DNA from: Gemmatimonadales bacterium
GTDB taxonomy: Bacteria > Gemmatimonadota > Glassbacteria > GWA2-58-10
Length of the DNA stretch: 64,000 bases
Assembly: GCA_024278175.1 (NCBI GenBank)
Contig: JAJRTS010000070.1
Span: forward strand, 62,001-126,000
Direction: 5' to 3'
The notes below the pieces were generated by a model. It did no database searches and was not told where the DNA came from. It saw only the letters and a program-made list of their open reading frames with translations. This document shows, one piece after another, positions 1 to 64,000 of the stretch (its first letter is position 1; every line of letters starts with the position of its first letter). Both the position numbers and the translations under genes were made by a program.

Positions 1-972
1 ATTGAGCTCAAACCGCCGTTTGTGCGCATGGGCTATGACGAGTGCATGGAACTCTACGGGATCGATCGCCCGGACCTGCGTTACGACCTTCAGATCAAGG
101 ACCTCTCCGACGCCTTCCGTGGCTGCGAGTTCCGCGTGTTCAACCAGATTCTCGACACCGGCGGCCGTATCCGCGGGATTGTCGTGCCGGGCGCGGCGGG
201 CTACAGCCGCAAGGAACTCGACGACATCAATGCCGTGGCCGTGGACATGGGTTCCAAGGGCTGCGTGTGGCAGCGCGTGGGCGGCGGCGGCGAGCACGAC
301 AGCTCGATCAAGAACATCGTCAGCCAGCCCTATTTCGACAAGGCCGCCGAGTTGGCCGGGGCCTCCCGGGGCGACCTGCTGGTGTTTGTCGGCGGTCCGG
401 ACTCGCTGACCAGCAAGGTCCTGGCCCGCCTTCGCCAGTACCTGGCCGCCAGGGAAGGGCTGATCGACAAGAACAAGCTTTCCTTTCTCTGGGTCACCGA
501 TTTCCCGCTGTTCGAACGCGACGAGGCCACCGGGGCGCTCAGTTCGTCGCATCACCCGTTCACCAGCCCGCATCCCGAGGACCTGGACAAGCTGGAATCC
601 GAGCCGGAGAAAGTGCGCAGCCGCGCCTACGATATCGTGCTCAACGGCTACGAGATCGGCGGCGGCAGTATCAGGATTCACAACCCGGACGTGCAGCGCC
701 GGATTTTCCGCGCCCTGGGTATCAGCGACGAGCAGGCCGAGTACAAGTTCGGCTTCCTGCTCAAGGCGTTCCAGTACGGTGCGCCGCCCCACGGCGGAAT
801 CGCGATGGGCATGGACCGGGTGGCGATGCTGCTGTGCGGTACGGACTCGATCCGCGACGTTATCCCGTTCCCCAAAAGCTCGAAAGCCAGCGGGCTGATG
901 GAGGATGCGCCGGCGATGGTTGAGGAGAAGGAACTGCTGGAGCTGCACATTCGCAAGATCGTCAAGAAGTGA
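1..972 (+). CDS. aspS: Aspartyl-tRNA synthetase, C-terminal part (5' end outside window)
   Basis: The reading frame is open from base 1 and gives about 323 residues of a class II aspartyl-tRNA synthetase, which charges tRNA-Asp (or tRNA-Asp/Asn) in the cytoplasm. It begins in the catalytic core (KPPFVRMGYDECM) and contains the bacterial-type GAD insertion. It then returns to the core with WVTDFPLFERDE, HHPFTSPHPED, the motif with GGGSIRIHNPDVQ, and the motif 3 region GGIAMGMDRVAMLLCG, ending with the conserved PFPKSSKASGLMEDAP tail. The C-terminus looks complete and stops with TGA. The N-terminal anticodon-binding OB domain lies upstream of the window, so discriminating versus non-discriminating type cannot be judged. 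Confidence 0.97.
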   Translation: MELKPPFVRMGYDECMELYGIDRPDLRYDLQIKDLSDAFRGCEFRVFNQILDTGGRIRGIVVPGAAGYSRKELDDINAVAVDMGSKGCVWQRVGGGGEHDSSIKNIVSQPYFDKAAELAGASRGDLLVFVGGPDSLTSKVLARLRQYLAAREGLIDKNKLSFLWVTDFPLFERDEATGALSSSHHPFTSPHPEDLDKLESEPEKVRSRAYDIVLNGYEIGGGSIRIHNPDVQRRIFRALGISDEQAEYKFGFLLKAFQYGAPPHGGIAMGMDRVAMLLCGTDSIRDVIPFPKSSKASGLMEDAPAMVEEKELLELHIRKIVKK

Positions 973-1130
973 GTCCTGAGGTTAATCAATGGACTTCGCT
1001 TGAATTATGGTGCAAAAAGTCGCAGATTTAGCTGAAGGCCATTGCCGGGACGGGGAGTGCTGAAGGGGAGTCGGTTCTCGCCGCGGCGAACCGGCAAGGG
1101 GCAAAATAATCTGGAAAGGACCGGGCAATA

Positions 1131-2117
1131 TTGGTAACGACCGCCGATAGCAGCGAAGCGACACGCAGGATACCGATGGAGGGGGTGGACTTCCAGGGAT
1201 TGTTCGGGCCGAACGACCGCAACTTGCGGTTGCTGGAGACCATGTTCGGCTGCGAGGCTTATCTGCGCGGCGAGCAGATGGTGCTCAGCGGGCGGGAGCC
1301 GGAACTGGAGGAGATGGAGCGTACGCTGCGCAGGCTGATCGCGATGGTGCAGACGGGCCGTGAGTTGCAGAGTGAGGAAATCGGGATGGTGGCCAGCCAG
1401 GTCCGTAATGGCGAGACCATTGACGGCGAGGTGTTCGAGGCGGCCAATATCTACATGACCGGCCGCAAGAAAGTGATCAAGGCCCGCGGACCAAGCCAGG
1501 ACAAGTATTTGCGAATGATCCGCCGCAGTGATATCGTGGTCGGAATCGGCCCGGCGGGTACGGGTAAAACCTACCTGGCGGTGGCGGCGGCCGTGGATGC
1601 GCTGAACAAGAAGCAGGTCAAGCGGATTATCCTGGCCCGCCCGGCTGTGGAGGCCGGCGAAAAACTGGGCTTTCTTCCCGGCGACATGCAGGAGAAAGTG
1701 AATCCCTACCTTCGCCCGCTCTACGATGCGCTGGAAGACATGCTGGTCGACGACAAGGTGGAGCGGCTGATCGAAAATGGAACGATTGAAATTGCACCGA
1801 TCGCGTTCATGCGCGGCCGCACGCTCAATGATGCATTCGTGATCCTGGACGAGGCGCAGAACACCACCCGCTTGCAGATGAAGATGTTCCTGACCCGTCT
1901 GGGCCTGAACAGCAGGGCCGTGATCACCGGCGACAAAACCCAGGTGGACCTTCCAGGGGAGAAAATGAGCGGACTGTTGCAGATCGAGGAAATCCTGAAG
2001 GGAATCGATGGGATCGAGTTCATCTATTTCAACCAGGAGGATGTGGTCCGCCACAAGCTGGTCAAGGATATCGTCCGGGCGTATCAAAAAGCGGGTGACA
2101 CCGAAGAGGTATCCTGA
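1131..2117 (+). CDS. phoH: PhoH family ATPase (YbeZ-like)
   Basis: Cytoplasmic PhoH/YbeZ-type P-loop ATPase, a family tied to RNA metabolism and usually encoded beside ybeY, as here with pgpH between them. The 328-residue product has Walker A GPAGTGKT at about residues 140-147 and Walker B FVILDEAQNTT at about 236-246, followed by the ITGD sensor segment. The likely start is TTG at 1131, preceded by GGAAAGGA at 1113-1120; an ATG at about 1176 is an alternative that would trim the N-terminus. The order phoH-pgpH-ybeY is common in bacteria and suggests a shared role in ribosome and rRNA maintenance. That role is inferred from the family. Confidence 0.93.
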   Translation: MVTTADSSEATRRIPMEGVDFQGLFGPNDRNLRLLETMFGCEAYLRGEQMVLSGREPELEEMERTLRRLIAMVQTGRELQSEEIGMVASQVRNGETIDGEVFEAANIYMTGRKKVIKARGPSQDKYLRMIRRSDIVVGIGPAGTGKTYLAVAAAVDALNKKQVKRIILARPAVEAGEKLGFLPGDMQEKVNPYLRPLYDALEDMLVDDKVERLIENGTIEIAPIAFMRGRTLNDAFVILDEAQNTTRLQMKMFLTRLGLNSRAVITGDKTQVDLPGEKMSGLLQIEEILKGIDGIEFIYFNQEDVVRHKLVKDIVRAYQKAGDTEEVS

Positions 2118-2137
2118 AGGTCGAATGACCGCGAAAA

Positions 2138-2179
2138 ACCTGTACCCTCCGGACCCGGACCGGGTGCGGGTTTTTCTTT
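2138..2179 (+). terminator. Rho-independent terminator after phoH
   Basis: Arms ACCTGTACCC (2138-2147) and GGGTGCGGGT (2162-2171) pair over 10 bp if G-U pairs are allowed. The stem runs into TTTTTCTTT. It lies between phoH and the HD-domain gene. Confidence 0.6.
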
Positions 2180-2239
2180 AGCGGTTTACTCCGCCCGCAA
2201 GGATGCGGCTCATTCATTAAAAAGGCGGTGATGCGTTTT

Positions 2240-4666
2240 ATGACCGGATTAATGCAAAAGATCAGGTCGAAGCGCAAGCGGCTGGTCAAGGAGTTCAAGG
2301 CCAGGACAAGGATCGAGTGCTGGCCCGCGAATCCATGGTTCCGGCACGGTTCCAGGGTGGCGCTGGCTGTTTTGCTGGCCTGGCTGGCCCTGATGCTTAC
2401 GCCGGGCCGTAGTTCTTACGACCCGTTTTTTGACATCCAGGCCGGCAGCGTAGCCGACCAGGACATTATCGCTCCGTTCGATTTCCAGGTCTATAAAAAC
2501 CACGCTGAATTAGCGGCCGAGCGAAAAGCCGCGGCCGATCAGGTGCGGCCTGTACTCGAATTCCTGCCGGGTATGCGGGAAACGGTGGTCGGTGAGCTGC
2601 TTGATTATTTTGGCTGGTTCGAGCAGGCCTGGAGCGATTCCATCCTGGCCCTGGAGCTGATCGGCTGGGAGCGGTTCGCCTCGGAGCGGGAGAGCGGGAA
2701 GAGCGGATATAAGGTCAAGCCAATAGTGTTGAACTACCTGTATGCGGCCGATTCCAGCCTTTCGCTTTCCGACGAGGAAATAGTCTACCTGTTCGATCCG
2801 GTGCGCTCCAACCTGCTCAAGACCCGGATGAAAGATTTCCTGGTCGGCAGGCTGCGTACCGGTCTGATCGCCGGTGAGGCCTACCGCCGGATCGGCCACC
2901 CGCAGGTCAGCCTCAGGCGCAGCGGCAAGGAAGAGATTGTTGCCACTGCCGAACTGATTTCCGTGGATCAGGCCCTTGAGCAGGCCGCAGGCGTGATAGT
3001 TGACAGCGACAACCCGGAGTTGAGCAGGAGTTTGTTTTTGCAGATTCTCCCCCGTTTTCTCCAGCCCAACATTGTTTACAATCTGACCGAAACCGACCGT
3101 CGGAAGCAGGTGGCCGCCGACAATATCAGCCCTATGCGCGAGGAGATGGTACTTAAGGGGGAGAAAATTATCGGCCGGGGCGAACGCGCCGGAGCGTTGC
3201 AACTCGAGCGCCTTGACAACCTTCGCACCGAACTGGAAAAGCGCGGGCTGCTGCAGGGCGATCTGGCCCAGCGTCTGCGCGAGCTTGGCATCTGGGCGAT
3301 TTATCTGATACTCCTGCTCGGTGCCGGGATTTTCTTTTATCTCCATTGTCCCAAGCTTTACGCAAAATATTCCCGGCTGGCCCTGGTTTCGCTCTGCTTC
3401 CTGATCGTGCTGGGCCTGAGCTGGCTGGTGCTGGTAAGCGAGCAGCTGCCGAGCTACCTGCTGCCCGTGGCGATCAGCTCCATGCTGATCAGCTACCTGA
3501 TAGACGACGAGGTGGCGCTGGTGGGCTCGCTGTGCATGGCCCTGATGTTGGGCGTGCAGAGCAATTTCTCGATCTCCGTGGTGCTGCTGGCCCTGGCGGC
3601 CGGAATCGTGGCTTCGATCTCCGTGCGCAACGTAGAGAGCCGGGACGCCCAGTACGTGCCGATTATCTATATCACGCTGGCCTATCTGGTCGTGCTGCTG
3701 GCGCTGGATTACGGCTACCGCGGCAGCGATTTTATGTCGGTAATGGCTGCGGCGGGCTGGTGCGCGGTCAACGCCACGGTCAGCACCTTTATCGTTGTGG
3801 CCCTGCTGCCACTGTTCGAACACGGTTTTAAGGTCACCAGCAATTTCACCCTGCTTGAGTTGGGCGACCTTAACCGCCCGTTGCTCAAACGCCTGGCTAT
3901 CGAGGCCCCCGGCACATATCATCACTCCATCATTATCGGCTCCCTGGCCGAGGCCGCCGCGGCGGGAATCGGAGCCAACCCGGTCTATGCGCGCGTGGCC
4001 AGCTACTATCACGATATCGGAAAAATCAAGCAGCCAAACTATTTTATCGAAAACCAGACATGTAGAGAAAACCCGCACGACAAGCTTGCGCCGAAAATGA
4101 GCAGCCTGATTATCTCCAACCACGTCAAGGAAGGAATGGAACTGGCGCGCAAGGCCAAGCTGCCGGAGTGCATTACCGATGTGATTCGTCAGCACCACGG
4201 CGACCAGTCAATTTCCTTTTTCTTCAGCAAGGAAAAGGCGCGCAACCCCGATACGACCCTGGTGGAGTCCGATTTCCGTTACCCGGGCCCCAGGCCGCTC
4301 AACCGCGAGAGCGCGATTATCATGCTGGCCGACGCCGCCGAAAGCGCAAGCCGCACGCTCAACGAACCGACTGTAAGCCGGATTCGCAGCCTGATCAAGG
4401 GCCTGATCGACGCCAAACTTCGCGATGGCCAGTTGGATAACACCGAGCTTACCCTGCGCGATCTGACCCGTATCGGCGAGGAATTCCTCACTATCCTGAT
4501 CGGTGTACACCACACCCGGATCGACTATCCCTCTATACCGGAAATGACAAGGGATGATGAACAGCGCAAGCAGCGGGATCGAAGTGATAATCAGCGCGAC
4601 CAGCCGCAAGAGGATAACGGGGTTGTTTGCTCCTATGAAGCGGATGATGACGGAGATCCTGCTTGA
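2240..4666 (+). CDS. pgpH: 7TM-HD membrane phosphodiesterase (PgpH/YqfF family)
   Basis: Membrane protein of about 808 residues in the 7TMR-HD family. Listeria PgpH, a family member, degrades cyclic di-AMP; that activity is inferred here. An N-terminal membrane segment (VALAVLLAWLALML) precedes a large extracytoplasmic 7TMR-HDED region of about 250 residues. A block of several transmembrane helices follows (AIYLILLLGAGIFFYL onward), then a cytoplasmic HD domain with HHSIIIGSLAEAA and the metal-binding YYHDIGKIKQP. The C-terminus is charged and low in complexity. ATG 2240 fits the purine-rich GGCGG at 2224-2228 best; 2231 is also possible. The 3' end overlaps ybeY by about 110 bases, implying translational coupling. 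Confidence 0.92.
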   Translation: MTGLMQKIRSKRKRLVKEFKARTRIECWPANPWFRHGSRVALAVLLAWLALMLTPGRSSYDPFFDIQAGSVADQDIIAPFDFQVYKNHAELAAERKAAADQVRPVLEFLPGMRETVVGELLDYFGWFEQAWSDSILALELIGWERFASERESGKSGYKVKPIVLNYLYAADSSLSLSDEEIVYLFDPVRSNLLKTRMKDFLVGRLRTGLIAGEAYRRIGHPQVSLRRSGKEEIVATAELISVDQALEQAAGVIVDSDNPELSRSLFLQILPRFLQPNIVYNLTETDRRKQVAADNISPMREEMVLKGEKIIGRGERAGALQLERLDNLRTELEKRGLLQGDLAQRLRELGIWAIYLILLLGAGIFFYLHCPKLYAKYSRLALVSLCFLIVLGLSWLVLVSEQLPSYLLPVAISSMLISYLIDDEVALVGSLCMALMLGVQSNFSISVVLLALAAGIVASISVRNVESRDAQYVPIIYITLAYLVVLLALDYGYRGSDFMSVMAAAGWCAVNATVSTFIVVALLPLFEHGFKVTSNFTLLELGDLNRPLLKRLAIEAPGTYHHSIIIGSLAEAAAAGIGANPVYARVASYYHDIGKIKQPNYFIENQTCRENPHDKLAPKMSSLIISNHVKEGMELARKAKLPECITDVIRQHHGDQSISFFFSKEKARNPDTTLVESDFRYPGPRPLNRESAIIMLADAAESASRTLNEPTVSRIRSLIKGLIDAKLRDGQLDNTELTLRDLTRIGEEFLTILIGVHHTRIDYPSIPEMTRDDEQRKQRDRSDNQRDQPQEDNGVVCSYEADDDGDPA

Positions 4667-5027
4667 AGCGGGAGTGGAGCGGGCCGAGTTGTCAGTCTCT
4701 TTTGTCGGCCGGAGCATGATCCGCCGCCTGAACCGTGACTATCTCGGCCACGACCGCGTCACCGATGTGATCTCGTTCAACCTCTCCGAGGGCGCCGGCG
4801 GTGCGCTGGTGGGCGATGTATATATCTGCGTGCTTGTTGCCCGGCAACAGGCGGCCCGTTTCGCTGTGAGCGCCGAGGAGGAGCTGTTCCGCCTGGCCGC
4901 CCACGGCACGTACCATCTGCTGGGCTACGACCATCAGGACACGGCCGGCAGGGAGGAAATGCACGAGCTCCAGGAACGCGCCGTGGTGCGTCATTTCAAG
5001 CGCGCATGGGCGGGAACGTCCGGATAA
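4554..5027 (+). CDS. ybeY: Endoribonuclease YbeY (rRNA maturation factor)
   Basis: Single-domain metalloprotein of about 157 residues involved in 16S rRNA 3'-end maturation and ribosome quality control. The zinc-site signature H-x3-H-x5-H is present as HGTYHLLGYDH. The upstream strand DRVTDVISFNL is also typical. The start region overlaps the end of the HD-domain gene; ATG 4554/4557 follows AAGGG closely. A later start would remove the first strand (GIEVIISATSRKRI), which matches the family N-terminus, so the long overlap is preferred. Confidence 0.93.
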   Translation: MMNSASSGIEVIISATSRKRITGLFAPMKRMMTEILLEAGVERAELSVSFVGRSMIRRLNRDYLGHDRVTDVISFNLSEGAGGALVGDVYICVLVARQQAARFAVSAEEELFRLAAHGTYHLLGYDHQDTAGREEMHELQERAVVRHFKRAWAGTSG

Positions 5028-5090
5028 CCGGTTTCGCGAAAATGGCTGTTACGGAACAATTTTCGTAACTATAATCTTTGTAAAGCTGCG

Positions 5091-6431
5091 ATGGAACCCT
5101 ACTTACTCATATCTTTTCCCTTGCTTCTGGCACTCTCTGCGGTATTCAGCAGCAGTGAAACCGCGTTTTTCTCCCTCTCCAGTTTCGAGCTTTTCCAGCT
5201 TGAGGAAGAACATCCGCTGCGCGGCAAGCGTGTACGCAAGCTGATGGAAAACACGGACATACTGCTCAACGGGATCCTGCTGGGCAACCTGGTGGTCAAT
5301 ATCTGCGCCACGGCGGTGGCCACGGTTCTGCTTCACGGCTTCGGCTTGTCTCAGGGTTGGAGCGACCAGTTGGTGTACCTGCTCGATGTGGCGGGTATGA
5401 CGTTGACCCTGCTAATTTTCTGCGAAATCAGCCCCAAGGTCTACGCTATCGGCGATGCCCCCGCTCTGGCGCTCAGGGTTAGCTGGTTTATCCGTTGGTG
5501 GCTGATCGTGATGCGGCCGTTTATTTTAGTGCTGGTCTGGTTCAGTAGTTGGTTCAAGGGACTGTTCAGCCACGGCGCCGAGGACCATCGGATTCTGGAG
5601 GACGAGCTTAAGCTGATGGTGGACATCTCCGCCGAGCAGGGTGATCTGGAGCAGCAGGAAAAGCGGATAATCCACAATATTTTCGAGCTTGGCGAAACGA
5701 TGGTGCGCGAGATCATGGTGCCGCGCACGGACATCCAGGGCTTTTCACTCGATATGCCGCTCCAGGAGATGATCGACACGGTGCGTGACAAGGGCTATTC
5801 GCGCTATCCGGTCTACGACGGCGACCTGGATAACATTGTCGGGCTGCTCTACGCCAAGGACCTGCTGGATTATGTCTACGGGATCAAACAGATAGAATCG
5901 GTCCGCGACCTGCTGCGCACGGAGCACTACGTGCCGGAGACCAAGTTCTGCGATGAAACCCTGCGCGAGTTCCAGGAGCAGCACGTTTACATGGGGATCG
6001 TGGTCGACGAGTACGGCGGTACGGAGGGGCTGGTTACGGTGGAGGATATAATGGAGGAGATAATTGGAGAGATCCAGGACGAGCACGACGAGGAGGAGCC
6101 GCTGATCGAGGCGCGCTCCGATGGGACCTGGCTGGTGGAGGGCAAGATCGATATCGATGACCTGGCGGAGAACCTGGGCCTGGAACTCGACGAGCAGGAG
6201 CAGGGTTACGATTCGCTCGGCGGTTTTCTGCTGACCCGTTTCGGCCGCCTGCCCACCCCGGGGGAAACAGTGGAATACGGCGGTTTTTCCTTTACGGTCA
6301 CCAAGCTTGTCCGCCGCCGGATCTGGAAGGTGCGGATCGCCAGGCTCTCCGGCCCGGACGGGCCCGCTGCGCCCGGGAAGAACTCGCAAGGCAAACCCGG
6401 CGAATCCGACTCGAGGAGTGAGTCCACTTGA
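5091..6431 (+). CDS. CNNM/CorC-type transporter-associated protein (DUF21, CBS pair, CorC_HlyC)
   Basis: Predicted inner-membrane protein of 446 residues with the CNNM layout: a DUF21 transmembrane domain (about 1-190, with SSSETAFFSLS and the EISPK motif), a CBS pair (about 200-330, with MVPRTDIQGF and DEYGGTEGLVTVEDIMEEIIGEI), and a C-terminal CorC_HlyC domain. Family members are linked to Mg2+/Co2+ transport; older names call them hemolysins. It ends in a TTGA overlap with the next gene, a paralogue, and mgtE follows, so the three form a divalent-cation cluster. Confidence 0.92.
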   Translation: MEPYLLISFPLLLALSAVFSSSETAFFSLSSFELFQLEEEHPLRGKRVRKLMENTDILLNGILLGNLVVNICATAVATVLLHGFGLSQGWSDQLVYLLDVAGMTLTLLIFCEISPKVYAIGDAPALALRVSWFIRWWLIVMRPFILVLVWFSSWFKGLFSHGAEDHRILEDELKLMVDISAEQGDLEQQEKRIIHNIFELGETMVREIMVPRTDIQGFSLDMPLQEMIDTVRDKGYSRYPVYDGDLDNIVGLLYAKDLLDYVYGIKQIESVRDLLRTEHYVPETKFCDETLREFQEQHVYMGIVVDEYGGTEGLVTVEDIMEEIIGEIQDEHDEEEPLIEARSDGTWLVEGKIDIDDLAENLGLELDEQEQGYDSLGGFLLTRFGRLPTPGETVEYGGFSFTVTKLVRRRIWKVRIARLSGPDGPAAPGKNSQGKPGESDSRSEST

Positions 6432-7744
6432 TCGATCTTATCTGGCTGTTGGTGCTAGCCTTGCTGGGCAGCGCGTTTTTCAGCGGCAGCGAGACCGCGC
6501 TGATCTCGGTCAGCAAGGTCAAGCTGCAAGGCTGGCTGGAAGAAGACAGCCGCCTGGGCCGGCTTGCGGCCAGGTTCACCGACAGCCCCGGCGATATTCT
6601 CAGCTCTCTGCTGGTGGGCAACAACCTGATGAACGTGATTGCCACCGTGCTGATCGCCGAGGTGATTTTTCGGGCCTTTCCCCAGCGCCTTTAGCTTTCG
6701 ATCCTGATCAGCGCGCTGGTGATCCCGCTGTTCACGACTCCGCCCATTCTGTTTTTCGGCGAGATTATCCCCAAGAGTATCGCCCGCGAGCACTCGGGGC
6801 GTGTTGTCCGGCTGATCAGCACGCCGCTGCTGGCGGCCCACTACCTGCTCAAACCCGTGGCCTGGATCACCCACCGGATCAGCGCCCGGCTGCTCAGGTT
6901 GCTGGGTGTGCGCCAGCAGAGCCGTGAGCAGATATTCACCCGCAAGAATATCCAGCAAGTGCTGATCGACAGCGAGCGCAGCGGTGTGCTCGACGAGGAA
7001 GAGCGCAACTATATCTCGGGAGTATTCAATTTCAGCGAGACCACGGTTCGCGAGGTAATGACTCCCCGCACGGAAATTACCGCCGTGGCCAAGGATACCC
7101 GGCTCGCAAAGATCGCGGCTGTGATGAGCGAAACCAGCTATTCCAGGATTCCGCTCTACGACGAAACGCTGGACAACATTACCGGGATCGTTCACGTGAT
7201 GGACCTGCTGGGTGGGGAAAACGCCGGTGAGCCGAGGCTTCACCCGGTGATTTTCAGCCCGGAAACGCGCAAGGCCGACAGCCTGTTCTACGAGATGCGC
7301 CAGGCCCGCTGCCATCTGGCCGTGGTGCTCGACGAGTATGGCGGCACAGCGGGAATAGTCACCCTGGAGGACCTGCTGGAGGAGTTGGTGGGAGACATCC
7401 ACGACGTTCACGACAATGCGGGATCACTGGTGAAAATCGGCCAGGATAATAGTATATTTGTCGACGGCCGGACGCGGTTCGAGGAACTCGAGGGCAAGCT
7501 CAGCCTGCCCGAGACAACCCATAACGTGGAAACGATCGGCGGACTGCTGATCGCCGAACTGGGAAGGATCCCCGAGGCGGGGGAGCGCTTCCAGCTCGGC
7601 AACCTGAGAGTCACCGTACTGGAAGCCACCCCCAAGCGGGTTGAGCGGTTGCGGATAAGGGAAGTTGAAGATAGCGGCGGCCCGGACCAGAGCGGAGATA
7701 CCGGCGGCATCAGGACTATCGGAGCCGATGATCAGCCCCGGTGA
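6428..7744 (+). CDS. Second CNNM/CorC-type protein, interrupted by an in-frame TAG
   Basis: Paralogue of the preceding gene, about 438 codons, starting at TTG 6428 (AGGAG at 6414-6418) in a 4-base overlap. DUF21 (SGSETALISVSKVKL, GEIIPKSIAREH), CBS (MTPRTEITAVA, DEYGGTAGIVTLEDLLEELVGDI) and CorC_HlyC domains are all recognisable. However, codon 89 (6692-6694) is TAG, inside the DUF21 transmembrane region just after FRAFPQRL. The same frame continues intact for 349 codons and ends in a GTGA overlap with the mgtE frame. It may be a fresh pseudogene, a base error, or a readthrough gene. Two other genes in the window show the same pattern (see findings). The downstream part alone would lack the first membrane helices. 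Confidence 0.85.
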
Positions 7745-7770
7745 TACGGAGCAATCGGAGAAAAAACGCC

Positions 7771-9114
7771 ATGGAAGAACTGAAACTCGAAATAATTCGT
7801 AAGCTGCTCGAAGAGGGCGAAGAGGGACTCGATGAGCTGCAGCGGATTGTCGGGGAAACCCACGCCGCCGACCTGGCGGATATCGCCGAAGAACTCAGCG
7901 ACGAGCAGCGGAGCGCCTTTCTGGGCCTGATGCCCGCCGAGATCACTTCCCAGACCCTGGCCGAGGTGCGCGATGAGAGCCAGGAGGAGATGATCCGCAG
8001 CCTCGATGACCGGAAACTGCAGGAGGTTTTCGAGGAACTGCCCGATGACGATGCCACCGACATCGTCCAGGAACTGAGCGAACAAGAGGCCGAGCGTGTT
8101 TTCCGCGTGATCGACACCGAGGACCGCCGGGATATTCAGACCCTGATGCGCTACCCGGAGGATACGGCCGGTGGTGTGATGACCAGCGAGTTCGTGGCGG
8201 TGAATCTGGACATGACCGCCGGCGAGGCGATTCGCGAGGTGCGACGGCAGGGTCAGGAGATAGATTTTTACGGTGTCAACGTGGTGGATGCCAAGCAGCG
8301 CTTCCAGGGGACGGTGACCATGCGCAACCTGATCCTTGCCGACCCGGAAGTGAAAATTTCGGACGTGATGGACACCGATGTGGTCACTGTGCCGCCGGAT
8401 ATGGACCAGGAAGAAGTAGCCCGGCTGCTGGCCCGCTACAACCAGGTAGCGATGCCGGTGGTCGAGCGTGACCGCGGCCGCCTGCTGGGCCGGGTGACTG
8501 TCGATGATGTGATCGACATCATGGAACAGGAAATGACCGAGGACATGTTCCGCATGAGCGGCGTGGATGAGGAGGAGAGCGTTGAGACAGTGGGCATCTG
8601 GCACTCTGTGCGCAGCCGCCTGCCCTGGCTGTGCCTGAACCTGCTGCTGCTTTTCATCTCCGCGCAGATTATCCGGCTTTATGTCTACGTGCTTGAACGG
8701 GAAGTGATCCTGGCGATGTTCCTGCCGGTGGTGGCCGGGATCGGCGGCAACACCTCGACCCAGAGTCTGACGGTTACCCTGCGCAGGCTGATGCTCGACG
8801 GCTCGTTCATCGGGCGCAAACGTCGTGTGCTGCTCCATGAAACCATGGTGGGCCTGATGAACGGCCTGCTGGTGAGCATAGTCGTGTTCGCGCTGATCTA
8901 TATCCTTCAGGGTTCCCCGATGCTCGGCCTGGTTGTCGCGCTCGCCTGCTGGCTCTCGATGACTCTGGCGGGTTTTATCGGCGCGATGATTCCGCTCGGC
9001 TTGCGGACACTGGGTTTCGATCCCACCGTTTCCTCCAGCGTTGTGCAAAATTTCACGGACATCCTGGGTTTTTTCCTTCTGCTCGCCCTGAGCGCTTTGA
9101 TCCTGCTGGGTTGA
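7771..9114 (+). CDS. mgtE: Magnesium transporter MgtE
   Basis: Inner-membrane Mg2+ channel of about 447 residues with the full MgtE order. The acidic superhelical N domain (about 1-125) contains LADIAEELSDEQR and ELPDDDATDIVQEL. The CBS pair (about 130-260) contains YPEDTAGGVMTSEFVAV. Five C-terminal transmembrane helices follow, with the pore-lining segment FLPVVAGIGGNTSTQSLTV. Mg2+ binding to the N and CBS domains closes the pore in the known family. ATG 7771 follows GGAG at 7757-7760; the frame also opens at GTG 7741, which overlaps the previous stop. Confidence 0.95.
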   Translation: MEELKLEIIRKLLEEGEEGLDELQRIVGETHAADLADIAEELSDEQRSAFLGLMPAEITSQTLAEVRDESQEEMIRSLDDRKLQEVFEELPDDDATDIVQELSEQEAERVFRVIDTEDRRDIQTLMRYPEDTAGGVMTSEFVAVNLDMTAGEAIREVRRQGQEIDFYGVNVVDAKQRFQGTVTMRNLILADPEVKISDVMDTDVVTVPPDMDQEEVARLLARYNQVAMPVVERDRGRLLGRVTVDDVIDIMEQEMTEDMFRMSGVDEEESVETVGIWHSVRSRLPWLCLNLLLLFISAQIIRLYVYVLEREVILAMFLPVVAGIGGNTSTQSLTVTLRRLMLDGSFIGRKRRVLLHETMVGLMNGLLVSIVVFALIYILQGSPMLGLVVALACWLSMTLAGFIGAMIPLGLRTLGFDPTVSSSVVQNFTDILGFFLLLALSALILLG

Positions 9115-9145
9115 GCGGCCAAATGAAAGCTGATCCCGCATCCGG

Positions 9146-9916
9146 ATGAGTGATCTCAAACAACAGGCAATCGTGATCGGCGGAGTCAACTACAGTGACT
9201 CCAGCCGCGTGCTGTGGCTGATCACGCCCGAGTACGGCCGCCAGTCGATGCTGGTCAGGGGGGCGCGACGGGCCAGGAGCAGATTTGCCGGGCGCATGGA
9301 GACGTTCAACCTGCTGGAAGTGGTCTATCGCAAAAGCCGTAGCGGCACGTTGCACACTCTTCGCGAGGCCGATGTCCAGAACCAGTTCCCCGGTTTGCGA
9401 GCCAGCCTGGAGGCGTTCATGGCGGCCAGCGGCGCGGTGGAGATGATCAAGAACGTGGCCCCCGAGGACCATGAATGCGCCGCCCTGTTTCAGTTGCTTG
9501 AGGATTTCCTCTGCTGCGCCGACGAGGCCGCCGACGAGGAGGGCATGCCGGCACTGCTGCTGGCAGCTTTCGGCTGGCGGCTGCTGAGCCTGCTGGGGCT
9601 CGAGCCCCAACTGGTGAACTGTATCCGCTGCGGCGAGCGGCTCGAGCGTTGCGAGTCGTACCGTTTCCAGCCCGCCTCGGGTGGAGTGGTCTGCTCAGGG
9701 TGCGCCGGTGACCCGGGCAGCGCCACGGGCCGTCCGTTGCTGATCGGCTATGGAGCCCTGCGTTTTATCTACCGCAGCGGCAGGAAATTCCCGCTTGTGC
9801 GCGAGGAACTCTCCGCCCTCTCCCGGCAGGAGTTGGCGCAGGCGCAGCGGGCCGTGGAGCGCTACAGCGCCTACCACCTGGGCGAAAAACAGCCGGGTGG
9901 GTCACGGCAGGCGTAG
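9146..9916 (+). CDS. recO: DNA repair protein RecO
   Basis: RecF-pathway mediator that loads RecA and anneals single strands in the cytoplasm. It has 256 residues, with an N-terminal OB fold (IVIGGVNYSDSSRVLWLITPE, then GARRARSRFAGRMETFNLLEV) and a C-terminal helical domain. The domain carries a four-cysteine zinc site: CIRCGERL plus VVCSGC at about residues 155-190. It ends with TAG; reading on would add only seven residues before TAA at 9938. It lies 31 bases after mgtE with a weak ribosome binding site. Confidence 0.93.
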   Translation: MSDLKQQAIVIGGVNYSDSSRVLWLITPEYGRQSMLVRGARRARSRFAGRMETFNLLEVVYRKSRSGTLHTLREADVQNQFPGLRASLEAFMAASGAVEMIKNVAPEDHECAALFQLLEDFLCCADEAADEEGMPALLLAAFGWRLLSLLGLEPQLVNCIRCGERLERCESYRFQPASGGVVCSGCAGDPGSATGRPLLIGYGALRFIYRSGRKFPLVREELSALSRQELAQAQRAVERYSAYHLGEKQPGGSRQA

Positions 9917-9962
9917 AAGCGGCCGGAGAGCAGACGATAAATAACCGTTTCAGGAGAAATCT

Positions 9963-10355
9963 ATGCCGACAGGGAAAAAAACGGGAGTATTTAAACCGGA
10001 CTTCGTGGCGCGCCACTACCGGGGGATCATCGTTACGCTGGTGCTGGTCAATACGGCGCTGATTATGTTCCTGATCATCTATATCCAGGTCTTTTCTCCC
10101 AGCATGTCTCCCATCGGCCGGGCGGAGCCGATTGCCGCCGGCGTGGTGCGTGATGACAGGCTGATCATGTGGAGCGAGCCGGGTGGTCTGGAGCAGGGCG
10201 CCCGGAGCAGGGGAGTGGCCCGGCGGGGCGGCAAAGTGGATGTTCTGCGTGCTCAGCGGCTGGAACAAGAACTGTGGCTGGAGGTAGTGGTCGGTGACCA
10301 GCGGGGCTGGATTCCGGAGAGCGGTATCGACTACGGCAACAATAAAGCGCAATAA
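9963..10355 (+). CDS. Small single-pass membrane protein with SH3-like C-terminal domain
   Basis: Product of 130 residues without a recognised family name. A basic N-terminus (residues 1-22) precedes one membrane helix (IIVTLVLVNTALIMFLIIYI, about 23-43). A C-terminal beta-rich segment of about 80 residues follows, ending WLEVVVGDQRGWIPESGI, which resembles a bacterial SH3 repeat. The topology suggests a periplasmic SH3-like domain on a membrane anchor. AGGAGA lies 6 bases before the ATG. It follows recO by 46 bases. The function is unknown. Confidence 0.7.
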   Translation: MPTGKKTGVFKPDFVARHYRGIIVTLVLVNTALIMFLIIYIQVFSPSMSPIGRAEPIAAGVVRDDRLIMWSEPGGLEQGARSRGVARRGGKVDVLRAQRLEQELWLEVVVGDQRGWIPESGIDYGNNKAQ

Positions 10356-10467
10356 AGAACTGGGGGCTGGTGTTGTGTCCCGGAAGTTTGTTGATTTAAA
10401 TTCATGTTCCCGAAATATTGGGTAACTATTCTGGTATCTATCATGAAACGCCCATCCCGCCGGGATC

Positions 10468-10521
10468 GTAGGAGCAGACCCCTGTGTCTGCCCGCGGGCG
10501 CACACACAGGTGCGCCCCTAC
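10468..10521. repeat. REP-like palindrome (GTAGG...CCTAC type)
   Basis: The sequence runs from GTAGGAGCAGACCCCTGTG to CACAGGTGCGCCCCTAC and folds back on itself around CCCGCGGGCG. It sits in the 198-base gap between two convergent genes and may help end transcription from both sides. It resembles the palindromes near 50.0 and 50.3 kb. Confidence 0.6.
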
Positions 10522-10553
10522 AAAACATGTAAACTTATTTCCGGGACACGCTG

Positions 10554-12011
10554 CTAGCCCCCGGTGGTTGCAGTTTCCGGCCTGGCGATCCTGATCTTGA
10601 CCGGTTTGGCGCCGGCGGCTACCAGGGGCGGACCGAACAGCGGCCGTTCGATCCTGTCCAGGCGGCGTTTCATCAGGTCGCGGTAGGCCTCGAACTCGGC
10701 GAAAACCTCGGCCATGACGGGCTCTCCGGCGGGGATGTCCACCTTGAGCGGATCGACAGGCTTGCCGTTCTTGTAAAACCGGAAATCCAGATGCGGCCCG
10801 GTGGAAAGCCCCGTGCTGCCCACGTAGCCGATAACCTCTCCCTGCCTGACCCTGCCGCCCACCTTCAGTCCCCGCGCATAGCCGGAAAGATGCCCGTAGC
10901 CGGTGGAAAACATCCCGTTGTGCCGGACCAGGATGTAGTTGCCGAATCCGCCGTTCCAGCCGCGCTTGACCACTTTGCCATCGCCAAGGGCCAGCACCGG
11001 CGTGCCTCTGGGCGCCGCGTAGTCCACGCCCAGGTGCGGGCGATAGCGCTTGAGGATCGGGTGGTAGCGCCGCGGGTTGTAGCGGCTGGAAATCCGGGGC
11101 ATGTATTTGAACGGGCTGCGCAGGAACTTGCGGCGCAGGCTTTTGCCGTCGGGCTCGAAATAATCCACCGTGCTGTCGGGGTTCATGAAGCGGAAACCGT
11201 AAATTTCGTTCCCATCGTTGACAAACCGCGCGGCCAGGATTTCGCTCACCTTGGTGACCTGTTTTTCGGGGTGGATTTTTTCCCTGAAAATCAGTTTGAA
11301 AGAGTCGCCCTTGCGGATGTCGTTGTGGAAATCGATCTGCCAGGCGTAAATTTCACTGAGCTTGAGCGCCAGTTCAGGGTTACCGTAGGTATCCATCACG
11401 CTCTGGTAGAGAGAGCTCTCGATAGTGCCGCTCAACTCCCGCACGTTTTCAATATACTGGGTCTCCTCCACCTCCGCCTGCCAGTTGACACTGTCCTCGC
11501 GGGTAACCAGCAGCGTGCGGTCGTTGTTTATTTCGTAAACCACCTGGGTGAGCAGGCTGTCCTCGAACGCGAACTTGAGCTGGCGGCCGATTACGACCCG
11601 GTTCAGGTTGTGGCTGTCGCGGGCGGCGTTCAGCAGAGGGAAGAGATAATCACGCCCGATCCCGTTGCGCAGCAGGATCGTTTCGAACGTATCGCCGTTT
11701 TTTACTCTGTCTTCGAGCCGGTAGGAAACAACCACCGGTGCGGCGGCGGCCTCCAGCTCCTCTGCGGTTGATTCCTCGCCCGGGGCGACCGAGTCCGTTT
11801 CTTCCGCGATGGAAAGATTCCCATCCGCGGAACTGGATGACTGACCACCGTTGCCGAAAGGATTGACCAGCGCGACAGTGATCAGAACGATGACGGTGAG
11901 CAGAACCAGTGGCAGCGCAGGTCCCAGGCTGCGGGCCCTGCCGACGATACCGCGAGAATAACGCACCTTTTTACTGCTGCGGGGCAGGAGATTTTTCAGG
12001 TCGTTAATCAT
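10554..12011 (-). CDS. Membrane-anchored M23 (LytM-type) peptidase
   Basis: Product of 485 residues predicted to cleave peptidoglycan cross-bridges or to act as a LytM regulator in the periplasm. A cytoplasmic basic N-terminus and one membrane helix (LGPALPLVLLTVIVLITVAL, about 29-50) are followed by a LysM/OapA-like region (DRVKNGDTFETILLRNGI, about 105-165) and the M23 domain (about 310-430). The zinc motif HLGVDYAAPRGTPV is present, as is YGHLSGYARGL. The second motif reads TGPHLDFRFY, so the usual HxH is HxD; from memory this occurs in a subset of the family. It ends in TAG. It is the last gene of the minus-strand run before the convergent recO operon. Confidence 0.88.
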   Translation of the reverse strand: MINDLKNLLPRSSKKVRYSRGIVGRARSLGPALPLVLLTVIVLITVALVNPFGNGGQSSSSADGNLSIAEETDSVAPGEESTAEELEAAAAPVVVSYRLEDRVKNGDTFETILLRNGIGRDYLFPLLNAARDSHNLNRVVIGRQLKFAFEDSLLTQVVYEINNDRTLLVTREDSVNWQAEVEETQYIENVRELSGTIESSLYQSVMDTYGNPELALKLSEIYAWQIDFHNDIRKGDSFKLIFREKIHPEKQVTKVSEILAARFVNDGNEIYGFRFMNPDSTVDYFEPDGKSLRRKFLRSPFKYMPRISSRYNPRRYHPILKRYRPHLGVDYAAPRGTPVLALGDGKVVKRGWNGGFGNYILVRHNGMFSTGYGHLSGYARGLKVGGRVRQGEVIGYVGSTGLSTGPHLDFRFYKNGKPVDPLKVDIPAGEPVMAEVFAEFEAYRDLMKRRLDRIERPLFGPPLVAAGAKPVKIRIARPETATTGG

Positions 12012-12158
12012 ATCGCCTTGTCTGCTTTCGAGTTATGGTTATTGAGAGACTGCAATATCTATATGCTAACCAGTCACGCTGTCAAGATATAAATCTTTCC
12101 AAGCTTTTCAGGATACAGGTTTCGGCTCGTATCGGCTCGTTGCTCGCGGGGGCGTGAA

Positions 12159-12746
12159 TTAACCTGCGAGCTCACTTAATTGTTCAAAATAGCGTTTGCG
12201 TACCCTGCCGAAAAACTCCAGAGCCCCGGCTGTCTTGTAGTCCGGATAGGTCCATTCAAGCGGAGACAGCCTGCCCCGCTTAAAGCGCAGCGTAACCTCG
12301 GCAAACACCCTCCGGCCGATACATATCCGGTGGGAATAGTTCTTGGTCGAGGCCAGCACCAGCTTGGCGTCACTCCAGTAGCCCGGATCCACATTAACCC
12401 TCCGCCGGCCATCCTCATCGCGGTGCAAACGCTCGCAGGCCGCGGTTCTGCGCTTGAGCCGCGCCAGAAAGGCGGACTCCGTCAGAGCGGCGAAACCGGC
12501 GAAGCGCTTGAGCAGAGAATCTCCCATCTCCGCCTGGTAGTAGCGGGAATGGTCGAAGCGATAGATTTCGCCCAGAAAATCTATTTCGCCCAGTTCGCTC
12601 TCAAGATAACCTAGCGCCTGGCCGATCAGCCCTGCCGAGGGGGCCATTACCGCCGCCACCGGCTTTACCAGCCGGGAGATGCGGTTTTTAGCGGCCGGTT
12701 TCATCTCCGGTTGTCCGTCCCTCCCGCGTTCATCCGCCGCGGTCAA
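12159..12746 (-). CDS. DUF4416 family protein
   Basis: Product of 195 residues that looks like DUF4416. The characteristic core is [20 protein letters not shown] followed by KNYSHRI and WTYPDYKT near the C-terminus. The biochemical role is unknown. The TTG start at 12746 overlaps the ftsZ stop in a TTGA junction, so it is probably translated with ftsZ; an internal ATG at about 12704 is an alternative. No membrane segment or signal peptide is seen. Confidence 0.8.
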
Positions 12747-13957
12747 TCGACCTGGCGGCGGATGAAAGTCGGAATCTCAAGTTCTTCCATGGTCAGCGGG
12801 TACAGCCTCTGCGTGGTCTGCACCTCCCTGGCCGCTCCCACATCGCCCTGCTCCTCGCCCGTACCGATCGCGTTGCGGCTGGGCTGACGGCCGATGTCGC
12901 CGTTTATCGCCACATCTAGATCCAGGACGTTGCTCTTGGGCTTGGGCTGTACCTGCCGCACGGGCTGGGACTGTTCTTTCTGGTCGCCGAAACCGGTGGC
13001 GATCACGGTCACCCGTACCTGACCGTTCATCGATTCGTCGATCGCCGCGCCGAAAATAATGTTGGCTTCCTCGCCCGCGGCCTCGTAGATCACGTTGTTG
13101 GCGTCGTTCACCTCGTGGAGAGTCATGTCGCTGCCGCCGGTGATATTGACCAGCACTCCGCGGGCGCCCTTGATCTGAACGTCTTCGAGCAGCGGGCTGC
13201 TGATCGCTTCCTGGGCGGCCTCGCTGGCGCGGTACTCGCCACTGGCAAAACCGGTGCCCATCAGCGCATCACCCATATTGGCCATGATCGTTTTCACATC
13301 GGCTAAATCGAGATTGACCAGCGCCGGGGTGGTGATCAGCTCGCTGATCCCCTGGCAGGCGTAGAACAGGATGTTATCCGCTATCTGCAGCGCTTCCTGG
13401 AAGGTTGTGTTCTTGCCCACAAGGCCCAGCAGGCGCTGGTTGGGCACGATAATGATCGTGTCAACGTGCTTGCGCATCTCGGCGATCCCGGCCTCGGCCT
13501 GTTTGATCCGCTTGCGGCCCTCGAAAATGAACGGCCTGGTGACCACACCGATTGTGAGCGTGTCCATCTCGCGGGCGATCTCCGCCACCACCGGGGCGGC
13601 ACCCGTGCCCGTGCCGCCGCCCATGCCGGCGGTAATAAAGACCATGTCGCTGCCCTCGATAATCGAGGCCACGTCGTCACGGTTCTCCTCGATAGCCTTG
13701 CGGCCGATCTCGGGACGCGCACCGGCGCCAAGCCCCTTGGTCAGGTCGCGGCCGATCTGCAGCTTGTAGGACGCCTTGTTGATCGAAAGGGCCTGAGCGT
13801 CGGTGTTGCAGGCGATAAAATCAACGCCGCGCATGTCGGAATCGATCATGTGATTGATCGCGTTACCGCCGGCGCCGCCTACACCGATCACGGTAATTCG
13901 GGCCATCTGCTCCGGTACGTCGCTGAATTCGAAAGTTGTTGACAGCATGTCGCTCAT
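12743..13957 (-). CDS. ftsZ: Cell division GTPase FtsZ
   Basis: Tubulin homologue of 404 residues that forms the Z ring. It shows the [11 protein letters not shown] nucleotide loop near residue 27, NTDAQAL at about 51, the tubulin signature [10 protein letters not shown] at about 113-122, and the T7 loop segment [12 protein letters not shown] variable linker (about 325-390) leads to the C-terminal peptide [12 protein letters not shown], which binds FtsA and other partners. The ATG at 13957 follows GAGGGAGAGC. It is the last division gene of the dcw cluster, followed by DUF4416 in a 4-base overlap. Confidence 0.98.
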
Positions 13958-14021
13958 TGCGCTCTCCCTCTGGGCAGGGTTATGGGTTGTCCGCTTTGAT
14001 TCAAATATTGATAAGGGCTGA

Positions 14022-15251
14022 TTACCAGAGGTCGGTCAGCCATTGTTTCATTCTGTCCATTACTTTGTTGAACAGCGAGCTGTCGTCTCCGCGGAATTTT
14101 GACGAGATCGAGTCCTGCTCCGCGCCGTACATCACCAGCCCGACCCCGGTGGAGAACTTGGGATCGTCCACCATGTTGACCAGCCCGGTGACCCCGGTGG
14201 GTTTGCCCACGCGTACCGGCAGCTTGGTGATATCCTCGGCCAGCTCGACAATGCCATTCAGGCCGCTGGTGCCACCGCTGAGCACGATCCCGGCGGCCAT
14301 CAGGTCGCCGAACTCCTCGATTTCGCGGAAGGCCAGATTGAGAATTTCCTCCACCCGGGGCTGGATAATCGAGGCCAGTAACTGGCGGCTTACCTGACGG
14401 TTCGATTGTCCGGCGGCGCTGGCCACGTCGATCATCTCCGTGCTGTCCACCTGGGAGCTGAGCGCGCAGCCGAATTTCTCCTTGATCTCGCGGGCGTGAT
14501 GGGCCGGGGTGCGCAGGCCGATGGCGATATCGTTGGTCAGGTTGTCTCCGGCCAGGCCCAGTACGCTGGTGCGACGGATGCTGCCACGGCTGAAAAAGGC
14601 GATATCCGTGGTGCCGCCGCCGATGTCGAAAATGGAGACACCGAGGTCTTTCTCGTCCTCGGTAAGCGCCGAGTAGCTGCTGGCCAGCGGCTCCAGCACC
14701 AGGTCGTAGACCTCGAAGCCCGCGCGGTGGATACTCTTGACGATATTCTGGGCGCTGGCCACCGCGCCGGTAACGATGTGCACCTCGGCCTCGAGCCGGA
14801 TTCCGCTCATGCCCACGGGGTCCCGGATGCCGCGTTGGTCGTCGACAATGAACTCCTGTGGGATAACGTGGATCACCTCGCGCTCCATCGGGATATGCGC
14901 TGCCTGGGCCGCCTCGATCACCCGCCGGACGTCGTCGGTGGTTATATCGGAGTTCTCGCGGCTCACGGCGATAATGCCCTTGCTGTTGATCGAGCGGATA
15001 TGATCGCCGGCGATTCCCGCGTAGACTCCCCTTGCCTCCACGCCGGCCATCAGTTCCGCGTCCTCGATCGCCTTGGTGATAGACTGCACGGTCTTCTCGA
15101 TATTTACCACCACGCCGCGCCGCAGGCCGTCGCTTTTGGTAGTGCCCACCCCGACTATTTTCAGTCCGCCTTCCTCGGTGAGTTCTGCGATAATGGCACA
15201 GATTTTTGTCGTGCCTATATCCAGCCCGACTATTACGTCATCTTTCGGCAT
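14022..15251 (-). CDS. ftsA: Cell division actin-like protein FtsA
   Basis: Actin-fold ATPase of 409 residues that tethers FtsZ to the membrane. The phosphate-1 loop [12 protein letters not shown] lies at about residues 9-20. The 1C domain contains [14 protein letters not shown], the phosphate-2 loop is [13 protein letters not shown], and the adenosine loop is [12 protein letters not shown]. The C-terminal FKQWLTDLW-like amphipathic helix (MKQWLTDLW) fits the membrane-targeting sequence. The ATG follows GGGAGGCCAG. ftsZ begins 64 bases downstream. Confidence 0.97.
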
Positions 15252-15387
15252 CTGGCCTCCCGGACAGGAATGGATACATGTTTTTCGGAGGCAGCTTCCC
15301 CACCGGCGGCGGGGAGGGCCTCCCTGATTGTGAATATTATCTTCAGTTGTCTATTGGCGGCAGCCGCGCGCCGGCCGCGAAATCAGT

Positions 15388-16182
15388 TCAGTTGTTACGG
15401 ACGATAATCTGGCCCTCGAAACTGAGGTCCACTTCCGACGGCCTGTCGTCGCGGCCATCGAGTTCGGAGAACATCCAGCGCAGGTAATCGATATTTTTCG
15501 GCTCCACCCATTTACCCATCACAACGCGCAAACCCCGGTCCATCGTAACCAGAGTGATCTTGCCCTGCTCGTTGATCCTGAATTCGCTGATCCGTCCCAG
15601 CAGTTCGGGAGACATGTCGCGAAAGCAGAGCACGGCCTGCACCAGTCGGCGGCCCTCCTTGTTCAGCCGCATCCTGCCGGTGTGCTCCTCGGATGACACG
15701 GACCCGGCCGAGGGCGGAGTGATCACGGGCAGTTCCAGGCGATGACGGGAGATGTCGAGCGGCAGCACGTAGCCCTCGTCGTCAACCGGCAGGATTTCTC
15801 CCACGTTGGCCAGCGCCACCGGCCGCCGCTCCGTTATCTGAACGCGAAGGCGGTCTGGGAAGCGTCTCAGGCAGCGCACCTTCTTGATCAGCGGTTGGGT
15901 GGTCAGCGCGTCTTTGGCCGGGCCGAGATCGGAAAAGATGCTCCGACCCACGAACAACGCCTTGCACAACGAATCGAGCAGCGCGGGCTCAACATAAATC
16001 GTCTGCGCGGTTTCGATCTGCTTGAGCGTGAAATAGCCGCCAACGTCGAGCTGGTAGGCTGCATAACCACTGGAAAAGAGCAGAAACAAGAACAGCAATA
16101 CCTTCATCCCTCCGCTCCTGCGTTTTTTGCGGCGGGAGGGGTTTCTTCTGCGCGCCGGGCTGGTACTGGTTGTTCTGACCAT
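15388..16182 (-). CDS. ftsQ: Cell division protein FtsQ (POTRA domain)
   Basis: Bitopic divisome protein of about 264 residues. A very basic cytoplasmic N-terminus (RRRNPSRRKKRR) precedes one membrane helix (MKVLLFLFLLFSSGYAAYQL). A periplasmic POTRA domain follows, containing LIKKVRCLRRFPDRLRVQIT-like sequence and ERRPVALAN. A beta domain comes last, ending FEGQIIVRNN. ATG 16182 is chosen because GAGGAA precedes it at good spacing; the frame opens 57 bases earlier. The 136-base gap to ftsA and the repeat upstream suggest separate expression control within the cluster. Confidence 0.9.
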   Translation of the reverse strand: MVRTTSTSPARRRNPSRRKKRRSGGMKVLLFLFLLFSSGYAAYQLDVGGYFTLKQIETAQTIYVEPALLDSLCKALFVGRSIFSDLGPAKDALTTQPLIKKVRCLRRFPDRLRVQITERRPVALANVGEILPVDDEGYVLPLDISRHRLELPVITPPSAGSVSSEEHTGRMRLNKEGRRLVQAVLCFRDMSPELLGRISEFRINEQGKITLVTMDRGLRVVMGKWVEPKNIDYLRWMFSELDGRDDRPSEVDLSFEGQIIVRNN

Positions 16183-16213
16183 CAGCGTTCCTCGTGGTGA
16201 AGCGTGTAAGTTT

Positions 16214-16317
16214 GATGGCTTCGTAAAAAGTCCATCCACTTCGTTGCTTTAGATTGTCTCGTCACTGCAGCGCAGGCGTAAGTACGCCTCATTCCTCGAA
16301 ATCTTCGCGCCTCGTTA
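16214..16317 (-). repeat. REP-like dispersed repeat between murB and ftsQ
   Basis: Read on the minus strand, it contains GGACTTTTTACGAAGCCATC next to an imperfect palindrome around GAGGCGTACTTACGCCTGCG. From memory, sequences of this type recur between genes in many deltaproteobacterial and candidate-phylum genomes. It fills the position where ddl normally sits in dcw clusters. Only one copy is in this window, so repeat status rests on recognition. Confidence 0.5.
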
Positions 16318-17307
16318 TCAAGTTTTAAGCCGCTCAGTCGTTTTTTTCTCGATTACGTTGACCGCACAGGAGGCGAGCTCGCCCAGTTCCCCGGCCGTAA
16401 ACCCCACCAGCCGCACTTCCGGCTCCAGCGTAACACCGCTCTCGCGCCGCACCCTGTCACGCACCAGTTTGATCAGCTCCAGAATGTCCAGGCTGGCCGC
16501 CCCGTTGTGATTCTCGATAAAGTTGGCGTGCACCGGGCTGACCCTGGCCCCGCCGATCACCGTTCCCTTGAGCCCGGCCTGGTCGATCAGCCTGGCCGCG
16601 ATCATCCCCGGAGGGTTCTTGAACGTTGAGCCGAAAGTCCTGGCCCGCCACGGGTGCTTGAGCTTGCGTCCCTCGCTCAGTTGGCGGGCGCGCCTGCGCT
16701 GGACGAGCGGATTCCCGCGCTTAACACCCCGGCGGAAACTCAGCGAGGTTATCACCCCGGGCACTGGCGCCAGGCTGCTGCGGTAGCCGGGCGTCAGTTC
16801 GCTGTGGCTGAATACTCTACGCGCCCCGCTCAGGTCCACCATCACAAGTTTTTCCACCAGGTCTCCCAGTGCCACGCTATGCGCCCCCGCGTTCATCGCG
16901 GCCGCTCCGCCCACCGAGCCCGGCACCCCGGAGAGTTCCTCGAATCCGGCGAAGTCCTGCTCGATAGCCCTGTGCACCAGCCGTCCCAGGCTGGCCGCTG
17001 CCCCGGCGCTAAGTACCTCGCCCGCCTGCCTGATCCTGCCCAGCGCGCCGCCCAGGCGGACAACCGTTCCCTCGAACGGCCTGTCGGAGAGCAGCAGGTT
17101 GGTGCCGCTGCCCATGATGAAAAACGGCGGTTCGAGGATTTTTACCAATTCGCACAATGCATTTACTTTTTCTGCCTTCACCAATAGCCGAGCCACTCCG
17201 CCGGTACCGATAGAGGTCAACCGGCTCAGCGGGCAATCCCGCTCAAGAGTAAGTCCGCCGGCTGCCGATACAAGCCGGTCCAAGCTGGTAACGAAGCCGC
17301 CGTTCAC
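16318..17307 (-). CDS. murB: UDP-N-acetylenolpyruvoylglucosamine reductase MurB
   Basis: FAD enzyme of 329 residues reducing UDP-GlcNAc-enolpyruvate to UDP-MurNAc in the cytoplasm. Motifs include the flavin-binding SRLTSIGTGGVARLLVKA, IMGSGTNLLLSD, the conserved ELSGVPGSVGGAAAMNAGAH, and the serine active-site region RTFGSTFKNPPG. GLKGTVIGGARVSPVHANFIEN is of type I/II MurB form. The GTG start overlaps the murC stop (GTGA), so the two are translationally coupled. Confidence 0.96.
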   Translation of the reverse strand: MNGGFVTSLDRLVSAAGGLTLERDCPLSRLTSIGTGGVARLLVKAEKVNALCELVKILEPPFFIMGSGTNLLLSDRPFEGTVVRLGGALGRIRQAGEVLSAGAAASLGRLVHRAIEQDFAGFEELSGVPGSVGGAAAMNAGAHSVALGDLVEKLVMVDLSGARRVFSHSELTPGYRSSLAPVPGVITSLSFRRGVKRGNPLVQRRRARQLSEGRKLKHPWRARTFGSTFKNPPGMIAARLIDQAGLKGTVIGGARVSPVHANFIENHNGAASLDILELIKLVRDRVRRESGVTLEPEVRLVGFTAGELGELASCAVNVIEKKTTERLKT

Positions 17308-18701
17308 TGCCCGTCTTCCCGTCTCAGTAGTTCCAGCAGTTGCTCGCCGGTTTTGTAAATGTCTCCGGCGCCGATAGTTACCACCAGGTCTCCCGGAGAA
17401 GTCAGTTCAACCAGCCGCTGAGCCAGGCCGTCTTTATCCGGGACGTAGTGCACCTGACGGTGGCCGTGCTCACGGGCGGTTTCCGCCACCAGCTCACCGG
17501 TGACGCCGGGCAGCGCCGTTTCCCGCGAGCCGTAAATCTCGGTGACCAGCAGGATCTCCGACTGCATGAAGCTGCTGCCGAAATCCGCGGCCAGGTCGCG
17601 GGTGCGCGAATAGAGGTGTGGCTGGAAAACGGCCACTATCGGGCGCGACCAGCCCAGCCGCAGGGCGTCCAGAATAGCCCTGATTTCGGTGGGGTGGTGC
17701 GCGAAATCGTCGAACACCAGCCGTCCGGCCGCCTCGCCCTTGATTTCTCCGCGACGGTGGACGCCCTTGAAGCGCTCCAGCGACTCGGATATTTCACCGT
17801 AATCGACTCCAAGCTCCAGCCCCACGGCCACGGCGGCCAGGGCGTTCTGCACGTTATGCGTGCCGGGCACCTGCATCTTAAGCTCGCCCAGCGGCTCGCC
17901 GGCGCGGTACACCGAGCAGACAGAGCCGCCGTTGCCGTGACTGATCCCGCGGGCCTGAAGCTCCGCCTGGGCGCTCTGGCCGTAGGTGAACAACCGGCGT
18001 TCGATACGGGGAAAGAGCGAGACCAGGTTGGGGTCGTCCATGCAGGCCACCACCGTGCCGTAGAACGGTACGCGGCTGACGAACTCGGCGAACGCGTCCA
18101 TGATCCCCTCCAGGTTGCCGTAGCAGTCCAGATGGTCGGTGTCGATATTGGTCACCACGGCTATCGAGGGGGTCAGACGCAGGAAGCTGCGGTCGAACTC
18201 ATCGGCCTCGGCCACGAACAACTCGCTCATTCCGCGCCGCGCATGTCCGCCCAGGGCTTTCAGCCTGCCGCCGACAATCACGGTGGGATCGAGGCCGGAG
18301 TCCTCCAGCACCATGCCCAGCATCGAAGTGGTGGTGGTTTTGCCGTGAGTGCCGGCCACGGCCACCCCGTACTTGGTGCGCATCAGCTCGCCCAGCATCT
18401 CGGCGCGGCGGATCACGGGTATCTGAAGCCCACGAGCCTCGGCCACTTCCACGTTGTCCTCTTGTACCGCGCTGCTGATCACCACCACGTCGGCCCCCTC
18501 GATATTCTCCGGGGCGTGGCCGGCGGCCACACTCGCGCCAAGCTGTACGAGCCGTTCGGTGGTCGGTGTTACGTTCAGGTCGCTGCCGCTGACCGTGTAG
18601 CCCTCGTCGAGCAGGATCTCCGCGATCCCGCACATGCCGCTACCGCCGATACCGACCATATGGACCCGCCGCACGGTGCGGTACATGTCATACCTGGCCA
18701 C
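17304..18701 (-). CDS. murC: UDP-N-acetylmuramate--L-alanine ligase MurC
   Basis: Mur ligase of 465 residues adding L-Ala to UDP-MurNAc with ATP. The N-terminal Rossmann-like domain has GIGGSGMCGIAEILL at about 17-31, the central ATPase P-loop is GTHGKTTTTSML at about 118-129, and the C-terminal domain has FDDFAHHPTEIRA and FQPHLYSRT. The start is GTG 18701, inside the end of ftsW (14-base overlap). No murG lies between ftsW and murC, where most dcw clusters have it. Confidence 0.97.
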   Translation of the reverse strand: MARYDMYRTVRRVHMVGIGGSGMCGIAEILLDEGYTVSGSDLNVTPTTERLVQLGASVAAGHAPENIEGADVVVISSAVQEDNVEVAEARGLQIPVIRRAEMLGELMRTKYGVAVAGTHGKTTTTSMLGMVLEDSGLDPTVIVGGRLKALGGHARRGMSELFVAEADEFDRSFLRLTPSIAVVTNIDTDHLDCYGNLEGIMDAFAEFVSRVPFYGTVVACMDDPNLVSLFPRIERRLFTYGQSAQAELQARGISHGNGGSVCSVYRAGEPLGELKMQVPGTHNVQNALAAVAVGLELGVDYGEISESLERFKGVHRRGEIKGEAAGRLVFDDFAHHPTEIRAILDALRLGWSRPIVAVFQPHLYSRTRDLAADFGSSFMQSEILLVTEIYGSRETALPGVTGELVAETAREHGHRQVHYVPDKDGLAQRLVELTSPGDLVVTIGAGDIYKTGEQLLELLRREDGQ

Positions 18702-19836
18702 TGTCGGCTCCCTTCGCTCCGCTTCTGCTGATATTGATCATGATCCCCACGGCCCACATCGTGGTAACGAGGTTGGTTCCGCCATAGCTGAAAAACGGCA
18801 GGGGCAGCCCCGTGGTGGGGGTCATCCCGCTGACCACCATCATGTGCAGCAGCGCGGAACAGAAAATCATCATCGTCAGTCCGCTGGCCAGCAGGAACCC
18901 GTAGTAGTCGGGAGCTCCGCGGGCCACCTTTACGCCCATCACGCACAGGGCCAGGAACGCCGAGAGCACGGCCAGCGTGCCCAGGAAACCGAGTTCCTCG
19001 CCGATAATCGAGTAGATGAAATCAGTGTGGGCGGCGGGCAGGTAGAAATACTTCTGGCGGCTCTGGCCCAGGCCAAGTCCGGTGATTCCGCCGGAACCAA
19101 GCGCGATCCGGCTCTGGTAGGCCTGGTAGCCGATCCCCGATTTATCCACGCCGCTGTCGAGAAAACTGGTCAGCCGCTCGCTGCGGTAGCCCACTTTCAC
19201 CACGTACCTGTAGGTTACCAGCGGCACGGCCAGCAGCACGATCAGCAGGATGTGCGCGGGTCTGATCCCGCCGATAAAGCCAACCGTGAACACCATCACC
19301 AGCAGCACGGCGGCCATGCTGAGGTCCGGCTGTTTGACCACCAGCAGGAAGAAGATGCCGATAAAGATCAGGAAAGGCAGGAAACCGGCCTTGAAGCTGT
19401 GCAGCAGTTCGCGCTTACGCACCAGATAGCCCGCCGCCCAGCAGACCAGGAAAAACTTGGCCAGTTCCGATGGCTGGAAACTGACCGACCCCAGGTGGAT
19501 CCAGCGGCGTGCACCGCCGATAACGGGCGCGATCCCGTATGTGCCGGGTATCAGGCAAACGATCAGCAGGGCGGCGGTGGCAACCAGGGCCAGGAAACTG
19601 ATCGCGCGCATCCGGTGGTAGTCGATCCGCGAGGAAATCAACATCACGACAATCCCCACGGCGGCGCGCAGGGCCTGTTTTTCCAGATAGGCGAAACTGC
19701 CCAGGTTCTCGCTGCGGGCGGAGATATGGGTGGCGCTGAGGATAATGATTATCCCGGCCAGGGCCATCAGCACCGAGAGCACCATCATCCGTGCGCCGTG
19801 CCTGCTCGTGTCTTCTGTCGTTTTCTTACGCGTCAC
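18688..19836 (-). CDS. ftsW: SEDS peptidoglycan polymerase FtsW
   Basis: Multi-pass SEDS-family glycosyltransferase of about 382 residues acting with FtsI at the septum. About ten hydrophobic helices are seen. Family motifs include WIHLGSVSFQPSELAKF, KQPDLSMAAVLL, YQAYQSRIALGSGGITG-like sequence, and the C-terminal TTGLPLPFFSYGGTNL. The GTG at 19836 (VTRKKTTED) is the preferred start: the frame is open further upstream, but the extra 45 residues lie inside murD. It overlaps murD at its 5' end and murC at its 3' end. Confidence 0.95.
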   Translation of the reverse strand: MTRKKTTEDTSRHGARMMVLSVLMALAGIIIILSATHISARSENLGSFAYLEKQALRAAVGIVVMLISSRIDYHRMRAISFLALVATAALLIVCLIPGTYGIAPVIGGARRWIHLGSVSFQPSELAKFFLVCWAAGYLVRKRELLHSFKAGFLPFLIFIGIFFLLVVKQPDLSMAAVLLVMVFTVGFIGGIRPAHILLIVLLAVPLVTYRYVVKVGYRSERLTSFLDSGVDKSGIGYQAYQSRIALGSGGITGLGLGQSRQKYFYLPAAHTDFIYSIIGEELGFLGTLAVLSAFLALCVMGVKVARGAPDYYGFLLASGLTMMIFCSALLHMMVVSGMTPTTGLPLPFFSYGGTNLVTTMWAVGIMINISRSGAKGADSGQV

Positions 19837-21247
19837 TTCGGGCCATCTCCCCGACGATACGCCTGAAGGCGTCGCCGCGCTGCTCGTAGCTGGTGAACAT
19901 GTCGAAACTCGAACATCCCGGGCAGAGCAGGACAGCGTCACCGGCCCTCGCCTGCTCGCGCGCCTGAGCAACGGCCTGCTCCAGGGAGTCCGCGAGAATC
20001 ACCTGAGTCGCCTTGCCCAGGTCTTTTTCGATAATCTCCGCCGCCTCGCCGATAGCCACGATCGCCCGGACCCTTCGGTTTACTTCATCGGCAATCGCCG
20101 TGAAGGGAGCACCCTTGTGCCGGCCGCCCATGATCAGCACCAGCGGCTCGGTAAAACTTTCCAGCGCCCGCGCCACGGAGTCCACCGTGGTGGCTTTCGA
20201 ATCGTTGACGTACGTTACGCCGGCAACACTTCCCACCTGTTCCAGCCGGTGGGGAAGGCCCTCGAACGCCCGCACGGCCCGGCCGATCTCCCGGGGGGAA
20301 ACTCCGCAGGCGAGAGCGGCGCAGGAGGCGGCCAGGATATTTTCCACGTTGTGCGCGCCCCGCAGCGGAACGTCTTCCAGCCGGACTATTTCGGCGGGAG
20401 AGCCATCGGCGGTGCGAATCCGCAGGTGGCTCTCGTCCGCGTACGCCAGGCTCCGGGGTTGCTCGCGAAGGCTGAACCAGGCGGAGGGCACGTCGCCGGC
20501 AAGCTCTTTGCGCTTGGCCGTGTTGGCGTCTGCTGCGTTGAACACGGCCAGATCGTTGCTGGCCATGTGCTTGAACAGCCGGAACTTGGCCCTGTAGTAT
20601 TGCTCCACGGTGTCGTAGCGCTCCAGGTGATCCGGCGAGAGATTGAGCAGCAGGCCCACGCGGGGATGGAAACTCTCGACGCTATGGAGCTGGAAGCTGC
20701 TGATTTCCGCCACGATTACCGCCTCATCGCTCAGGTTGCGCACGGCGCTGCACAGGGCCAGCCCGATATTACCCGCCACCTTGTTTTTAATCCCCGCCTC
20801 GGCCAGGATCCGGCCCAGCAGGCTGACAGTTGTCGATTTGCCGTTGGTCCCCGTTACCGCCACCAGCGGCAGGGGAGAGTACCAGTAGGCGATTTCCACC
20901 TCGCCGAACACCGGGATCCCGGCCAGCTCCGGGGCGGAGAACAACTCCGCGCGCTCGTCGATACCGGGGCTGATCACGATAAAGTCGCTGCCGGCCGCAA
21001 AAGACGCCGACTGCTCGCCCAGGCTGATCGCCGCGCCGCGACGGGCCAGCGGACGGCAGGCGTTTTCCAGCTCCAGCGTGGAGTTGGAGTCTGTCAGCCG
21101 TACCCGGTAGCCGTGGTCCAGCAGAAGGTCGGCCGCGGCTATCCCGCTGCGTCCGGCGCCGAACACGGTAGCAGTGGCGGGAGCCGCCACCAGCGGCCCG
21201 GGCCGGGGGCGGGGAGCGAGCTCAACGCAGACCGGGACGAGGCTCAC
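19826..21247 (-). CDS. murD: UDP-N-acetylmuramoylalanine--D-glutamate ligase MurD
   Basis: Mur ligase of 473 residues that adds D-Glu to UDP-MurNAc-L-Ala. The N-terminal domain has FGAGRSGIAAADLLL, the central P-loop is VTGTNGKSTTVSLLGRIL at about 130-147, and the C-terminal domain includes VTYVNDSKATTVDSVARALESF and LIMGGRHKGAPF. The GTG start overlaps the murF stop (GTGA). No mraY lies between murF and murD, although most dcw clusters have it there. Confidence 0.97.
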   Translation of the reverse strand: MSLVPVCVELAPRPRPGPLVAAPATATVFGAGRSGIAAADLLLDHGYRVRLTDSNSTLELENACRPLARRGAAISLGEQSASFAAGSDFIVISPGIDERAELFSAPELAGIPVFGEVEIAYWYSPLPLVAVTGTNGKSTTVSLLGRILAEAGIKNKVAGNIGLALCSAVRNLSDEAVIVAEISSFQLHSVESFHPRVGLLLNLSPDHLERYDTVEQYYRAKFRLFKHMASNDLAVFNAADANTAKRKELAGDVPSAWFSLREQPRSLAYADESHLRIRTADGSPAEIVRLEDVPLRGAHNVENILAASCAALACGVSPREIGRAVRAFEGLPHRLEQVGSVAGVTYVNDSKATTVDSVARALESFTEPLVLIMGGRHKGAPFTAIADEVNRRVRAIVAIGEAAEIIEKDLGKATQVILADSLEQAVAQAREQARAGDAVLLCPGCSSFDMFTSYEQRGDAFRRIVGEMARSDA

Positions 21248-22632
21248 GCGCTCTCCCGGGCCGCAAGTTTTTCGATAACACGTTCCAGACGAATCCCCCG
21301 GCTGGCCTTGACCAGCAGCAGTTCATCACCGCCAAGTATTTTATTCAAGATTGTCCAGGCGCTGGCGGCATCCGCGGCGGCGAATACTCTGGACTGATCT
21401 CCACCATTATTCACCCAGACTTTTTTCATATCCTGTGCGTATTCCCCGACCATCACGGCCAGGTCCACACCAGCCTTTGCCGCCCGGACCGCAAGCTGCC
21501 TGTGAAGCTCGGGGGCAGCCTCCCCCAACTCCAGCATCTGGCCCAGCACGGCCACCCTGGGGCCGCCGTGTTCGAGCGCCATCAGTGTTTTCAGCGCCTC
21601 GGCCATCGAGAGCGGGTTGGCGTTGTAGGAGTCATCCAGCACGGTTAAGCCGCCGATTTTTTTCAACCGGCCGCGCATTGTCAGCGGCCGTACGGCCTCC
21701 AGACCTTGCCTGATCGCCTGGTCATCGAGACCCAGGGCGCGCCCTGCCGCCGCTGCCGCCAGAGCGTTGAGCGCGTTATAACGGCCCGGGGTGGCCAGCG
21801 TTATCGCCGTGTCCGGAGCGAGCGTAAACGACGGTGCGCCATTGCCGTTGAGCTTCAGACCGTCAGCGCGAACGTCGTTACCCGGCTCCAGCCCGAAACT
21901 GACCGTGTTCCCGAACCGTCCGGGCACGCTGGCGGCGAGCGGGCCGTTGTCTCCGCAGTAGATACAGACGCCGTCGGGCGAGGTCTCCTCGAACAGCTCG
22001 GTCTTGGCCGCCAGCACGCCCTTCACGCTGCCGAAACCCTCCAGATGGGCGGGGGCCACGTTGGTGATAACCGAGATTCGCGGTCTGACCATCCGGGCCA
22101 GTTCCCCGATCTCTCCGGGATGGTTCGCACCCAGCTCGGCCACAAGCACTTCGGTGTCCCCGGGCATGGCCAGCAGGGTCAGGGGTACGCCGATATGGTT
22201 GTTGTAGTTGCCCGCGGTGGCGTGTGTGCGCCAGCGTGTGCGGCTGAGCGAGGCGATCATCTCCTTGGTCGTGCTCTTGCCGTTGGAGCCGGTTACAGCC
22301 ACCACGCGCAGGCCACTGATGCGTTGGCGTGCGCTTGCGGCCAGGCGCTGAAGGGCCGCCAGGGAGTCCTCGACCTCGAAATACTGCAAGCCGGGGGGCA
22401 TCGGCTGCCGGTGGGCGGAGCTTTCGATAAGCGCGCCCGTGGCCCCGGCCGCGGCTGCCTGCTCCAGAAACGCGTTGGCGTCGAACGACTCGCCGCGCAG
22501 GGCGACAAACAACATGCCATCGCAGCGTACGCGGGTATCGGTAGCGACCCCCCGGTATTGCTTCTCCGCGCTATCGCCGAGCAGGCTGGACGAGGGCAGG
22601 GCGGACACGATCTGGGTGGTTGTCAGTTCCAT
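21244..22632 (-). CDS. murF: UDP-N-acetylmuramoyl-tripeptide--D-alanyl-D-alanine ligase MurF
   Basis: Mur ligase of 462 residues joining D-Ala-D-Ala to the UDP-MurNAc tripeptide. The N-terminal domain (GVATDTRVRCDGMLFVAL) is followed by the P-loop VTGSNGKSTTKEMIASL, the MurF-specific GNYNNHIGVPLTLL, and LDDSYNANPLSMAEALKTL in the C-terminal domain. The ATG is 9 bases after, and in frame with, the TAG stop of the upstream 226-residue gene. MurE, which makes its substrate, is not in the cluster. Confidence 0.96.
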   Translation of the reverse strand: MELTTTQIVSALPSSSLLGDSAEKQYRGVATDTRVRCDGMLFVALRGESFDANAFLEQAAAAGATGALIESSAHRQPMPPGLQYFEVEDSLAALQRLAASARQRISGLRVVAVTGSNGKSTTKEMIASLSRTRWRTHATAGNYNNHIGVPLTLLAMPGDTEVLVAELGANHPGEIGELARMVRPRISVITNVAPAHLEGFGSVKGVLAAKTELFEETSPDGVCIYCGDNGPLAASVPGRFGNTVSFGLEPGNDVRADGLKLNGNGAPSFTLAPDTAITLATPGRYNALNALAAAAAGRALGLDDQAIRQGLEAVRPLTMRGRLKKIGGLTVLDDSYNANPLSMAEALKTLMALEHGGPRVAVLGQMLELGEAAPELHRQLAVRAAKAGVDLAVMVGEYAQDMKKVWVNNGGDQSRVFAAADAASAWTILNKILGGDELLLVKASRGIRLERVIEKLAARESA

Positions 22633-22641
22633 AGCGTTTAT

Positions 22642-23322
22642 CTATACGTTCAGTCTAAGGTCCTGGTAGAGCAGGAGCGCTCCCTGCCGATCGAAAACGA
22701 GTACTTTCAGGCGGTTGTATTTCGAGGGCCGGTACTCGAGCGAAATCGGGGCCCTGACCTGTTTGAAGCGCCTGATGGAGTAACTGTCGCCGGAAGTATA
22801 GCTGAGTGCGTTGCCCGGCAGCACGTCGATATCCGGAAATGTCCCGTAGCGCTCCAGCAACCCGCTGTCGTGCTCGGCGAGTACGATCAGGTAGCCGTTG
22901 GCCGACTGCTCGTGCTCGCTGGTGTTCACCAGCCGGAAACTGACCAGCAGGCTGTCGTTGGAGGACGTAACCCGGAGTTCATCGATAGTGATCTTGTCCG
23001 AATACGCCCCGGGAGAGACCTCCATCGTGTCGCTGTTCCCACCGATCAGCAGCAGTGCTCCACGGCGCTGATCCACCTGTTTCTGCAGCGAGTCGACCCG
23101 TGCCTCCCGGTTGGCCAGTTGTTCGCGCAGGATCTGGGCGGAAGATGCAAGCTGCCGGTGTTCCGTCCTGAGCCGGTTGAAATTGACCACCGAGTAGACC
23201 GCGGTCCCGGCCAGAGAGAGCATCAGCACGAGCATCAGCACGATCTCCTTGACCGTGACCTCTATGGTAAGGGGTTCGCGTTTTGCACTGACCATGACGA
23301 TTGTGATCGTATTTTTTTTCAA
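22642..23322 (-). CDS. Unrecognised bitopic coiled-coil membrane protein in the murE slot of the dcw cluster
   Basis: Product of 226 residues that I cannot assign to a named family. A short charged cytoplasmic N-terminus leads to a membrane helix (EIVLMLVLMLSLAGTAVYSVV, about 25-46). A coiled coil follows (about 48-90, rich in E, Q, R and L), then a beta-rich periplasmic domain of about 130 residues ending YQDLRLNV. The TTG start at 23322 lies 23 bases after the ftsI stop. It ends in TAG, and the frame continues through three codons into murF. Its place between ftsI and murF suggests a role in cell-wall synthesis or division; that is inference. Confidence 0.75.
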   Translation of the reverse strand: MKKNTITIVMVSAKREPLTIEVTVKEIVLMLVLMLSLAGTAVYSVVNFNRLRTEHRQLASSAQILREQLANREARVDSLQKQVDQRRGALLLIGGNSDTMEVSPGAYSDKITIDELRVTSSNDSLLVSFRLVNTSEHEQSANGYLIVLAEHDSGLLERYGTFPDIDVLPGNALSYTSGDSYSIRRFKQVRAPISLEYRPSKYNRLKVLVFDRQGALLLYQDLRLNV

Positions 23323-23345
23323 TTGGCATCCCCCTGTTTGAACCG

Positions 23346-25364
23346 CTACGGCGCAGCCGATACGCTGTTGAGTTGCGACGCCAGCGAATATGAATTCTCC
23401 GCCGGACCATCCATGGCGGGTATTCCAACCAGTTGGCAGGCCAGTCCCGGCTCGATTGCGCTCGAGGGCGGCGGGTTCTGGGCCATCACCCTGTCCGAGC
23501 CGTCCACCGAGATCTTGAGGCCCAGCGCCATCAGGGTTGTCACGGCTTTGCGCAGCGGCATCCCGCGCACGTCGGGCATCACGGACGGATCAGGCGTTAC
23601 CTGCCCGGTTGCTTCCGGCGCCGGGGTGTGTGAGCCGGCGGCGCGGGCCAGCAGCTTTTTGTCCGGGATGCCGATCCGGGAACGGTCGAGCACGGTGCTC
23701 GATGAGAGCATCGTGTTGCGGATAATTTCGCCGAACACAGGGGCCGAGCTGGCGCCGCCCCAGCGCAGGTTGAAAGAGGGCTCGTTGATCATGACGAAAA
23801 GCGCTATCTGCGGGTCGTCGGCGGGGAAAAACCCGCCGAAGGAGCTGATATAGCCGTTGCCGCCGTAACCCTTGCCGGGATTGGCTTTCATGCTGGTGCC
23901 GGTCTTGCCGGCCACGGAGAATCCCGCAATTTTGGCCGCGGCGCCCGTACCGCTCTCAACAGCGCGCACCATTGCACGGCGCAGCTTGGCCACAACGTCC
24001 GCCCGGGTAGCGCGCCGCACCCGGCGGGCCTGGAACCGGTGGCGAACATTCCCGGTCTCGTCAGTTATGCGGCTGACCACCGCCGGCTCGTAGAGCGTAC
24101 CGCCATTGGCCAGCGCGGCATAAGCCATCGCCATCTGCAACGGCGTCACCAGCAGGCCGTAGCCGAATGACAGGCTTGTTTTTGTCATCCGATCCCAGCG
24201 GGCGGGTTGAAGCAGCCGCCCCTTGTCCTCGCCGCTGAATTCGCTGCCCGTGTAATTGCCGAATCCGAACGAGCGCAATACCCGGTAAAGCTCTTTCTCA
24301 TCGGTTCTCTGCACCAGTTTGGCCATGCCGATATTACTCGACTTGGAGATAACTTCCTCGAATGACAAGTTGCCGTAAGGGTGTACGTCCGGAATAACCC
24401 GGCGTCCAAGCCGCCACCTGCCGTTTTCGCAAAAGACCGAGTCCTCGAGGCTTACATGTCCGCCGCCGATCAGTGCGCAAGCCACGAAAGGTTTGAACGT
24501 GCTGCCCGGCTCGAACGGAAGATTCGTGGCCAGGTTCTGGAAAGCGCCGCTGGCGAAAGAACGCGTGGTGTTGAGGTCCACGCCCGGATAACTGGCCATC
24601 GCCAGAATCTCGCCGGTGGTGGGACGCACCGCCACCACGCATCCGTTGCGCGCTCCGCTTGTTTCCACGCTGCGGCGCAGGGCTTCCTCGACAATCTCCT
24701 GGAACTCGGCCTCGATAGTAAGTTGAATGCGGCAGCCGTTGGCCTGCTGATGGAGCGGGTAGTCGAGCATGTTGTATGGTTTGCCGCGGGCGTCGCGTTG
24801 GACCACCAGCCAGCCCGGCTCACCGCGAAGGCGCTTGTCCAGGGCGAACTCGATTCCCGCCAGACCTACCTCGTCGACCCCCACATATCCGATCAACTGC
24901 GCGGCCAGGCTGTGGCGGGGGTAATAGCGTTTGGAGGAGAGGACGAAGCCCACGCCGGGCAGGTTCATCTCGCGAAGCTTACGGACATTGACGGGATTGA
25001 CCTTCTGCCGGATCATCACGAACGGACGTTTTTGGGCGATCCTTTTCACTATATTAGCGGCAGGCATTCCGAGGTGGCTGGCCAGGGCTGTGGCGGTTTC
25101 GCGTCGGTTTTCGATCCGGGAGGGCACGGCGTAGACGTCCAGACCCTCGGCCGACACGGCCAGCGGCTCACCGTTGACGTCCAGGATGTCGCCACGGCGG
25201 GGTTGCAGGACGATCTTGCGCTTGTGCTGGCGGTCGGCTTCGGCCAGGTAATGCTCGCGCTGCAGGACCTGAATCCGGAACAGGTGTCCGGAAATCAGGC
25301 CGGCCAGCAGTACCAGGCACCAGAACACCAGCGACAGACGTGTGCGTGCCATGCGAGGGGTCAA
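23346..25364 (-). CDS. ftsI: Class B penicillin-binding protein FtsI/PBP3 with C-terminal PASTA domain
   Basis: Septal transpeptidase of 672 residues. One N-terminal membrane helix (LSLVFWCLVLLAGLISGHLF) precedes the pedestal domain (RRGDILDVNGEPLAVS). The transpeptidase has SxxK as EPGSTFKPF, SxN as SKSSNIGM, and KTGTS. A C-terminal PASTA domain starts at about residue 595 (MPDVRGMPLRKAVTTLMALG). TTG 25364 has AGAGGA in front; ATG 25352 is the alternative. The stop is TAG. Reading on adds eight residues to a TGA that overlaps the next gene's TTG. Confidence 0.96.
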   Translation of the reverse strand: MTPRMARTRLSLVFWCLVLLAGLISGHLFRIQVLQREHYLAEADRQHKRKIVLQPRRGDILDVNGEPLAVSAEGLDVYAVPSRIENRRETATALASHLGMPAANIVKRIAQKRPFVMIRQKVNPVNVRKLREMNLPGVGFVLSSKRYYPRHSLAAQLIGYVGVDEVGLAGIEFALDKRLRGEPGWLVVQRDARGKPYNMLDYPLHQQANGCRIQLTIEAEFQEIVEEALRRSVETSGARNGCVVAVRPTTGEILAMASYPGVDLNTTRSFASGAFQNLATNLPFEPGSTFKPFVACALIGGGHVSLEDSVFCENGRWRLGRRVIPDVHPYGNLSFEEVISKSSNIGMAKLVQRTDEKELYRVLRSFGFGNYTGSEFSGEDKGRLLQPARWDRMTKTSLSFGYGLLVTPLQMAMAYAALANGGTLYEPAVVSRITDETGNVRHRFQARRVRRATRADVVAKLRRAMVRAVESGTGAAAKIAGFSVAGKTGTSMKANPGKGYGGNGYISSFGGFFPADDPQIALFVMINEPSFNLRWGGASSAPVFGEIIRNTMLSSSTVLDRSRIGIPDKKLLARAAGSHTPAPEATGQVTPDPSVMPDVRGMPLRKAVTTLMALGLKISVDGSDRVMAQNPPPSSAIEPGLACQLVGIPAMDGPAENSYSLASQLNSVSAAP

Positions 25365-25403
25365 ATCAATCCTCTACGGGGGCTGGGGTTAACGCTCGTC
25401 GGT

Positions 25404-25754
25404 TCACCTGCCCAATCGGGGCGGTGAGGTTATCCTGATCCAGCGAATCCGCTCTGGATTGGGAAACTCCAGGCCAAGTTGTTCGCGGGCGTAGGATACT
25501 ATCCGCGAACGTGACAGGCTGGCTTGTTTCTGGCCAATCAGGACGGATTGCTCGGTAATTAACTTATTTTTTTCGGAATTCAGCTCCTGCGCTTCGATCA
25601 TAAACTGCTGGCCCACAGCGTGCTTGTATACCAGCAGAAACGAAACGGCCAGCAGGCAGAGCATCAGTAGTGCGCCTGCCGAGAGGAAATTGCGGCGGGA
25701 CTCGTGCCTGATCTCGACACTCTTCTGTCTGTATGCGGAGACGTAGGAATTCAT
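25404..25754 (-). CDS. ftsL: FtsL-like divisome protein
   Basis: Bitopic protein of 116 residues. A short cytoplasmic N-terminus precedes one membrane helix (FLSAGALLMLCLLAVSFLLVY, about 24-44). A periplasmic leucine-zipper-like segment follows (EAQELNSEKNKLITEQSVLIGQ), then VSYAREQLGLEFPNPERIRWI. Sequence conservation in FtsL is low; the call rests on size, topology and position between rsmH and ftsI, two bases after the rsmH stop. FtsL normally forms the FtsQLB complex that activates FtsWI. Confidence 0.85.
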   Translation of the reverse strand: MNSYVSAYRQKSVEIRHESRRNFLSAGALLMLCLLAVSFLLVYKHAVGQQFMIEAQELNSEKNKLITEQSVLIGQKQASLSRSRIVSYAREQLGLEFPNPERIRWIRITSPPRLGR

Positions 25755-25756
25755 CC

Positions 25757-26743
25757 TCAGGCCTGCTCCCCGGCGGAATCGCCGCCTGCCAGTTTACGCA
25801 CCGCCCTGAGCAGGGCGGAGCGGCTGCGCGGATTGCTCTCCACTTCCGCTGTATCGGGTCGCAGTGGCTTGCGGGTCAGGATTTCCGCCCGGGGCTTGCG
25901 GCCGCAAGCGCAGAGGGGAAGTCCCTTGGGACACACACACCCGCTGGCCAGCTCGACGAAACAGCGTTTAACAATCCGGTCTTCGAGACTGTGGTAGGAA
26001 ATCACCACCAGTCTCCCGTCCGATTTGAGAATGCCGAACAATTGTTCCAGACCTTCCTGAAGGGCCGCGAGCTCATCGTTGACCGCGATCCTGATGGCCT
26101 GGAAAACCTGTACGACATTTTTTCTTTCGCTCTGGCGGGGAACGGCTTTGCGGATCAAGTCCGCTAATTCCGCTGTGGATTGCAGCGGTTTCTCCCGGCG
26201 TTGCTCCACTATTTTTCTGGCGATACGCCGGTTGTACTTCGATTCGCCCCAGCGGCGGAAAATCCGTGCCAACTCGTCCTCGTCACTGGCTTCCAGCAGA
26301 TGCGCCGCGGTTGTTTTCTCCCTGGAGTCCATCCGCATGTCCAGCGGACCATCGCGGTCGCAACTGAATCCGCGCTGCGGGGTGTCGAACTGGTGGGAGC
26401 TTACTCCAAGGTCGAGCAGCACCCCATCGAACTCAATGTCTCTGAATATCCCGGCGGCCCCGCGGAAATTGCCCCGCTCGAGCCTGACTCGTTTTCCGAA
26501 AACGGACAGCTTGCGCGCCGCCTCGGCCAGCGCCTCGCCATCCCGGTCCAGTCCAAAGAGTTTCGTATCGTGTGGCGCCAGCTCCATCAGCGCCCGGCTG
26601 TGGCCACCTCCGCCCACCGTAGCGTCAAGGAAATCTCCCCCCGAGGCGGCCCCGAGCAGCTCGAGTGCCTGCCGCGGCATTGCCGGAGTATGGTAGCCGG
26701 CCTCTCCAGTCATTTCTGCTTTCGACGGACTGCTTGAATACAT
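25757..26743 (-). CDS. rsmH: 16S rRNA m4C1402 methyltransferase RsmH (MraW)
   Basis: SAM-dependent methyltransferase of 328 residues for the P-site cytidine 1402 of 16S rRNA. Motifs include YHTPAM, FLDATVGGGGHSRALMEL (SAM-binding), GVLLDLGVSSHQFDTPQRGFS, the insertion domain with PLDMRMDS, and the C-terminal VISYHSLEDRIVKRCF. ATG 26743 is taken; a second ATG at 26713 would also keep the core intact. It is the second gene of the dcw operon, 48 bases after mraZ. Confidence 0.97.
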   Translation of the reverse strand: MYSSSPSKAEMTGEAGYHTPAMPRQALELLGAASGGDFLDATVGGGGHSRALMELAPHDTKLFGLDRDGEALAEAARKLSVFGKRVRLERGNFRGAAGIFRDIEFDGVLLDLGVSSHQFDTPQRGFSCDRDGPLDMRMDSREKTTAAHLLEASDEDELARIFRRWGESKYNRRIARKIVEQRREKPLQSTAELADLIRKAVPRQSERKNVVQVFQAIRIAVNDELAALQEGLEQLFGILKSDGRLVVISYHSLEDRIVKRCFVELASGCVCPKGLPLCACGRKPRAEILTRKPLRPDTAEVESNPRSRSALLRAVRKLAGGDSAGEQA

Positions 26744-26791
26744 TAAGCCCGATATTAAGTAGAACAGTGTAACTGCGGATACAATTGCGTG

Positions 26792-27226
26792 TTAGTCGAG
26801 TACTTCAGCAATGTCCTCGAAAGTGAGGCCCTGTTCCTGTCCGAAAACCTGTGCGTAGTTTTCCTGCGCTTCGGGATCCCAGAGCTCCACGCGGTCGTTG
26901 GCGCCCTGGAAGACAACTTCTTTGTTCAGACCAGCCAGTTCGAGCAGTTCACGGCTGATCAGGATGCGGTTCTGCTTGTCCAACTGGACATCGGTGGCGT
27001 AACGGGTCCACTCACGCATGAAGAAGCGCAGGTTCTTCTTGTTGCCGGGCAGGTTCTGCAACTTCTCCAGAGTTTGTTCATACTGTTCGGGCGTATAGAG
27101 ATAGAGGCAGCCGTCCAGCCCGCGGTTGAGCACATAGGTGTCCACGCCGCCCGTGCGGAACTTGGGTGGAAGGCTGATCCTGCCCTTGGAATCGAGGTTG
27201 TTCTTTACTCTGCCCCAGTGCCTCAT
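26792..27226 (-). CDS. mraZ: Transcriptional regulator MraZ
   Basis: DNA-binding repressor of 144 residues built from two SpoVT/AbrB-like repeats (about 8-55 with LDSKGRISLPPKFR, and 80-125 with LDKQNRILISRELLELAG). It controls the dcw operon in known cases by binding repeats next to its own promoter. A matching set of three boxes lies 54-78 bases upstream of the ATG (see operator). First gene of the dcw cluster. Confidence 0.96.
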   Translation of the reverse strand: MRHWGRVKNNLDSKGRISLPPKFRTGGVDTYVLNRGLDGCLYLYTPEQYEQTLEKLQNLPGNKKNLRFFMREWTRYATDVQLDKQNRILISRELLELAGLNKEVVFQGANDRVELWDPEAQENYAQVFGQEQGLTFEDIAEVLD

Positions 27227-27279
27227 CGATTACGCCCTGATGCAAGAAAACAATGGTTTAGCAGGCTTAGGAATGAATT

Positions 27280-27304
27280 GACACAAATTCCCACTTTTTG
27301 CCAC
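27280..27304 (-). promoter_or_regulatory. MraZ operator: three 5-bp boxes with 5-bp spacing
   Basis: On the minus strand the sequence reads GTGGC, AAAAA, GTGGG, AATTT, GTGTC: three related 5-bp boxes separated by exactly five bases. This is the spacing described for MraZ sites in Escherichia and Mycoplasma. The boxes lie just downstream of the predicted -10 and upstream of mraZ, fitting autorepression of the dcw operon. Confidence 0.75.
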
Positions 27305-27312
27305 ACATTATG

Positions 27313-27340
27313 AATATAGGGTTAAAACTCGTGTTGTCAA
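27313..27340 (-). promoter_or_regulatory. Sigma70-type promoter of mraZ/dcw operon
   Basis: The minus strand carries TTGACA (27340-27335), a 16-base spacer and TATATT (27318-27313). The start of transcription would fall at about 27306, at the edge of the MraZ boxes. Confidence 0.65.
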
Positions 27341-27503
27341 GTGGAAATGGGAAAAAATTCACACGCAGGATTAAGGGGCGTTTTTTTGATGGGCGAGCAA
27401 AAAGAGCAGACAGACAAATGAGATATGTGGGCAGGTGTGGAGAACACCGGGGCACGGACAGGGTTAATTTACAGCATTGGGAACAGGCTGGCCTGTGGGG
27501 GGG

Positions 27504-27803
27504 TCAGTTGCGAGATACGATGGTCAGGTTAGAGGAGGCGCCTGGAGATTTGCTTTCGACGCCGCGGAGTTGGCGAAGGCGTTTGGTAAGCTTGTCTTCG
27601 AAAGCGGGAGAGGCGCAAACGTTAATACAATCGTACTTGTCCCAGCAGCTAAGTTCGTCGCGGATTTGTTTGAGCAGTTTGTACTCTTCGGCCAGCGCGG
27701 AGTTTGTAAGCAGCAGCGCGGCGATCCGCCCGGCCTCGGCCCCGTCCAGTTCGCGGTCCAGGTACGCGCTCAACTGAATCAGGTCTTCGGCCGGATCCGT
27801 CAT
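27504..27803 (-). CDS. Putative anti-sigma factor for the adjacent ECF sigma factor
   Basis: Product of 99 residues with no membrane segment. Its N-terminal helix set DLIQLSAYLDRELDGAEAGRI resembles the start of ASD-type anti-sigma factors (LSAYLDGEL). The HxxxCxxC zinc motif is absent, although cysteines occur at about residues 52, 58 and 62. It begins one base after the sigma factor stop, so co-translation is likely. The function is inferred mainly from this pairing. Confidence 0.6.
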   Translation of the reverse strand: MTDPAEDLIQLSAYLDRELDGAEAGRIAALLLTNSALAEEYKLLKQIRDELSCWDKYDCINVCASPAFEDKLTKRLRQLRGVESKSPGASSNLTIVSRN

Positions 27804-27804
27804 C

Positions 27805-28425
27805 TCACATCACCTTGATTTGGGAGTCGAACTTTTGTTTGAGTTGGTAGCGCGCCCTGTGAATCCAGATTTTGACCTCGTTGAGCGAGGCTCCCATGAT
27901 CTCGGCTATCTCCTTGTAGGAGTAGCCGTGAAACTGACGCAGGATCAGCACCGTGCGGTAACGCGGGGAGAGAGTTTTAAGAATATGCTTGATCTTCTCG
28001 CCCAGTTCCCTGGTGTAGACTTCCTGTTCCGGATCGGGACTGCTGTTATCGCCAAGCACGCTATGGGCGTCCAGCCGGTTGATTCCGTCCTCGCTCGTTG
28101 CGTCCAGTTCTACGTCTGTATGCGACTTCCGCTTGCGGAACTCGTCCAGGCACAGGTTGGTCAGAATTTTGCTTAACAGCGTGATGAACTTGGCGGTGAC
28201 CTGATACTTGTACCTGTATTTGTAGAGCCGGATGAAACCTTCCTGCGAGATGTCCTCGCTCAGTTCCAGATCACGGACGAACCGGTAACAGAAGCGGACG
28301 CTGTAGTCCTTGTACCGGGTGACGATTTCGTTGAAAGCCTCCTCGCGGCCGGCCTGCAACTCAAGCATCAATTTTTCGTCCGGAAGGTTCGTAAGCGCGC
28401 GGGGAGTTGCCATCTGGTTAATCAC
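27805..28425 (-). CDS. ECF RNA polymerase sigma factor (sigma-24 type)
   Basis: Product of 206 residues with region 2 (EEAFNEIVTRYKDYSVRFCYRFVRDLE, then SEDISQEGFIRLYKY, about 30-75) and region 4 (LSPRYRTVLILRQFHGYSYKEIAEIMG, then EVKIWIHRARYQLK, about 140-200). It directs RNA polymerase to an alternative promoter set. It lies upstream of mraZ on the same strand, separated by about 280 bases, and is paired with a small likely anti-sigma gene. The regulon cannot be told from this window. Confidence 0.93.
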   Translation of the reverse strand: MINQMATPRALTNLPDEKLMLELQAGREEAFNEIVTRYKDYSVRFCYRFVRDLELSEDISQEGFIRLYKYRYKYQVTAKFITLLSKILTNLCLDEFRKRKSHTDVELDATSEDGINRLDAHSVLGDNSSPDPEQEVYTRELGEKIKHILKTLSPRYRTVLILRQFHGYSYKEIAEIMGASLNEVKIWIHRARYQLKQKFDSQIKVM

Positions 28426-28745
28426 CCTGTGCTAATCGTTTAACGAGTCGGTGCAGCGGAAGTTACCGGATTGTGAGAGAAAATCAATCTGGACAACTGC
28501 GTACAATTTCTATGTTAGTCTACTAAAGGATTACAAAAATGTCAAGAATAAAAGTGTAATAAAATGTCCAGAATTGAACGCCGGAGTGTGAATAAACGGC
28601 CAAGCTCTTTGTTGGCAAAGATGTCGGCGGACTTGCAGGGGCGGGCGGGATGATGTATTTTTAGGCTCACAATGCTTACTTGGTATTCGCTATTGCCGCG
28701 GTGCATTTTTTTGCAACGGCGCACAATCCGCACTGGAGACCTGAG

Positions 28746-29474
28746 TTGAGCGAAAAACGGCTGGACGTGCTGGCGGTCACCGCGCATCCCGACGATGCGG
28801 AGCTGATCTGCGGAGGTACGCTGATCCGTTGCGTGGACAAGGGTTACCGCGTGGGCGCGCTGGAGCTCACCGGCGGCGAGAGTGGGAGCCGGGGCAACGC
28901 GCTCAGACGCGCCCGGGAGGCCGAGGCCGCCGCGGAAGTGATGGGCCTGGCCGTGCGCGAATCACTGGAGCTTCCCGATGCACAGCTTGTGGATACGGTG
29001 GAGAACAGGGTCAAGCTGGCCGAGGCTATCCGGCGGCTGGGTCCGCGCGTGCTGATCCTCCATAATAATGAATCATGGCGGCATCCGGACCACGGGGTGG
29101 CCATGAATCTGGGCCGGGCGGCCGCGTTTCTGGCCGGGCTGAAAATGATCCCGGGCGAGGGCTATTTACAGCGGCCGGAGAAAATACTGTACTGCCAGGC
29201 CTATACCTAGCACCCTGTCAAGCCTTCGTTCGTGGTGGATATCAGCGGCCAGTTCGAGCGCAAGCTGGAAGCGATTATGTGCTATACCAGTCAGTTTGAG
29301 GGCAAAACGGAAGCCGGCGAGCTGTTTCCCAATGGCCAGAGCCTGCCGGAGCTGATCCGTACCAGTTGTGCCAACTACGGGAGTTGGATCCGTACGGCCT
29401 ACGGCGAACCGTTTTTTGTCGATGAAACGCTGGAAGTCCGGGATATCGTCAAGATGGGTGTCAAGTCGATCTGA
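28746..29474 (+). CDS. PIG-L family deacetylase (BshB1-like), interrupted by an in-frame TAG
   Basis: Zinc-dependent LmbE/PIG-L deacetylase of about 242 codons. The metal motif is AVTAHPDDAELICGG near residue 11, followed by TGGESGSRG, and NNESWRHPDHG supplies the third ligand. Length and the C-terminal KPSFVVDIS and YTSQF elements fit BshB1, which deacetylates GlcNAc-malate in bacillithiol synthesis; that substrate is inferred. TTG 28746 has GGAG seven bases upstream. Codon 155 (29208-29210) is TAG, just before the conserved PSFVVDIS, and the frame then runs intact to TGA at 29474. This is either a pseudogene, a base error or a readthrough gene. Confidence 0.85.
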
Positions 29475-29505
29475 GCCGATGGAGACCAGGTCAGGGAGGG
29501 ATGAG

Positions 29506-29787
29506 ATGAACTGTCACGGTTGCGGGGCCGTGGTCGGGATCGAGGGCAAGGTCGGCCGCAAGGAGCTGTGCGTCTCGTGCGGACGGCCGCTGCGCTGCTG
29601 CAAAAATTGCGAACTCCACGTCCCGACCGCCAGCAATGAGTGCCACGAGCCCCAGGCGGAATGGGTGGCGGACAGGGAATCGGCCAATTTCTGCGAGTTT
29701 TTTACCCCCTCCACACGCGGAGGCATCGCTGCCGCCGTGGATAAGGCCGGCCAGGCCAGGAAAAAACTGGACGACCTTTTCAGGTAG
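29506..29787 (+). CDS. Small Cys-rich, probably zinc-binding protein
   Basis: Product of about 93 residues. Two CxxC pairs at the N-terminus (CHGC, CVSC) precede a second Cys cluster (RCCKNCELH, then NECHEPQAEWV and ANFCEFF), and the tail is short and helical. The second block is a recurrent conserved motif in small uncharacterised bacterial proteins. AGGGAGGG ends five bases before ATG 29506. It lies 31 bases after the deacetylase and probably shares its transcript. It ends in TAG; reading on adds ten residues to TAA. The function is unknown, possibly metal or thiol handling. Confidence 0.75.
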   Translation: MNCHGCGAVVGIEGKVGRKELCVSCGRPLRCCKNCELHVPTASNECHEPQAEWVADRESANFCEFFTPSTRGGIAAAVDKAGQARKKLDDLFR

Positions 29788-29875
29788 GCCGGGGCCGCGC
29801 TGGCCACTGGCGAGGATTAATCGGGATGATAATGGATAACCTGCGCAGCGGCGTGCCAGGCAAGACCGTAATTTT

Positions 29876-29912
29876 CAAAAAAACTCCGGCTGAAACTCAG
29901 CCGGAGTTTTTT
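29876..29912. terminator. Bidirectional rho-independent terminator
   Basis: A near-perfect inverted repeat, ACTCCGGCTGA / TCAGCCGGAGT with a 3-base loop, is flanked by an A-run on the left and a T-run on the right. It serves the plus-strand Cys-rich gene and the convergent HD-GYP gene. Confidence 0.9.
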
Positions 29913-29934
29913 GCATGATAAACCTGACCGGGCA

Positions 29935-31932
29935 TTACTTCTTGCCCGCATTCAACAGGTCGTAAACATTCGCCTCCACAAAAACCTTGAACAGTTCCCC
30001 GTCCACTTTGCTCTCTTTTACCTCGTAGCTCAGGATATCCAGCGCTTTCTCGACAGGCACGGCGGGCTTGTAGGGACGGTCGGTAGCGGTCAGGGCGTCG
30101 AAGATGTCGCTGATCGTCATCATCCTGGTCTGCGGCTGGATCACCATCGCGTCCACACCACGGGGATAGCCGCTGCCATCGAGCTTCTCGTGATGTCCAT
30201 AGGCGATCTCCGGGATGTTTTTCAGCTCGGTTGTCCAAGGGATTTTGGTCAGGAAATTGAACGTGTGGGTAACGTGGCTCTCGATTTCCAGCCGTTCCTC
30301 GCTGGTGAGCGAACCCTTGGGAATCGACAGGATGCTGCGCTCGCTGCTTTCCAGCAGGGAGAAATCCCTGTCGTCCGGGTCGTTGATAACGATTTTGCTG
30401 ACCTCTTCCAGGATCGCGAATTCGTCTTTGGCCAGAATGCTCGGCTCGTTGGCGCTGACAACCATCGCCAGGTAGCGGTCAAGCATTTCGATTCTCTCCC
30501 GTGTGACGCTGTCGATCTCCCGGAACCGGTCCAGGTACTCCTGCCTGTTGCTTTCCAGGGCTGTTTCGAGCTTACTGCGTTCTTTGAGCTTGCGGTAGAT
30601 CTGCCGCGCCAGGTCGAACCGCTGCCTGATTATCGCCAGGTGCTCGGGGAACAGTTTCTTGGCCTTGAGCAGGATGTTCTCCCGCACGCCAACCTTGCCG
30701 AAATCGTGCAGCAGCGCGGCATAGCGGATTTCCTTGATCTGAGATTCGTTGAACTTCAACTCGCCGAGCGGCCCGCTGGCCACCCGGTTCACTTTCTCGG
30801 CGATACCCACGGTCAGCGTGGCCACCCGTTCGCTGTGGCCGCAGGTTGTCGGGTCTCGTGATTCGATAGCGGTTACCGAGGCCTGGACGAAACCCTCGAA
30901 CAGGTTCTCGATATCGCGGTAGAGCTGGTAGTTTTCCAGCGCCACCGCCGCCTGGCTGGCCAGGGCCTCGATCAGGTTGCAACTGCGCTCGTCGAACGGC
31001 AGCACGTGCTTTTCCACCGCCCGTGGGCTGGACAGGACCAGCTCCGGCGAAAGCTTGCGGTTGATCAACTGGATTACGCCTGTGATCTCGTCCTTCTGGT
31101 TGCGCATTGCCACGGCCAGCATACTCATAGTGCGGTAGTTGTTGCTTTTGTCGAACGACTTGTTGATCGAAAACTGGTAGCGCTCGGGGACACGGTAGCA
31201 GTCCTCCAGCCGCAGCGACTCGCCGGTCAGGGCCACGTAGCCGGCGATACTGTCCGGCCCGATCGGAATGGTGAACTCGTTGAAATCGACATTGAGCGAA
31301 TGGGACAGGGTGTTGGAAAAATGAAGAACCCGCTCGCCGTTCTCATTTTCGCGGATAATATAGACACTGCCGGCGTCCGCCGTGGTCACCTCGCAGGCCT
31401 GCAGCAGGATTTTATCCAGCAGGCGGCCGATGTTGCGTTCGCTCGAAAGCGAGATACCGATCTCGATCAGTTTCTCCAGCTCGCGATTTCCGGCCAGGTG
31501 ATGTTCCTGCAGTGCGGTTATCTGGCGTCTGAGCAACGCCGTGCGCCAGGCGTCGCGTACGGCCACCAGCGCCTGTCTCGGCGTAAAGTCGGCGGGCAGC
31601 AGGCAACTCATCCCGGCAGGCTCCGGGGGGAACGGCCCCTCGTCGTCGATCATCACCACCGGCGAGGACATGGCCGCGGTATCCGCGCAATGTTTAAGAA
31701 TGTCAAGCAGTTTGCGCCAGCCCTCGCTGTCGGCTACAATAACCAGCGGGGAAGGGCAGGGGGCGCCGGCCTGGGTGCCATCGGCATGCAGTAATTCGAA
31801 ACCGAGCTCCGTTAACTGCGGTTCCAGCTCCGCCAGACGGCCGCTTTCGGCGAGTAATAAAGTTCCAGCCGGATCGTTCCCATCCGCTGCCCGCGATTTC
31901 CCGGTGGCTTGTACTGTGGCTTTTATGCGCAT
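29935..31932 (-). CDS. GAF / HD-GYP cyclic-di-GMP phosphodiesterase
   Basis: Product of about 665 residues. The N-terminus (about 25-130) resembles a degenerate receiver domain (LVIVADSEGWRKLLDILK, VVMIDDEGP). A GAF domain (about 160-330) follows, then HD-GYP with CGHSERVATLTVGIAE, LLHDFGKVGVRE, YGHHEKLDGSGYPRG and ISDIFDALTATDRPY. Between HDFGK and HHE there are about 155 residues rather than the usual 60 or so, a charged helical insertion. Predicted activity is c-di-GMP hydrolysis in the cytoplasm. ATG 31932 is chosen; the frame opens at GTG 31968. Confidence 0.9.
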   Translation of the reverse strand: MRIKATVQATGKSRAADGNDPAGTLLLAESGRLAELEPQLTELGFELLHADGTQAGAPCPSPLVIVADSEGWRKLLDILKHCADTAAMSSPVVMIDDEGPFPPEPAGMSCLLPADFTPRQALVAVRDAWRTALLRRQITALQEHHLAGNRELEKLIEIGISLSSERNIGRLLDKILLQACEVTTADAGSVYIIRENENGERVLHFSNTLSHSLNVDFNEFTIPIGPDSIAGYVALTGESLRLEDCYRVPERYQFSINKSFDKSNNYRTMSMLAVAMRNQKDEITGVIQLINRKLSPELVLSSPRAVEKHVLPFDERSCNLIEALASQAAVALENYQLYRDIENLFEGFVQASVTAIESRDPTTCGHSERVATLTVGIAEKVNRVASGPLGELKFNESQIKEIRYAALLHDFGKVGVRENILLKAKKLFPEHLAIIRQRFDLARQIYRKLKERSKLETALESNRQEYLDRFREIDSVTRERIEMLDRYLAMVVSANEPSILAKDEFAILEEVSKIVINDPDDRDFSLLESSERSILSIPKGSLTSEERLEIESHVTHTFNFLTKIPWTTELKNIPEIAYGHHEKLDGSGYPRGVDAMVIQPQTRMMTISDIFDALTATDRPYKPAVPVEKALDILSYEVKESKVDGELFKVFVEANVYDLLNAGKK

Positions 31933-32139
31933 ACTCTCTGACTTCTGGTTAATTTTATTGCAGGTCACGCCCCGCGGTACATCGAGACGGGGTATGCTCC
32001 CCCCTTGACCCGTTCACTCCGATATTCTAATTTATGAAATCCCTTTTGATGATGCAACTTTTTGATATTTCGAGTTTTTACGGTTTCCAGCCAGCCTGGG
32101 AGGCGGTCGGGGCGACCCGGCTGAGGAAGGATGTGCGGT

Positions 32140-33483
32140 ATGTCCGGGCTGCGAGGGCAGGATGTCCGCCGTACGGCTGTGGAGATACTGGCCGAAAGCG
32201 GTGAAATAGAGTTGGACCGCGACAGCCGTCTGGCCAGGCTGAAAGCGAAGGACCGGGCGCTGGCCCGCGCGCTGGTGCTGGGTGTGTTGCAAAACAGGAC
32301 CCTGATCGACTATTATCTGGCCCGGTTCCTGGCCAGCGGCAGGCCCGACGAACTGCCGCCGCCGCTGCTGAATATCCTGCGTATTTCGGTCTGCCAGCTT
32401 CGATTCATGGAGCGTGTTCCGGACTATGCGGTGGTCAGCCAGGCGGTGGAACTGGCCCGGGCTGCCGGGCTGGACGGGCTGAGTGGGCTGGTCAACGGAG
32501 TGCTGCGCAATCTGGTGCGCGGCTGGTACAGCGTAAAACTGCCCGGGCGCATGGCCGACCCCCTGCGTTACCTGGAGGTTAAATACAGCCATCCCTCGTG
32601 GATGGTGCGCCGCTACCTGAACCGGTTCGGGCTGGAAGAGGCCGGGAAGCTGCTGGAGGCGAACAACGCCCCCGCCACGCTGACTCTTCGCGATGAGCAA
32701 CTCGCCGCGGGAGGGCAAAGCAATCTCGGCGCGCTGCTGGCCGATGACGGGTATCAGATCCGCCCCGGGCGGTTTCTGCCGGAGGCGCTCGAAGTGCCAG
32801 GCCGCGGCGCGTATCCACCGGCCCTGCCGGGTTTCGGGCAGGGACGTTTCTACGTGCAGGACGAGGCCGCGATGCTCGCCGCAAGGCTGGCGGCCGGCGA
32901 GGGCGCGCAGGCTCTGGTCGTCGCTGTCTGCGCCGCGCCCGGTGGCAAGGCTACCGGGCTGGCGCGGCTTTGTCCGGATGCCCTCGTGCTCGCTCTCGAC
33001 AGCAGCGGATACCGCATGAGCCGGATGGGCGATAATCTTAAACGGCTGGAACTGACGCGGCGCGTGAAGCTTGCGCGCTGCGATGCACGCAGCAGTGCGT
33101 TACGCGAGGGCAGCGCGCAACTGGTTCTCTGCGATGTGCCCTGCAGCGGCACGGGCGTTATCAGGCGTAAGCCGGAGATTCGCTGGCGCATTTCCCACGG
33201 GGACGTCAAGGCTCTCGCGGCGGTTCAGCTTAGCATCCTGCGTAAGTCGGCGGCGCTGGTGGCCCCGGCGGGCGCACTGGTATACAGCACCTGCTCGCTG
33301 GAGCCGGAGGAAAACTCCGCGGTGGTGGAGCGTTTTCTCTCCGGCAGCGACCGGTTCAGGCTGGAGAGTGCGGGAGATTACCTTCCCGAACAGGTTGTAA
33401 GCCCCCGGGGATACCTGGAGACGATGCCGCACGTGCACGGAATCGACGGCGCTTTTGCGGCCAGGATGATCCGCTACGGCTGA
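32140..33483 (+). CDS. rsmB: 16S rRNA m5C967 methyltransferase RsmB (Sun/Fmu)
   Basis: Methyltransferase of about 447 residues with an N-terminal NusB-like RNA-binding domain (about 5-140, with DRALARALVLGVLQNRTLIDYYLA) and a C-terminal SAM domain. Motifs include VQDEAAMLAARL, VCAAPGGKATGLA, CDVPCSGTGVIRRKPEIRW with the catalytic Cys, and YSTCSLEPEEN with the second Cys. GAGGAAGG at 32123-32130 favours ATG 32140 over ATG 32131. It is the first gene of a short operon with the PASTA protein and diverges from the HD-GYP gene. Confidence 0.95.
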   Translation: MSGLRGQDVRRTAVEILAESGEIELDRDSRLARLKAKDRALARALVLGVLQNRTLIDYYLARFLASGRPDELPPPLLNILRISVCQLRFMERVPDYAVVSQAVELARAAGLDGLSGLVNGVLRNLVRGWYSVKLPGRMADPLRYLEVKYSHPSWMVRRYLNRFGLEEAGKLLEANNAPATLTLRDEQLAAGGQSNLGALLADDGYQIRPGRFLPEALEVPGRGAYPPALPGFGQGRFYVQDEAAMLAARLAAGEGAQALVVAVCAAPGGKATGLARLCPDALVLALDSSGYRMSRMGDNLKRLELTRRVKLARCDARSSALREGSAQLVLCDVPCSGTGVIRRKPEIRWRISHGDVKALAAVQLSILRKSAALVAPAGALVYSTCSLEPEENSAVVERFLSGSDRFRLESAGDYLPEQVVSPRGYLETMPHVHGIDGAFAARMIRYG

Positions 33484-33525
33484 TGTGGAGACTGAAGCAG
33501 AGTTGCATTTTCATGGAGAAAAGAA

Positions 33526-34257
33526 TTGAGCGATAAACTGAAAAATCTGTTGATTTATGCGTTGACCGCCGCCGTATCGTTCTTTTTCGGTCTGTTTATC
33601 CTGGACCAGGTAATTCTGCCCCAGCTTACCGGGGCTGGTCGGGAATCCGAGGTGCCGGAGCTTCTCGGCAAGAGCCGGGACCAGGCAGCCGCCGCCTGCC
33701 GGGACGCGGGCTTTGGTTTCGAGGTCCACGGCGAAACCTACAGCTCCAATGTCGGGGCCGGCCACGTGCTGGACCAGGACCCGGAGCAGGGCATGGTGGT
33801 CAAGCAGGGCCGCAGCATTTACGTGATCCTGAGCAAAGGGCGGGAGATGGTTGGCGTGCCGCACGTTGTCGGGCTCACCAGCCGGCAGGCGTCGATTCTG
33901 ATCGAGAACAGTTTCCTGGTTATGGATAGCGTGCTTAGCGCCCCCGATGAAGGGACGGCGCGCGGCAGGGTCGTGGCGGTGGAGCCGCCTCCCGGCACCT
34001 CGCTGCCCAAGGGTTCGCTGGTGACGCTCACCGTTTCCACGGGCGCGAAAAAAGTGAGGGTCCCCTCGCTGATCGACAAGTCGGTCGACGAGGCCCGGGC
34101 TATTTTGCGCGGTGCCGGTCTGGCAATCGGCGAAGTTTCTTTTCGCTACAACCGTTATCTGAGCGCGGGCAGGATTATCGACCAGCATCCCCTCGAACGC
34201 ACACCGGTGGAATCGGGCGTCACGGTGGACGTGGTGGTCTCCACTACCAGCCGGTAA
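33526..34257 (+). CDS. Membrane-anchored protein with three PASTA domains
   Basis: Product of 243 residues. A short cytoplasmic N-terminus and one membrane helix (LIYALTAAVSFFFGLFIL, about 8-26) are followed by three PASTA repeats starting near residues 42 (VPELLGKSRDQAAAAC), 110 (VPHVVGLTSRQASIL) and 180 (VPSLIDKSVDEARAIL). PASTA domains bind peptidoglycan fragments. There is no kinase domain, unlike Stk/PknB proteins that usually carry several PASTA repeats. The TTG start lies 42 bases after rsmB with a weak site. It probably senses or scaffolds cell-wall material in the periplasm. Confidence 0.88.
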   Translation: MSDKLKNLLIYALTAAVSFFFGLFILDQVILPQLTGAGRESEVPELLGKSRDQAAAACRDAGFGFEVHGETYSSNVGAGHVLDQDPEQGMVVKQGRSIYVILSKGREMVGVPHVVGLTSRQASILIENSFLVMDSVLSAPDEGTARGRVVAVEPPPGTSLPKGSLVTLTVSTGAKKVRVPSLIDKSVDEARAILRGAGLAIGEVSFRYNRYLSAGRIIDQHPLERTPVESGVTVDVVVSTTSR

Positions 34258-34396
34258 TTCCCACTGTAACTCGCAAATTACGCACAAACAGTTGATTTTT
34301 GCTGCTAACCCCATTAAATTATTATCTTTTCGGTCGATACCCGGCCAACAGTTGGAAGATGCGGCTAAAACAGGTAAGCAGGGACTTGGGTAAGGC

Positions 34397-35749
34397 ATGT
34401 TCGACGAACTCAGTGAGAAACTTGAAGGCATAATACGCAAGCTCGGCGGCAAGGCGGTGCTGGGTGGGGATGTGGTGGACGAGAGTCTGCGCGAGATCCG
34501 CCGCGTGCTGCTCGAAGCAGATGTCAACTACAAGCTGGTGCAGGATTTCCTGGCCTCGGTGCGCGAGAAGGCCACCGGCCAGGCAGTGATCAAGAGTGTC
34601 AGTCCCGGCCAGATGATGGTCAAGGTGGTCCACGACGAGCTGGTGGAAATGCTCGGCGGCAGCAGCCGGGAGTTGAACCTCCAGGGCGGCGGGATCAAGG
34701 TAATCATGCTCTGCGGGTTGCAGGGATCGGGTAAAACGACCACTGCCGGTAAGCTGGCCCGGCGGCTGAAGAAGGACGGCCGCAAGCCGATGATGGTGGC
34801 GGCGGATATTTACCGCCCGGCCGCTGTGGAGCAGCTCAAGACTTTGGGCGACCGCCTGGACGTGCCCACTTTCGTCCCGCGCCGGGGCGAGAAGAAAGTA
34901 ACCCGGATTGTGGCCGACGCCCTGGTTGAGGCCAACGGCACGGGGATCGACACCGTGCTGATCGATACCGCGGGCCGCCTGCAGATCGACAGCGCGATGA
35001 TGGACGAGCTGGCCGGGCTGAAAAAGAAGTTCGGCCCGCAGGAAATCCTGCTGGTTGTCGATGCGATGACCGGGCAGGAAGCGGTCAATATCGCCGAGGC
35101 GTTCCACGAGCAGTTGAGCCTGACCGGTCTGGTGCTGACCAAGTTAGATGGTGACGCGCGCGGTGGCGCGGCCCTCTCGATCTATGGTGTGACCAAAGTG
35201 CCGATCAAGCTGATCGGTGTGGGCGAGGGACTCGATGCGCTCGAGACGTTCCATCCCGACCGGATGGTCTCCCGGATGTTGCAGATGGGCGATATCGTCT
35301 CCCTCGTCGAGCGCGCCGAGGAACAGATGGATGCCGAGGAGGCCCAGCGGCTGGAGAAAAAAGTGATGAGCCGCGGGGACATGGACCTCGACGATTTTCT
35401 CTCCACCATGCGCCAGCTCGGGCGGCTGGGTTCGATGGAGAGTATTCTGAGGATGATTCCCGGTGTGAGCGGCAAGATGTTGCGTAACGCCGATCTGGAC
35501 CCCGGAAAATTCAAACGGCTGGAGGGGATCGTGCTCAGCATGACGCCGGCCGAGCGCTCGAAGCCCAAGACGATCAACGCCTCGCGCCGCAAGCGAATCG
35601 CCGCCGGCAGCGGGACCACGATGCAGGATGTCAACCAGTTGCTCAAGCAGTTTGACCAGATGCGCAAGATGATGAAGCAGATGGGGGTTTTCTCGGGCGG
35701 ACGAGGCGGGAAACTGAATATGCGCGGGCTTAACCCGTTCGGAAAATAA
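34397..35749 (+). CDS. ffh: Signal recognition particle protein Ffh (SRP54)
   Basis: SRP GTPase of 450 residues targeting membrane proteins co-translationally. The N domain is followed by the G domain with G1 GLQGSGKTTTAGKLA, DIYRPAAVEQLK, IDTAGRLQID, TKLDGDARGGAAL and GVGEG. The Met-rich M domain (about 300-450) ends KMMKQMGVFSGG. GGTAAGG precedes the ATG. It opens the ribosomal and tRNA-modification block that continues with rpsP-rimM-trmD-rplS, a common arrangement. Confidence 0.97.
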   Translation: MFDELSEKLEGIIRKLGGKAVLGGDVVDESLREIRRVLLEADVNYKLVQDFLASVREKATGQAVIKSVSPGQMMVKVVHDELVEMLGGSSRELNLQGGGIKVIMLCGLQGSGKTTTAGKLARRLKKDGRKPMMVAADIYRPAAVEQLKTLGDRLDVPTFVPRRGEKKVTRIVADALVEANGTGIDTVLIDTAGRLQIDSAMMDELAGLKKKFGPQEILLVVDAMTGQEAVNIAEAFHEQLSLTGLVLTKLDGDARGGAALSIYGVTKVPIKLIGVGEGLDALETFHPDRMVSRMLQMGDIVSLVERAEEQMDAEEAQRLEKKVMSRGDMDLDDFLSTMRQLGRLGSMESILRMIPGVSGKMLRNADLDPGKFKRLEGIVLSMTPAERSKPKTINASRRKRIAAGSGTTMQDVNQLLKQFDQMRKMMKQMGVFSGGRGGKLNMRGLNPFGK

Positions 35750-35787
35750 AAACAGAGAAATATTTCAGTCAATGCGGCCGGTTCATC

Positions 35788-35817
35788 TTGATAAAAGCCG
35801 CGCAAATGCAGTAGTAT
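35788..35817 (+). promoter_or_regulatory. Candidate sigma70-type promoter of rpsP-rimM-trmD-rplS
   Basis: TTGATA at 35788-35793, an 18-base spacer and TAGTAT at 35812-35817 lie just ahead of rpsP, downstream of ffh. The match is moderate. Confidence 0.4.
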
Positions 35818-35840
35818 CACGGTAACTTAAGGAGTAACGA

Positions 35841-36173
35841 ATGTCAGTTAAGATCAGGCTGCGCAGGATGGGTAAAAAGAAGCAGCCACACTACCGCCTG
35901 GCGGTGGTCGATTCGCGGGTGAAACGCGATGGCCGGTTTATCGAATTTGTCGGCCGCTACGTGCCGACCACCGAGCCTCAGACCGTGGAACTCAAAGAGG
36001 ACCGTCTGTTCTACTGGCTGGGCCAGGGCGCTATCTGCAGCGATACGGTCAGCAGTCTGCTGCGCCGCGAGGGCTTGCTGCAGAAGTGGCACGAGTTGGG
36101 CCTGAGCAGGGCAGGCGAAAAGAAACCGGCCGCCAAGCCTGCCGCCGAGGCCGACTCTGCCCAGGACAGTTGA
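35841..36173 (+). CDS. rpsP: 30S ribosomal protein S16
   Basis: Ribosomal protein of 110 residues. The N-terminus SVKIRLRRMGKKKQPHYRLAV and FIEFVGRYVPTTEPQTVEL are diagnostic, and DRLFYWLGQGAICSDTVSSLLRREGLL completes the fold. An Ala/Lys-rich C-terminal tail of about 25 residues follows. AAGGAG precedes the ATG at good spacing. First gene of the rpsP operon. Confidence 0.97.
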   Translation: MSVKIRLRRMGKKKQPHYRLAVVDSRVKRDGRFIEFVGRYVPTTEPQTVELKEDRLFYWLGQGAICSDTVSSLLRREGLLQKWHELGLSRAGEKKPAAKPAAEADSAQDS

Positions 36174-36194
36174 CCTGGGAGATGGAGGTGCAAG

Positions 36195-36764
36195 CTGACC
36201 TCGCCGGATAAAAGTGGGCGCTCCGCGCGAAGCGATGAACGAAGTATACGGTACCTGCTGGTCGGCGAGGTGGTAAAGCCCCACGGCGTGCGTGGTGAGT
36301 TGGCGGTCCGCTCGCTTACCGAACGGCCCGAACTGAGGTTTGCCGCCGGCGCGGTGCTGATGCTGGGAGCCGCTGAAAACTCCCTGCGCCAGGTGAGGGT
36401 TGAGCGGGCCAGGCCGCACAAGCAGGGTTTCCTGCTTTGGCTCGATTGTGTGACCGACCGCGACGGGGCCGAACAGATCCGTGGCCAGGGACTTTATATC
36501 AGGGTCGCGGACGCCGCGGAGCCGCTGGAGAGAGAGAGCTACTACCATCACCAGTTGATCGGGATGACGGTGCGGGACAACACGCTGGGTGAACTGGGCA
36601 GGGTGGTCGCCTTGGCCGAAACACCGGCGCACGACCTGCTGGAAATAGCGCGGCCGGGCAAACCGAGCTGCTACCTGCCGCTGATCGGTCGGTTCGTGCT
36701 TAGCGTGGAACTGGAAGCGGGCGAGATAGTGACCGAGGTCCCGCCGGGCTTAATGGAAACCTGA
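36195..36764 (+). CDS. rimM: Ribosome maturation factor RimM (apparent CTG start)
   Basis: Factor of about 189 residues for maturation of the 30S head. Residues 21-36 (LLVGEVVKPHGVRGEL) match the family N-terminus, and a PRC-barrel follows (ESYYHHQLIGMTVRDNTLGELG), ending LLEIARPGKPSCYLPLI. No ATG or TTG occurs in frame upstream, and the first in-frame GTG (36270) falls inside the conserved N-terminal strand. CTG at 36195 has GGAGG at 36184-36188, six bases upstream, so it is the best start. The gene begins 21 bases after rpsP. Confidence 0.93.
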   Translation: MTSPDKSGRSARSDERSIRYLLVGEVVKPHGVRGELAVRSLTERPELRFAAGAVLMLGAAENSLRQVRVERARPHKQGFLLWLDCVTDRDGAEQIRGQGLYIRVADAAEPLERESYYHHQLIGMTVRDNTLGELGRVVALAETPAHDLLEIARPGKPSCYLPLIGRFVLSVELEAGEIVTEVPPGLMET

Positions 36765-36768
36765 GCCG

Positions 36769-37464
36769 ATGTTGAAGATCGACATAGTAACCCTGTTCCC
36801 GGACTATTTCCGGCAGGCGCTCGACACGTCTATCACCGGCCGGGCGCGCAGGGACAAGTTGGTGGAGTTCCGGCTCGTGAACCTGCGGGATTTCGCCGTG
36901 GACCGTCATGGGAGCGTGGACGACTACCCTTACGGCGGAGGGCCGGGAATGGTGCTGCGCCCTGAGCCGCTGTTCGATGCGGTGGAGCACTGCGCGAGTA
37001 CGCTTCAGCCTGCCGCCGCCGAGGGGAAAAGCCGTGTTATCCTGCTTTCGGCACGCGGGGAGGCCCTGGATCAGCGCCGGGCCGAGCGTTATTCGCTGCT
37101 GGAGCATATCGTGCTGATCTGCGGCCATTACAAGGATGTGGACCAGCGCGTGGCCGAGAACCTGGCGGACGAGCAGCTGAGGATCGGCGATTACGTGCTC
37201 TCCGGTGGCGAGCCGGCCGCGGCGGTGGTTGTGGACGCGGTGGTGAGGCTGCTGCCCGGAGCGCTGGGGGATTTTGACTCGGCGCAGGGAGATTCGTTCA
37301 GCGAGCGGTTGTTGGGGCCTCCGCACTACACACGGCCCCGCGAGTACCGTGGCTGGGAAGTGCCGGAGGTGCTGACCGGCGGAAACCATGAGAAAATCAA
37401 GGTCTGGCGCGAGGAGCGGGCGCGGGAAACAACCCGCCGCTATCGTCCTGATTTACTTGAATAG
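36769..37464 (+). CDS. trmD: tRNA (guanine37-N1) methyltransferase TrmD
   Basis: SPOUT-fold methyltransferase of 231 residues that makes m1G37 in tRNA and is essential in most bacteria. Motifs include KIDIVTLFPDYF, DDYPYGGGPGMVLRPEP, the knot segment VLICGHYKDVDQRV, IGDYVLSGGEPAAAVVVDA, and LLGPPHYTRPREYRG. It starts four bases after rimM. It ends in TAG directly at the left edge of a short inverted-repeat element. Confidence 0.97.
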   Translation: MLKIDIVTLFPDYFRQALDTSITGRARRDKLVEFRLVNLRDFAVDRHGSVDDYPYGGGPGMVLRPEPLFDAVEHCASTLQPAAAEGKSRVILLSARGEALDQRRAERYSLLEHIVLICGHYKDVDQRVAENLADEQLRIGDYVLSGGEPAAAVVVDAVVRLLPGALGDFDSAQGDSFSERLLGPPHYTRPREYRGWEVPEVLTGGNHEKIKVWREERARETTRRYRPDLLE

Positions 37465-37517
37465 AGACCTTTGATTTAATTTCAGACCGATTGAGAAAAT
37501 TATTTTTTCAAAGGTCT
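37465..37517. repeat. Short inverted-repeat element, family R2, copy 1
   Basis: Element of 53 bp with perfect 10-bp terminal inverted repeats, AGACCTTTGA (37465-37474) and TCAAAGGTCT (37508-37517). It starts on the base after the trmD stop. A related copy with the same ends and a 133-bp insert lies at 50180-50367. Confidence 0.8.
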
Positions 37518-37617
37518 GACTTGAATAATATGCCTGGTTTGAATTAGGATTACCATCTGGAATGATAAATGCGAAACAAGCCGTCCATCAACGGATGACC
37601 AGCAAGCGAGGATAATG

Positions 37618-37968
37618 ATGCACAAGTTAGCGGATGTCGAGCAGGAGTACCTCAAAAAGGCCGAGGATATCCCGGAGTTCGCTCCCGGCGACACGATCCG
37701 GGTGCAGATCTGGGTTCGCGAGGGCAATAAGGAGCGGATCCAGGCGTTCGTGGGCGTTGTGATTCAGCGCCGCGGCGGCGGAATCAACGAGACTTTCACC
37801 GTCCGCAAGATTTCCAACGGCGTGGGCGTGGAACGGATTTTCCCCCTGCACTCACCGATTATCGAGAGTATCAAACTGGTGCGCCGGGGCAAGGTCCGCA
37901 GGGCCAAGCTCTATTACCTGCGCAAGCTCACCGGTAAGGCCGCCAGGATCAAGGAGCGCCGCACCTGA
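37618..37968 (+). CDS. rplS: 50S ribosomal protein L19
   Basis: Ribosomal protein of 116 residues. Family motifs are FAPGDT-like [54 protein letters not shown], and [32 protein letters not shown] at 37608-37612 fits ATG 37618 better than ATG 37615. Last gene of the rpsP operon, followed by a terminator; the R2 element lies between trmD and this gene. Confidence 0.97.
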
Positions 37969-38007
37969 TCGGGGCAGACTCGTAACAGGAACAGGGTTGA
38001 TGTTTGC

Positions 38008-38042
38008 ACGGCTGGCGGGGAGACCTTGCCAGCCGTTTTTTA
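38008..38042 (+). terminator. Rho-independent terminator after rplS
   Basis: ACGGCTGGC and GCCAGCCGT form a perfect 9-bp stem followed by TTTTTTATTG. Confidence 0.9.
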
Positions 38043-38569
38043 TTGTTGTAGGTTTTCTGCTGAATCAAGCGCTAAGAGTTGCCGGTGTTTTGCGATCCGC
38101 TTGCACGAACAATGAGAAGGCAAGCACTTGTTTTAAGCCCATGCTTAGGGGTTGCTCCCTGTCAGGCAAGTATTCAGGGACGCTGGGGACGGTGTTTTTC
38201 GGTGGCCGCGCATGTTTGAGCCACTGAGCGGGTAGCGTGTAATGACATGGTATCCCACAAGAGGCAATAGAGGTGTAACTCTTGCCTGGCGTGCGATTCG
38301 CTTCCAGCGTGCCTTGCACCGCGGGAGCGCTTATTTTGCCTATAACACTCAATAGCCAACAGAAGACAATGAGTGGATGCGAGTTCGCGGCCACCACTGG
38401 TTTTGCTGCTTTTGCCGAAACAAAAGCAGAAAGAATTCTTTATTGCATATTATGTTAAGTTATTACAAGTTGAGAGTTAGTGGGGTACAGGTAGTAAAAT
38501 ATCTTTTTGACTGCTATGCCGCGAGGCAGTTAAATTTTCGAGTGTTTTTTAATGAAATGAGCGCCACCG
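38043..38569. other. Long intergenic region without a credible gene
   Basis: About 530 bases between the rplS terminator and rnhB. Small open frames exist on both strands, but none has a ribosome binding site or a recognisable product. The segment CAGGGACGCTGGGGACGGTG near 38165-38190 resembles REP-type intergenic sequence from other genomes (from memory). The last 150 bases are AT-richer and should contain the rnhB promoter, but I see no clear -35/-10 pair. Confidence 0.4.
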
Positions 38570-39544
38570 ATGAGCATGGCCGAACTGAGCGTACTGGGTA
38601 TCCGTTCACTGATCGATTCGCTCGACGAGGTGCCGGAGGAGATGTTGCTCTCTCTGGAGGCCGACAGCCGTGCCCAGGTACGCGAGTTGGCTGCCCGGCT
38701 TCGCCGCAGGGCTGAGGCCGAGCGGGAGCGGCAGGCCGTTCAGCAGCGGATGCTGGCCCTGGAGCATAAGTATCACGGCAAGGGGTTGCGCCTGGTGGCC
38801 GGGGTGGACGAGGCCGGCAGGGGACCGCTGGCCGGGCCGGTGGTGGCGGCGGCGGTGGTGTTCGAGCCGGGCGGCGAACTTCCGCACGCCCGCGACTCCA
38901 AGTCGATCCCCGAACAGCGGCGCGAGGAACTTTTTAAGCAGATTCACGACTGCGCCATTGCGGTGGGGGTGGGTGTCGTGGATCATCACCAGATCGACAG
39001 GATCAACATCCACAACGCGAGTATCCTGGCGATGTACAGGGCGGTGGAGCAGCTTTGTGTGCAGCCGGAGGCCGTGCTGGTGGATGGTAAAATGGTGCTG
39101 AAAATGGACGTCCCCCAGGAGGCCGTGGTGGGGGGCGACCGCAAGTGTCTCTCGATAGCCGCCGCCTCGATCGTGGCCAAGGTGACCCGCGACAGGATGA
39201 TGGCGGAGTTCGACCGTGGCTACCCCGGCTATGGTTTCGCCCGGCACAAGGGCTATCCCACGGCGGACCACGTGCGGGCTCTTCAGGAGTTCGGCCCCTG
39301 CCCGATCCATCGCCGCACGTTCGGCCCGGTGGCCGGGTGCGGTTCGTTCGGCAAGGGGCTGTGGACTGAATTTTACCACGGGCTTGTGGCGGCCGCCGGA
39401 GCCGATGAGCTGGAAGCGATAGCGGCCTCGATCAGGCCGCGCCGCGGCGAGCTCAACAGCGGCGAACTGGCAAGCCTGCGGGGGCTCTACAAGCGAAAGC
39501 GCGAACTCTTCGAGACTGACCGGGACCAGGGAGAAGTGAAATGA
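38570..39544 (+). CDS. rnhB: Ribonuclease HII
   Basis: RNase HII of about 324 residues that removes ribonucleotides and RNA primers from DNA. An N-terminal helical extension of about 75 residues (charged, with EELPARLRRRAEAE-like sequence) resembles the longer Bacillus-type forms. The catalytic core has VAGVDEAGRGPLAGPVVAAAV, VLVDGK, SIAAASIVAKVTRDRMM, and YGFARHKGYPTADHVRALQEFGPC. The C-terminal tail after residue 275 is longer than usual. The start is ATG 38570 or the next ATG. It overlaps the following gene by ATGA. Confidence 0.95.
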   Translation: MSMAELSVLGIRSLIDSLDEVPEEMLLSLEADSRAQVRELAARLRRRAEAERERQAVQQRMLALEHKYHGKGLRLVAGVDEAGRGPLAGPVVAAAVVFEPGGELPHARDSKSIPEQRREELFKQIHDCAIAVGVGVVDHHQIDRINIHNASILAMYRAVEQLCVQPEAVLVDGKMVLKMDVPQEAVVGGDRKCLSIAAASIVAKVTRDRMMAEFDRGYPGYGFARHKGYPTADHVRALQEFGPCPIHRRTFGPVAGCGSFGKGLWTEFYHGLVAAAGADELEAIAASIRPRRGELNSGELASLRGLYKRKRELFETDRDQGEVK

Positions 39545-41046
39545 TCAAACAAAAATACAACCTGTTGCTGGTTTCAGCGTTGTTAATGGTTGTAACTTTC
39601 GGCCATGCTTTCGCCTCCGGGCCGCTCTCGATCGTGGCCCATGCAGCGCAAACGGCCCAGGGGCCGTTTGCGCTTGAGCGGGAAGGTTACGCGCAGAACA
39701 TGGCCGGCCTGCCCATTGGGGTGTTCGACTCCGGGGTGGGTGGTCTGACCGTGCTGGCTGCAATTATCGCTTTGGATGAGTTCAACAATCTCAGCGGCCA
39801 GCGTGGCCCGGACGGAGCGCCGGATTTTGAGCACGAGCGCTTCGTTTACCTGGGAGACCAGGCCAACATGCCCTACGGCAACTACCCGGCCGAGGGTAAA
39901 ACGGATTTCCTGCGTGAACTGATAATCAAGGACGCGCTGTTCCTGCTGGGAACCCGCTACTGGCCCTCGCGCATGGCCGCCGGGCCCAGGTTTGACAAGC
40001 CACGGGTCAAGGCGATCGTGATCGCCTGCAACACGGCCACGGCCTATGGCTACGACGACGTGCTCTCGGCGCTGGATAGCTGGGGCATCCCGGTCTATCT
40101 GGTGGGGGTGGTCAACGCCGGGGCGAAAGGGGCGCTGAGCGCCACAGGCGGTAAGGGAGCCGTGGCGGTGATGGCCACGGTGGGCACCTGCGCCAGCGAG
40201 GGCTATCTCAAGGCACTAAGCAGTACATGGACAGAGCAGGGCTTAACGCCGCCGCCGGTTGTGCAGCAGGGTTGCCTGGGGCTGGCCGGGGCAATCGAGG
40301 GCGACGCCAGCTTTATCGGAGCCGGCCCGGAGAGTTACAAGGGGCCCTCGCCGGGTAACCCGGCCGCCCGGATCGAGCAGCGGTTGCTGAGTAGCTACGG
40401 GTTTGACCGGCAGGGACTTGTGCAGGAGGAAGAGGGCCTGCTGATGCTCAATAGCGTGGAAAACTACGTGCGCTACCACACCCTGACTCTGGTTGAAAAT
40501 TATGCGGCCACCGGCCCGGATAAGCCTATCGGTGGTGTGATCCTGGGCTGTACCCATTTTCCGTTTTACACTTCGCTGTTTGATAAGGCGTTCACCCGGC
40601 TGCGGGCGCTGGAAACGGAAGTCGATGGGCAAACTGTCCGGCCCTATAGCGCCTTATTGGCCGAAACGATAAAATTCATCGACCCGGCGCGGGATACGGC
40701 CGTGGAGCTGTATGAGGCGCTGCGCGGGCGAGGTTTGTTGCTCAGGCTGCCGGGTGATTGCGTAATCAGCACCGACGAGTTTTATATCTCCGTGACCAGC
40801 CCGGTGCTGAAGGAGGCGCGGCTGGACGAGGCGGACGCTTTTGTCTATGAGTATAAATACGGCCGCGAGCCGGGATGGCTTAGCGGGGAGTATGTGCGGC
40901 GTGTACCGATGAGCCGGGCCAGCCTGCAGGCGGACGCCGCGGCGATGGTGCGTGAGAAGCTGCCGTCGATCTGGAAGCGGCTGCTGGAGTTCAACGCTCA
41001 CAGCGCCCGGCTGGCGGGAACGGAAAGCCGGGAATTGCTAAACTGA
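39541..41046 (+). CDS. Exported glutamate racemase-like protein
   Basis: Product of 501 residues with a clear Sec signal peptide (KQK, then LLLVSALLMVVTF, likely cleavage after GHAFA). The Asp/Glu racemase fold follows: IGVFDSGVGGLTVL, YLGDQANMPYGNYP, first catalytic-type Cys in VIACNTATAYGY, second in GVILGCTHFPFY. MurI is normally cytoplasmic and about 265 residues long; this form has extra segments (about 170-300) and a 120-residue C-terminal extension. Both cysteines are kept, so an active periplasmic racemase is possible. The substrate is unknown. It is coupled to rnhB by an ATGA overlap. Confidence 0.82.
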   Translation: MIKQKYNLLLVSALLMVVTFGHAFASGPLSIVAHAAQTAQGPFALEREGYAQNMAGLPIGVFDSGVGGLTVLAAIIALDEFNNLSGQRGPDGAPDFEHERFVYLGDQANMPYGNYPAEGKTDFLRELIIKDALFLLGTRYWPSRMAAGPRFDKPRVKAIVIACNTATAYGYDDVLSALDSWGIPVYLVGVVNAGAKGALSATGGKGAVAVMATVGTCASEGYLKALSSTWTEQGLTPPPVVQQGCLGLAGAIEGDASFIGAGPESYKGPSPGNPAARIEQRLLSSYGFDRQGLVQEEEGLLMLNSVENYVRYHTLTLVENYAATGPDKPIGGVILGCTHFPFYTSLFDKAFTRLRALETEVDGQTVRPYSALLAETIKFIDPARDTAVELYEALRGRGLLLRLPGDCVISTDEFYISVTSPVLKEARLDEADAFVYEYKYGREPGWLSGEYVRRVPMSRASLQADAAAMVREKLPSIWKRLLEFNAHSARLAGTESRELLN

Positions 41047-41055
41047 AGGAGCGAT

Positions 41056-41089
41056 AAAAAAAGCGGCGTCCCATGATTGGAACGCCGCC
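41056..41089 (-). terminator. Rho-independent terminator of the RND efflux operon
   Basis: Read on the minus strand, GCGGCGT and ACGCCGC pair around a 12-base loop and are followed by TTTTTTT. It lies between two convergent genes and may also stop transcription of the racemase-like gene. Confidence 0.8.
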
Positions 41090-41123
41090 TTGCCTGAGAG
41101 AATGAGCCGGCACGGTTTTCCCG

Positions 41124-44100
41124 CTACCGTACTATACCCGTTCCCTTCTTCTTCTCGAGATCCATTTTCATTCTGCTTTTTCGCACAAAAGCGGGCACCA
41201 CGCCGAACCTGTCGGTCAGATCGGTGAGCAGCTTGTACATGGTGGGCACCACGATCAGGGTCAGCAGCGTGGCGAACCCCAGGCCGAATATCACCGCCAC
41301 ACCCATCGGGCCCCACCACTGGCTGCTCTCGCTGCCGGTGACAAAGCGGAACCGGGTGAAATCGAAACCGAAACCGGTGGTCAGCGGAATCAGGCCCAGG
41401 ATAGTGGTGATAGCGGTCAGCATAACAGGCCGGAAACGCACCAGCCCCGCCTGAATCACGGCCTCGTCCTTTTCGTAGCCACGCGCCTGGAGTTGCTGAA
41501 CGTAGTCCAGCAGCACGATTGCGTTGTTGACCACCACTCCGGCCAGCGAGATAACCCCCAGGCCGGTCATGATGACCCCGAACGGGGTACCGGTAATCAT
41601 CAGGCCCACCAGCACACCGATCATCGAAAGCAGGATACTGAACAGGATGATGATCGGTATCACCAGCGAGTTGAACTGGGTGATCAGCACGAAGGCGATC
41701 AGCAGCAGGGCGATCAGGAACGCGCGAGTCAGGAAATCCTGGCTTTCCTGCTGGTCCTCGTTCTGCCCGGTAAATTCGAAAAAGTAGCCCGAGGGCATTT
41801 CGAAAGTTTCCAACTGCTTCATCGCGTCAAACATGGCGGCGTTTTCGTTGCGGCCCTCCACCTCGGCCATCACGGTGACCACCCGTTTCATGTCCTTGTG
41901 GTTGATCGTGCCGATCCCGCCGGCGGTTTCGACCCGTGCCACGTTGGAGAGCGGTATCACCTTACCTTCGTAGAAAATTACTATATCGTTGACGTCCTCC
42001 ACGCTGTTGCGCCAGTCCTGGTTGAAGCGCACGGTGATGTCGTACTCGTCCTCGCCCACGCGGTACTTGGCCGCTTCCGTGCCGTTGATCGCCGTGCGGA
42101 TCGTGTTGGCGATCTCGAAGGTGTTGATTCCCAGCAGGGCGGCTTCCTCGCGATCCACAGTCACCTTAAGCTCGGGGCGGTCGGCCTCGTAGTCGTCGCG
42201 CAGATTGACCAGGCCGTCGATACCACGGATTGTCCCGCGTATCTGGCGGGCCAGCCGGCCCAGTGTGGCGTAGTCATCGCCCGAGATTTCGATATTGATC
42301 GGCGGTCCGGTGGGTGGGCCGTTTTCTTCCTGGTTCACCTGGAAATCCGCGCCGGACATCAGGGCCAGCCGCTTGCGAAGGGAATCGCGGGTAACCGGGC
42401 TGGGCTGCACGCGGTCTTCCAGGTCAACGAAATCTATCATCACGCGGCTTTTGTTGGTCTCGCCCCCCCCCGCGCCAAAGACGAAAGTCACGTCCGAGCC
42501 TTGGTGCCCCACGTTGGCCACCACGTTTTCGATATCCGGCAGGCCCTCAATCCTGGCCTCAACCTGTTTAACCAGCTCGTTGCTGCGCTCGAGCCTGGTC
42601 CCGCTGGGAGCGTCGATATCGACAAAGATTTTCGGCGGATCGGACTTGGGAAAGAACTCCACGCCGTGTCCCAGTACGCCGTAAAGCATGATAATCACCA
42701 CCAGTAGGGCGAGTGAGCTTCCGAACACGGTCCATGGCCTGCGCATGGCGAACCGCAATGTGCGCAGGTAACGCCTCAGGATTGGCCCCAGGCGGTCCTC
42801 ACGGGCCTCGATCTTGTGGACGGGGCCGCTGGAGCGGAGGAACCTGGAGCAGATAGCAGGGCTGAAAGCCAGGGCCACGAACAGGCTGGAGCTGAGAGTG
42901 ATGATCAGGGTCTTGGGCAGGAACGTCATGAATTCGCCCACGATTCCCGGCCACGGAATCAGCGGCACGAACGCGCAGAGAGTGGTCACGGTTGAGGCCA
43001 GCACCGCTATGCCTACTTCGCTGGTGCCCAGCAGAGAGGCCTCCTGCAAGCTTACTCCCTCCTGATGGTGGCGATAGATATTCTCGACAATAACGATGGC
43101 GTTATCCACCAGCATCCCCACAGCCAGGATTAGCGAAAAAAGCACGACCATGTTGATCGACTGGCCCATCAGCGCCAGGATCAGGAAACTGAGCAGCATG
43201 CTCATCGGAATGGCGATCCCGACCAGGAACGCGTTGCGTACGCCCATTGCCAGAAACAGTACGGCCACAACCAGGATCAGACCGCTGATCACGTTGTTTT
43301 CCAGGTCGTTGACCATGTTGCGGATATCGACCGACTGGTCGCCGGTAATAGCGATTTCGATTCCCGGCGGGACTTTGCGTTCCAACTGGTTAACCAGGGC
43401 CTTGACCTGGTCGGCGATTTGCAGCAGGTTGGTTCCGGTGCGCTTGGTTACGCTGATCGAGACGGTTTCCTCGCCGTTGAGGCGGCTGATCGCCTCGCGG
43501 TCCTCGAACGAGTAGACTACCTCGGCCAGGTCGCGCATGAATATCGGCGCGCCGTCCTTGACCATCACCACGATCTCGTTCATCCGTTCGGGGTCCTTGA
43601 ACTCGCCGGGTACGCGCACCAGGTATTTGATGTCGCCCAGCTCGATAGTGCCGCCGGGGATAGTCAGGTGCTCGTTGCGCACGGCGTCGATCACGTCCTG
43701 CACGCCGATCCCGTAGTAGCGAAGGCGGTCGGGATAGAGGTTGATCTGCACCTCGCGGGTCAGCCCGCCGGTGACCGCCGCGTCGAGCACGCCGGGCACG
43801 GTTTCGATCCGGTCTTCCAGGTCCTCGGCGATTTTTTTCAGGCCCACCAGGTCCATGTTACCCGATACGTTGATGATCATGATCGGCAGGTCGGAGAAGT
43901 TGATTTCCGTCAGGATCGGGTCCTCGGCATCCTGGGGAATATCGGGCTTGGCCAGGTCCACTTTTTCGCGCACCTTCTGCAGGGCATTGTCAATGTCCGT
44001 GCCGGCCATGAACTCCACCGTGATCATCGAGTAGCCTTCCGAACTTGTGGAGCGGATCTCCTTGACGTCCGAGAGGCCCTGCAGCTTACGCTCTATCGGC

Positions 44101-44294
44101 CGGGTGACAAGGTTCTCCATGTCCGCGGGGCTGACCCCGAAATAGGGGGTACTGATTACGATCAGCGGGATCGTGATATCCGGGGCCGACTCCTTGGGCA
44201 GGCTGTTGTAACTCCAGTATCCGGCCACGATGACGATAAACATCATCACGAATGTGCTGAGCCTGTTCTTAAGAGCGATCTCTGTAATTTTCAT
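41124..44294 (-). CDS. RND efflux pump, inner-membrane transporter (AcrB/HAE1-type)
   Basis: Proton-driven pump subunit of 1056 residues. The N-terminal helix (RLSTFVMMFIVIVAGYWSY) precedes SLPKESAPDITIP and the first periplasmic half. The TM4 segment AVGMLVDNAIVIVENIYRHH carries the conserved acidic residue; the pair reads DN instead of DD as in AcrB. Further helices and a second duplicated half contain AGVVVNNAIVLLDYVQQ. The substrate cannot be predicted. It is the last gene of the tetR-tolC-adaptor-pump operon, 9 bases after the adaptor. It ends in TAG, and a terminator follows 34 bases later. Confidence 0.95.
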   Translation of the reverse strand: MKITEIALKNRLSTFVMMFIVIVAGYWSYNSLPKESAPDITIPLIVISTPYFGVSPADMENLVTRPIERKLQGLSDVKEIRSTSSEGYSMITVEFMAGTDIDNALQKVREKVDLAKPDIPQDAEDPILTEINFSDLPIMIINVSGNMDLVGLKKIAEDLEDRIETVPGVLDAAVTGGLTREVQINLYPDRLRYYGIGVQDVIDAVRNEHLTIPGGTIELGDIKYLVRVPGEFKDPERMNEIVVMVKDGAPIFMRDLAEVVYSFEDREAISRLNGEETVSISVTKRTGTNLLQIADQVKALVNQLERKVPPGIEIAITGDQSVDIRNMVNDLENNVISGLILVVAVLFLAMGVRNAFLVGIAIPMSMLLSFLILALMGQSINMVVLFSLILAVGMLVDNAIVIVENIYRHHQEGVSLQEASLLGTSEVGIAVLASTVTTLCAFVPLIPWPGIVGEFMTFLPKTLIITLSSSLFVALAFSPAICSRFLRSSGPVHKIEAREDRLGPILRRYLRTLRFAMRRPWTVFGSSLALLVVIIMLYGVLGHGVEFFPKSDPPKIFVDIDAPSGTRLERSNELVKQVEARIEGLPDIENVVANVGHQGSDVTFVFGAGGGETNKSRVMIDFVDLEDRVQPSPVTRDSLRKRLALMSGADFQVNQEENGPPTGPPINIEISGDDYATLGRLARQIRGTIRGIDGLVNLRDDYEADRPELKVTVDREEAALLGINTFEIANTIRTAINGTEAAKYRVGEDEYDITVRFNQDWRNSVEDVNDIVIFYEGKVIPLSNVARVETAGGIGTINHKDMKRVVTVMAEVEGRNENAAMFDAMKQLETFEMPSGYFFEFTGQNEDQQESQDFLTRAFLIALLLIAFVLITQFNSLVIPIIILFSILLSMIGVLVGLMITGTPFGVIMTGLGVISLAGVVVNNAIVLLDYVQQLQARGYEKDEAVIQAGLVRFRPVMLTAITTILGLIPLTTGFGFDFTRFRFVTGSESSQWWGPMGVAVIFGLGFATLLTLIVVPTMYKLLTDLTDRFGVVPAFVRKSRMKMDLEKKKGTGIVR

Positions 44295-44303
44295 TGTCTG
44301 AAC

Positions 44304-45359
44304 TCAGTCCTTTCCGCCGGTTGCCCTTACCTGCTGACCGTCCACCAGGTCGCGCTGGCCGGAGACAATTACCTGCTCGCCGGCCCGCAGCCCCTGGCTG
44401 ACCACCACCTGTCCCTCGTTGGAGGCCCCGACCTTGACTGCCCGCCGCATGGCTACGCGGCCGTCGAGCACGAACACGTTGCGTCCGTTCTCGGTTTCCA
44501 CCAGCGCGGTCTGGGGCAGCACGATCGCGTTGTCGTACTCGGCCTTGAGCATTTTCACCCGTGCGTGCATCCCGCCGCGGACCTCGCCGTTGGGATTGTC
44601 CAGCCCGAACTCGCAGCGAAAAGTCCTGCTGGCCGCATCGGCGGTGGCCGCCACAAACGTGAGCCGGGCGTGGAAAACCGTGTCCGCGAACGCGTCGAAA
44701 TGCACCGCGGCCGTAATTCCTTCCCGGGCGAAAGTTACTTCTCGCTCAGCCAGCTCGCTGATCAGCTTCATCCTGCTGTTATCCACCAGCCGGAACACTT
44801 GTCCGCCGGGAGTGACCATCTCGTCCTGATCAACATAACGCTCGTCAACCCTGCCGGAGAACGGCGCGGTGATCACCGAGCGTTCGAGTTGGGTTTCGGC
44901 CAGTTCCACCTGTGCCTCGGCTGCATCGTGTTCCACCTGGGCCCGCAGGCGCTGCATGGCGCTGATGCTTTCGCGCTCGAACAGGGCATCGGCTTTCTTC
45001 AGCGCCGCCTTCTTGAGTTTCAGACCGGCCCGGGCCTCTTTGAGCCGGGCCCGGTAGATATCGGTCCCAACCCGGGCCAGCACCGCGCCGCGAGAGACCA
45101 TGTCGCCCCGGTCGGCACGCACCTCCAGCAGCTTACCGCCCTGTTCACTGGAGAGCACCACGTCGCGCACAGCCTCGCTATAGGCGGACAGGACTATATA
45201 TTCCTTAAGGTTCGTGGGTTCGACAGTGAGGACTTCCACGTTCGAGAGCCGGGGGGGCGCCACCGCTGCCTGATCGCCGCCGCCGTCCTCGCTCCCGGAG
45301 CAGCCCGCGGCGACTACAAACGGAATCGCCATTGTCATGATCAACATTTTCTTCAACAT
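44304..45359 (-). CDS. RND efflux periplasmic adaptor (membrane fusion lipoprotein)
   Basis: Adaptor of 351 residues linking the RND pump to the outer-membrane channel. A lipoprotein signal peptide ends in the lipobox VAAGC at about residue 19. A barrel-sandwich/lipoyl half (GGKLLEVRADRGDMVSRGAVLARV), an alpha-helical hairpin (about 95-155), the second lipoyl half (SVITAPFSGRVDERYVDQDEMV), and beta-barrel and membrane-proximal domains (RAVKVGASNEGQVVVSQGL) follow. A 263-base gap holding a repeat element separates it from tolC. Confidence 0.94.
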   Translation of the reverse strand: MLKKMLIMTMAIPFVVAAGCSGSEDGGGDQAAVAPPRLSNVEVLTVEPTNLKEYIVLSAYSEAVRDVVLSSEQGGKLLEVRADRGDMVSRGAVLARVGTDIYRARLKEARAGLKLKKAALKKADALFERESISAMQRLRAQVEHDAAEAQVELAETQLERSVITAPFSGRVDERYVDQDEMVTPGGQVFRLVDNSRMKLISELAEREVTFAREGITAAVHFDAFADTVFHARLTFVAATADAASRTFRCEFGLDNPNGEVRGGMHARVKMLKAEYDNAIVLPQTALVETENGRNVFVLDGRVAMRRAVKVGASNEGQVVVSQGLRAGEQVIVSGQRDLVDGQQVRATGGKD

Positions 45360-45422
45360 CGCATCATCTCCAATCGGGGTATGCTTAAAAGCGCGTTGAA
45401 ATATTCAAAAGCATGAGCATCT

Positions 45423-45593
45423 GGTTGTCAAGGGCCGTTTCCCGCCAGGCCAGCCCAAAACGGCGCAAACGGTTCAACTGATTGACATAACACAAGTAAC
45501 ATGACCGGCAAAAGAAACGGCTTGTTTTGCCCTTGACAACCAACAGCGCAAAATGTTTCATTTGCGGGCGTTGAACGTATTATTTCAACGCCC
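45423..45593 (+). repeat. Dispersed inverted-repeat element, family R1, copy A
   Basis: A 119-bp unit (45423-45541) has perfect 13-bp terminal inverted repeats, GGTTGTCAAGGGC and GCCCTTGACAACC, with inner CCGTTT/AAACGG arms. A second hairpin, GGGCGTTGAA / TTCAACGCCC (45566-45593), follows. A second copy lies at 60110-60282 in the same orientation. The element sits inside the efflux operon between tolC and the adaptor gene, antisense to them. No open frame is seen in it. Confidence 0.85.
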
Positions 45594-45622
45594 CTTTAAA
45601 CGGCGCTTAATTACACAAATAA

Positions 45623-46990
45623 TTAAAAGAGGTCCTGCACGGCAACGCCCACCACTTTTTTCAGCTCGGCGATTCTGCGCAGATATTCGTAGCGGGCCGC
45701 CAGCATCCCGGTCCTGGCTTCGATAGTACGGCGGTTGGAGTCCATCAGCTCATACATTGTCAACATGTTCTGCTCAAACTGGTCGCGGGCCACGCGTTCC
45801 TCCTCTTCGCTGCTGGCCAGTTCCCTGATTCTGGCCTCGTAGATTTCCCTGCTGCTCTGCACCGCATCGACTACCTGGCGGGTTTCGAGCCGGATAGATT
45901 CGTCGAGCCTGTTGCGCTCGATCCGCCTGCGGTCGCGCCTGGCCGTGTACTGCTTGACCACGCCCCGGTTGCGCAGCCCGTCGAAAACCGGGATGCTGAT
46001 CTCCAGGGCCACGCGCCACGACTCGAAATTTCTGTCCAGCAGATCGGCCGTATTGATAGTGCTGAACCCGTAGTAGCCGCGAAGGTCGGCGCGGGGCCGG
46101 AAATCGGCCTTGAACACGTTGATAGTTTTGTCGTAGAAACGCACGCTCACGTCCATCGCCTTAAGATCGGGCCTGAGACTGATGGCGGCGGCGGAAACAC
46201 TGTCGAGCGTCGGCACGCTGAAATCACCGGGCGAATCTATTGCAACGGTACTGAGCCTGGCGTCGAGCTGGCGTCCCAGCACAAAATTGAGCCTCTTGCG
46301 CGACTGAACGAGCTCGTTATCGGCGGCCAGCAGGTCCGGGCGGGTGCGGGCCAACTGGCTCTCGGCGCGCAGGACTTCCAGTCTGGTCCCGTCGCCGACA
46401 TCGAAAAAATCGCGGGTTTGTTTGAGATAGCGCTGCTGGGTTTCGATGGCCTGCCTGTAAATCTCGATACTCTCTTCGGCCAGCAGGACGTCGTAGTAGG
46501 CGCTGGTGACCTCGTAGGCCACCCGGCGGCGGGTGTCCTGCAGGGCCAGGTCCATCTCCCTGCGGCCCAGCCTGGCCACCTTCATCGCGTTACTGACCTT
46601 GCCCCAGGTAAACAGGGGCTGGCTGAAATTAAGGACCATCTCATAGTACGTCTGCGGCTTGGGCATGAGGGCTTCGATAGGAAATCCCATATCAATTTCG
46701 CCGCCGCCGCCTTTGAGCAGTTCCTGTCCGAACGTGCTGTTGAGCAGTCCCGGGTCGCGCAACCGGTAGCCCTGCAGCGCCAGGTTCAGTTGCGGGAACG
46801 CATCGGCCCGCGCCTCGATCACCTGGCCGTCACGCTCGACAATATCCTGGCTGGCGGCCAGAATGTCCCGGTTGTGCTCCATGGCGAATTCCAGCGCCTC
46901 GCGAATGGTCATCGCGCTCAGGCCGCCCGAGTTCAACAAGGCCGCGGCCAGCAGCAGCGCGACTGCTTTGACTGAAATTAATATTCTCAT
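45623..46990 (-). CDS. TolC-family outer-membrane efflux protein
   Basis: Product of 455 residues with a signal peptide (RILISVKAVALLLAAALLNSGGLSA). Two OEP repeats of the TolC fold form long helices (about 40-235 and 245-440), with the repeat feature YYDVLLAEESIEIYRQ and the second-half counterpart near VVDAVQSSREIYEARI. It forms the outer-membrane channel for the adjacent RND pump. It lies 43 bases downstream of the tetR-type gene. Confidence 0.92.
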   Translation of the reverse strand: MRILISVKAVALLLAAALLNSGGLSAMTIREALEFAMEHNRDILAASQDIVERDGQVIEARADAFPQLNLALQGYRLRDPGLLNSTFGQELLKGGGGEIDMGFPIEALMPKPQTYYEMVLNFSQPLFTWGKVSNAMKVARLGRREMDLALQDTRRRVAYEVTSAYYDVLLAEESIEIYRQAIETQQRYLKQTRDFFDVGDGTRLEVLRAESQLARTRPDLLAADNELVQSRKRLNFVLGRQLDARLSTVAIDSPGDFSVPTLDSVSAAAISLRPDLKAMDVSVRFYDKTINVFKADFRPRADLRGYYGFSTINTADLLDRNFESWRVALEISIPVFDGLRNRGVVKQYTARRDRRRIERNRLDESIRLETRQVVDAVQSSREIYEARIRELASSEEEERVARDQFEQNMLTMYELMDSNRRTIEARTGMLAARYEYLRRIAELKKVVGVAVQDLF

Positions 46991-47033
46991 GCTGAAATGC
47001 TCCTGTGGTTACACTCGTCGGATTGATAGTCTT

Positions 47034-47684
47034 TCAGTGTGTTTTTTTCTTGCCAAAGGCCCTGCGAAAAATGTCGACAATCTTGTCGGCCTTGTGTTCG
47101 ATAACCGCCTGCGGCTGGTTATATAAGGAATATCCCATGTCCAGAAACGGCATTGTCGCCCCGTCGTGGAAGCGGTCCTCGATGCACTGAACGATAAACG
47201 CCGCCGCGTCCAGGTCCACGTCCTCTCTGATCGTTCCGCCGGCGATCCCCTGCTGCAACAGCAGCTTGACATAATGGGTGGAAAGCTTGCCGAACCTGGC
47301 CAGTACTTCCCCCTTGAAATCCATCGATTCCTGGTACAACGCGTTGCACATTACCTGTTGACAGGCGGAGAGGCGTTCATGGGTGGTATAGGTGGAAGAC
47401 AGCCAGTCGTACATTGTTTTGAACACGTCCTGCCCGCGCCGTTGCTGCAGAAATTCGTTGACATAGCGCTGAATATCATCGCAAAGGGTGTCAACCACGT
47501 GAAGGTACAAGTCTTTTTTGTTGGTGAAATAGCGGTAAAGCGCCCCCTTGGCCACACCGGCGGCCTCGGCCACGGAGTCCATGCTGGTGCCGGTGAATCC
47601 GCTTGCGGCGAACGCATTGATGGCGCAACGGGTGATGTTGGTTCGTTTTTTTTCGTTAAGGCGGAAGAATGTAGCTGTCGGCAT
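47034..47684 (-). CDS. TetR-family transcriptional regulator of the efflux operon
   Basis: Product of 216 residues. The N-terminal helix-turn-helix domain (about 12-58) reads TNITRCAINAFAASGFTGTSMDSVAEAAGVAKGALYRYF in overlapping segments typical of TetR. An all-helical ligand and dimer domain follows. It is the first gene of the tolC-adaptor-RND operon, and a palindrome overlaps its promoter, so it probably represses its own operon until a pump substrate binds. Confidence 0.92.
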   Translation of the reverse strand: MPTATFFRLNEKKRTNITRCAINAFAASGFTGTSMDSVAEAAGVAKGALYRYFTNKKDLYLHVVDTLCDDIQRYVNEFLQQRRGQDVFKTMYDWLSSTYTTHERLSACQQVMCNALYQESMDFKGEVLARFGKLSTHYVKLLLQQGIAGGTIREDVDLDAAAFIVQCIEDRFHDGATMPFLDMGYSLYNQPQAVIEHKADKIVDIFRRAFGKKKTH

Positions 47685-47705
47685 GGTGGTGGCTCCTTTA
47701 ATTAT

Positions 47706-47723
47706 TGCGACTGGTGAGTCACA
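47706..47723. promoter_or_regulatory. Candidate TetR operator palindrome
   Basis: TGCGACT-GGTG-AGTCACA is an inverted repeat with six of seven pairs matching, touching the -10 element of the tetR promoter and covering the expected transcription start. It lies 22 bases ahead of the tetR ATG. Confidence 0.6.
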
Positions 47724-47751
47724 ATATAGTAAGAGACCGCGACGTTGTCAA
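47723..47751 (-). promoter_or_regulatory. Sigma70-type promoter of the tetR-tolC-RND operon
   Basis: On the minus strand TTGACA (47751-47746), a 17-base spacer and TATATT (47728-47723) form a near-consensus promoter for the efflux operon. The remaining 240 bases up to the next gene hold nothing I can assign. Confidence 0.7.
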
Positions 47752-47991
47752 GAGTTGAAGCAAAAAAAGACCGGATGACCGGCACGCGCTAAACGCTTAT
47801 TGGGCTATTGCTGCTGGCTATGGCTACGGTTGGAAATGCTGGAAACCGTTTTCCGAGTTGTCCGGCGGTCGGATAGCTTATCGTAACTGACCGGTCACTT
47901 TTTGCACTGCTGACCGTGAGCAGGATTGTGGGGGGGCGTAATGAAATGTCAGTCCGCCGTTTTGGGGAATTCGCTGTCAAGGGCATTAAAA

Positions 47992-48804
47992 TTAGTTTTG
48001 AGCTGACCCTAAAGCAGCGAGTTCCTTCAGTTCGAGTGTTTTAATCCCATGTTCCGCCGCCTGTGCGCGCTGCCGGGGGCCGTTGTAACCCCAGCCGGAC
48101 ATGAGCAGCCGCACGCCCAGCCCGGCGCACTCCAGCAGGTGGCTCACCTTGTCGTCGATAAAAGTCATCTCCTCGAACCGGCAGCCGAAGCGCTGGCGCA
48201 GTGCGCTCAGATGGGCGCGTTTGCTTGCTCCGGCGCGCTTGTCCAGCACCAGTCGCTCGCCAAAAAGCTCGAACAGCCCCCAACTTCGCAGCAGGGCGAC
48301 AACGGTTTCGCGGTCCTTGGAGGTGGCCACGCCCAGCCGGAAAGTTTGGGCCAGGCGAGGGATTGCCCGGCGCACTCCGGGATAAGCGCTGTTGAGTTCC
48401 AGCCACTGCTCGCGGCGGCTGGCGGCCAGCTCGTAGCGCAGCTTGTAGAACAGCTCATGGAAGCTGTCCTGGAGCTGTTTGTCCACGGTCAGCTTGAACG
48501 AATCGAATTCCGCCTGGGAGCCGATAACCGCTGCCTGCTGCACCGCTTGCTGGATAACGAGAAAATCCTCGCAGCGATTGCCGAACGGGACGATTCGTTC
48601 AAATGTTTCGTAATGGCCGCGATGGCTTTCGCGGAAAGCGTGGATCGTATCCAGCGTGGGAGCCTCGTCAAGCTGGTGGGCCAGTTCGGGGTCCACCCGG
48701 CCGGCCAGCTTCCAGGTCAGCAGGTAAGCTTCCAGCAGGCTGTCGCAGAGCACACCGTCGAAATCGAACGTCAGCACCGGTTTGTTTTTTCCGTTGCCCG
48801 TCAT
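47992..48804 (-). CDS. HAD-superfamily hydrolase
   Basis: Predicted phosphatase of 270 residues with the HAD motifs FDFDGVLCDS (motif I, about 13-22), LGVATSKDR (motif II) with DKRAGASKR providing the motif III Lys, and MTFIDDKVSHLL (motif IV). A helical cap domain lies at about 25-150. The ATG overlaps the stop of the ROK kinase by ATGA, so the pair may act on the same sugar or sugar phosphate; that is inference. The final part (VRLLMSGWGYNGPRQR) fits related phosphoglycolate phosphatase-like proteins. Confidence 0.85.
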   Translation of the reverse strand: MTGNGKNKPVLTFDFDGVLCDSLLEAYLLTWKLAGRVDPELAHQLDEAPTLDTIHAFRESHRGHYETFERIVPFGNRCEDFLVIQQAVQQAAVIGSQAEFDSFKLTVDKQLQDSFHELFYKLRYELAASRREQWLELNSAYPGVRRAIPRLAQTFRLGVATSKDRETVVALLRSWGLFELFGERLVLDKRAGASKRAHLSALRQRFGCRFEEMTFIDDKVSHLLECAGLGVRLLMSGWGYNGPRQRAQAAEHGIKTLELKELAALGSAQN

Positions 48805-49784
48805 CGTCCTTCCGCCCTCAATTCCAGCTCCAGTTCCAGCATCGCCATCGCCGCGGCTCCCACCATACCCGCCTCGAACTCCAGTTTTGCCGGCACGACA
48901 GGCGCCTTGCGCACATCGGTGTAATAGAGGTAGCGGTCGTAGGCGGCCTGAATATGGTCGAACAGCACGGGGCCGGCCAGGGCGATTCCGCCGCTGACGA
49001 TTATGATTTCCGGATCGAGCACCATCGCGACATTACACAGCGCCAGGCCCAGGTAGTGGCCCGCGTTCTCGATCACGGCGGCCGCCAGCCTATCGCCCTC
49101 GCGGGCTGCCTCGACCACCATCTTTGCAGTCAGCTTGTCAGTCTCCACGCCGGAGAGCGAGGAGCTTCGTCCCTTTGCCAGCTCCTCGATCACCTGGCCG
49201 GTAATCCCCTTGGCCGAGGCGTAGGACTCCAGGTGGCCCTCCAGGCCGCAGGCGCAGCGGCGGCCCTCTTTCTGCACCACCGCGTGGCCGATCTCGCCGG
49301 CAACGTGGAAGCCACCGCGATGGATCCGGCCGCCGATCACCACCCCGCCGCCGATCCCGGTGCCCAGCGTGACCACCAGCATGTGCTGCTTGCCGGCCCC
49401 GGCCCCGAAAATCGCCTCGCCCATCACGGCGCACTTGGCGTCGTTATCCACCCAGGTGGGCAGGCCGAAACGCCTGGCGATAGGGGTGCGGAGCTGCTGC
49501 CCGGTCCAGTGCGGGATATTGGGGGCGCACTGGAGCACCACGCCGGTCTCGGTGTTGATTACCCCCGGCGAGCCGAGGCCGATCCCGTTGACCCGGTAGT
49601 CCCCGGCATTTTCGAGGGATTGTTCGACTCCCTGCAGAATGTTGCGGATAACCGCTGCCGGGCCGTGTTCGCCGCCGGTGGGGTGGCTGAAATGGTCCAG
49701 CAACTCGCCCTCGGGCGTAACCAGGCCGAACACGATATTGGTGCCGCCGAGGTCGATACCGACCGTACAGATTTTTTCGCTCAT
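48801..49784 (-). CDS. ROK-family sugar kinase (glucokinase-like)
   Basis: Product of 327 residues with the ATP-binding GIDLGGTNIVFGLV at the N-terminus, catalytic-site WVDNDAKCAVMGE, and TLGTGIGGGVVIGGRIHRG. The zinc motif GEIGHAVVQKEGRRCACGLEGHLES has the fourth ligand position as His rather than Cys, a known variation in the family. VSGGIALAG completes the second phosphate loop. Likely substrates are glucose or related sugars. It forms a two-gene operon with the HAD hydrolase. Confidence 0.92.
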   Translation of the reverse strand: MSEKICTVGIDLGGTNIVFGLVTPEGELLDHFSHPTGGEHGPAAVIRNILQGVEQSLENAGDYRVNGIGLGSPGVINTETGVVLQCAPNIPHWTGQQLRTPIARRFGLPTWVDNDAKCAVMGEAIFGAGAGKQHMLVVTLGTGIGGGVVIGGRIHRGGFHVAGEIGHAVVQKEGRRCACGLEGHLESYASAKGITGQVIEELAKGRSSSLSGVETDKLTAKMVVEAAREGDRLAAAVIENAGHYLGLALCNVAMVLDPEIIIVSGGIALAGPVLFDHIQAAYDRYLYYTDVRKAPVVPAKLEFEAGMVGAAAMAMLELELELRAEGR

Positions 49785-49990
49785 CTCGTACCTTCCGGTT
49801 TTTTTTGCCGTAAATCAGGGATAATACAAGAATTTTTGTTGTTGGGCAGGGCTCGTGCGCTTAAGGCTGCCAGGCTCTCAAGGCCGGGGATGAGAGCTAT
49901 AGTGGTTCTCAAAAGTTTTGTCCTTGATGCAAAGGAAAGCGAATCCTGATAACGGTACGGAGAGACTTCCGTTGTCCGTAGAAAGTCGCA

Positions 49991-50065
49991 GGGGCGAACC
50001 TTGTGTTCGCCCGTCAATCTGTGCACCTGCTATATTCTTTACGGGCGAACACAAGGTTCGTCCCT
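49991..50065. repeat. REP-like inverted repeat with 23-bp arms
   Basis: GGGGCGAACCTTGTGTTCGC at 49991 pairs with GCGAACACAAGGTTCGTCCC near 50045-50064 around a 26-base loop. The same core (CTTGTGTTCGCC) recurs at 50299-50310. Such GTAGGGGCGAAC-type palindromes are familiar from many bacterial intergenic regions (from memory). Confidence 0.75.
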
Positions 50066-50179
50066 ACAAGGCAAGGAACGGCTCTTCGAAGGAAAATCAA
50101 GCGGACATTTCTTTCGAGAAACGCTCTAATCTATCTCAGAGCGGGCCGGGTGTCAAATCAACAGCAGGATCAGGATGAG

Positions 50180-50367
50180 AGACCTTTGATTTAATCCCTG
50201 ACCGGTTGTGAGAATTATTTGTTAGCCACCCTAAATCGAAATTCAAATGATAAAATGGGTTTTCAACCCAAATATCACATATTTCGTAGGGGCTTTCCCT
50301 TGTGTTCGCCTCCGGGGCGACCGGCCGGTCGCCCCGGAGGGCACCGGAATTGTTTTTTCAAAGGTCT
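50180..50367. repeat. Short inverted-repeat element, family R2, copy 2 with internal insert
   Basis: It has the same 10-bp ends as the copy at 37465-37517 (AGACCTTTGA at 50180-50189, TCAAAGGTCT at 50358-50367) and a closely matching left half through GAATTATTT. About 133 extra bases are then present before the right end. The extra segment carries a GTAGGGGC motif and a 28-bp perfect palindrome centred on CCGGCCGG (50311-50338). Confidence 0.8.
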
Positions 50368-50383
50368 CTTATGAAAAGGGAAA

Positions 50384-51205
50384 TCAGTACTGGCGGGGGT
50401 AGCTGCCCAGGCAGCGGACGAACGCCATCTTTTCCAGTTCGTGGATCGCCTCGGCCACCCGCTCGTCGCGGACATGGCCCTGGATGTCCATGTAGAAAAT
50501 ATAGTCTCCCAGCCTGCCTTTGCTGGGCCGCGACTCGACCTTGCTCAGGTTCACGCCCAGGCTGGCCATCTTGCCCAGCATCTCGTGGAGCAGGCCCGGA
50601 TAATCCACCCTGGGATAAATCGAGAGACTGGTGCGGTCGTAGCCGGTCGGCTCGGTGCGGTTGCCGGAGACCACCACGAAACGGGTCACATTGTAACGGT
50701 TGTCCTGGATCGCGCTGTCCACGGCGGTCAGCTCGTAAAGCTCAAGTGCCAGGGCGGGGACAATCGCGGCAATGCCGGGGCTGTCGTCGGCCTTGAGCAT
50801 CTCGGCGCTCCTGCCGTTGCTGCTGGTCTGGATTATGATGGCGCCGGGATGGTGATTGCGCACGTAGTTCTCGCACTGGGCATAGCTCTGCGGATGGGCC
50901 AGGATTCTGGTTATTGTGTCGCTTGTGCTTTTTTTGCCTCTTACGGCCAGATAATGTGTTACCGGATGGATCAGCTCTCGCTCGATAGTGAGCTTGCTGT
51001 TGTTGAGCGTGTCCAGGGTTTCGGCCACGGTGCCGCCCACCGAGCTCTCGATCGGGACCAGCCCGACCTGGTCCTGTCCTTTTTCCACAGTCTCGAACAC
51101 ATCGCGGATCGTCCGCTGGAAATCGATATCGGCTTTTTGGGGGTCGAGCTTGAGCGCGGCCTCGTGGCTGAACGTTCCCTGAGGTCCGAGGATTGCGATT
51201 TTCAT
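50384..51205 (-). CDS. pheA: Prephenate dehydratase
   Basis: Cytoplasmic enzyme of 273 residues converting prephenate to phenylpyruvate in phenylalanine synthesis. The dehydratase domain (about 1-185) begins MKIAILGPQGTFSHEAAL and contains VPIESSVGGTVAETLDTL and the catalytic NVTRFVVVSGN. A C-terminal ACT domain (about 195-273) has LHEMLGKMASLGVNLSKVESRP and likely mediates phenylalanine feedback. ATG 51205 is chosen over upstream openings because it matches the family N-terminus. No chorismate mutase domain is fused. Confidence 0.95.
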   Translation of the reverse strand: MKIAILGPQGTFSHEAALKLDPQKADIDFQRTIRDVFETVEKGQDQVGLVPIESSVGGTVAETLDTLNNSKLTIERELIHPVTHYLAVRGKKSTSDTITRILAHPQSYAQCENYVRNHHPGAIIIQTSSNGRSAEMLKADDSPGIAAIVPALALELYELTAVDSAIQDNRYNVTRFVVVSGNRTEPTGYDRTSLSIYPRVDYPGLLHEMLGKMASLGVNLSKVESRPSKGRLGDYIFYMDIQGHVRDERVAEAIHELEKMAFVRCLGSYPRQY

Positions 51206-51341
51206 CCGCTGCCGCCATTGCTTTAGTAAGGAGCTCACCCGGCAGGCTCCGCCGGTCAAATTGGCATAGGCCGAAAAATAAGTGGGCAGGGACTTAAAGT
51301 CAATTAACTGCCCCCCTCCGGGGCGGCTTACGGCGGCTTAC

Positions 51342-52154
51342 TTATCTGGGGACACGGTAGGGGGGCTCCACGGTGTCCTGCGGGATAACAGGCAGCACCG
51401 GGTTTTTGGGGTTCAAGCGCAGTACGCCGGAGCGTTCAACAGTGGTGTCCGTGCCGGCGAAACGGGCCGGGTCGAGCACGCGGATACCGACATCCTCCGG
51501 CAGATATTCGAAGCGGTACTCGTGGTATTTCCAGCGGTATTCGTCCGGCCAGCCATCCAGCCACTGCTTGCCGTCACGGCTGCCGGTGATACCGATATTA
51601 CCCAGCCGCAGCAGCAATTCCTGGAAGAAAGTGGAATAAAACAGGTCGTTGAGCGCGTAGCTTTTCCATTTCTGATCGTCCCTGAAATTGAAGCGCAGGA
51701 TGTTGGGCTCGCGGAACTGCATGTCGATATCGGCAAAAAAGGATTGCCAGAGGCTGTCCTGGCGGGCCAGCAGGTTGATTGCGTAGGCCGCGGTGTAGGC
51801 GTTGATGTTTTTATAGTCTGTCTGCTTGTCGGCCTGGGTGAGCGCCTGCAGGATCAGGGAGTCGTCAATATCGCTGAAGCGGCTGATCAGCCTGGTGGTA
51901 TAGCTGTTGAGTCCCAGGTTCTGCACTATCCGGAAAAAGCCCGGTGGAATCGTGTCGGCAAGCGTGGCGGGCACGGTGAGCTCGTAATCCCTGCGGTGCA
52001 GTGGGAGCGCTACAGTCGTATCGGCGGCAACGGCTGTATCGACAGCGGCGCTAGCGGGGGGCTGCTGCTGGCCCGTTGCAGGAGGGGCGAAGATCGCCAG
52101 AGTGGCTGCGCAGGCCAGGATCAGTTTGATACTGTATGAAGCCCGCCTCGTCAT
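51342..52154 (-). CDS. Exported protein of unknown function
   Basis: Product of 270 residues with a signal peptide (SIKLILACAATLAIFAPPATG). After a short Ala/Thr-rich linker the mature part is mixed alpha/beta, with many aromatic residues (YRWKYHEYRFEYL) and a Pro-rich end (PPYRVPR). I do not recognise the family. It starts 7 bases after the stop of the preceding coiled-coil gene, so the two are probably co-transcribed and may act together in the envelope. Confidence 0.7.
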   Translation of the reverse strand: MTRRASYSIKLILACAATLAIFAPPATGQQQPPASAAVDTAVAADTTVALPLHRRDYELTVPATLADTIPPGFFRIVQNLGLNSYTTRLISRFSDIDDSLILQALTQADKQTDYKNINAYTAAYAINLLARQDSLWQSFFADIDMQFREPNILRFNFRDDQKWKSYALNDLFYSTFFQELLLRLGNIGITGSRDGKQWLDGWPDEYRWKYHEYRFEYLPEDVGIRVLDPARFAGTDTTVERSGVLRLNPKNPVLPVIPQDTVEPPYRVPR

Positions 52155-52161
52155 GGTCGGC

Positions 52162-53010
52162 TCACTTGCTGAACATTTTCTGGAGCTCGTTGATCCGCTT
52201 GGGCTGGATGCCCAGGCTCTTACTCTTACGAACCAGTTGTCTCTCCAGCTTGCCGATATCCTGCTCGTGTTTCTTGACCAGTTTCTGGCTCTCGGTAGTG
52301 GGGTCCTTGGCCATTTCCTTGCGACGGACGTAGAGCAAGCCCTTCTTGTTGTTGAGCAGCAGGATCATGTTGACTATTTCGCGCTCCGGGTCGCTCCTGT
52401 TATCCTGGTCCCGGCTTGAGGAGAACTGTTCAGCAAACTTGCGAAACGCGTGCTCGTCCAGCTTGCGGAAATCGTTCTCGACAACATCCACCTGGTTGCG
52501 CAGATTTTCCCAGGCAGTGCTGAGTTCGGCGGATTCCTCGGTCATCTGGGGCAGCATTTCCTGGTGTTCCCGCAAGCGCCTCTTCTCGTCATTGATCCGC
52601 TGTTTGTCCTGGTTGTTGAGCGCCAGCAGGGTTTTGATTTCGCTTTCCGTTTTCGAGCGCTGGAGTTCGAGGTCCAGCTTGTCGCCCTTGCTGACAAGGT
52701 TCAGCCTGACCTTGACCAGCCGCAGGGTGTCGATCAGTTCGCGCATCCTGAGCCGCCGTTTGCGGACCCTGATCTTGAGCTGGGCCACCAGTTCCTTGCT
52801 TTTCTGGGCGTCCATCTCAACATCCTGAACCGCCCGTTCCGCCTGGATGTAACGGTGGTAGGCGTTCTGCTCCGAACCGTAGATGCGCATCAGGTTGACC
52901 TTGAACTCGCTGATTTTCCGTTCGCGCTGAATCCTGAGCACCATCGCCCACCCGGCGATGATCAAGCCTATTCCGATTACGATGGTTCCGAAAATAATGA
53001 GAGAACCCAT
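52162..53010 (-). CDS. Membrane-anchored coiled-coil protein of unknown function
   Basis: Product of 282 residues. One N-terminal membrane helix (LIIFGTIVIGIGLIIAGWAMVL, about 4-25) is followed by about 250 residues of highly charged, almost uninterrupted helical sequence rich in E, K, R, L and Q, typical of a long coiled coil. The long segment after a short N-terminus is probably cytoplasmic or periplasmic scaffolding; orientation is not certain. No named domain is recognised. It lies upstream of the exported 270-residue gene by 7 bases. Confidence 0.72.
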   Translation of the reverse strand: MGSLIIFGTIVIGIGLIIAGWAMVLRIQRERKISEFKVNLMRIYGSEQNAYHRYIQAERAVQDVEMDAQKSKELVAQLKIRVRKRRLRMRELIDTLRLVKVRLNLVSKGDKLDLELQRSKTESEIKTLLALNNQDKQRINDEKRRLREHQEMLPQMTEESAELSTAWENLRNQVDVVENDFRKLDEHAFRKFAEQFSSSRDQDNRSDPEREIVNMILLLNNKKGLLYVRRKEMAKDPTTESQKLVKKHEQDIGKLERQLVRKSKSLGIQPKRINELQKMFSK

Positions 53011-53303
53011 TGAGTTACCCGTAAGTTCAGTCTTGTGGCCGAGTTATCGGCCCGGTGGCCATGCCGGCGGGGGAGTGAACTCTCGCATGCGCGAGATTCC
53101 CACGGCCGGGCTATCGGTTGTTAATCAGCAACTGGAAAGCAAGATCGTATAACTGATAAAGTATATCAGGTTGTAACGCAACACTTTTCCTGTTTATGCA
53201 AGCCGATGGCATCGGTAATGGCCGCTGCGGCTGTTATCTTTATTTCGGCTGAATGGGCTTGATTCTTGACTCCCGGCGGATACCGGCAACGCGGAAAAGA
53301 GAA

Positions 53304-53332
53304 GGCCGGGCGGGAAGTACCCCGCCCGGCCT
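53304..53332. terminator. Strong terminator hairpin after sdhB
   Basis: GGCCGGGCGGG and CCCGCCCGGCC form a perfect GC-rich stem around a short loop. On the minus strand it is followed by TTCTCTTTTCC, placing it 35 bases after the sdhB stop. Confidence 0.8.
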
Positions 53333-53366
53333 CAAAAGTGTCGACATACAGGCAACGGCAGATGTG

Positions 53367-54203
53367 CTAAACGGTTTTTTCCGGCGCCTGCGGAATTCCC
53401 TCCCGCCGGCCGATTCCGGCGGGTGTCTGTGCCATGCCGGCCGGTTTCTGTCCGCGGCCCAGTATTTTCTTTTGGAACAGCTTACGCTTGAGCAACTGGA
53501 TTCCCAGCGAGGGGTCCACACCCTTGGGGCAGGCCTCGCTGCACGCGCCCGCGTAATGACAGCGGAACAGGCTGTTGGGATGATCCAGCGTGTCGAGCCG
53601 GGCGGCCAGGCCCCCGTCGCGGCTGTCGGCCGCATAACGGTAAGCCGCGGCCAGCGCCTGGGGACCGGTAAACTTGCGGTCGGTGGCGTTGGTAGGGCAG
53701 GCGGCCAGGCAGGATCCGCACTTGATACAGTAGGCGAACTGGAGATACTCCTCCAGTTCAGCGGGGCTTTGGCTGTACTCGCCGGTGGGGTTGTTCTGCT
53801 CCTGGTGGTCCTCGCGGATGATGTAGGGCAGGATGCTCTCGTGGCGGGCCATGAAATCACCGAGGTCCGGGACCAGGTCGCGGATGATCGGATAGTTGGC
53901 CAGCGGTCGCACCTCGATAGTATCCGTGCTGATCTCCGTCACCTGGGTCTGGCAGGTGAGGCGGGGAAAGCCGTTGACCTGCATGGCGCACGAGCCGCAG
54001 ATTCCCATCCGGCAACTTTTGCGGTAGCTCAGGGTCGGGTCCTGAGTTTCCTTGATATGCATCAGCGCATCCAGGATCGTCATGCCGTGCTGAAGCTTGA
54101 TCTTGTATTGCTGAAAATAGGGCTTAGCGTCCTTGTCCGGATCGTAGCGCATGATGCGAAACGTCATTTCCTTGTCTTGACAGCCTTTGGCTTGTTCTGT
54201 CAT
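53367..54203 (-). CDS. sdhB: Succinate dehydrogenase/fumarate reductase iron-sulfur subunit
   Basis: Subunit of 278 residues carrying electrons from FAD to quinone. The N-terminal ferredoxin domain has the [2Fe-2S] cysteines at about 64, 69, 72 and 84 (SCRMGICGSCAMQV ... LTC). The C-terminal domain has the [4Fe-4S] motif CIKCGSCLAACP and the [3Fe-4S]-type CHYAGACSEACPKGVDP. The tail after KRKLFQKK is about 35 residues longer than in E. coli. ATG 54203 has GGGGAG upstream. It is the last gene of the sdhA-C-D-B operon and stops with TAG. Confidence 0.95.
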   Translation of the reverse strand: MTEQAKGCQDKEMTFRIMRYDPDKDAKPYFQQYKIKLQHGMTILDALMHIKETQDPTLSYRKSCRMGICGSCAMQVNGFPRLTCQTQVTEISTDTIEVRPLANYPIIRDLVPDLGDFMARHESILPYIIREDHQEQNNPTGEYSQSPAELEEYLQFAYCIKCGSCLAACPTNATDRKFTGPQALAAAYRYAADSRDGGLAARLDTLDHPNSLFRCHYAGACSEACPKGVDPSLGIQLLKRKLFQKKILGRGQKPAGMAQTPAGIGRREGIPQAPEKTV

Positions 54204-54216
54204 GGTCTGTCTCCCC

Positions 54217-54573
54217 TCAACCCAGATAGCCGGCCAGAATGGCCCAGGCCCCGTAAAAGAAAAATCCCCAGCCTGCCAGCACCAGCAGCAGGTTGATCGT
54301 CCTGCGCAGGGTGCTGCCGATAGCGGAGAGCTCAAACAATATCGAGCGCAGGCCATAGAGGCCGTGGTAGAGCGCGACCACCAGCAGCGTAAGATAAACC
54401 ACCACGTAAAACAACTGTCCGCTGCGGGCCTCCACCGAGGCGAACGTGAGCACTTCTGTCCGGTCGATACCGATCAGGCCCCCGGTATGCATCACGCCAA
54501 AATGGATTCCAAGCACCACCAGCATCACCGCGCCGGCGCCCAGGTGCATCAGCCATAGAGTCGATTCACGCAT
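54217..54573 (-). CDS. sdhD: Succinate dehydrogenase membrane anchor subunit (SdhD)
   Basis: Integral membrane protein of 118 residues with three hydrophobic helices. His24 (GIHFGVMH) and His70 (ALYHGLYGLRSIL) are candidate heme b ligands; the HGLYGLR motif is typical of SdhD-type anchors. It helps form the quinone site with SdhC and SdhB. GGGGAG precedes ATG 54573. It starts 22 bases after sdhC and ends 13 bases before sdhB. Confidence 0.85.
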   Translation of the reverse strand: MRESTLWLMHLGAGAVMLVVLGIHFGVMHTGGLIGIDRTEVLTFASVEARSGQLFYVVVYLTLLVVALYHGLYGLRSILFELSAIGSTLRRTINLLLVLAGWGFFFYGAWAILAGYLG

Positions 54574-54595
54574 TTCAATCTCCCCTGTGCTTGGT

Positions 54596-55048
54596 TCAAT
54601 GACCGGCAACGATGAAGAATTCGTAGCCGCCGTAGCCGACAATGGCCGCGGTGGCGATGAACACCGAATAGACCGCCCAGCGCTGTCCCAGCGCGGCGAC
54701 CGTGAACGGATAAATCGGTCGCCCGGGCTGGCGCATCAGGAAGCCGAAGTGAACCAGCGCCAGCCGGATCCCGTTGAGCGCGTGAAACACCGCGCCGGCA
54801 AATACCAGGAACTCGCCGATCGGCAGCAGTCCCTGGTTGACCTGTCCCATCACGAACTCCCAACTGGACTGATCCAGCTTCTGGCCGGTGACGATCAGGT
54901 GCATGAGCAGGTAAAGCAGTACACCCAGGCCGGTCATCCGTTGCAGGATATAGAGTTGGCGTTCGATCCCGTAGCGGCCGGCCCAGACCCACCCCGGCAC
55001 TCCCTTGAAATTGGGGTGGGTTTTAGATTTCAGGTCGGGAAATTTCAT
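54596..55048 (-). CDS. sdhC: Succinate dehydrogenase cytochrome b subunit (SdhC)
   Basis: Membrane anchor of 150 residues with three helices. The family motif RQLYILQRMTGLGVLLYLLMHLIV includes His50, and FHALNGIRLALVHFG gives His89 and His100 as further candidate heme ligands. With SdhD it binds heme and quinone. GGAGGA lies just upstream of the ATG and overlaps the TAG stop of sdhA (TAGGAGGA). Confidence 0.88.
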   Translation of the reverse strand: MKFPDLKSKTHPNFKGVPGWVWAGRYGIERQLYILQRMTGLGVLLYLLMHLIVTGQKLDQSSWEFVMGQVNQGLLPIGEFLVFAGAVFHALNGIRLALVHFGFLMRQPGRPIYPFTVAALGQRWAVYSVFIATAAIVGYGGYEFFIVAGH

Positions 55049-55059
55049 CGAAAGTCCTC

Positions 55060-56778
55060 CTAGTATTTCCGTTCAACCGGTTTCCAGGTGTCGATCGTCA
55101 CGTCGGAATAGCTCAATTCCGGCCCGTCGGGGGTCCAGTGGGCCACGGTGTGCTTGAGCCAGTTCTCGTCGTCGCGGGCAGTGTAGTCCAGCCGGGCATG
55201 GCCGCCGCGGCTTTCCTGACGCCGCAGTGCGCCGATAAACGCCACCTCGGCCAGATCCAGCATACAGCCCAGTTCCAGGGCGTACATCAGGTCGATATTG
55301 TAGGCTTTGCTGCGGTCGCGGATCGTGATTTTTTTGTAGCGGTCCTTGAGTTCGGCCATTTTCTCGACACCCTTTTGCAGCTCCTCCTCGATCCGATAGA
55401 CCCCGAGGTTCTCGTCCACGTTGCGGCGCAGGTCGGCGCGGATCTTGTACACGCTCTCGCCGCCGTCGCGCCCCAGCAGACCGTCGAACAGCTCGGAGCG
55501 GGACCTGGCGACAGCCCCGTCCGGGTGCTTGGGCTCACCCTCGAAACCCGCGACAAACTTCGCCGCCTCCTCGCCGGTTATTTTTCCCCAGACAAGGCAC
55601 TCGGCCGTGGAGTTGGTGCCCAGACGGTTGGCCCCGTGAAGGCTCACGCAGGCGGCCTCGCCGGCGGCCCACATGCCCTCCACGTTGGTCTTGCCGTCGA
55701 TGTCCGTGCCGATCCCACCCATCGTGTAATGGAACACGGGCCGAACCGGGATCGGCTCATGGACCGGATCGACATCGACGAATTTCATCGCCAGCTCGCG
55801 GATAAAGCCCAGGCGCTCGTTGATCTTGTCGGCCCCCAGGTGGCGCAGGTCCAGATGGACGTAGTCCAGTCCGTTCTGGCCCTTGAACCCGCGGCCTTCC
55901 TTGATCTCGGTAATCATCGAGCGCGAGACTATGTCCCGCGGGGCCAGTTCCATCAGTCCGGCGGCGTAGCGCTCCATGAACCGGTTGCCGTCGGCGTTGC
56001 GAAGGTACCCGCCCTCGCCGCGGCAGGCCTCGGTCATCAGGATCCCGGTGGGGATCAGCCCGGTGGGGTGAAACTGGATGAATTCGAGGTCCTTCACGGC
56101 CACGCCCGCCCGGTAGGCCATCGCTATCCCATCCCCGGTGACCGCATGGCTGTAGGTGGTGAACCCGCTCATCCTGCCCGCGCCGCCGGTGGCGATAATC
56201 AGCGCCTTGGCCAACATCACGTGGAACTCTCCCGTGGCCAGGTCGAAAGCTGTCAGGCCGCGAAACTGGTTGTCCTCGACCAGGATCGAGGTTACGTACC
56301 ATTCGTCGTAACGCGTGGTGTTCTGATAGCGGGTCAGCGTGTCGAACAGACACTGCATCTCGAAAAAGCCGGTTTTGTCCGCGGCGAACGTGGCGCGCGG
56401 GTAACCGTGGCCGCCGAACGCGCGCTGGTCGATCCGGCCGTCGGGCCGCCGGCTCCAGGGGATACCCCAGTGTTCGAGCTGCATAATTTCCCCGGGGGCC
56501 GCCCTGACGAAGCGGTGGACAACGTCCTGGTCGGCCAGGAAGTCGCTGCCCTTGACCGTGTCCCAGGCGTGGAGGTCGAAACTGTCGCCCTCCTCCGGGC
56601 GCAACATCGCCGCCGTGCCGCCCTCGGCGGCTACCGAGTGGGATCGCATGAGCTGCACCTTGCTCACCAGCCCGATATCGATCTTGCCGCTGCTTGCGAT
56701 AGATGCCGACAGGGCTGCTCTCAGCCCGGCCAGTCCTGAGCCGAGAATGAGCAGGTCGTGGGTGGTAATCTCTGCCAT
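55060..56778 (-). CDS. sdhA: Succinate dehydrogenase/fumarate reductase flavoprotein subunit
   Basis: FAD subunit of 572 residues oxidising succinate to fumarate. Motifs include the dinucleotide fold ILGSGLAGLRAALSA, the covalent FAD His region RSHSVAAEGGTAAML, active-site GIPWSRRPDGRIDQRAFGGHG, FIQFHPTG, TEACRGEGGYLRN, HYTMGGIGTDIDG, and HGANRLGTNSTAE. The C-terminus VERKY is a normal family end, so its TAG is a true stop. It is the first gene of the operon, an order (A-C-D-B) different from enterobacteria. Direction of the reaction in vivo is not determined. Confidence 0.96.
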   Translation of the reverse strand: MAEITTHDLLILGSGLAGLRAALSASIASSGKIDIGLVSKVQLMRSHSVAAEGGTAAMLRPEEGDSFDLHAWDTVKGSDFLADQDVVHRFVRAAPGEIMQLEHWGIPWSRRPDGRIDQRAFGGHGYPRATFAADKTGFFEMQCLFDTLTRYQNTTRYDEWYVTSILVEDNQFRGLTAFDLATGEFHVMLAKALIIATGGAGRMSGFTTYSHAVTGDGIAMAYRAGVAVKDLEFIQFHPTGLIPTGILMTEACRGEGGYLRNADGNRFMERYAAGLMELAPRDIVSRSMITEIKEGRGFKGQNGLDYVHLDLRHLGADKINERLGFIRELAMKFVDVDPVHEPIPVRPVFHYTMGGIGTDIDGKTNVEGMWAAGEAACVSLHGANRLGTNSTAECLVWGKITGEEAAKFVAGFEGEPKHPDGAVARSRSELFDGLLGRDGGESVYKIRADLRRNVDENLGVYRIEEELQKGVEKMAELKDRYKKITIRDRSKAYNIDLMYALELGCMLDLAEVAFIGALRRQESRGGHARLDYTARDDENWLKHTVAHWTPDGPELSYSDVTIDTWKPVERKY

Positions 56779-57194
56779 CGGCTGACTCCGATATGGCGAA
56801 GTAAATAAGGGAATTGAGTGGGAACGAAAATTACGCGAATTTTGCTAAACGGGGAAAACCGCACCCCGCTCAAAGGCCGTCACCGGTTCGCGGCCGGCGC
56901 TCGTTTTTAATTATTCTCAACGCTTCGGGATGTATCAAAGTTGCGAAACGTCTGCTAACGTTTAACATCGGGCAAGAGTGCCGAATGTGCGGAACCAAAA
57001 AAACTGGCGCGCCTGTGCGGGAAACTCCCGGCGCATAGCTGTTTAAGATGTGCTGCCTGCCTGTCCGGATCGAGATGCGCGTGTCCGGATCTGACTTGCA
57101 GTTGATCTATACTATTAACGGAATGCTATGTCAAGTTTAATAGTGGCCTCTTTTCCCTGCCGGCGTGGGAGTGTTTTTCGTACTGCGGAATTAG
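56779..57194. other. Divergent intergenic region upstream of sdhA
   Basis: About 400 bases with no credible gene. It holds a candidate sdh promoter at 56910-56938 and, on the right, leads into the infC promoter at 57195. Short open frames here lack ribosome binding sites. Confidence 0.5.
56910..56938 (-). promoter_or_regulatory. Candidate sigma70-type promoter of sdhACDB
   Basis: The minus strand has TTGATA (56938-56933), a 17-base spacer and AATAAT (56915-56910). It would give a leader of about 125 bases ahead of sdhA. Confidence 0.4.
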
Positions 57195-57223
57195 TTGACA
57201 AAGACTTTGTCCGGTAGTATGTT
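57195..57223 (+). promoter_or_regulatory. Sigma70-type promoter of the infC-rpmI-rplT operon
   Basis: TTGACA at 57195-57200, a 17-base spacer and TATGTT at 57218-57223. Transcription would start near 57230, about 300 bases before infC, leaving room for a regulatory leader. Confidence 0.65.
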
Positions 57224-57430
57224 ACAGCACGGATCGTTGGATGGATTCCAAAGGGCTGATCCGGTTTTTCGGTCAGGGTTCGCGTGAGTTGCGTTTATCG
57301 ATCTGGTTGAATTTCAGTCCTTTAAAGTGCAGGCCTCGGGCGGTGGAAGTTGTCCTTGGGGCGTTTAAGTCAATGTGGGTAACTGGTGAGATGTTTCGTG
57401 CAACATGCCTGAACGAGCATAAACCCACTC

Positions 57431-57458
57431 TAGCGGATCAGTGCTGTCCGCTATTTTT
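57431..57458 (+). terminator. Attenuator-like terminator in the infC leader
   Basis: TAGCGGA (57431-57437) and TCCGCTA (57447-57453) form a perfect 7-bp stem followed by TTTTTG. It lies between the predicted promoter and the infC start with no gene before it, so it most likely serves as a conditional terminator. Confidence 0.65.
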
Positions 57459-57531
57459 GTAAATTTTTGTGGCAATCCGGCGAATTATTTGTTATCCTGA
57501 CTACCCCTTTAATCCGACGGCTAGGAGGCCT

Positions 57532-58050
57532 GTGAGTACTAAAAGCGTTCGCGTAAACAATCAGATCCGTATTTCACCGATTCGCCTGGTGGACGATCAG
57601 GGCAATCAGGTGGGTATCATTGAGCTTGAGGAAGCCAGGGTGATGGCCCGGGAGCGGGAGCTTGACCTGGTGGAGGTAGCTCCGAACGCCCGGCCGCCAG
57701 TGGTTCGGATCATGGATTACGGCAAGTTCAAGTATCGCGAAAATAAAAAGGCCAGGGAGGCCAAGAAAAAGCAGCATGTGATCCAGATGAAAGAGATCAA
57801 GCTGCGCAGCAAGATCGACGACCACGATCTCGATTTCAAGATGCGTCACGCCCGCAAGTTTCTTGAAAAACAGAATAAGGTCAAGGTCACCATGGTTTTC
57901 AGGGGTAGGGAAGTTGTCCATAAGGAACTGGGTGAGGAAGTGCTGCACCGCTTTTTCGACGAGGTCAGCGATCTGGCGGTCAAGGAAGGGATGATCAAGA
58001 TGGAGGGTCGTAACATGATCCTGATCCTGATCCCGCAATCCACCGATTAA
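57532..58050 (+). CDS. infC: Translation initiation factor IF-3
   Basis: Initiation factor of 172 residues that keeps 30S subunits free and checks start-codon pairing. The N-terminal domain (VNNQIRISPIRLVDDQGNQVGI, ELDLVEVAPNARPPVVRIMDYGKFKY) and C-terminal domain (KVTMVFRGREVVHKELG, then EGRNMILILIP) are intact. GTG 57532 follows AGGAGG at 57523-57528; the frame is open further upstream, but the protein alignment supports GTG. Unusual start codons are typical of infC and allow autoregulation. First gene of infC-rpmI-rplT. Confidence 0.96.
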   Translation: MSTKSVRVNNQIRISPIRLVDDQGNQVGIIELEEARVMARERELDLVEVAPNARPPVVRIMDYGKFKYRENKKAREAKKKQHVIQMKEIKLRSKIDDHDLDFKMRHARKFLEKQNKVKVTMVFRGREVVHKELGEEVLHRFFDEVSDLAVKEGMIKMEGRNMILILIPQSTD

Positions 58051-58148
58051 AGTCTATGAAGAGTAATGAAATAATCAATGGTCCCGGCAAAGACCAGACA
58101 AGCAAGAGCCGCGTATCAAGCGGATAACCGCAAGGAAGAGGTGTTATT

Positions 58149-58346
58149 GTGCCTAAGATCAAGACCCGCAGGGCGGCGGCCAAAAGGTTCAAGATAACGG
58201 CCAGCGGCAAGATTCGCCGCAAAAAGGCTTTCGCCAGCCACATCCTGACAAAGAAATCGCCCAAGCGCAAAAAAAACCTGCGCAAGGCCACCCTGGTCGA
58301 CAGGTCCGACCATGAGAGGGTGGGTAAGATGCTGCCTTACCTCTAA
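58149..58346 (+). CDS. rpmI: 50S ribosomal protein L35
   Basis: Small basic ribosomal protein of 65 residues: [37 protein letters not shown] and a C-terminal KMLPYL are typical. GTG start at 58149 with GAAGAGG upstream. It lies between infC and rplT in the usual order. Confidence 0.97.
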
Positions 58347-58401
58347 GGGGTGTGGCGGTCGAATGTTACAGATTGTTTCCGGGAATTCGAAAGGATAAAA
58401 A

Positions 58402-58752
58402 ATGCCGAGGGTTAAAACTAACGTCGCCAGTCACAGGCGCAAAAAGAAGATATTGAAGGAAGCCTCCGGTTTCCGCGGCGGCCGCAGCAAGCTGCTGTGC
58501 ACGGCCCGCGAGGCCGTGGACCGGGCCAAGCGTTATTCCTACATTCATCGCAAGCAGAAGAAGCGTAATTTTCGCACTCTCTGGATCCAGCGGATCAACG
58601 CAGGCGCCAGGCAGTTCGGTCTCTCGTACAGCCGTTTTATCGACGGGTTGAACAAGGCCGGCGTGGAAATCAACCGTAAGGTGCTTGCGGACATGGCGGT
58701 CAACGATCCCCAGGGTTTCGAAAAACTGGTAATCACCGCGCAGGGTAAGTGA
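58402..58752 (+). CDS. rplT: 50S ribosomal protein L20
   Basis: Ribosomal protein of 116 residues with the L20 signature [34 protein letters not shown] and [21 protein letters not shown]. In other bacteria L20 binds the operon leader and represses infC-rpmI-rplT; a leader with a hairpin is present here. The C-terminal zinc-free domain looks complete. AAAGGAT precedes the ATG. Confidence 0.97.
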
Positions 58753-58822
58753 GCCTCGGGCTGCACCGCCCCCAGCGCGGTCGAACCGGCCGCCGGCATC
58801 GAGTTTTGCTGCATCACCAACT

Positions 58823-58932
58823 AAAAAAACCGCCGAACACGCGCCGGTTACAGATCTGATAAGGACTCGCTTACCGCTTGTTCCGGGCCGTAATCAGATT
58901 TTCAACCAGGCAATGCGTAGTGCGGTTTTTTT
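58823..58932 (+). ncRNA. Candidate structured leader or terminator between rplT and pheS
   Basis: A 110-base segment is closed by AAAAAAACCGC (58823-58833) and GCGGTTTTTTT (58922-58932), with an inner stem ATCTGAT (58854-58860) / ATCAGAT (58893-58899) and GC-rich loops. The right end looks like a terminator tail. It may be a pheST attenuator or simply a complex terminator of the L20 operon. No T-box signature or Phe-rich leader peptide is seen. Confidence 0.45.
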
Positions 58933-58971
58933 GTTTATGGCGTTAACGGTAAAGTAAAGAGGTCAGCCGCA

Positions 58972-60000
58972 ATGGCAGGATTGCTCGAAAAAATCGAGGA
59001 GATGGCCGGGCAGGCGCCCGCTAAGGTAAAGCGGAGCGACACTCTGGACTCTCTCGAGGAAATAAGGCTTGAATACCTGGGCCGCAAGGGGCTGCTGACA
59101 TCGATCCTGCATGGCCTCAAGGACGCCCCGGCCGATCAGCGTCCGCTGATCGGCAAGCAGGCCAACCTGCTCAAGAACAAGCTCTCCGGCCTGATAGACC
59201 AGCGGCGGCGGGAACTGGAGCAGCAGCGCTCACGGCGCGAGCTCGACAGCGGCCGGATCGATGTCACCCTGCCGGGGAGCAGGCCGTGGACCGGTTCGAT
59301 CCACCCGCTGAACCAGGTGCTCGAGCGGATCAACGAGATCTTTTTCGGCATGGGATTCGCCCTGGCCGAGGGCCCGGAGATAGAGGACGAGTTCCATAAC
59401 TTCGATGCGCTCAATACCCCCGAGGACCATCCGGCGCGTGCCGAGCAGGACACGATGTACCTGGAGGGAGGGATGCTGCTGCGCAGCCATACCTCTCCGG
59501 TACAGATCCGCCACATGCAGGCCAACCGGCCGCCCGTAAGGGTGATTGCCCCCGGACGCGTGTTTCGCCGCGATACGCCCGACGCCACTCACAGCCCGGT
59601 GTTCCATCAGGTGGAGGGTCTGTACGTGGACGAGAACGTCACTTTCGGCGACCTGCGCTACACCCTGGAGCAGTTCGCCGCGCAGATGTTCGGCGCCGGG
59701 GCCAGCTTGCGTTTCAGGCCGTCGTTCTTCCCGTTCACCGAACCCAGCGCCGAAGTGGATATCAGTTGCATTTTCTGCCGGGGCAAGGGCTGCCGGGTCT
59801 GCAAGCAGGTGGGCTGGATCGAGTTGCTCGGCTGCGGGATGGTGGACCCCAACGTGTTCGACTCGGTGGGCTACGACAGCGAGCGCTACACCGGGTTCGC
59901 GTTCGGGATGGGGATCGACCGGATCTGCATGACGTTTAACGGGGTCAACGATATCCGGCTGTTCCTGGAGTCAGACGTGGCTTTTCTCTCGCAGTTCTGA
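58972..60000 (+). CDS. pheS: Phenylalanyl-tRNA synthetase alpha subunit
   Basis: Catalytic subunit of 342 residues of the (alpha-beta)2 enzyme charging tRNA-Phe. A coiled-coil N-terminus (about 1-95) is followed by the class II core with HPLNQVLERINEIFFGMGF, EGPEIEDEFHNFDALN, RTHTSPVQIR-like LRSHTSPVQIRHM, GRVFRRDTPDATHSPVFHQVEGL, FRPSFFPFTEPSAEVDISC, and the motif 3 segment GFAFGMGIDRICM. ATG 58972 is in the usual place. pheT follows after 301 bases occupied by an R1 repeat. Confidence 0.97.
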   Translation: MAGLLEKIEEMAGQAPAKVKRSDTLDSLEEIRLEYLGRKGLLTSILHGLKDAPADQRPLIGKQANLLKNKLSGLIDQRRRELEQQRSRRELDSGRIDVTLPGSRPWTGSIHPLNQVLERINEIFFGMGFALAEGPEIEDEFHNFDALNTPEDHPARAEQDTMYLEGGMLLRSHTSPVQIRHMQANRPPVRVIAPGRVFRRDTPDATHSPVFHQVEGLYVDENVTFGDLRYTLEQFAAQMFGAGASLRFRPSFFPFTEPSAEVDISCIFCRGKGCRVCKQVGWIELLGCGMVDPNVFDSVGYDSERYTGFAFGMGIDRICMTFNGVNDIRLFLESDVAFLSQF

Positions 60001-60109
60001 GTCTTTTGCCGGTGCCGGGTTTGGCCGGATTGATTTCCAGGCTGATAAATGCTATTTCAAATTCAAGTTCTAAAAGCGGATTGAAAAATTAAGAAAGTAT
60101 GGACGTCTG

Positions 60110-60282
60110 GTTGTCAAGGGCCGTTTCTCGCCAGGCCAGCCCAAAACGGTGCGAGCGACGCAACTGATTGGTATAACATAAGTAATAGGATTGATAAAAG
60201 AAACGGCTTGCTTTGCCCTTGACAAGCAACGGGGCAAAACTTTTCACTCAAGGGCGTTGAGAGTATTATTCCAACTCCCCTC
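60110..60282 (+). repeat. Dispersed inverted-repeat element, family R1, copy B
   Basis: The 119-bp unit (60110-60228) has ends GGTTGTCAAGGGC and GCCCTTGACAAGC and aligns without gaps to copy A (45423-45541), with about 18 differences by hand count. A downstream hairpin around GGGCGTTGA follows as in copy A. It occupies most of the spacer between pheS and pheT, which are usually adjacent or overlapping. Confidence 0.85.
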
Positions 60283-60301
60283 TATAACGGGTCTGCTTAA
60301 A

Positions 60302-62698
60302 ATGGATGTCAGTTACAACTGGCTCAAATCACTGATCGATTTCGAGATCGAACCTCACGAGCTTGCCGAGCGCCTTACGATGAGCGGCCATGCTGTCGAG
60401 GAAATGCAGCGCCTGGGCGAGGGCCTCGATGACGTGGTGGTCGCCCGCGTGGTGAGCCTGCGCCCGCACCCCAACGCCGATCGCCTGCGTCTGGCCCAGG
60501 TGGACTACGGCGCGCAAGCCACCGTGGAGGTAGTCTGCGGAGCACCCAACGTGGCCGAGGGCGGCGCCTACCCGCTGGCTCCGGAGGGGGCCGTGCTGAG
60601 CGGTGGATTTAAAATCAAAAAAGCAAAAATCAGGGGTGTGGAAAGCCGCGGGATGCTTTGTAGCCGGCGGGAGCTGGGGCTCAGTGAGGAGGCCTCGGGG
60701 TTGATGGAGCTAAGCGGCTCGCTTGCGCCGGGCACTCCGCTGGCCGAAGCCCTGGGGCTCGACGACTGGCGACTGACCCTGGAGATCACCGCCAACCGGG
60801 GCGACATGTGGAGCCTGGTGGGCGCCGCGCGCGAGATTCAGCCCTTTTGCGGCAACAAGCTGCGGCTTCCTCCCGCGGAGCCGGAGGAGACCGGCCCCGC
60901 GGTGGATACGCTTACTTCCGTTACGCTCGATGACCCCCAGGGCTGCCCGCGCTACATGGCGCGCGTGGTAACCGGGGTCAGGGTCGGCCCCTCGCCCGGG
61001 TGGCTGGTGAGCCGGCTGGAGTCGGTGGGCCAGCGCAGTATCAACAACGTGGTCGATATTACCAACTTTATCCTGCTGGAGCTGGGTCAGCCCCTGCACG
61101 CGTTCGACCTGGACAAGCTGGACGGGAACCGGATCGTGGTGCGCCGCGCCCGCGAGGGCGAGAAAATCCAGACCCTGGACGGCGTGTAGCGCACCCTGGA
61201 GCAGTCGATGACCGTGATCGCCGATGCGGCCAGGCCGGTGGCCGTGGCCGGCGTGATGGGCGATCTGCCGACAGAAGTCGGTAACAGCACCACCAGGGTG
61301 TTGCTTGAGTGCGCCTATTTCGATCCATCGACAAATCGTGCCACGGCCCGCAAGCTGGGGATGTTCACCGAGGCCAGCCGGCGCTTCGAGCGGGGAGTGG
61401 ATTTCGCGCTGCTGCCCTACGCTCTCGACCGCGCGGCCCGGCTGATCGCCGAAGTGTCCGGGGGGGCGGTGGCCGGCGGAGTAATCGACCTTTGTCCCCG
61501 GGAGCTGGCGGCGGCGCCAGTGAGACTTCGCGCCGCGCGCGTGGAGCGGGTGCTGGGTATTTCTTTATCGGCCGAGCAGATAACCGAACTGCTGGAATCG
61601 GTGGACTTTGAAATGGACAAGGCCAGTGAGGATGTGTTCTCTGTAACCGTTCCCAGTTGCCGGGTGCTGGACGTGACCCGCGAGGTGGACCTGATCGAGG
61701 AGTTGGCACGGCTCTACGGTTACAATAAAATCCCCGTACCCGCCCGCATGGCGGTGTCCATGCAGGGCGCGGGCCGCGGTAACCATCACTGGGAGAGCGT
61801 GATCCGTTCCCGGCTGGCCGGGATGGGGTTCCGCGAGGCGATGACCACCACGTTCACCGCCTCGGAAAAAGTGAGCAAAATATTCGGCCCCCGCCGGTTC
61901 GAGCCGGTCAGGTTCGCCATGCCGATGTCAGCCGAGACGGACGTGCTGCGGCCTAGCCTGCTGGTGACCCTGCTGGAGTGTGTAAAGCATAATATCAACC
62001 AGCGCCATCTGGATTTGATGCTGTTCGAGATCGGCAACGCGTTCGCACGCACACCGGGTTCGGACGGCAGCGGGGAAACCAGGCGGCTGGCGCTGGCCGT
62101 AAGTGGCCGCACGCGGCCCGTGCACTGGAGCGGCGAGGCCGCCCGCTGGGATTTCTTCGCGCTCAAGGGTGTGCTCGAGACCCTGTTCTCCCACTTTCAC
62201 TTGCCGGCCCCGGCGTTCGAGCCGGGAGGGGACAGGCTGTTTTTCGAAGCCCGTAGCGCGGTTATCAGGATGGACGGAAAAAAAATCGGTCAGCTCGGCC
62301 TGCTCGATCCCTCGCTGGCCCGTGGGCTCGATCTCGACGAGCAGGAAATCTATCTGCTGGAAGTCGATCTGGAGCCGCTGGTGAAGGCCACGGACATGCC
62401 GTCTTACAAACCCGGCTCCGCGTATCCGGCGATCCGCCGCGACATGTCGATCCTGGTCGACCTGGGCGTACCGGCCGCGGATTTGATCGCCGAGATCGGC
62501 TCGCAGAGCAACCTCGTGCGCGATGTCTGTGTGTTCGACCTCTACATGGGTGAGCACGTGCCGGAGGGCAAGTGCAGCCTGGCGCTCTCGATCGTGTTTC
62601 AGAGCGGCGAGCGGACGCTCAAGGACGAGGAGGCGGACAGTTTATTTGAGAATATTTTCGGCCGTCTGGTCAAAAAATTTGGTGTCCAGCCCCGTTGA
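60302..62698 (+). CDS. pheT: Phenylalanyl-tRNA synthetase beta subunit, interrupted by an in-frame TAG
   Basis: Beta subunit of about 798 codons, the normal family length. Domain order is complete: B1 and the EMAP-like tRNA-binding domain (DVVVARVVSLRPHPNADRLRLA), B3/B4 editing region, B5 (ARVERVLGISLSAEQI), catalytic-like core, and C-terminal anticodon-binding FDX-ACB domain (YPAIRRDMSILVDLGVPA). Codon 296 (61187-61189) is TAG within IQTLDGV-stop-RTLE, where homologues such as Thermus PheT (from memory) have Glu in TLDGVERTL. The frame continues intact to TGA at 62698. pheT is essential and no second copy is seen, so readthrough, suppression or a base error is more likely than gene death. 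Confidence 0.92.
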
Positions 62699-62777
62699 GA
62701 ACTTTGACCCCGGCGCATAATTCCTGTTGAATAATTGAGCGGCGGGTCTTAGATTATCTGGCGAACCTCTTGTGAGG

Positions 62778-63050
62778 ATGCCCAGGATGTCCCCAGCACT
62801 GGAAAAGCTCGAACAACGGATCAAGGACCTGGTTGGCCGTTTTGACCGCTTGCGCGAGGAAAATGAATCGTTCCGCCGGGCGGCGGAGGCGGACCGTGGC
62901 AATCAACTCACCAGCCAGCAGGCGCTTGAGCAGATCGAGTCGCTTAAACGTGAAAACGGCAAGCTCAGTCAAAAGCTGGCCGATGTGGACAAGCGCCTGG
63001 AAGCCGTGCTGACTGAGCTGGAGCAGCCGGGCACTCAGCAGCATTCTTGA
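62778..63050 (+). CDS. Small ZapB-like coiled-coil protein
   Basis: Product of about 90 residues that is almost entirely charged heptad-like helix (ALEKLEQRIKDLVGRF, SLKRENGKLSQKLADVDKRLEAVL). Small coiled-coil genes of this type occur between pheT and zapA in other bacteria and are often annotated ZapB-like; ZapB supports Z-ring placement through ZapA. Sequence identity to ZapB cannot be claimed. Starts at 62772 (GTG), 62778 and 62787 (both ATG) are all possible. Confidence 0.7.
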   Translation: MPRMSPALEKLEQRIKDLVGRFDRLREENESFRRAAEADRGNQLTSQQALEQIESLKRENGKLSQKLADVDKRLEAVLTELEQPGTQQHS

Positions 63051-63080
63051 GGGATTGTACACTGATGCAGAAGTGGTTTG

Positions 63081-63109
63081 TTGACTTCCTGTTTTGTTTG
63101 GTTTAGATT
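63081..63109 (+). promoter_or_regulatory. Sigma70-type promoter of zapA
   Basis: TTGACT at 63081-63086, a 17-base spacer and TAGATT at 63104-63109, in an AT-rich spacer upstream of zapA. It gives a leader of about 85 bases. Confidence 0.5.
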
Positions 63110-63202
63110 TGGGTAGCGGTACGGATATTTTTAATAATCAGTACTTTATAAGTAACACTTTTTGTTTCATGTTAATCGCGCAAGGTTGCGAACTAGACCG
63201 CT

Positions 63203-63496
63203 ATGGCAGATGATAGAACCACTTCGATGAAAGTGACGATATTCGGGGAGATATATAATATCAAGAGCCAGGCCGACCCGAAGTATACGGCCAGCGTGGC
63301 TGAGCATGTTGACCGGACCATGATGCTGATCAAGGGCCAGGCCGGAATGCAGGACCCCCTGAAGATCGCGATCCTAGCGTCTATGTCGATAACCGACGAT
63401 CTGTTCCAGACACGGGAAAAGGTAGAGCAGCAGAGCCAGGAAATAGAAAACAGATGCAACTCTTTACTCAACCTGGTAGAAGCCTATCTGGATTAA
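63203..63496 (+). CDS. zapA: Cell division protein ZapA
   Basis: Z-ring associated protein of 97 residues that bundles FtsZ filaments. The N-terminal globular part has MKVTIFGEIYNIKSQADPKY, typical of ZapA, followed by AEHVDRTMMLI and a C-terminal coiled coil (EKVEQQSQEIENRCNSLLNLVEAYLD). The ATG at 63203 lacks a strong ribosome binding site. 6S RNA follows directly, a conserved neighbour in many proteobacteria. Confidence 0.93.
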   Translation: MADDRTTSMKVTIFGEIYNIKSQADPKYTASVAEHVDRTMMLIKGQAGMQDPLKIAILASMSITDDLFQTREKVEQQSQEIENRCNSLLNLVEAYLD

Positions 63497-63561
63497 CAGA
63501 CAGAACGGGAGCCGGTAGCAAAGCTGAAAAATGGCGACCGGGATTCAGATTGGGAATATAT

Positions 63562-63726
63562 CCCCGTCTGTGCGTGATTAACACTTGATCCTACAATAGA
63601 CCAATGGGAGCTGACTCCATCGGCTGACCTTATGCCTCCTTCGCGAGGACTTGGGAATCCGGCGGGAGGCATCCCACCCTGTTAATCAGGGGTCTAGTGT
63701 TAACGCGTACGACGGGGTTTCTTTTT
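63562..63726 (+). ncRNA. ssrS: 6S RNA
   Basis: About 165 nt folding into one long hairpin with a central bulge, the 6S form that mimics an open promoter and binds sigma70 RNA polymerase. The closing stem is CCCCGTC (63562) / GACGGGG (63711-63717). Further pairs are GTTAACACT-like arms (GATTAACACT with AGTGTTAAC) and TAGACC / GGTCTA. The 3' end runs into TTTCTTTTTTC, a terminator tail. Position between zapA and rny supports the call. The exact 5' end is approximate. Confidence 0.8.
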
Positions 63727-63882
63727 TCTACGGTAATGGTCGGTCAGGCCCGTGGCCGTATCGAATATTTAATAAGCATTCAAAAGCCGCGGCATACGCC
63801 GAGGCAATCTAGATAAATTGCCCTCGCGCCTGTTCGGGCGGCGGCGCTTACGCCCTACAAAAATCAGCTTGCTGGAGTTTAA
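63727..63882. other. Spacer between 6S RNA and rny
   Basis: A 156-base spacer. The right part (GCGCCTGTTCGGGCGGCGGCG and CGCCCTACAA) resembles half of the REP-like palindromes elsewhere in the window. GGAG at 63874-63877 serves the next gene. Confidence 0.35.
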
Positions 63883-64000
63883 ATGTTCTCAAACTTGTCA
63901 TTTTTTCTACCATTGGTCGGAATGCTCGTTCTGCTGGTTGCTGTTTTTTTGCTGGGAATATGGATCAGCAAGCGCCTTGCGCACAGCAAGCAGCAGGATG
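63883..64000 (+). CDS. rny: Ribonuclease Y, N-terminal fragment (3' end outside window)
   Basis: The ATG at 63883 opens a frame of 39 codons that runs off the window. It begins with a hydrophobic membrane helix (FFLPLVGMLVLLVAVFLLGIW) followed by a basic stretch ISKRLAHSKQQD, the usual start of RNase Y before its coiled coil. The location after zapA and 6S RNA is where rny is often found. The visible part is short, so another membrane-anchored coiled-coil protein cannot be excluded. Confidence 0.6.
   Translation, partial: MFSNLSFFLPLVGMLVLLVAVFLLGIWISKRLAHSKQQD

Follow-up and report, generated by a model that had tools for sequence, protein, structure and literature searches.

The window that we analysed, a 64,000-nucleotide stretch from the 4.18-Mb genome of an uncultured Candidatus Glassbacteria bacterium (a MAG), holds two copies of a repeat, both located inside operons. 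One of them separates pheS from pheT, with the two genes and the repeat all on the plus strand. The other lies, likewise on the plus strand, in an RND efflux operon that is encoded on the minus strand (TetR, OEP, HlyD-type adaptor, RND pump), where it sits between the OEP (TolC-like) and the HlyD-type adaptor genes and is antisense to both. An earlier note on this DNA had described these contexts, one sense and one antisense, as we find them, and had recognized in the two copies a stretch of 119 bp that aligns without gaps and possesses inverted ends. These 119 bp are the core of the element and not its entirety. Homology continues for about 35 bp to the left and 54 bp to the right, and both the alignment and the position of the target-site duplication (TSD) give an element of 207-208 bp and thereby rule out the 119 bp as the mobile unit (Table 1). 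The core in the efflux operon lies exactly where it had been placed, while that between pheS and pheT starts one base further to the left, at 60109 and not at 60110. The hairpin noticed behind each core exists as well; it is not a separate structure and represents the right end of the element.

Table 1. Features of the two element copies in the window (positions count from the first letter of the window).
Feature	Position	Strand	Basis
Left TSD CTAA, pheS-pheT copy	60070-60073	.	sequence; family-wide 4-bp TSD statistics
Whole element between pheS and pheT, 208 bp	60074-60281	+	genome-copy alignment, TSD boundaries, same-genus spacer without element
Left terminal inverted repeat, pheS-pheT copy: AAGCGGATTGAAAAAT; family MAGCGTGTTGAAAWAT	60074-60089	+	
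Core with 19-bp inverted arms, pheS-pheT copy	60109-60227	+	arm pairing in 97.9% of cells, 48 copies
Right-end hairpin and right terminal inverted repeat, pheS-pheT copy: TTATTCCAACTCCCCT; family TTATTTCAACGCCCCT	60252-60281	+	
Right flank CTAT, pheS-pheT copy; 3 of 4 bases as in left CTAA	60282-60285	.	sequence
Left TSD TTAA, efflux-operon copy	45385-45388	.	sequence
Whole element, efflux operon, 207 bp	45389-45595	+	alignment, TSD
Core with inverted arms, efflux-operon copy	45423-45541	+	
Right-end hairpin and right terminal inverted repeat, efflux-operon copy	45566-45595	+	
Right TSD TTAA, efflux-operon copy, same as left	45596-45599	.	sequence

Downstream of the first of these loci, the pheT gene contains an in-frame TAG (window positions 61187-61189, plus strand); the open frames beginning at 60302 and 61208 constitute a single pheT reading frame that is split between ...TLDGV and RTLEQSM. 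The stop could be a strain variant or stem from an error of assembly, or pheT, an essential gene, could truly be interrupted by a nonsense mutation in this MAG.

The anatomy of the family follows from the consensus of 90 copies that are unique and full-length; as cut by the profile, most of them measure 203-207 bp. From left to right, the element consists of a left terminal inverted repeat (TIR; MAGCGTGTTGAAAWAT), a left shell of about 20 bp, the left arm GGYTGTCAAGGGCCGTTYC, a variable interior of about 71 bp, the right arm GRAACGGCTTGYCTTGCCCTTGACARCC, a right shell of about 20 bp, and the hairpin GGGCGTTGAAYGTNTTATTTCAACGCCCCT, which ends in TTTCAACGCCCCT and provides the right TIR with its 3' half. 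The TIRs (MAGCGTGTTGAAAWAT versus AGGGGCGTTGAAATAA) are imperfect inverted repeats with the same 7-nt offset to TTGAAA. The length of the core is nearly constant: 77 of the 85 copies scored in this genome have cores of 118-121 bp, and 53 of 59 from the related genome G003, where only copies with an intact right arm had been admitted, have one of 120 bp. With its 207-208 bp, the element is too short to accommodate a transposase gene.

Several derivatives of this layout came to light. A right-end variant, GGGCGCC(C/T)C, replaces TTTCAACGCCCC in four copies (L058, L095, L105, L119). Short palindromes made of the terminal repeats, TCTAGAAGCGTGTTGAAAAAACACGCTTCTAA and TTTAGAGGGGCGTTGAGAGTATTATTTCAACGCCCCTCTAAA, are present at L104 (C3:6951), L107 (C26:18209) and L110 (C84:101), and further ones at L068 (C31:219-252), L080 (C76:15204-15237), C72:6697-6730 and L083 (C90:71266); those on C72 and C76 are the right ends of full copies, and some others stand alone, perhaps as minimal forms derived from the family. 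Elements with similar ends and unrelated interiors of about 130-145 bp (L066, C23:15794; L077, C56:44911; L106, C7:68291) are probably sister MITE families that use the same mobilizing enzyme.

A BLAST-type search of the genome recovered 40 substantial copies with identities of 77-100%, and the pattern TTGTCAAGGGC-N70-100-GCCCTTGACAA occurs at 66 exact sites but at none in the reversed control, which rules out a chance repeat. While the earlier note knew of two copies, a covariance model trained on 48 copies detects at least 137 in this genome. Among relatives of the same family, it finds at least 105 in G003, 11 in G001, a member of the same genus, and three in G002; G004 and G005 from the same family yielded none, nor did seven other genomes of the phylum. 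Searching 60 relatives with BLAST gave a distribution in line with these counts. An exact 26-base pattern, searched among 84,980 named species genomes (a set that possibly does not include the genome of the window), was found only in Candidatus Glassbacteria Zod_Metabat.976, and the element is absent from the plasmid, phage and viral-contig collections that we searched. Some copies at different sites are nearly identical; L006 and L010 even have the same core.

Two other observations concern the surroundings of the copies. Four contig ends (L027, C40:131; L088, C112; L110, C84:101; L119, C103:208) share the left flank ACCACGCACATAG, which is followed by different element variants; either these ends belong to a longer repeat, or the assembly branched here over a mixture of strains. 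In the relatives, a second repeat family with the core TCCCCGCAGC-TTGCTGCGGGGA (L151, L166 and L191 in G003) replaces the right end of some elements, and fragments related to it lie between pheS and pheT in both G003 and G002 (L223, L224).

The flanks of the copies bear the marks of transposition. Exact matches of 4 bp between the two flanks were found for 24 of 66 copies in the genome under study, against 7.5 expected, and for 14 of 35 copies in G003, against 2.9 expected; in neither genome did any of 2000 shuffles reach the observed value, and match lengths other than 4 bp showed no significant excess. The duplicated target has the consensus YTAR and bounds the element at its outer ends; a duplication of 5 bp was superseded by one of 4 bp plus a terminal T after more copies had been scored. 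An empty site is available in the same genus: the pheS-pheT spacer measures 301 bp here and 85 bp in G001, which lacks the element at this position and whose pheS is 84% identical, and subtraction of the element and one TSD copy from the spacer studied here leaves 89 bp. The corresponding spacers of G002-G004 contain no copy either. Insertions avoid genes, as judged from gene calls by a simple hexamer model: merely 1 of 46 reconstructed empty sites in this genome and 3 of 37 in G003 fall inside a called gene, versus 73-76% of random points. In L017, L032, L054 and L010, elements adjoin the end of another one with only one site of YTAR type between them (CAACGCCCC-TCTAA-AAGCGTG), which suggests insertion into or beside earlier copies.

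TIRs and TSDs demonstrate that the element is mobile. The MITE-like nature that the earlier note had envisaged is borne out by the high copy number, the TIRs, the 4-bp YTAR duplication in two genomes, the empty site of a relative and the intergenic insertions. We therefore interpret the two copies in the window, with a probability of roughly 90%, as MITEs of about 208 bp that were moved by a DDE transposase supplied in trans into YTAR targets and that persist as tolerated intergenic insertions. Such an enzyme would recognize the TIRs MAGCGTGTTGAAAWAT and AGGGGCGTTGAAATAA, excise or copy the element, and join it into a YTAR target whose 4 bp would be duplicated in the process. Intergenic insertions would then remain through purifying selection; the pheS-pheT and efflux-operon copies would be insertions at such tolerated sites, and any effect on the expression of their neighbors would be a by-product.

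A clue to the enzyme that might have mobilized the family comes from this genome itself, where C76:58022-59037 holds the remnant of an IS5-family element. This remnant encodes DUF772 and DDE domains, and its best match is NCBIfam transpos_IS5_4, below the curated cut-off. Its TIR is GAGACCTTTGAAATAWWCG, and its two ends, GAGACCTTTGAAATATACG and GAGACCTTTGAAATAATCG, both share the motif TTGAAATAWWCG with the left end of the element in the same register; this motif has no occurrence in the other transposase loci or in the window. The inner half of the TIR is hence common to the remnant and the element, while the outer 7 bp differ, and the remnant's own duplication is AACTC, not YTAR. For IS5 elements, YTAR has been reported as the TSD (PMC10359306). 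The family resembles IS5-type insertion sequences in this 4-bp duplication and in the inner motif shared with the remnant, and departs from them in lacking an internal transposase gene and in the outer part of its TIR. Both likenesses suggest an IS5-type transposase as the putative mobilizing enzyme. A full-length transposon sharing the ends of the element, as the earlier note had contemplated, did not turn up. These ends are missing from all DDE_Tnp_1 loci examined in this genome and in G001-G003 and from all DUF772 loci examined in this genome, and there are no DDE_5 transposases. The autonomous partner is therefore a putative one; it may be extinct, and the MAG is incomplete. Our literature search found no paper that joins MITEs, the IS5 family and YTAR, and, to judge by their titles and abstracts, the Glassbacteria papers that it listed do not deal with repeats.

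Palindromic ends, a variable interior and an intergenic location would also befit a REPIN-type repeat moved by a RAYT (Y1) transposase. Y1 transposition leaves no TSD. The 4-bp duplication and the TIR-type outer ends of the element point instead to a DDE transposase, and we deem a REPIN origin extremely unlikely. A tempting alternative, raised by the earlier note as an RNA element, is a structured RNA, a riboregulator or attenuator in the pheS-pheT and efflux mRNAs whose arms and second hairpin set the balance of downstream expression (pheS/pheT or tolC/adaptor). The covariation sought in the arms is indeed seen: pairs form in 97.9% of cells across 48 copies, and two-sided, compensatory changes at 3 of 19 pairs amount to 16 cells versus 4.1 in shuffles, so that, given the further copies, neither of the two refuting outcomes named in the earlier note holds. 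Palindromic DNA arms would produce such covariation equally well, however. The minus strand of one window copy folds stably (z -3.2), but for the plus strand of the pheS-pheT copy the fold is not more stable than that of shuffled sequences (z -1.05), and the pheS-pheT spacers of relatives lack the element. Copies between co-directional genes are 23 times in sense and 28 times in antisense orientation (15 and 12 in this genome, 8 and 16 in G003), so that there is no strand bias. The window has no Rfam match at the gathering threshold; a terminator search found none in the pheS-pheT copy and, in the efflux-operon copy, one weak match on the minus strand, at the rate of the shuffled background. 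Neither window copy contains a sigma-70-like site that would use the TTGACA of the arms for an outward promoter. Mobility and strand symmetry speak for a mobile DNA element and against an RNA that has to be read in one sense. We rejected the RNA element on its strand symmetry and consider it very improbable; there is no sign that the window copies regulate the pheS-pheT or the efflux operon.

An unexpected feature is that modules are shuffled between the copies. Distances in the thirds of the interior correlate at 0.44-0.45 with each other and at 0.13-0.25 with the shells, with bootstrap intervals that exclude zero, and L013 and L023 differ by 1.4% in the core and 0% in the right shell versus 57% in the left shell. 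Near-identical cores with unrelated left shells, and interior thirds that go together better than with their shells, could be taken to mean that the 119-bp core moves as a cassette of its own, swapped through site-specific recombination at its inverted arms, within an outer part that represents an older host element. Yet none of 145 distinct cores stands without shells, except those cut at contig ends or with an altered right end, which speaks against a stand-alone cassette; nor did we find an inverted core (11 flagged rows were correctly oriented elements with a mis-scored shell direction), which speaks against inversion of the arms by a recombinase. Moreover, it is the outer ends that the TSD flanks, and the shuffling is explained by gene conversion in the arms, which form the longest stretch of identity. 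A mobile cassette is accordingly hardly credible, and the simplest account of the shuffling is recombination or gene conversion between MITE copies that switch inside the conserved arms.

The conservation of these arms is a second unexpected feature. The major-base frequency reaches 0.95 and 0.92 in the arms, 0.86 and 0.85 in the TIRs and 0.75 in the interior, and the arms hardly vary even among copies whose other parts differ by 25-40%. That the arms are better kept than the TIRs counts against a bare TIR-driven MITE, which needs no such arms. One might therefore suppose that the element is of mobile origin and that its arms are now selected in place, as sites for host proteins or as mRNA-processing hairpins, to serve as dispersed regulatory sites; near-invariant arms and a core of 118-121 bp in most copies agree with this. 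The relevant evidence comes from pairs of copies. Among older pairs, the arms diverge more slowly than the interior, and in pairs chosen by total distance the arm-to-interior ratio is about 0.4 even when they are very close, as selection in place would have it. In the pairs closest by interior, on the other hand, divergence is equal (5/335 in the arms versus 8/495 in the interior, p = 1; 28/709 versus 51/1060, p = 0.42, in further such pairs), a result that this choice of pairs itself favors. Equal divergence fits a constraint on the mobile source lineage, with inserted copies decaying neutrally. Since strand bias is lacking as well, we regard selection in place as unlikely. Somewhat speculative, and doubtful in our eyes, is an extension of the MITE reading in which the element has three modules: the invariant arms would be a second functional signal, for instance a site for synapsis or a hairpin that transposition needs, their spacing of about 119-120 bp would be a mechanical necessity, and each transposition could combine left shell, core and right shell anew at the arms. 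If true, this would imply a mode of transposition not described for IS5-type MITEs.

Prokaryotic MITEs have been reviewed, among them the Correia element of Neisseria, which is 204 bp long and occurs more than 120 times in N. gonorrhoeae (PMC10969869). The Glassbacteria element shares with them a length below 500 bp, TIRs, direct repeats that fade with age, an intergenic location, a non-coding nature and palindromic transcripts (PMC10969869). It differs from Correia and other MITEs in having no sequence match in the collections searched, in its YTAR duplication, in a near-constant core with inverted arms that is better conserved than the TIRs, and in having been seen here in one family of Glassbacteria only. 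The BrickBuilt MITE of Porphyromonas gingivalis likewise has an internal repeated structure, which there is a minisatellite, whereas the interior here is a single core with inverted arms (PMC4596501).

Collectively, the element is a new non-autonomous MITE family, and a large one, from an uncultivated Candidatus Glassbacteria bacterium, with no match to a curated RNA family. The tempting idea of an RNA-based regulation of pheS/pheT is removed, as the evidence does not support it. Three traits are unusual: arms that are better conserved than the TIRs, a core whose length hardly varies, and the shuffling of modules among copies. This shuffled three-part structure with its conserved arms provides a natural data set for the question of what, beyond TIRs, the movement of a MITE needs.
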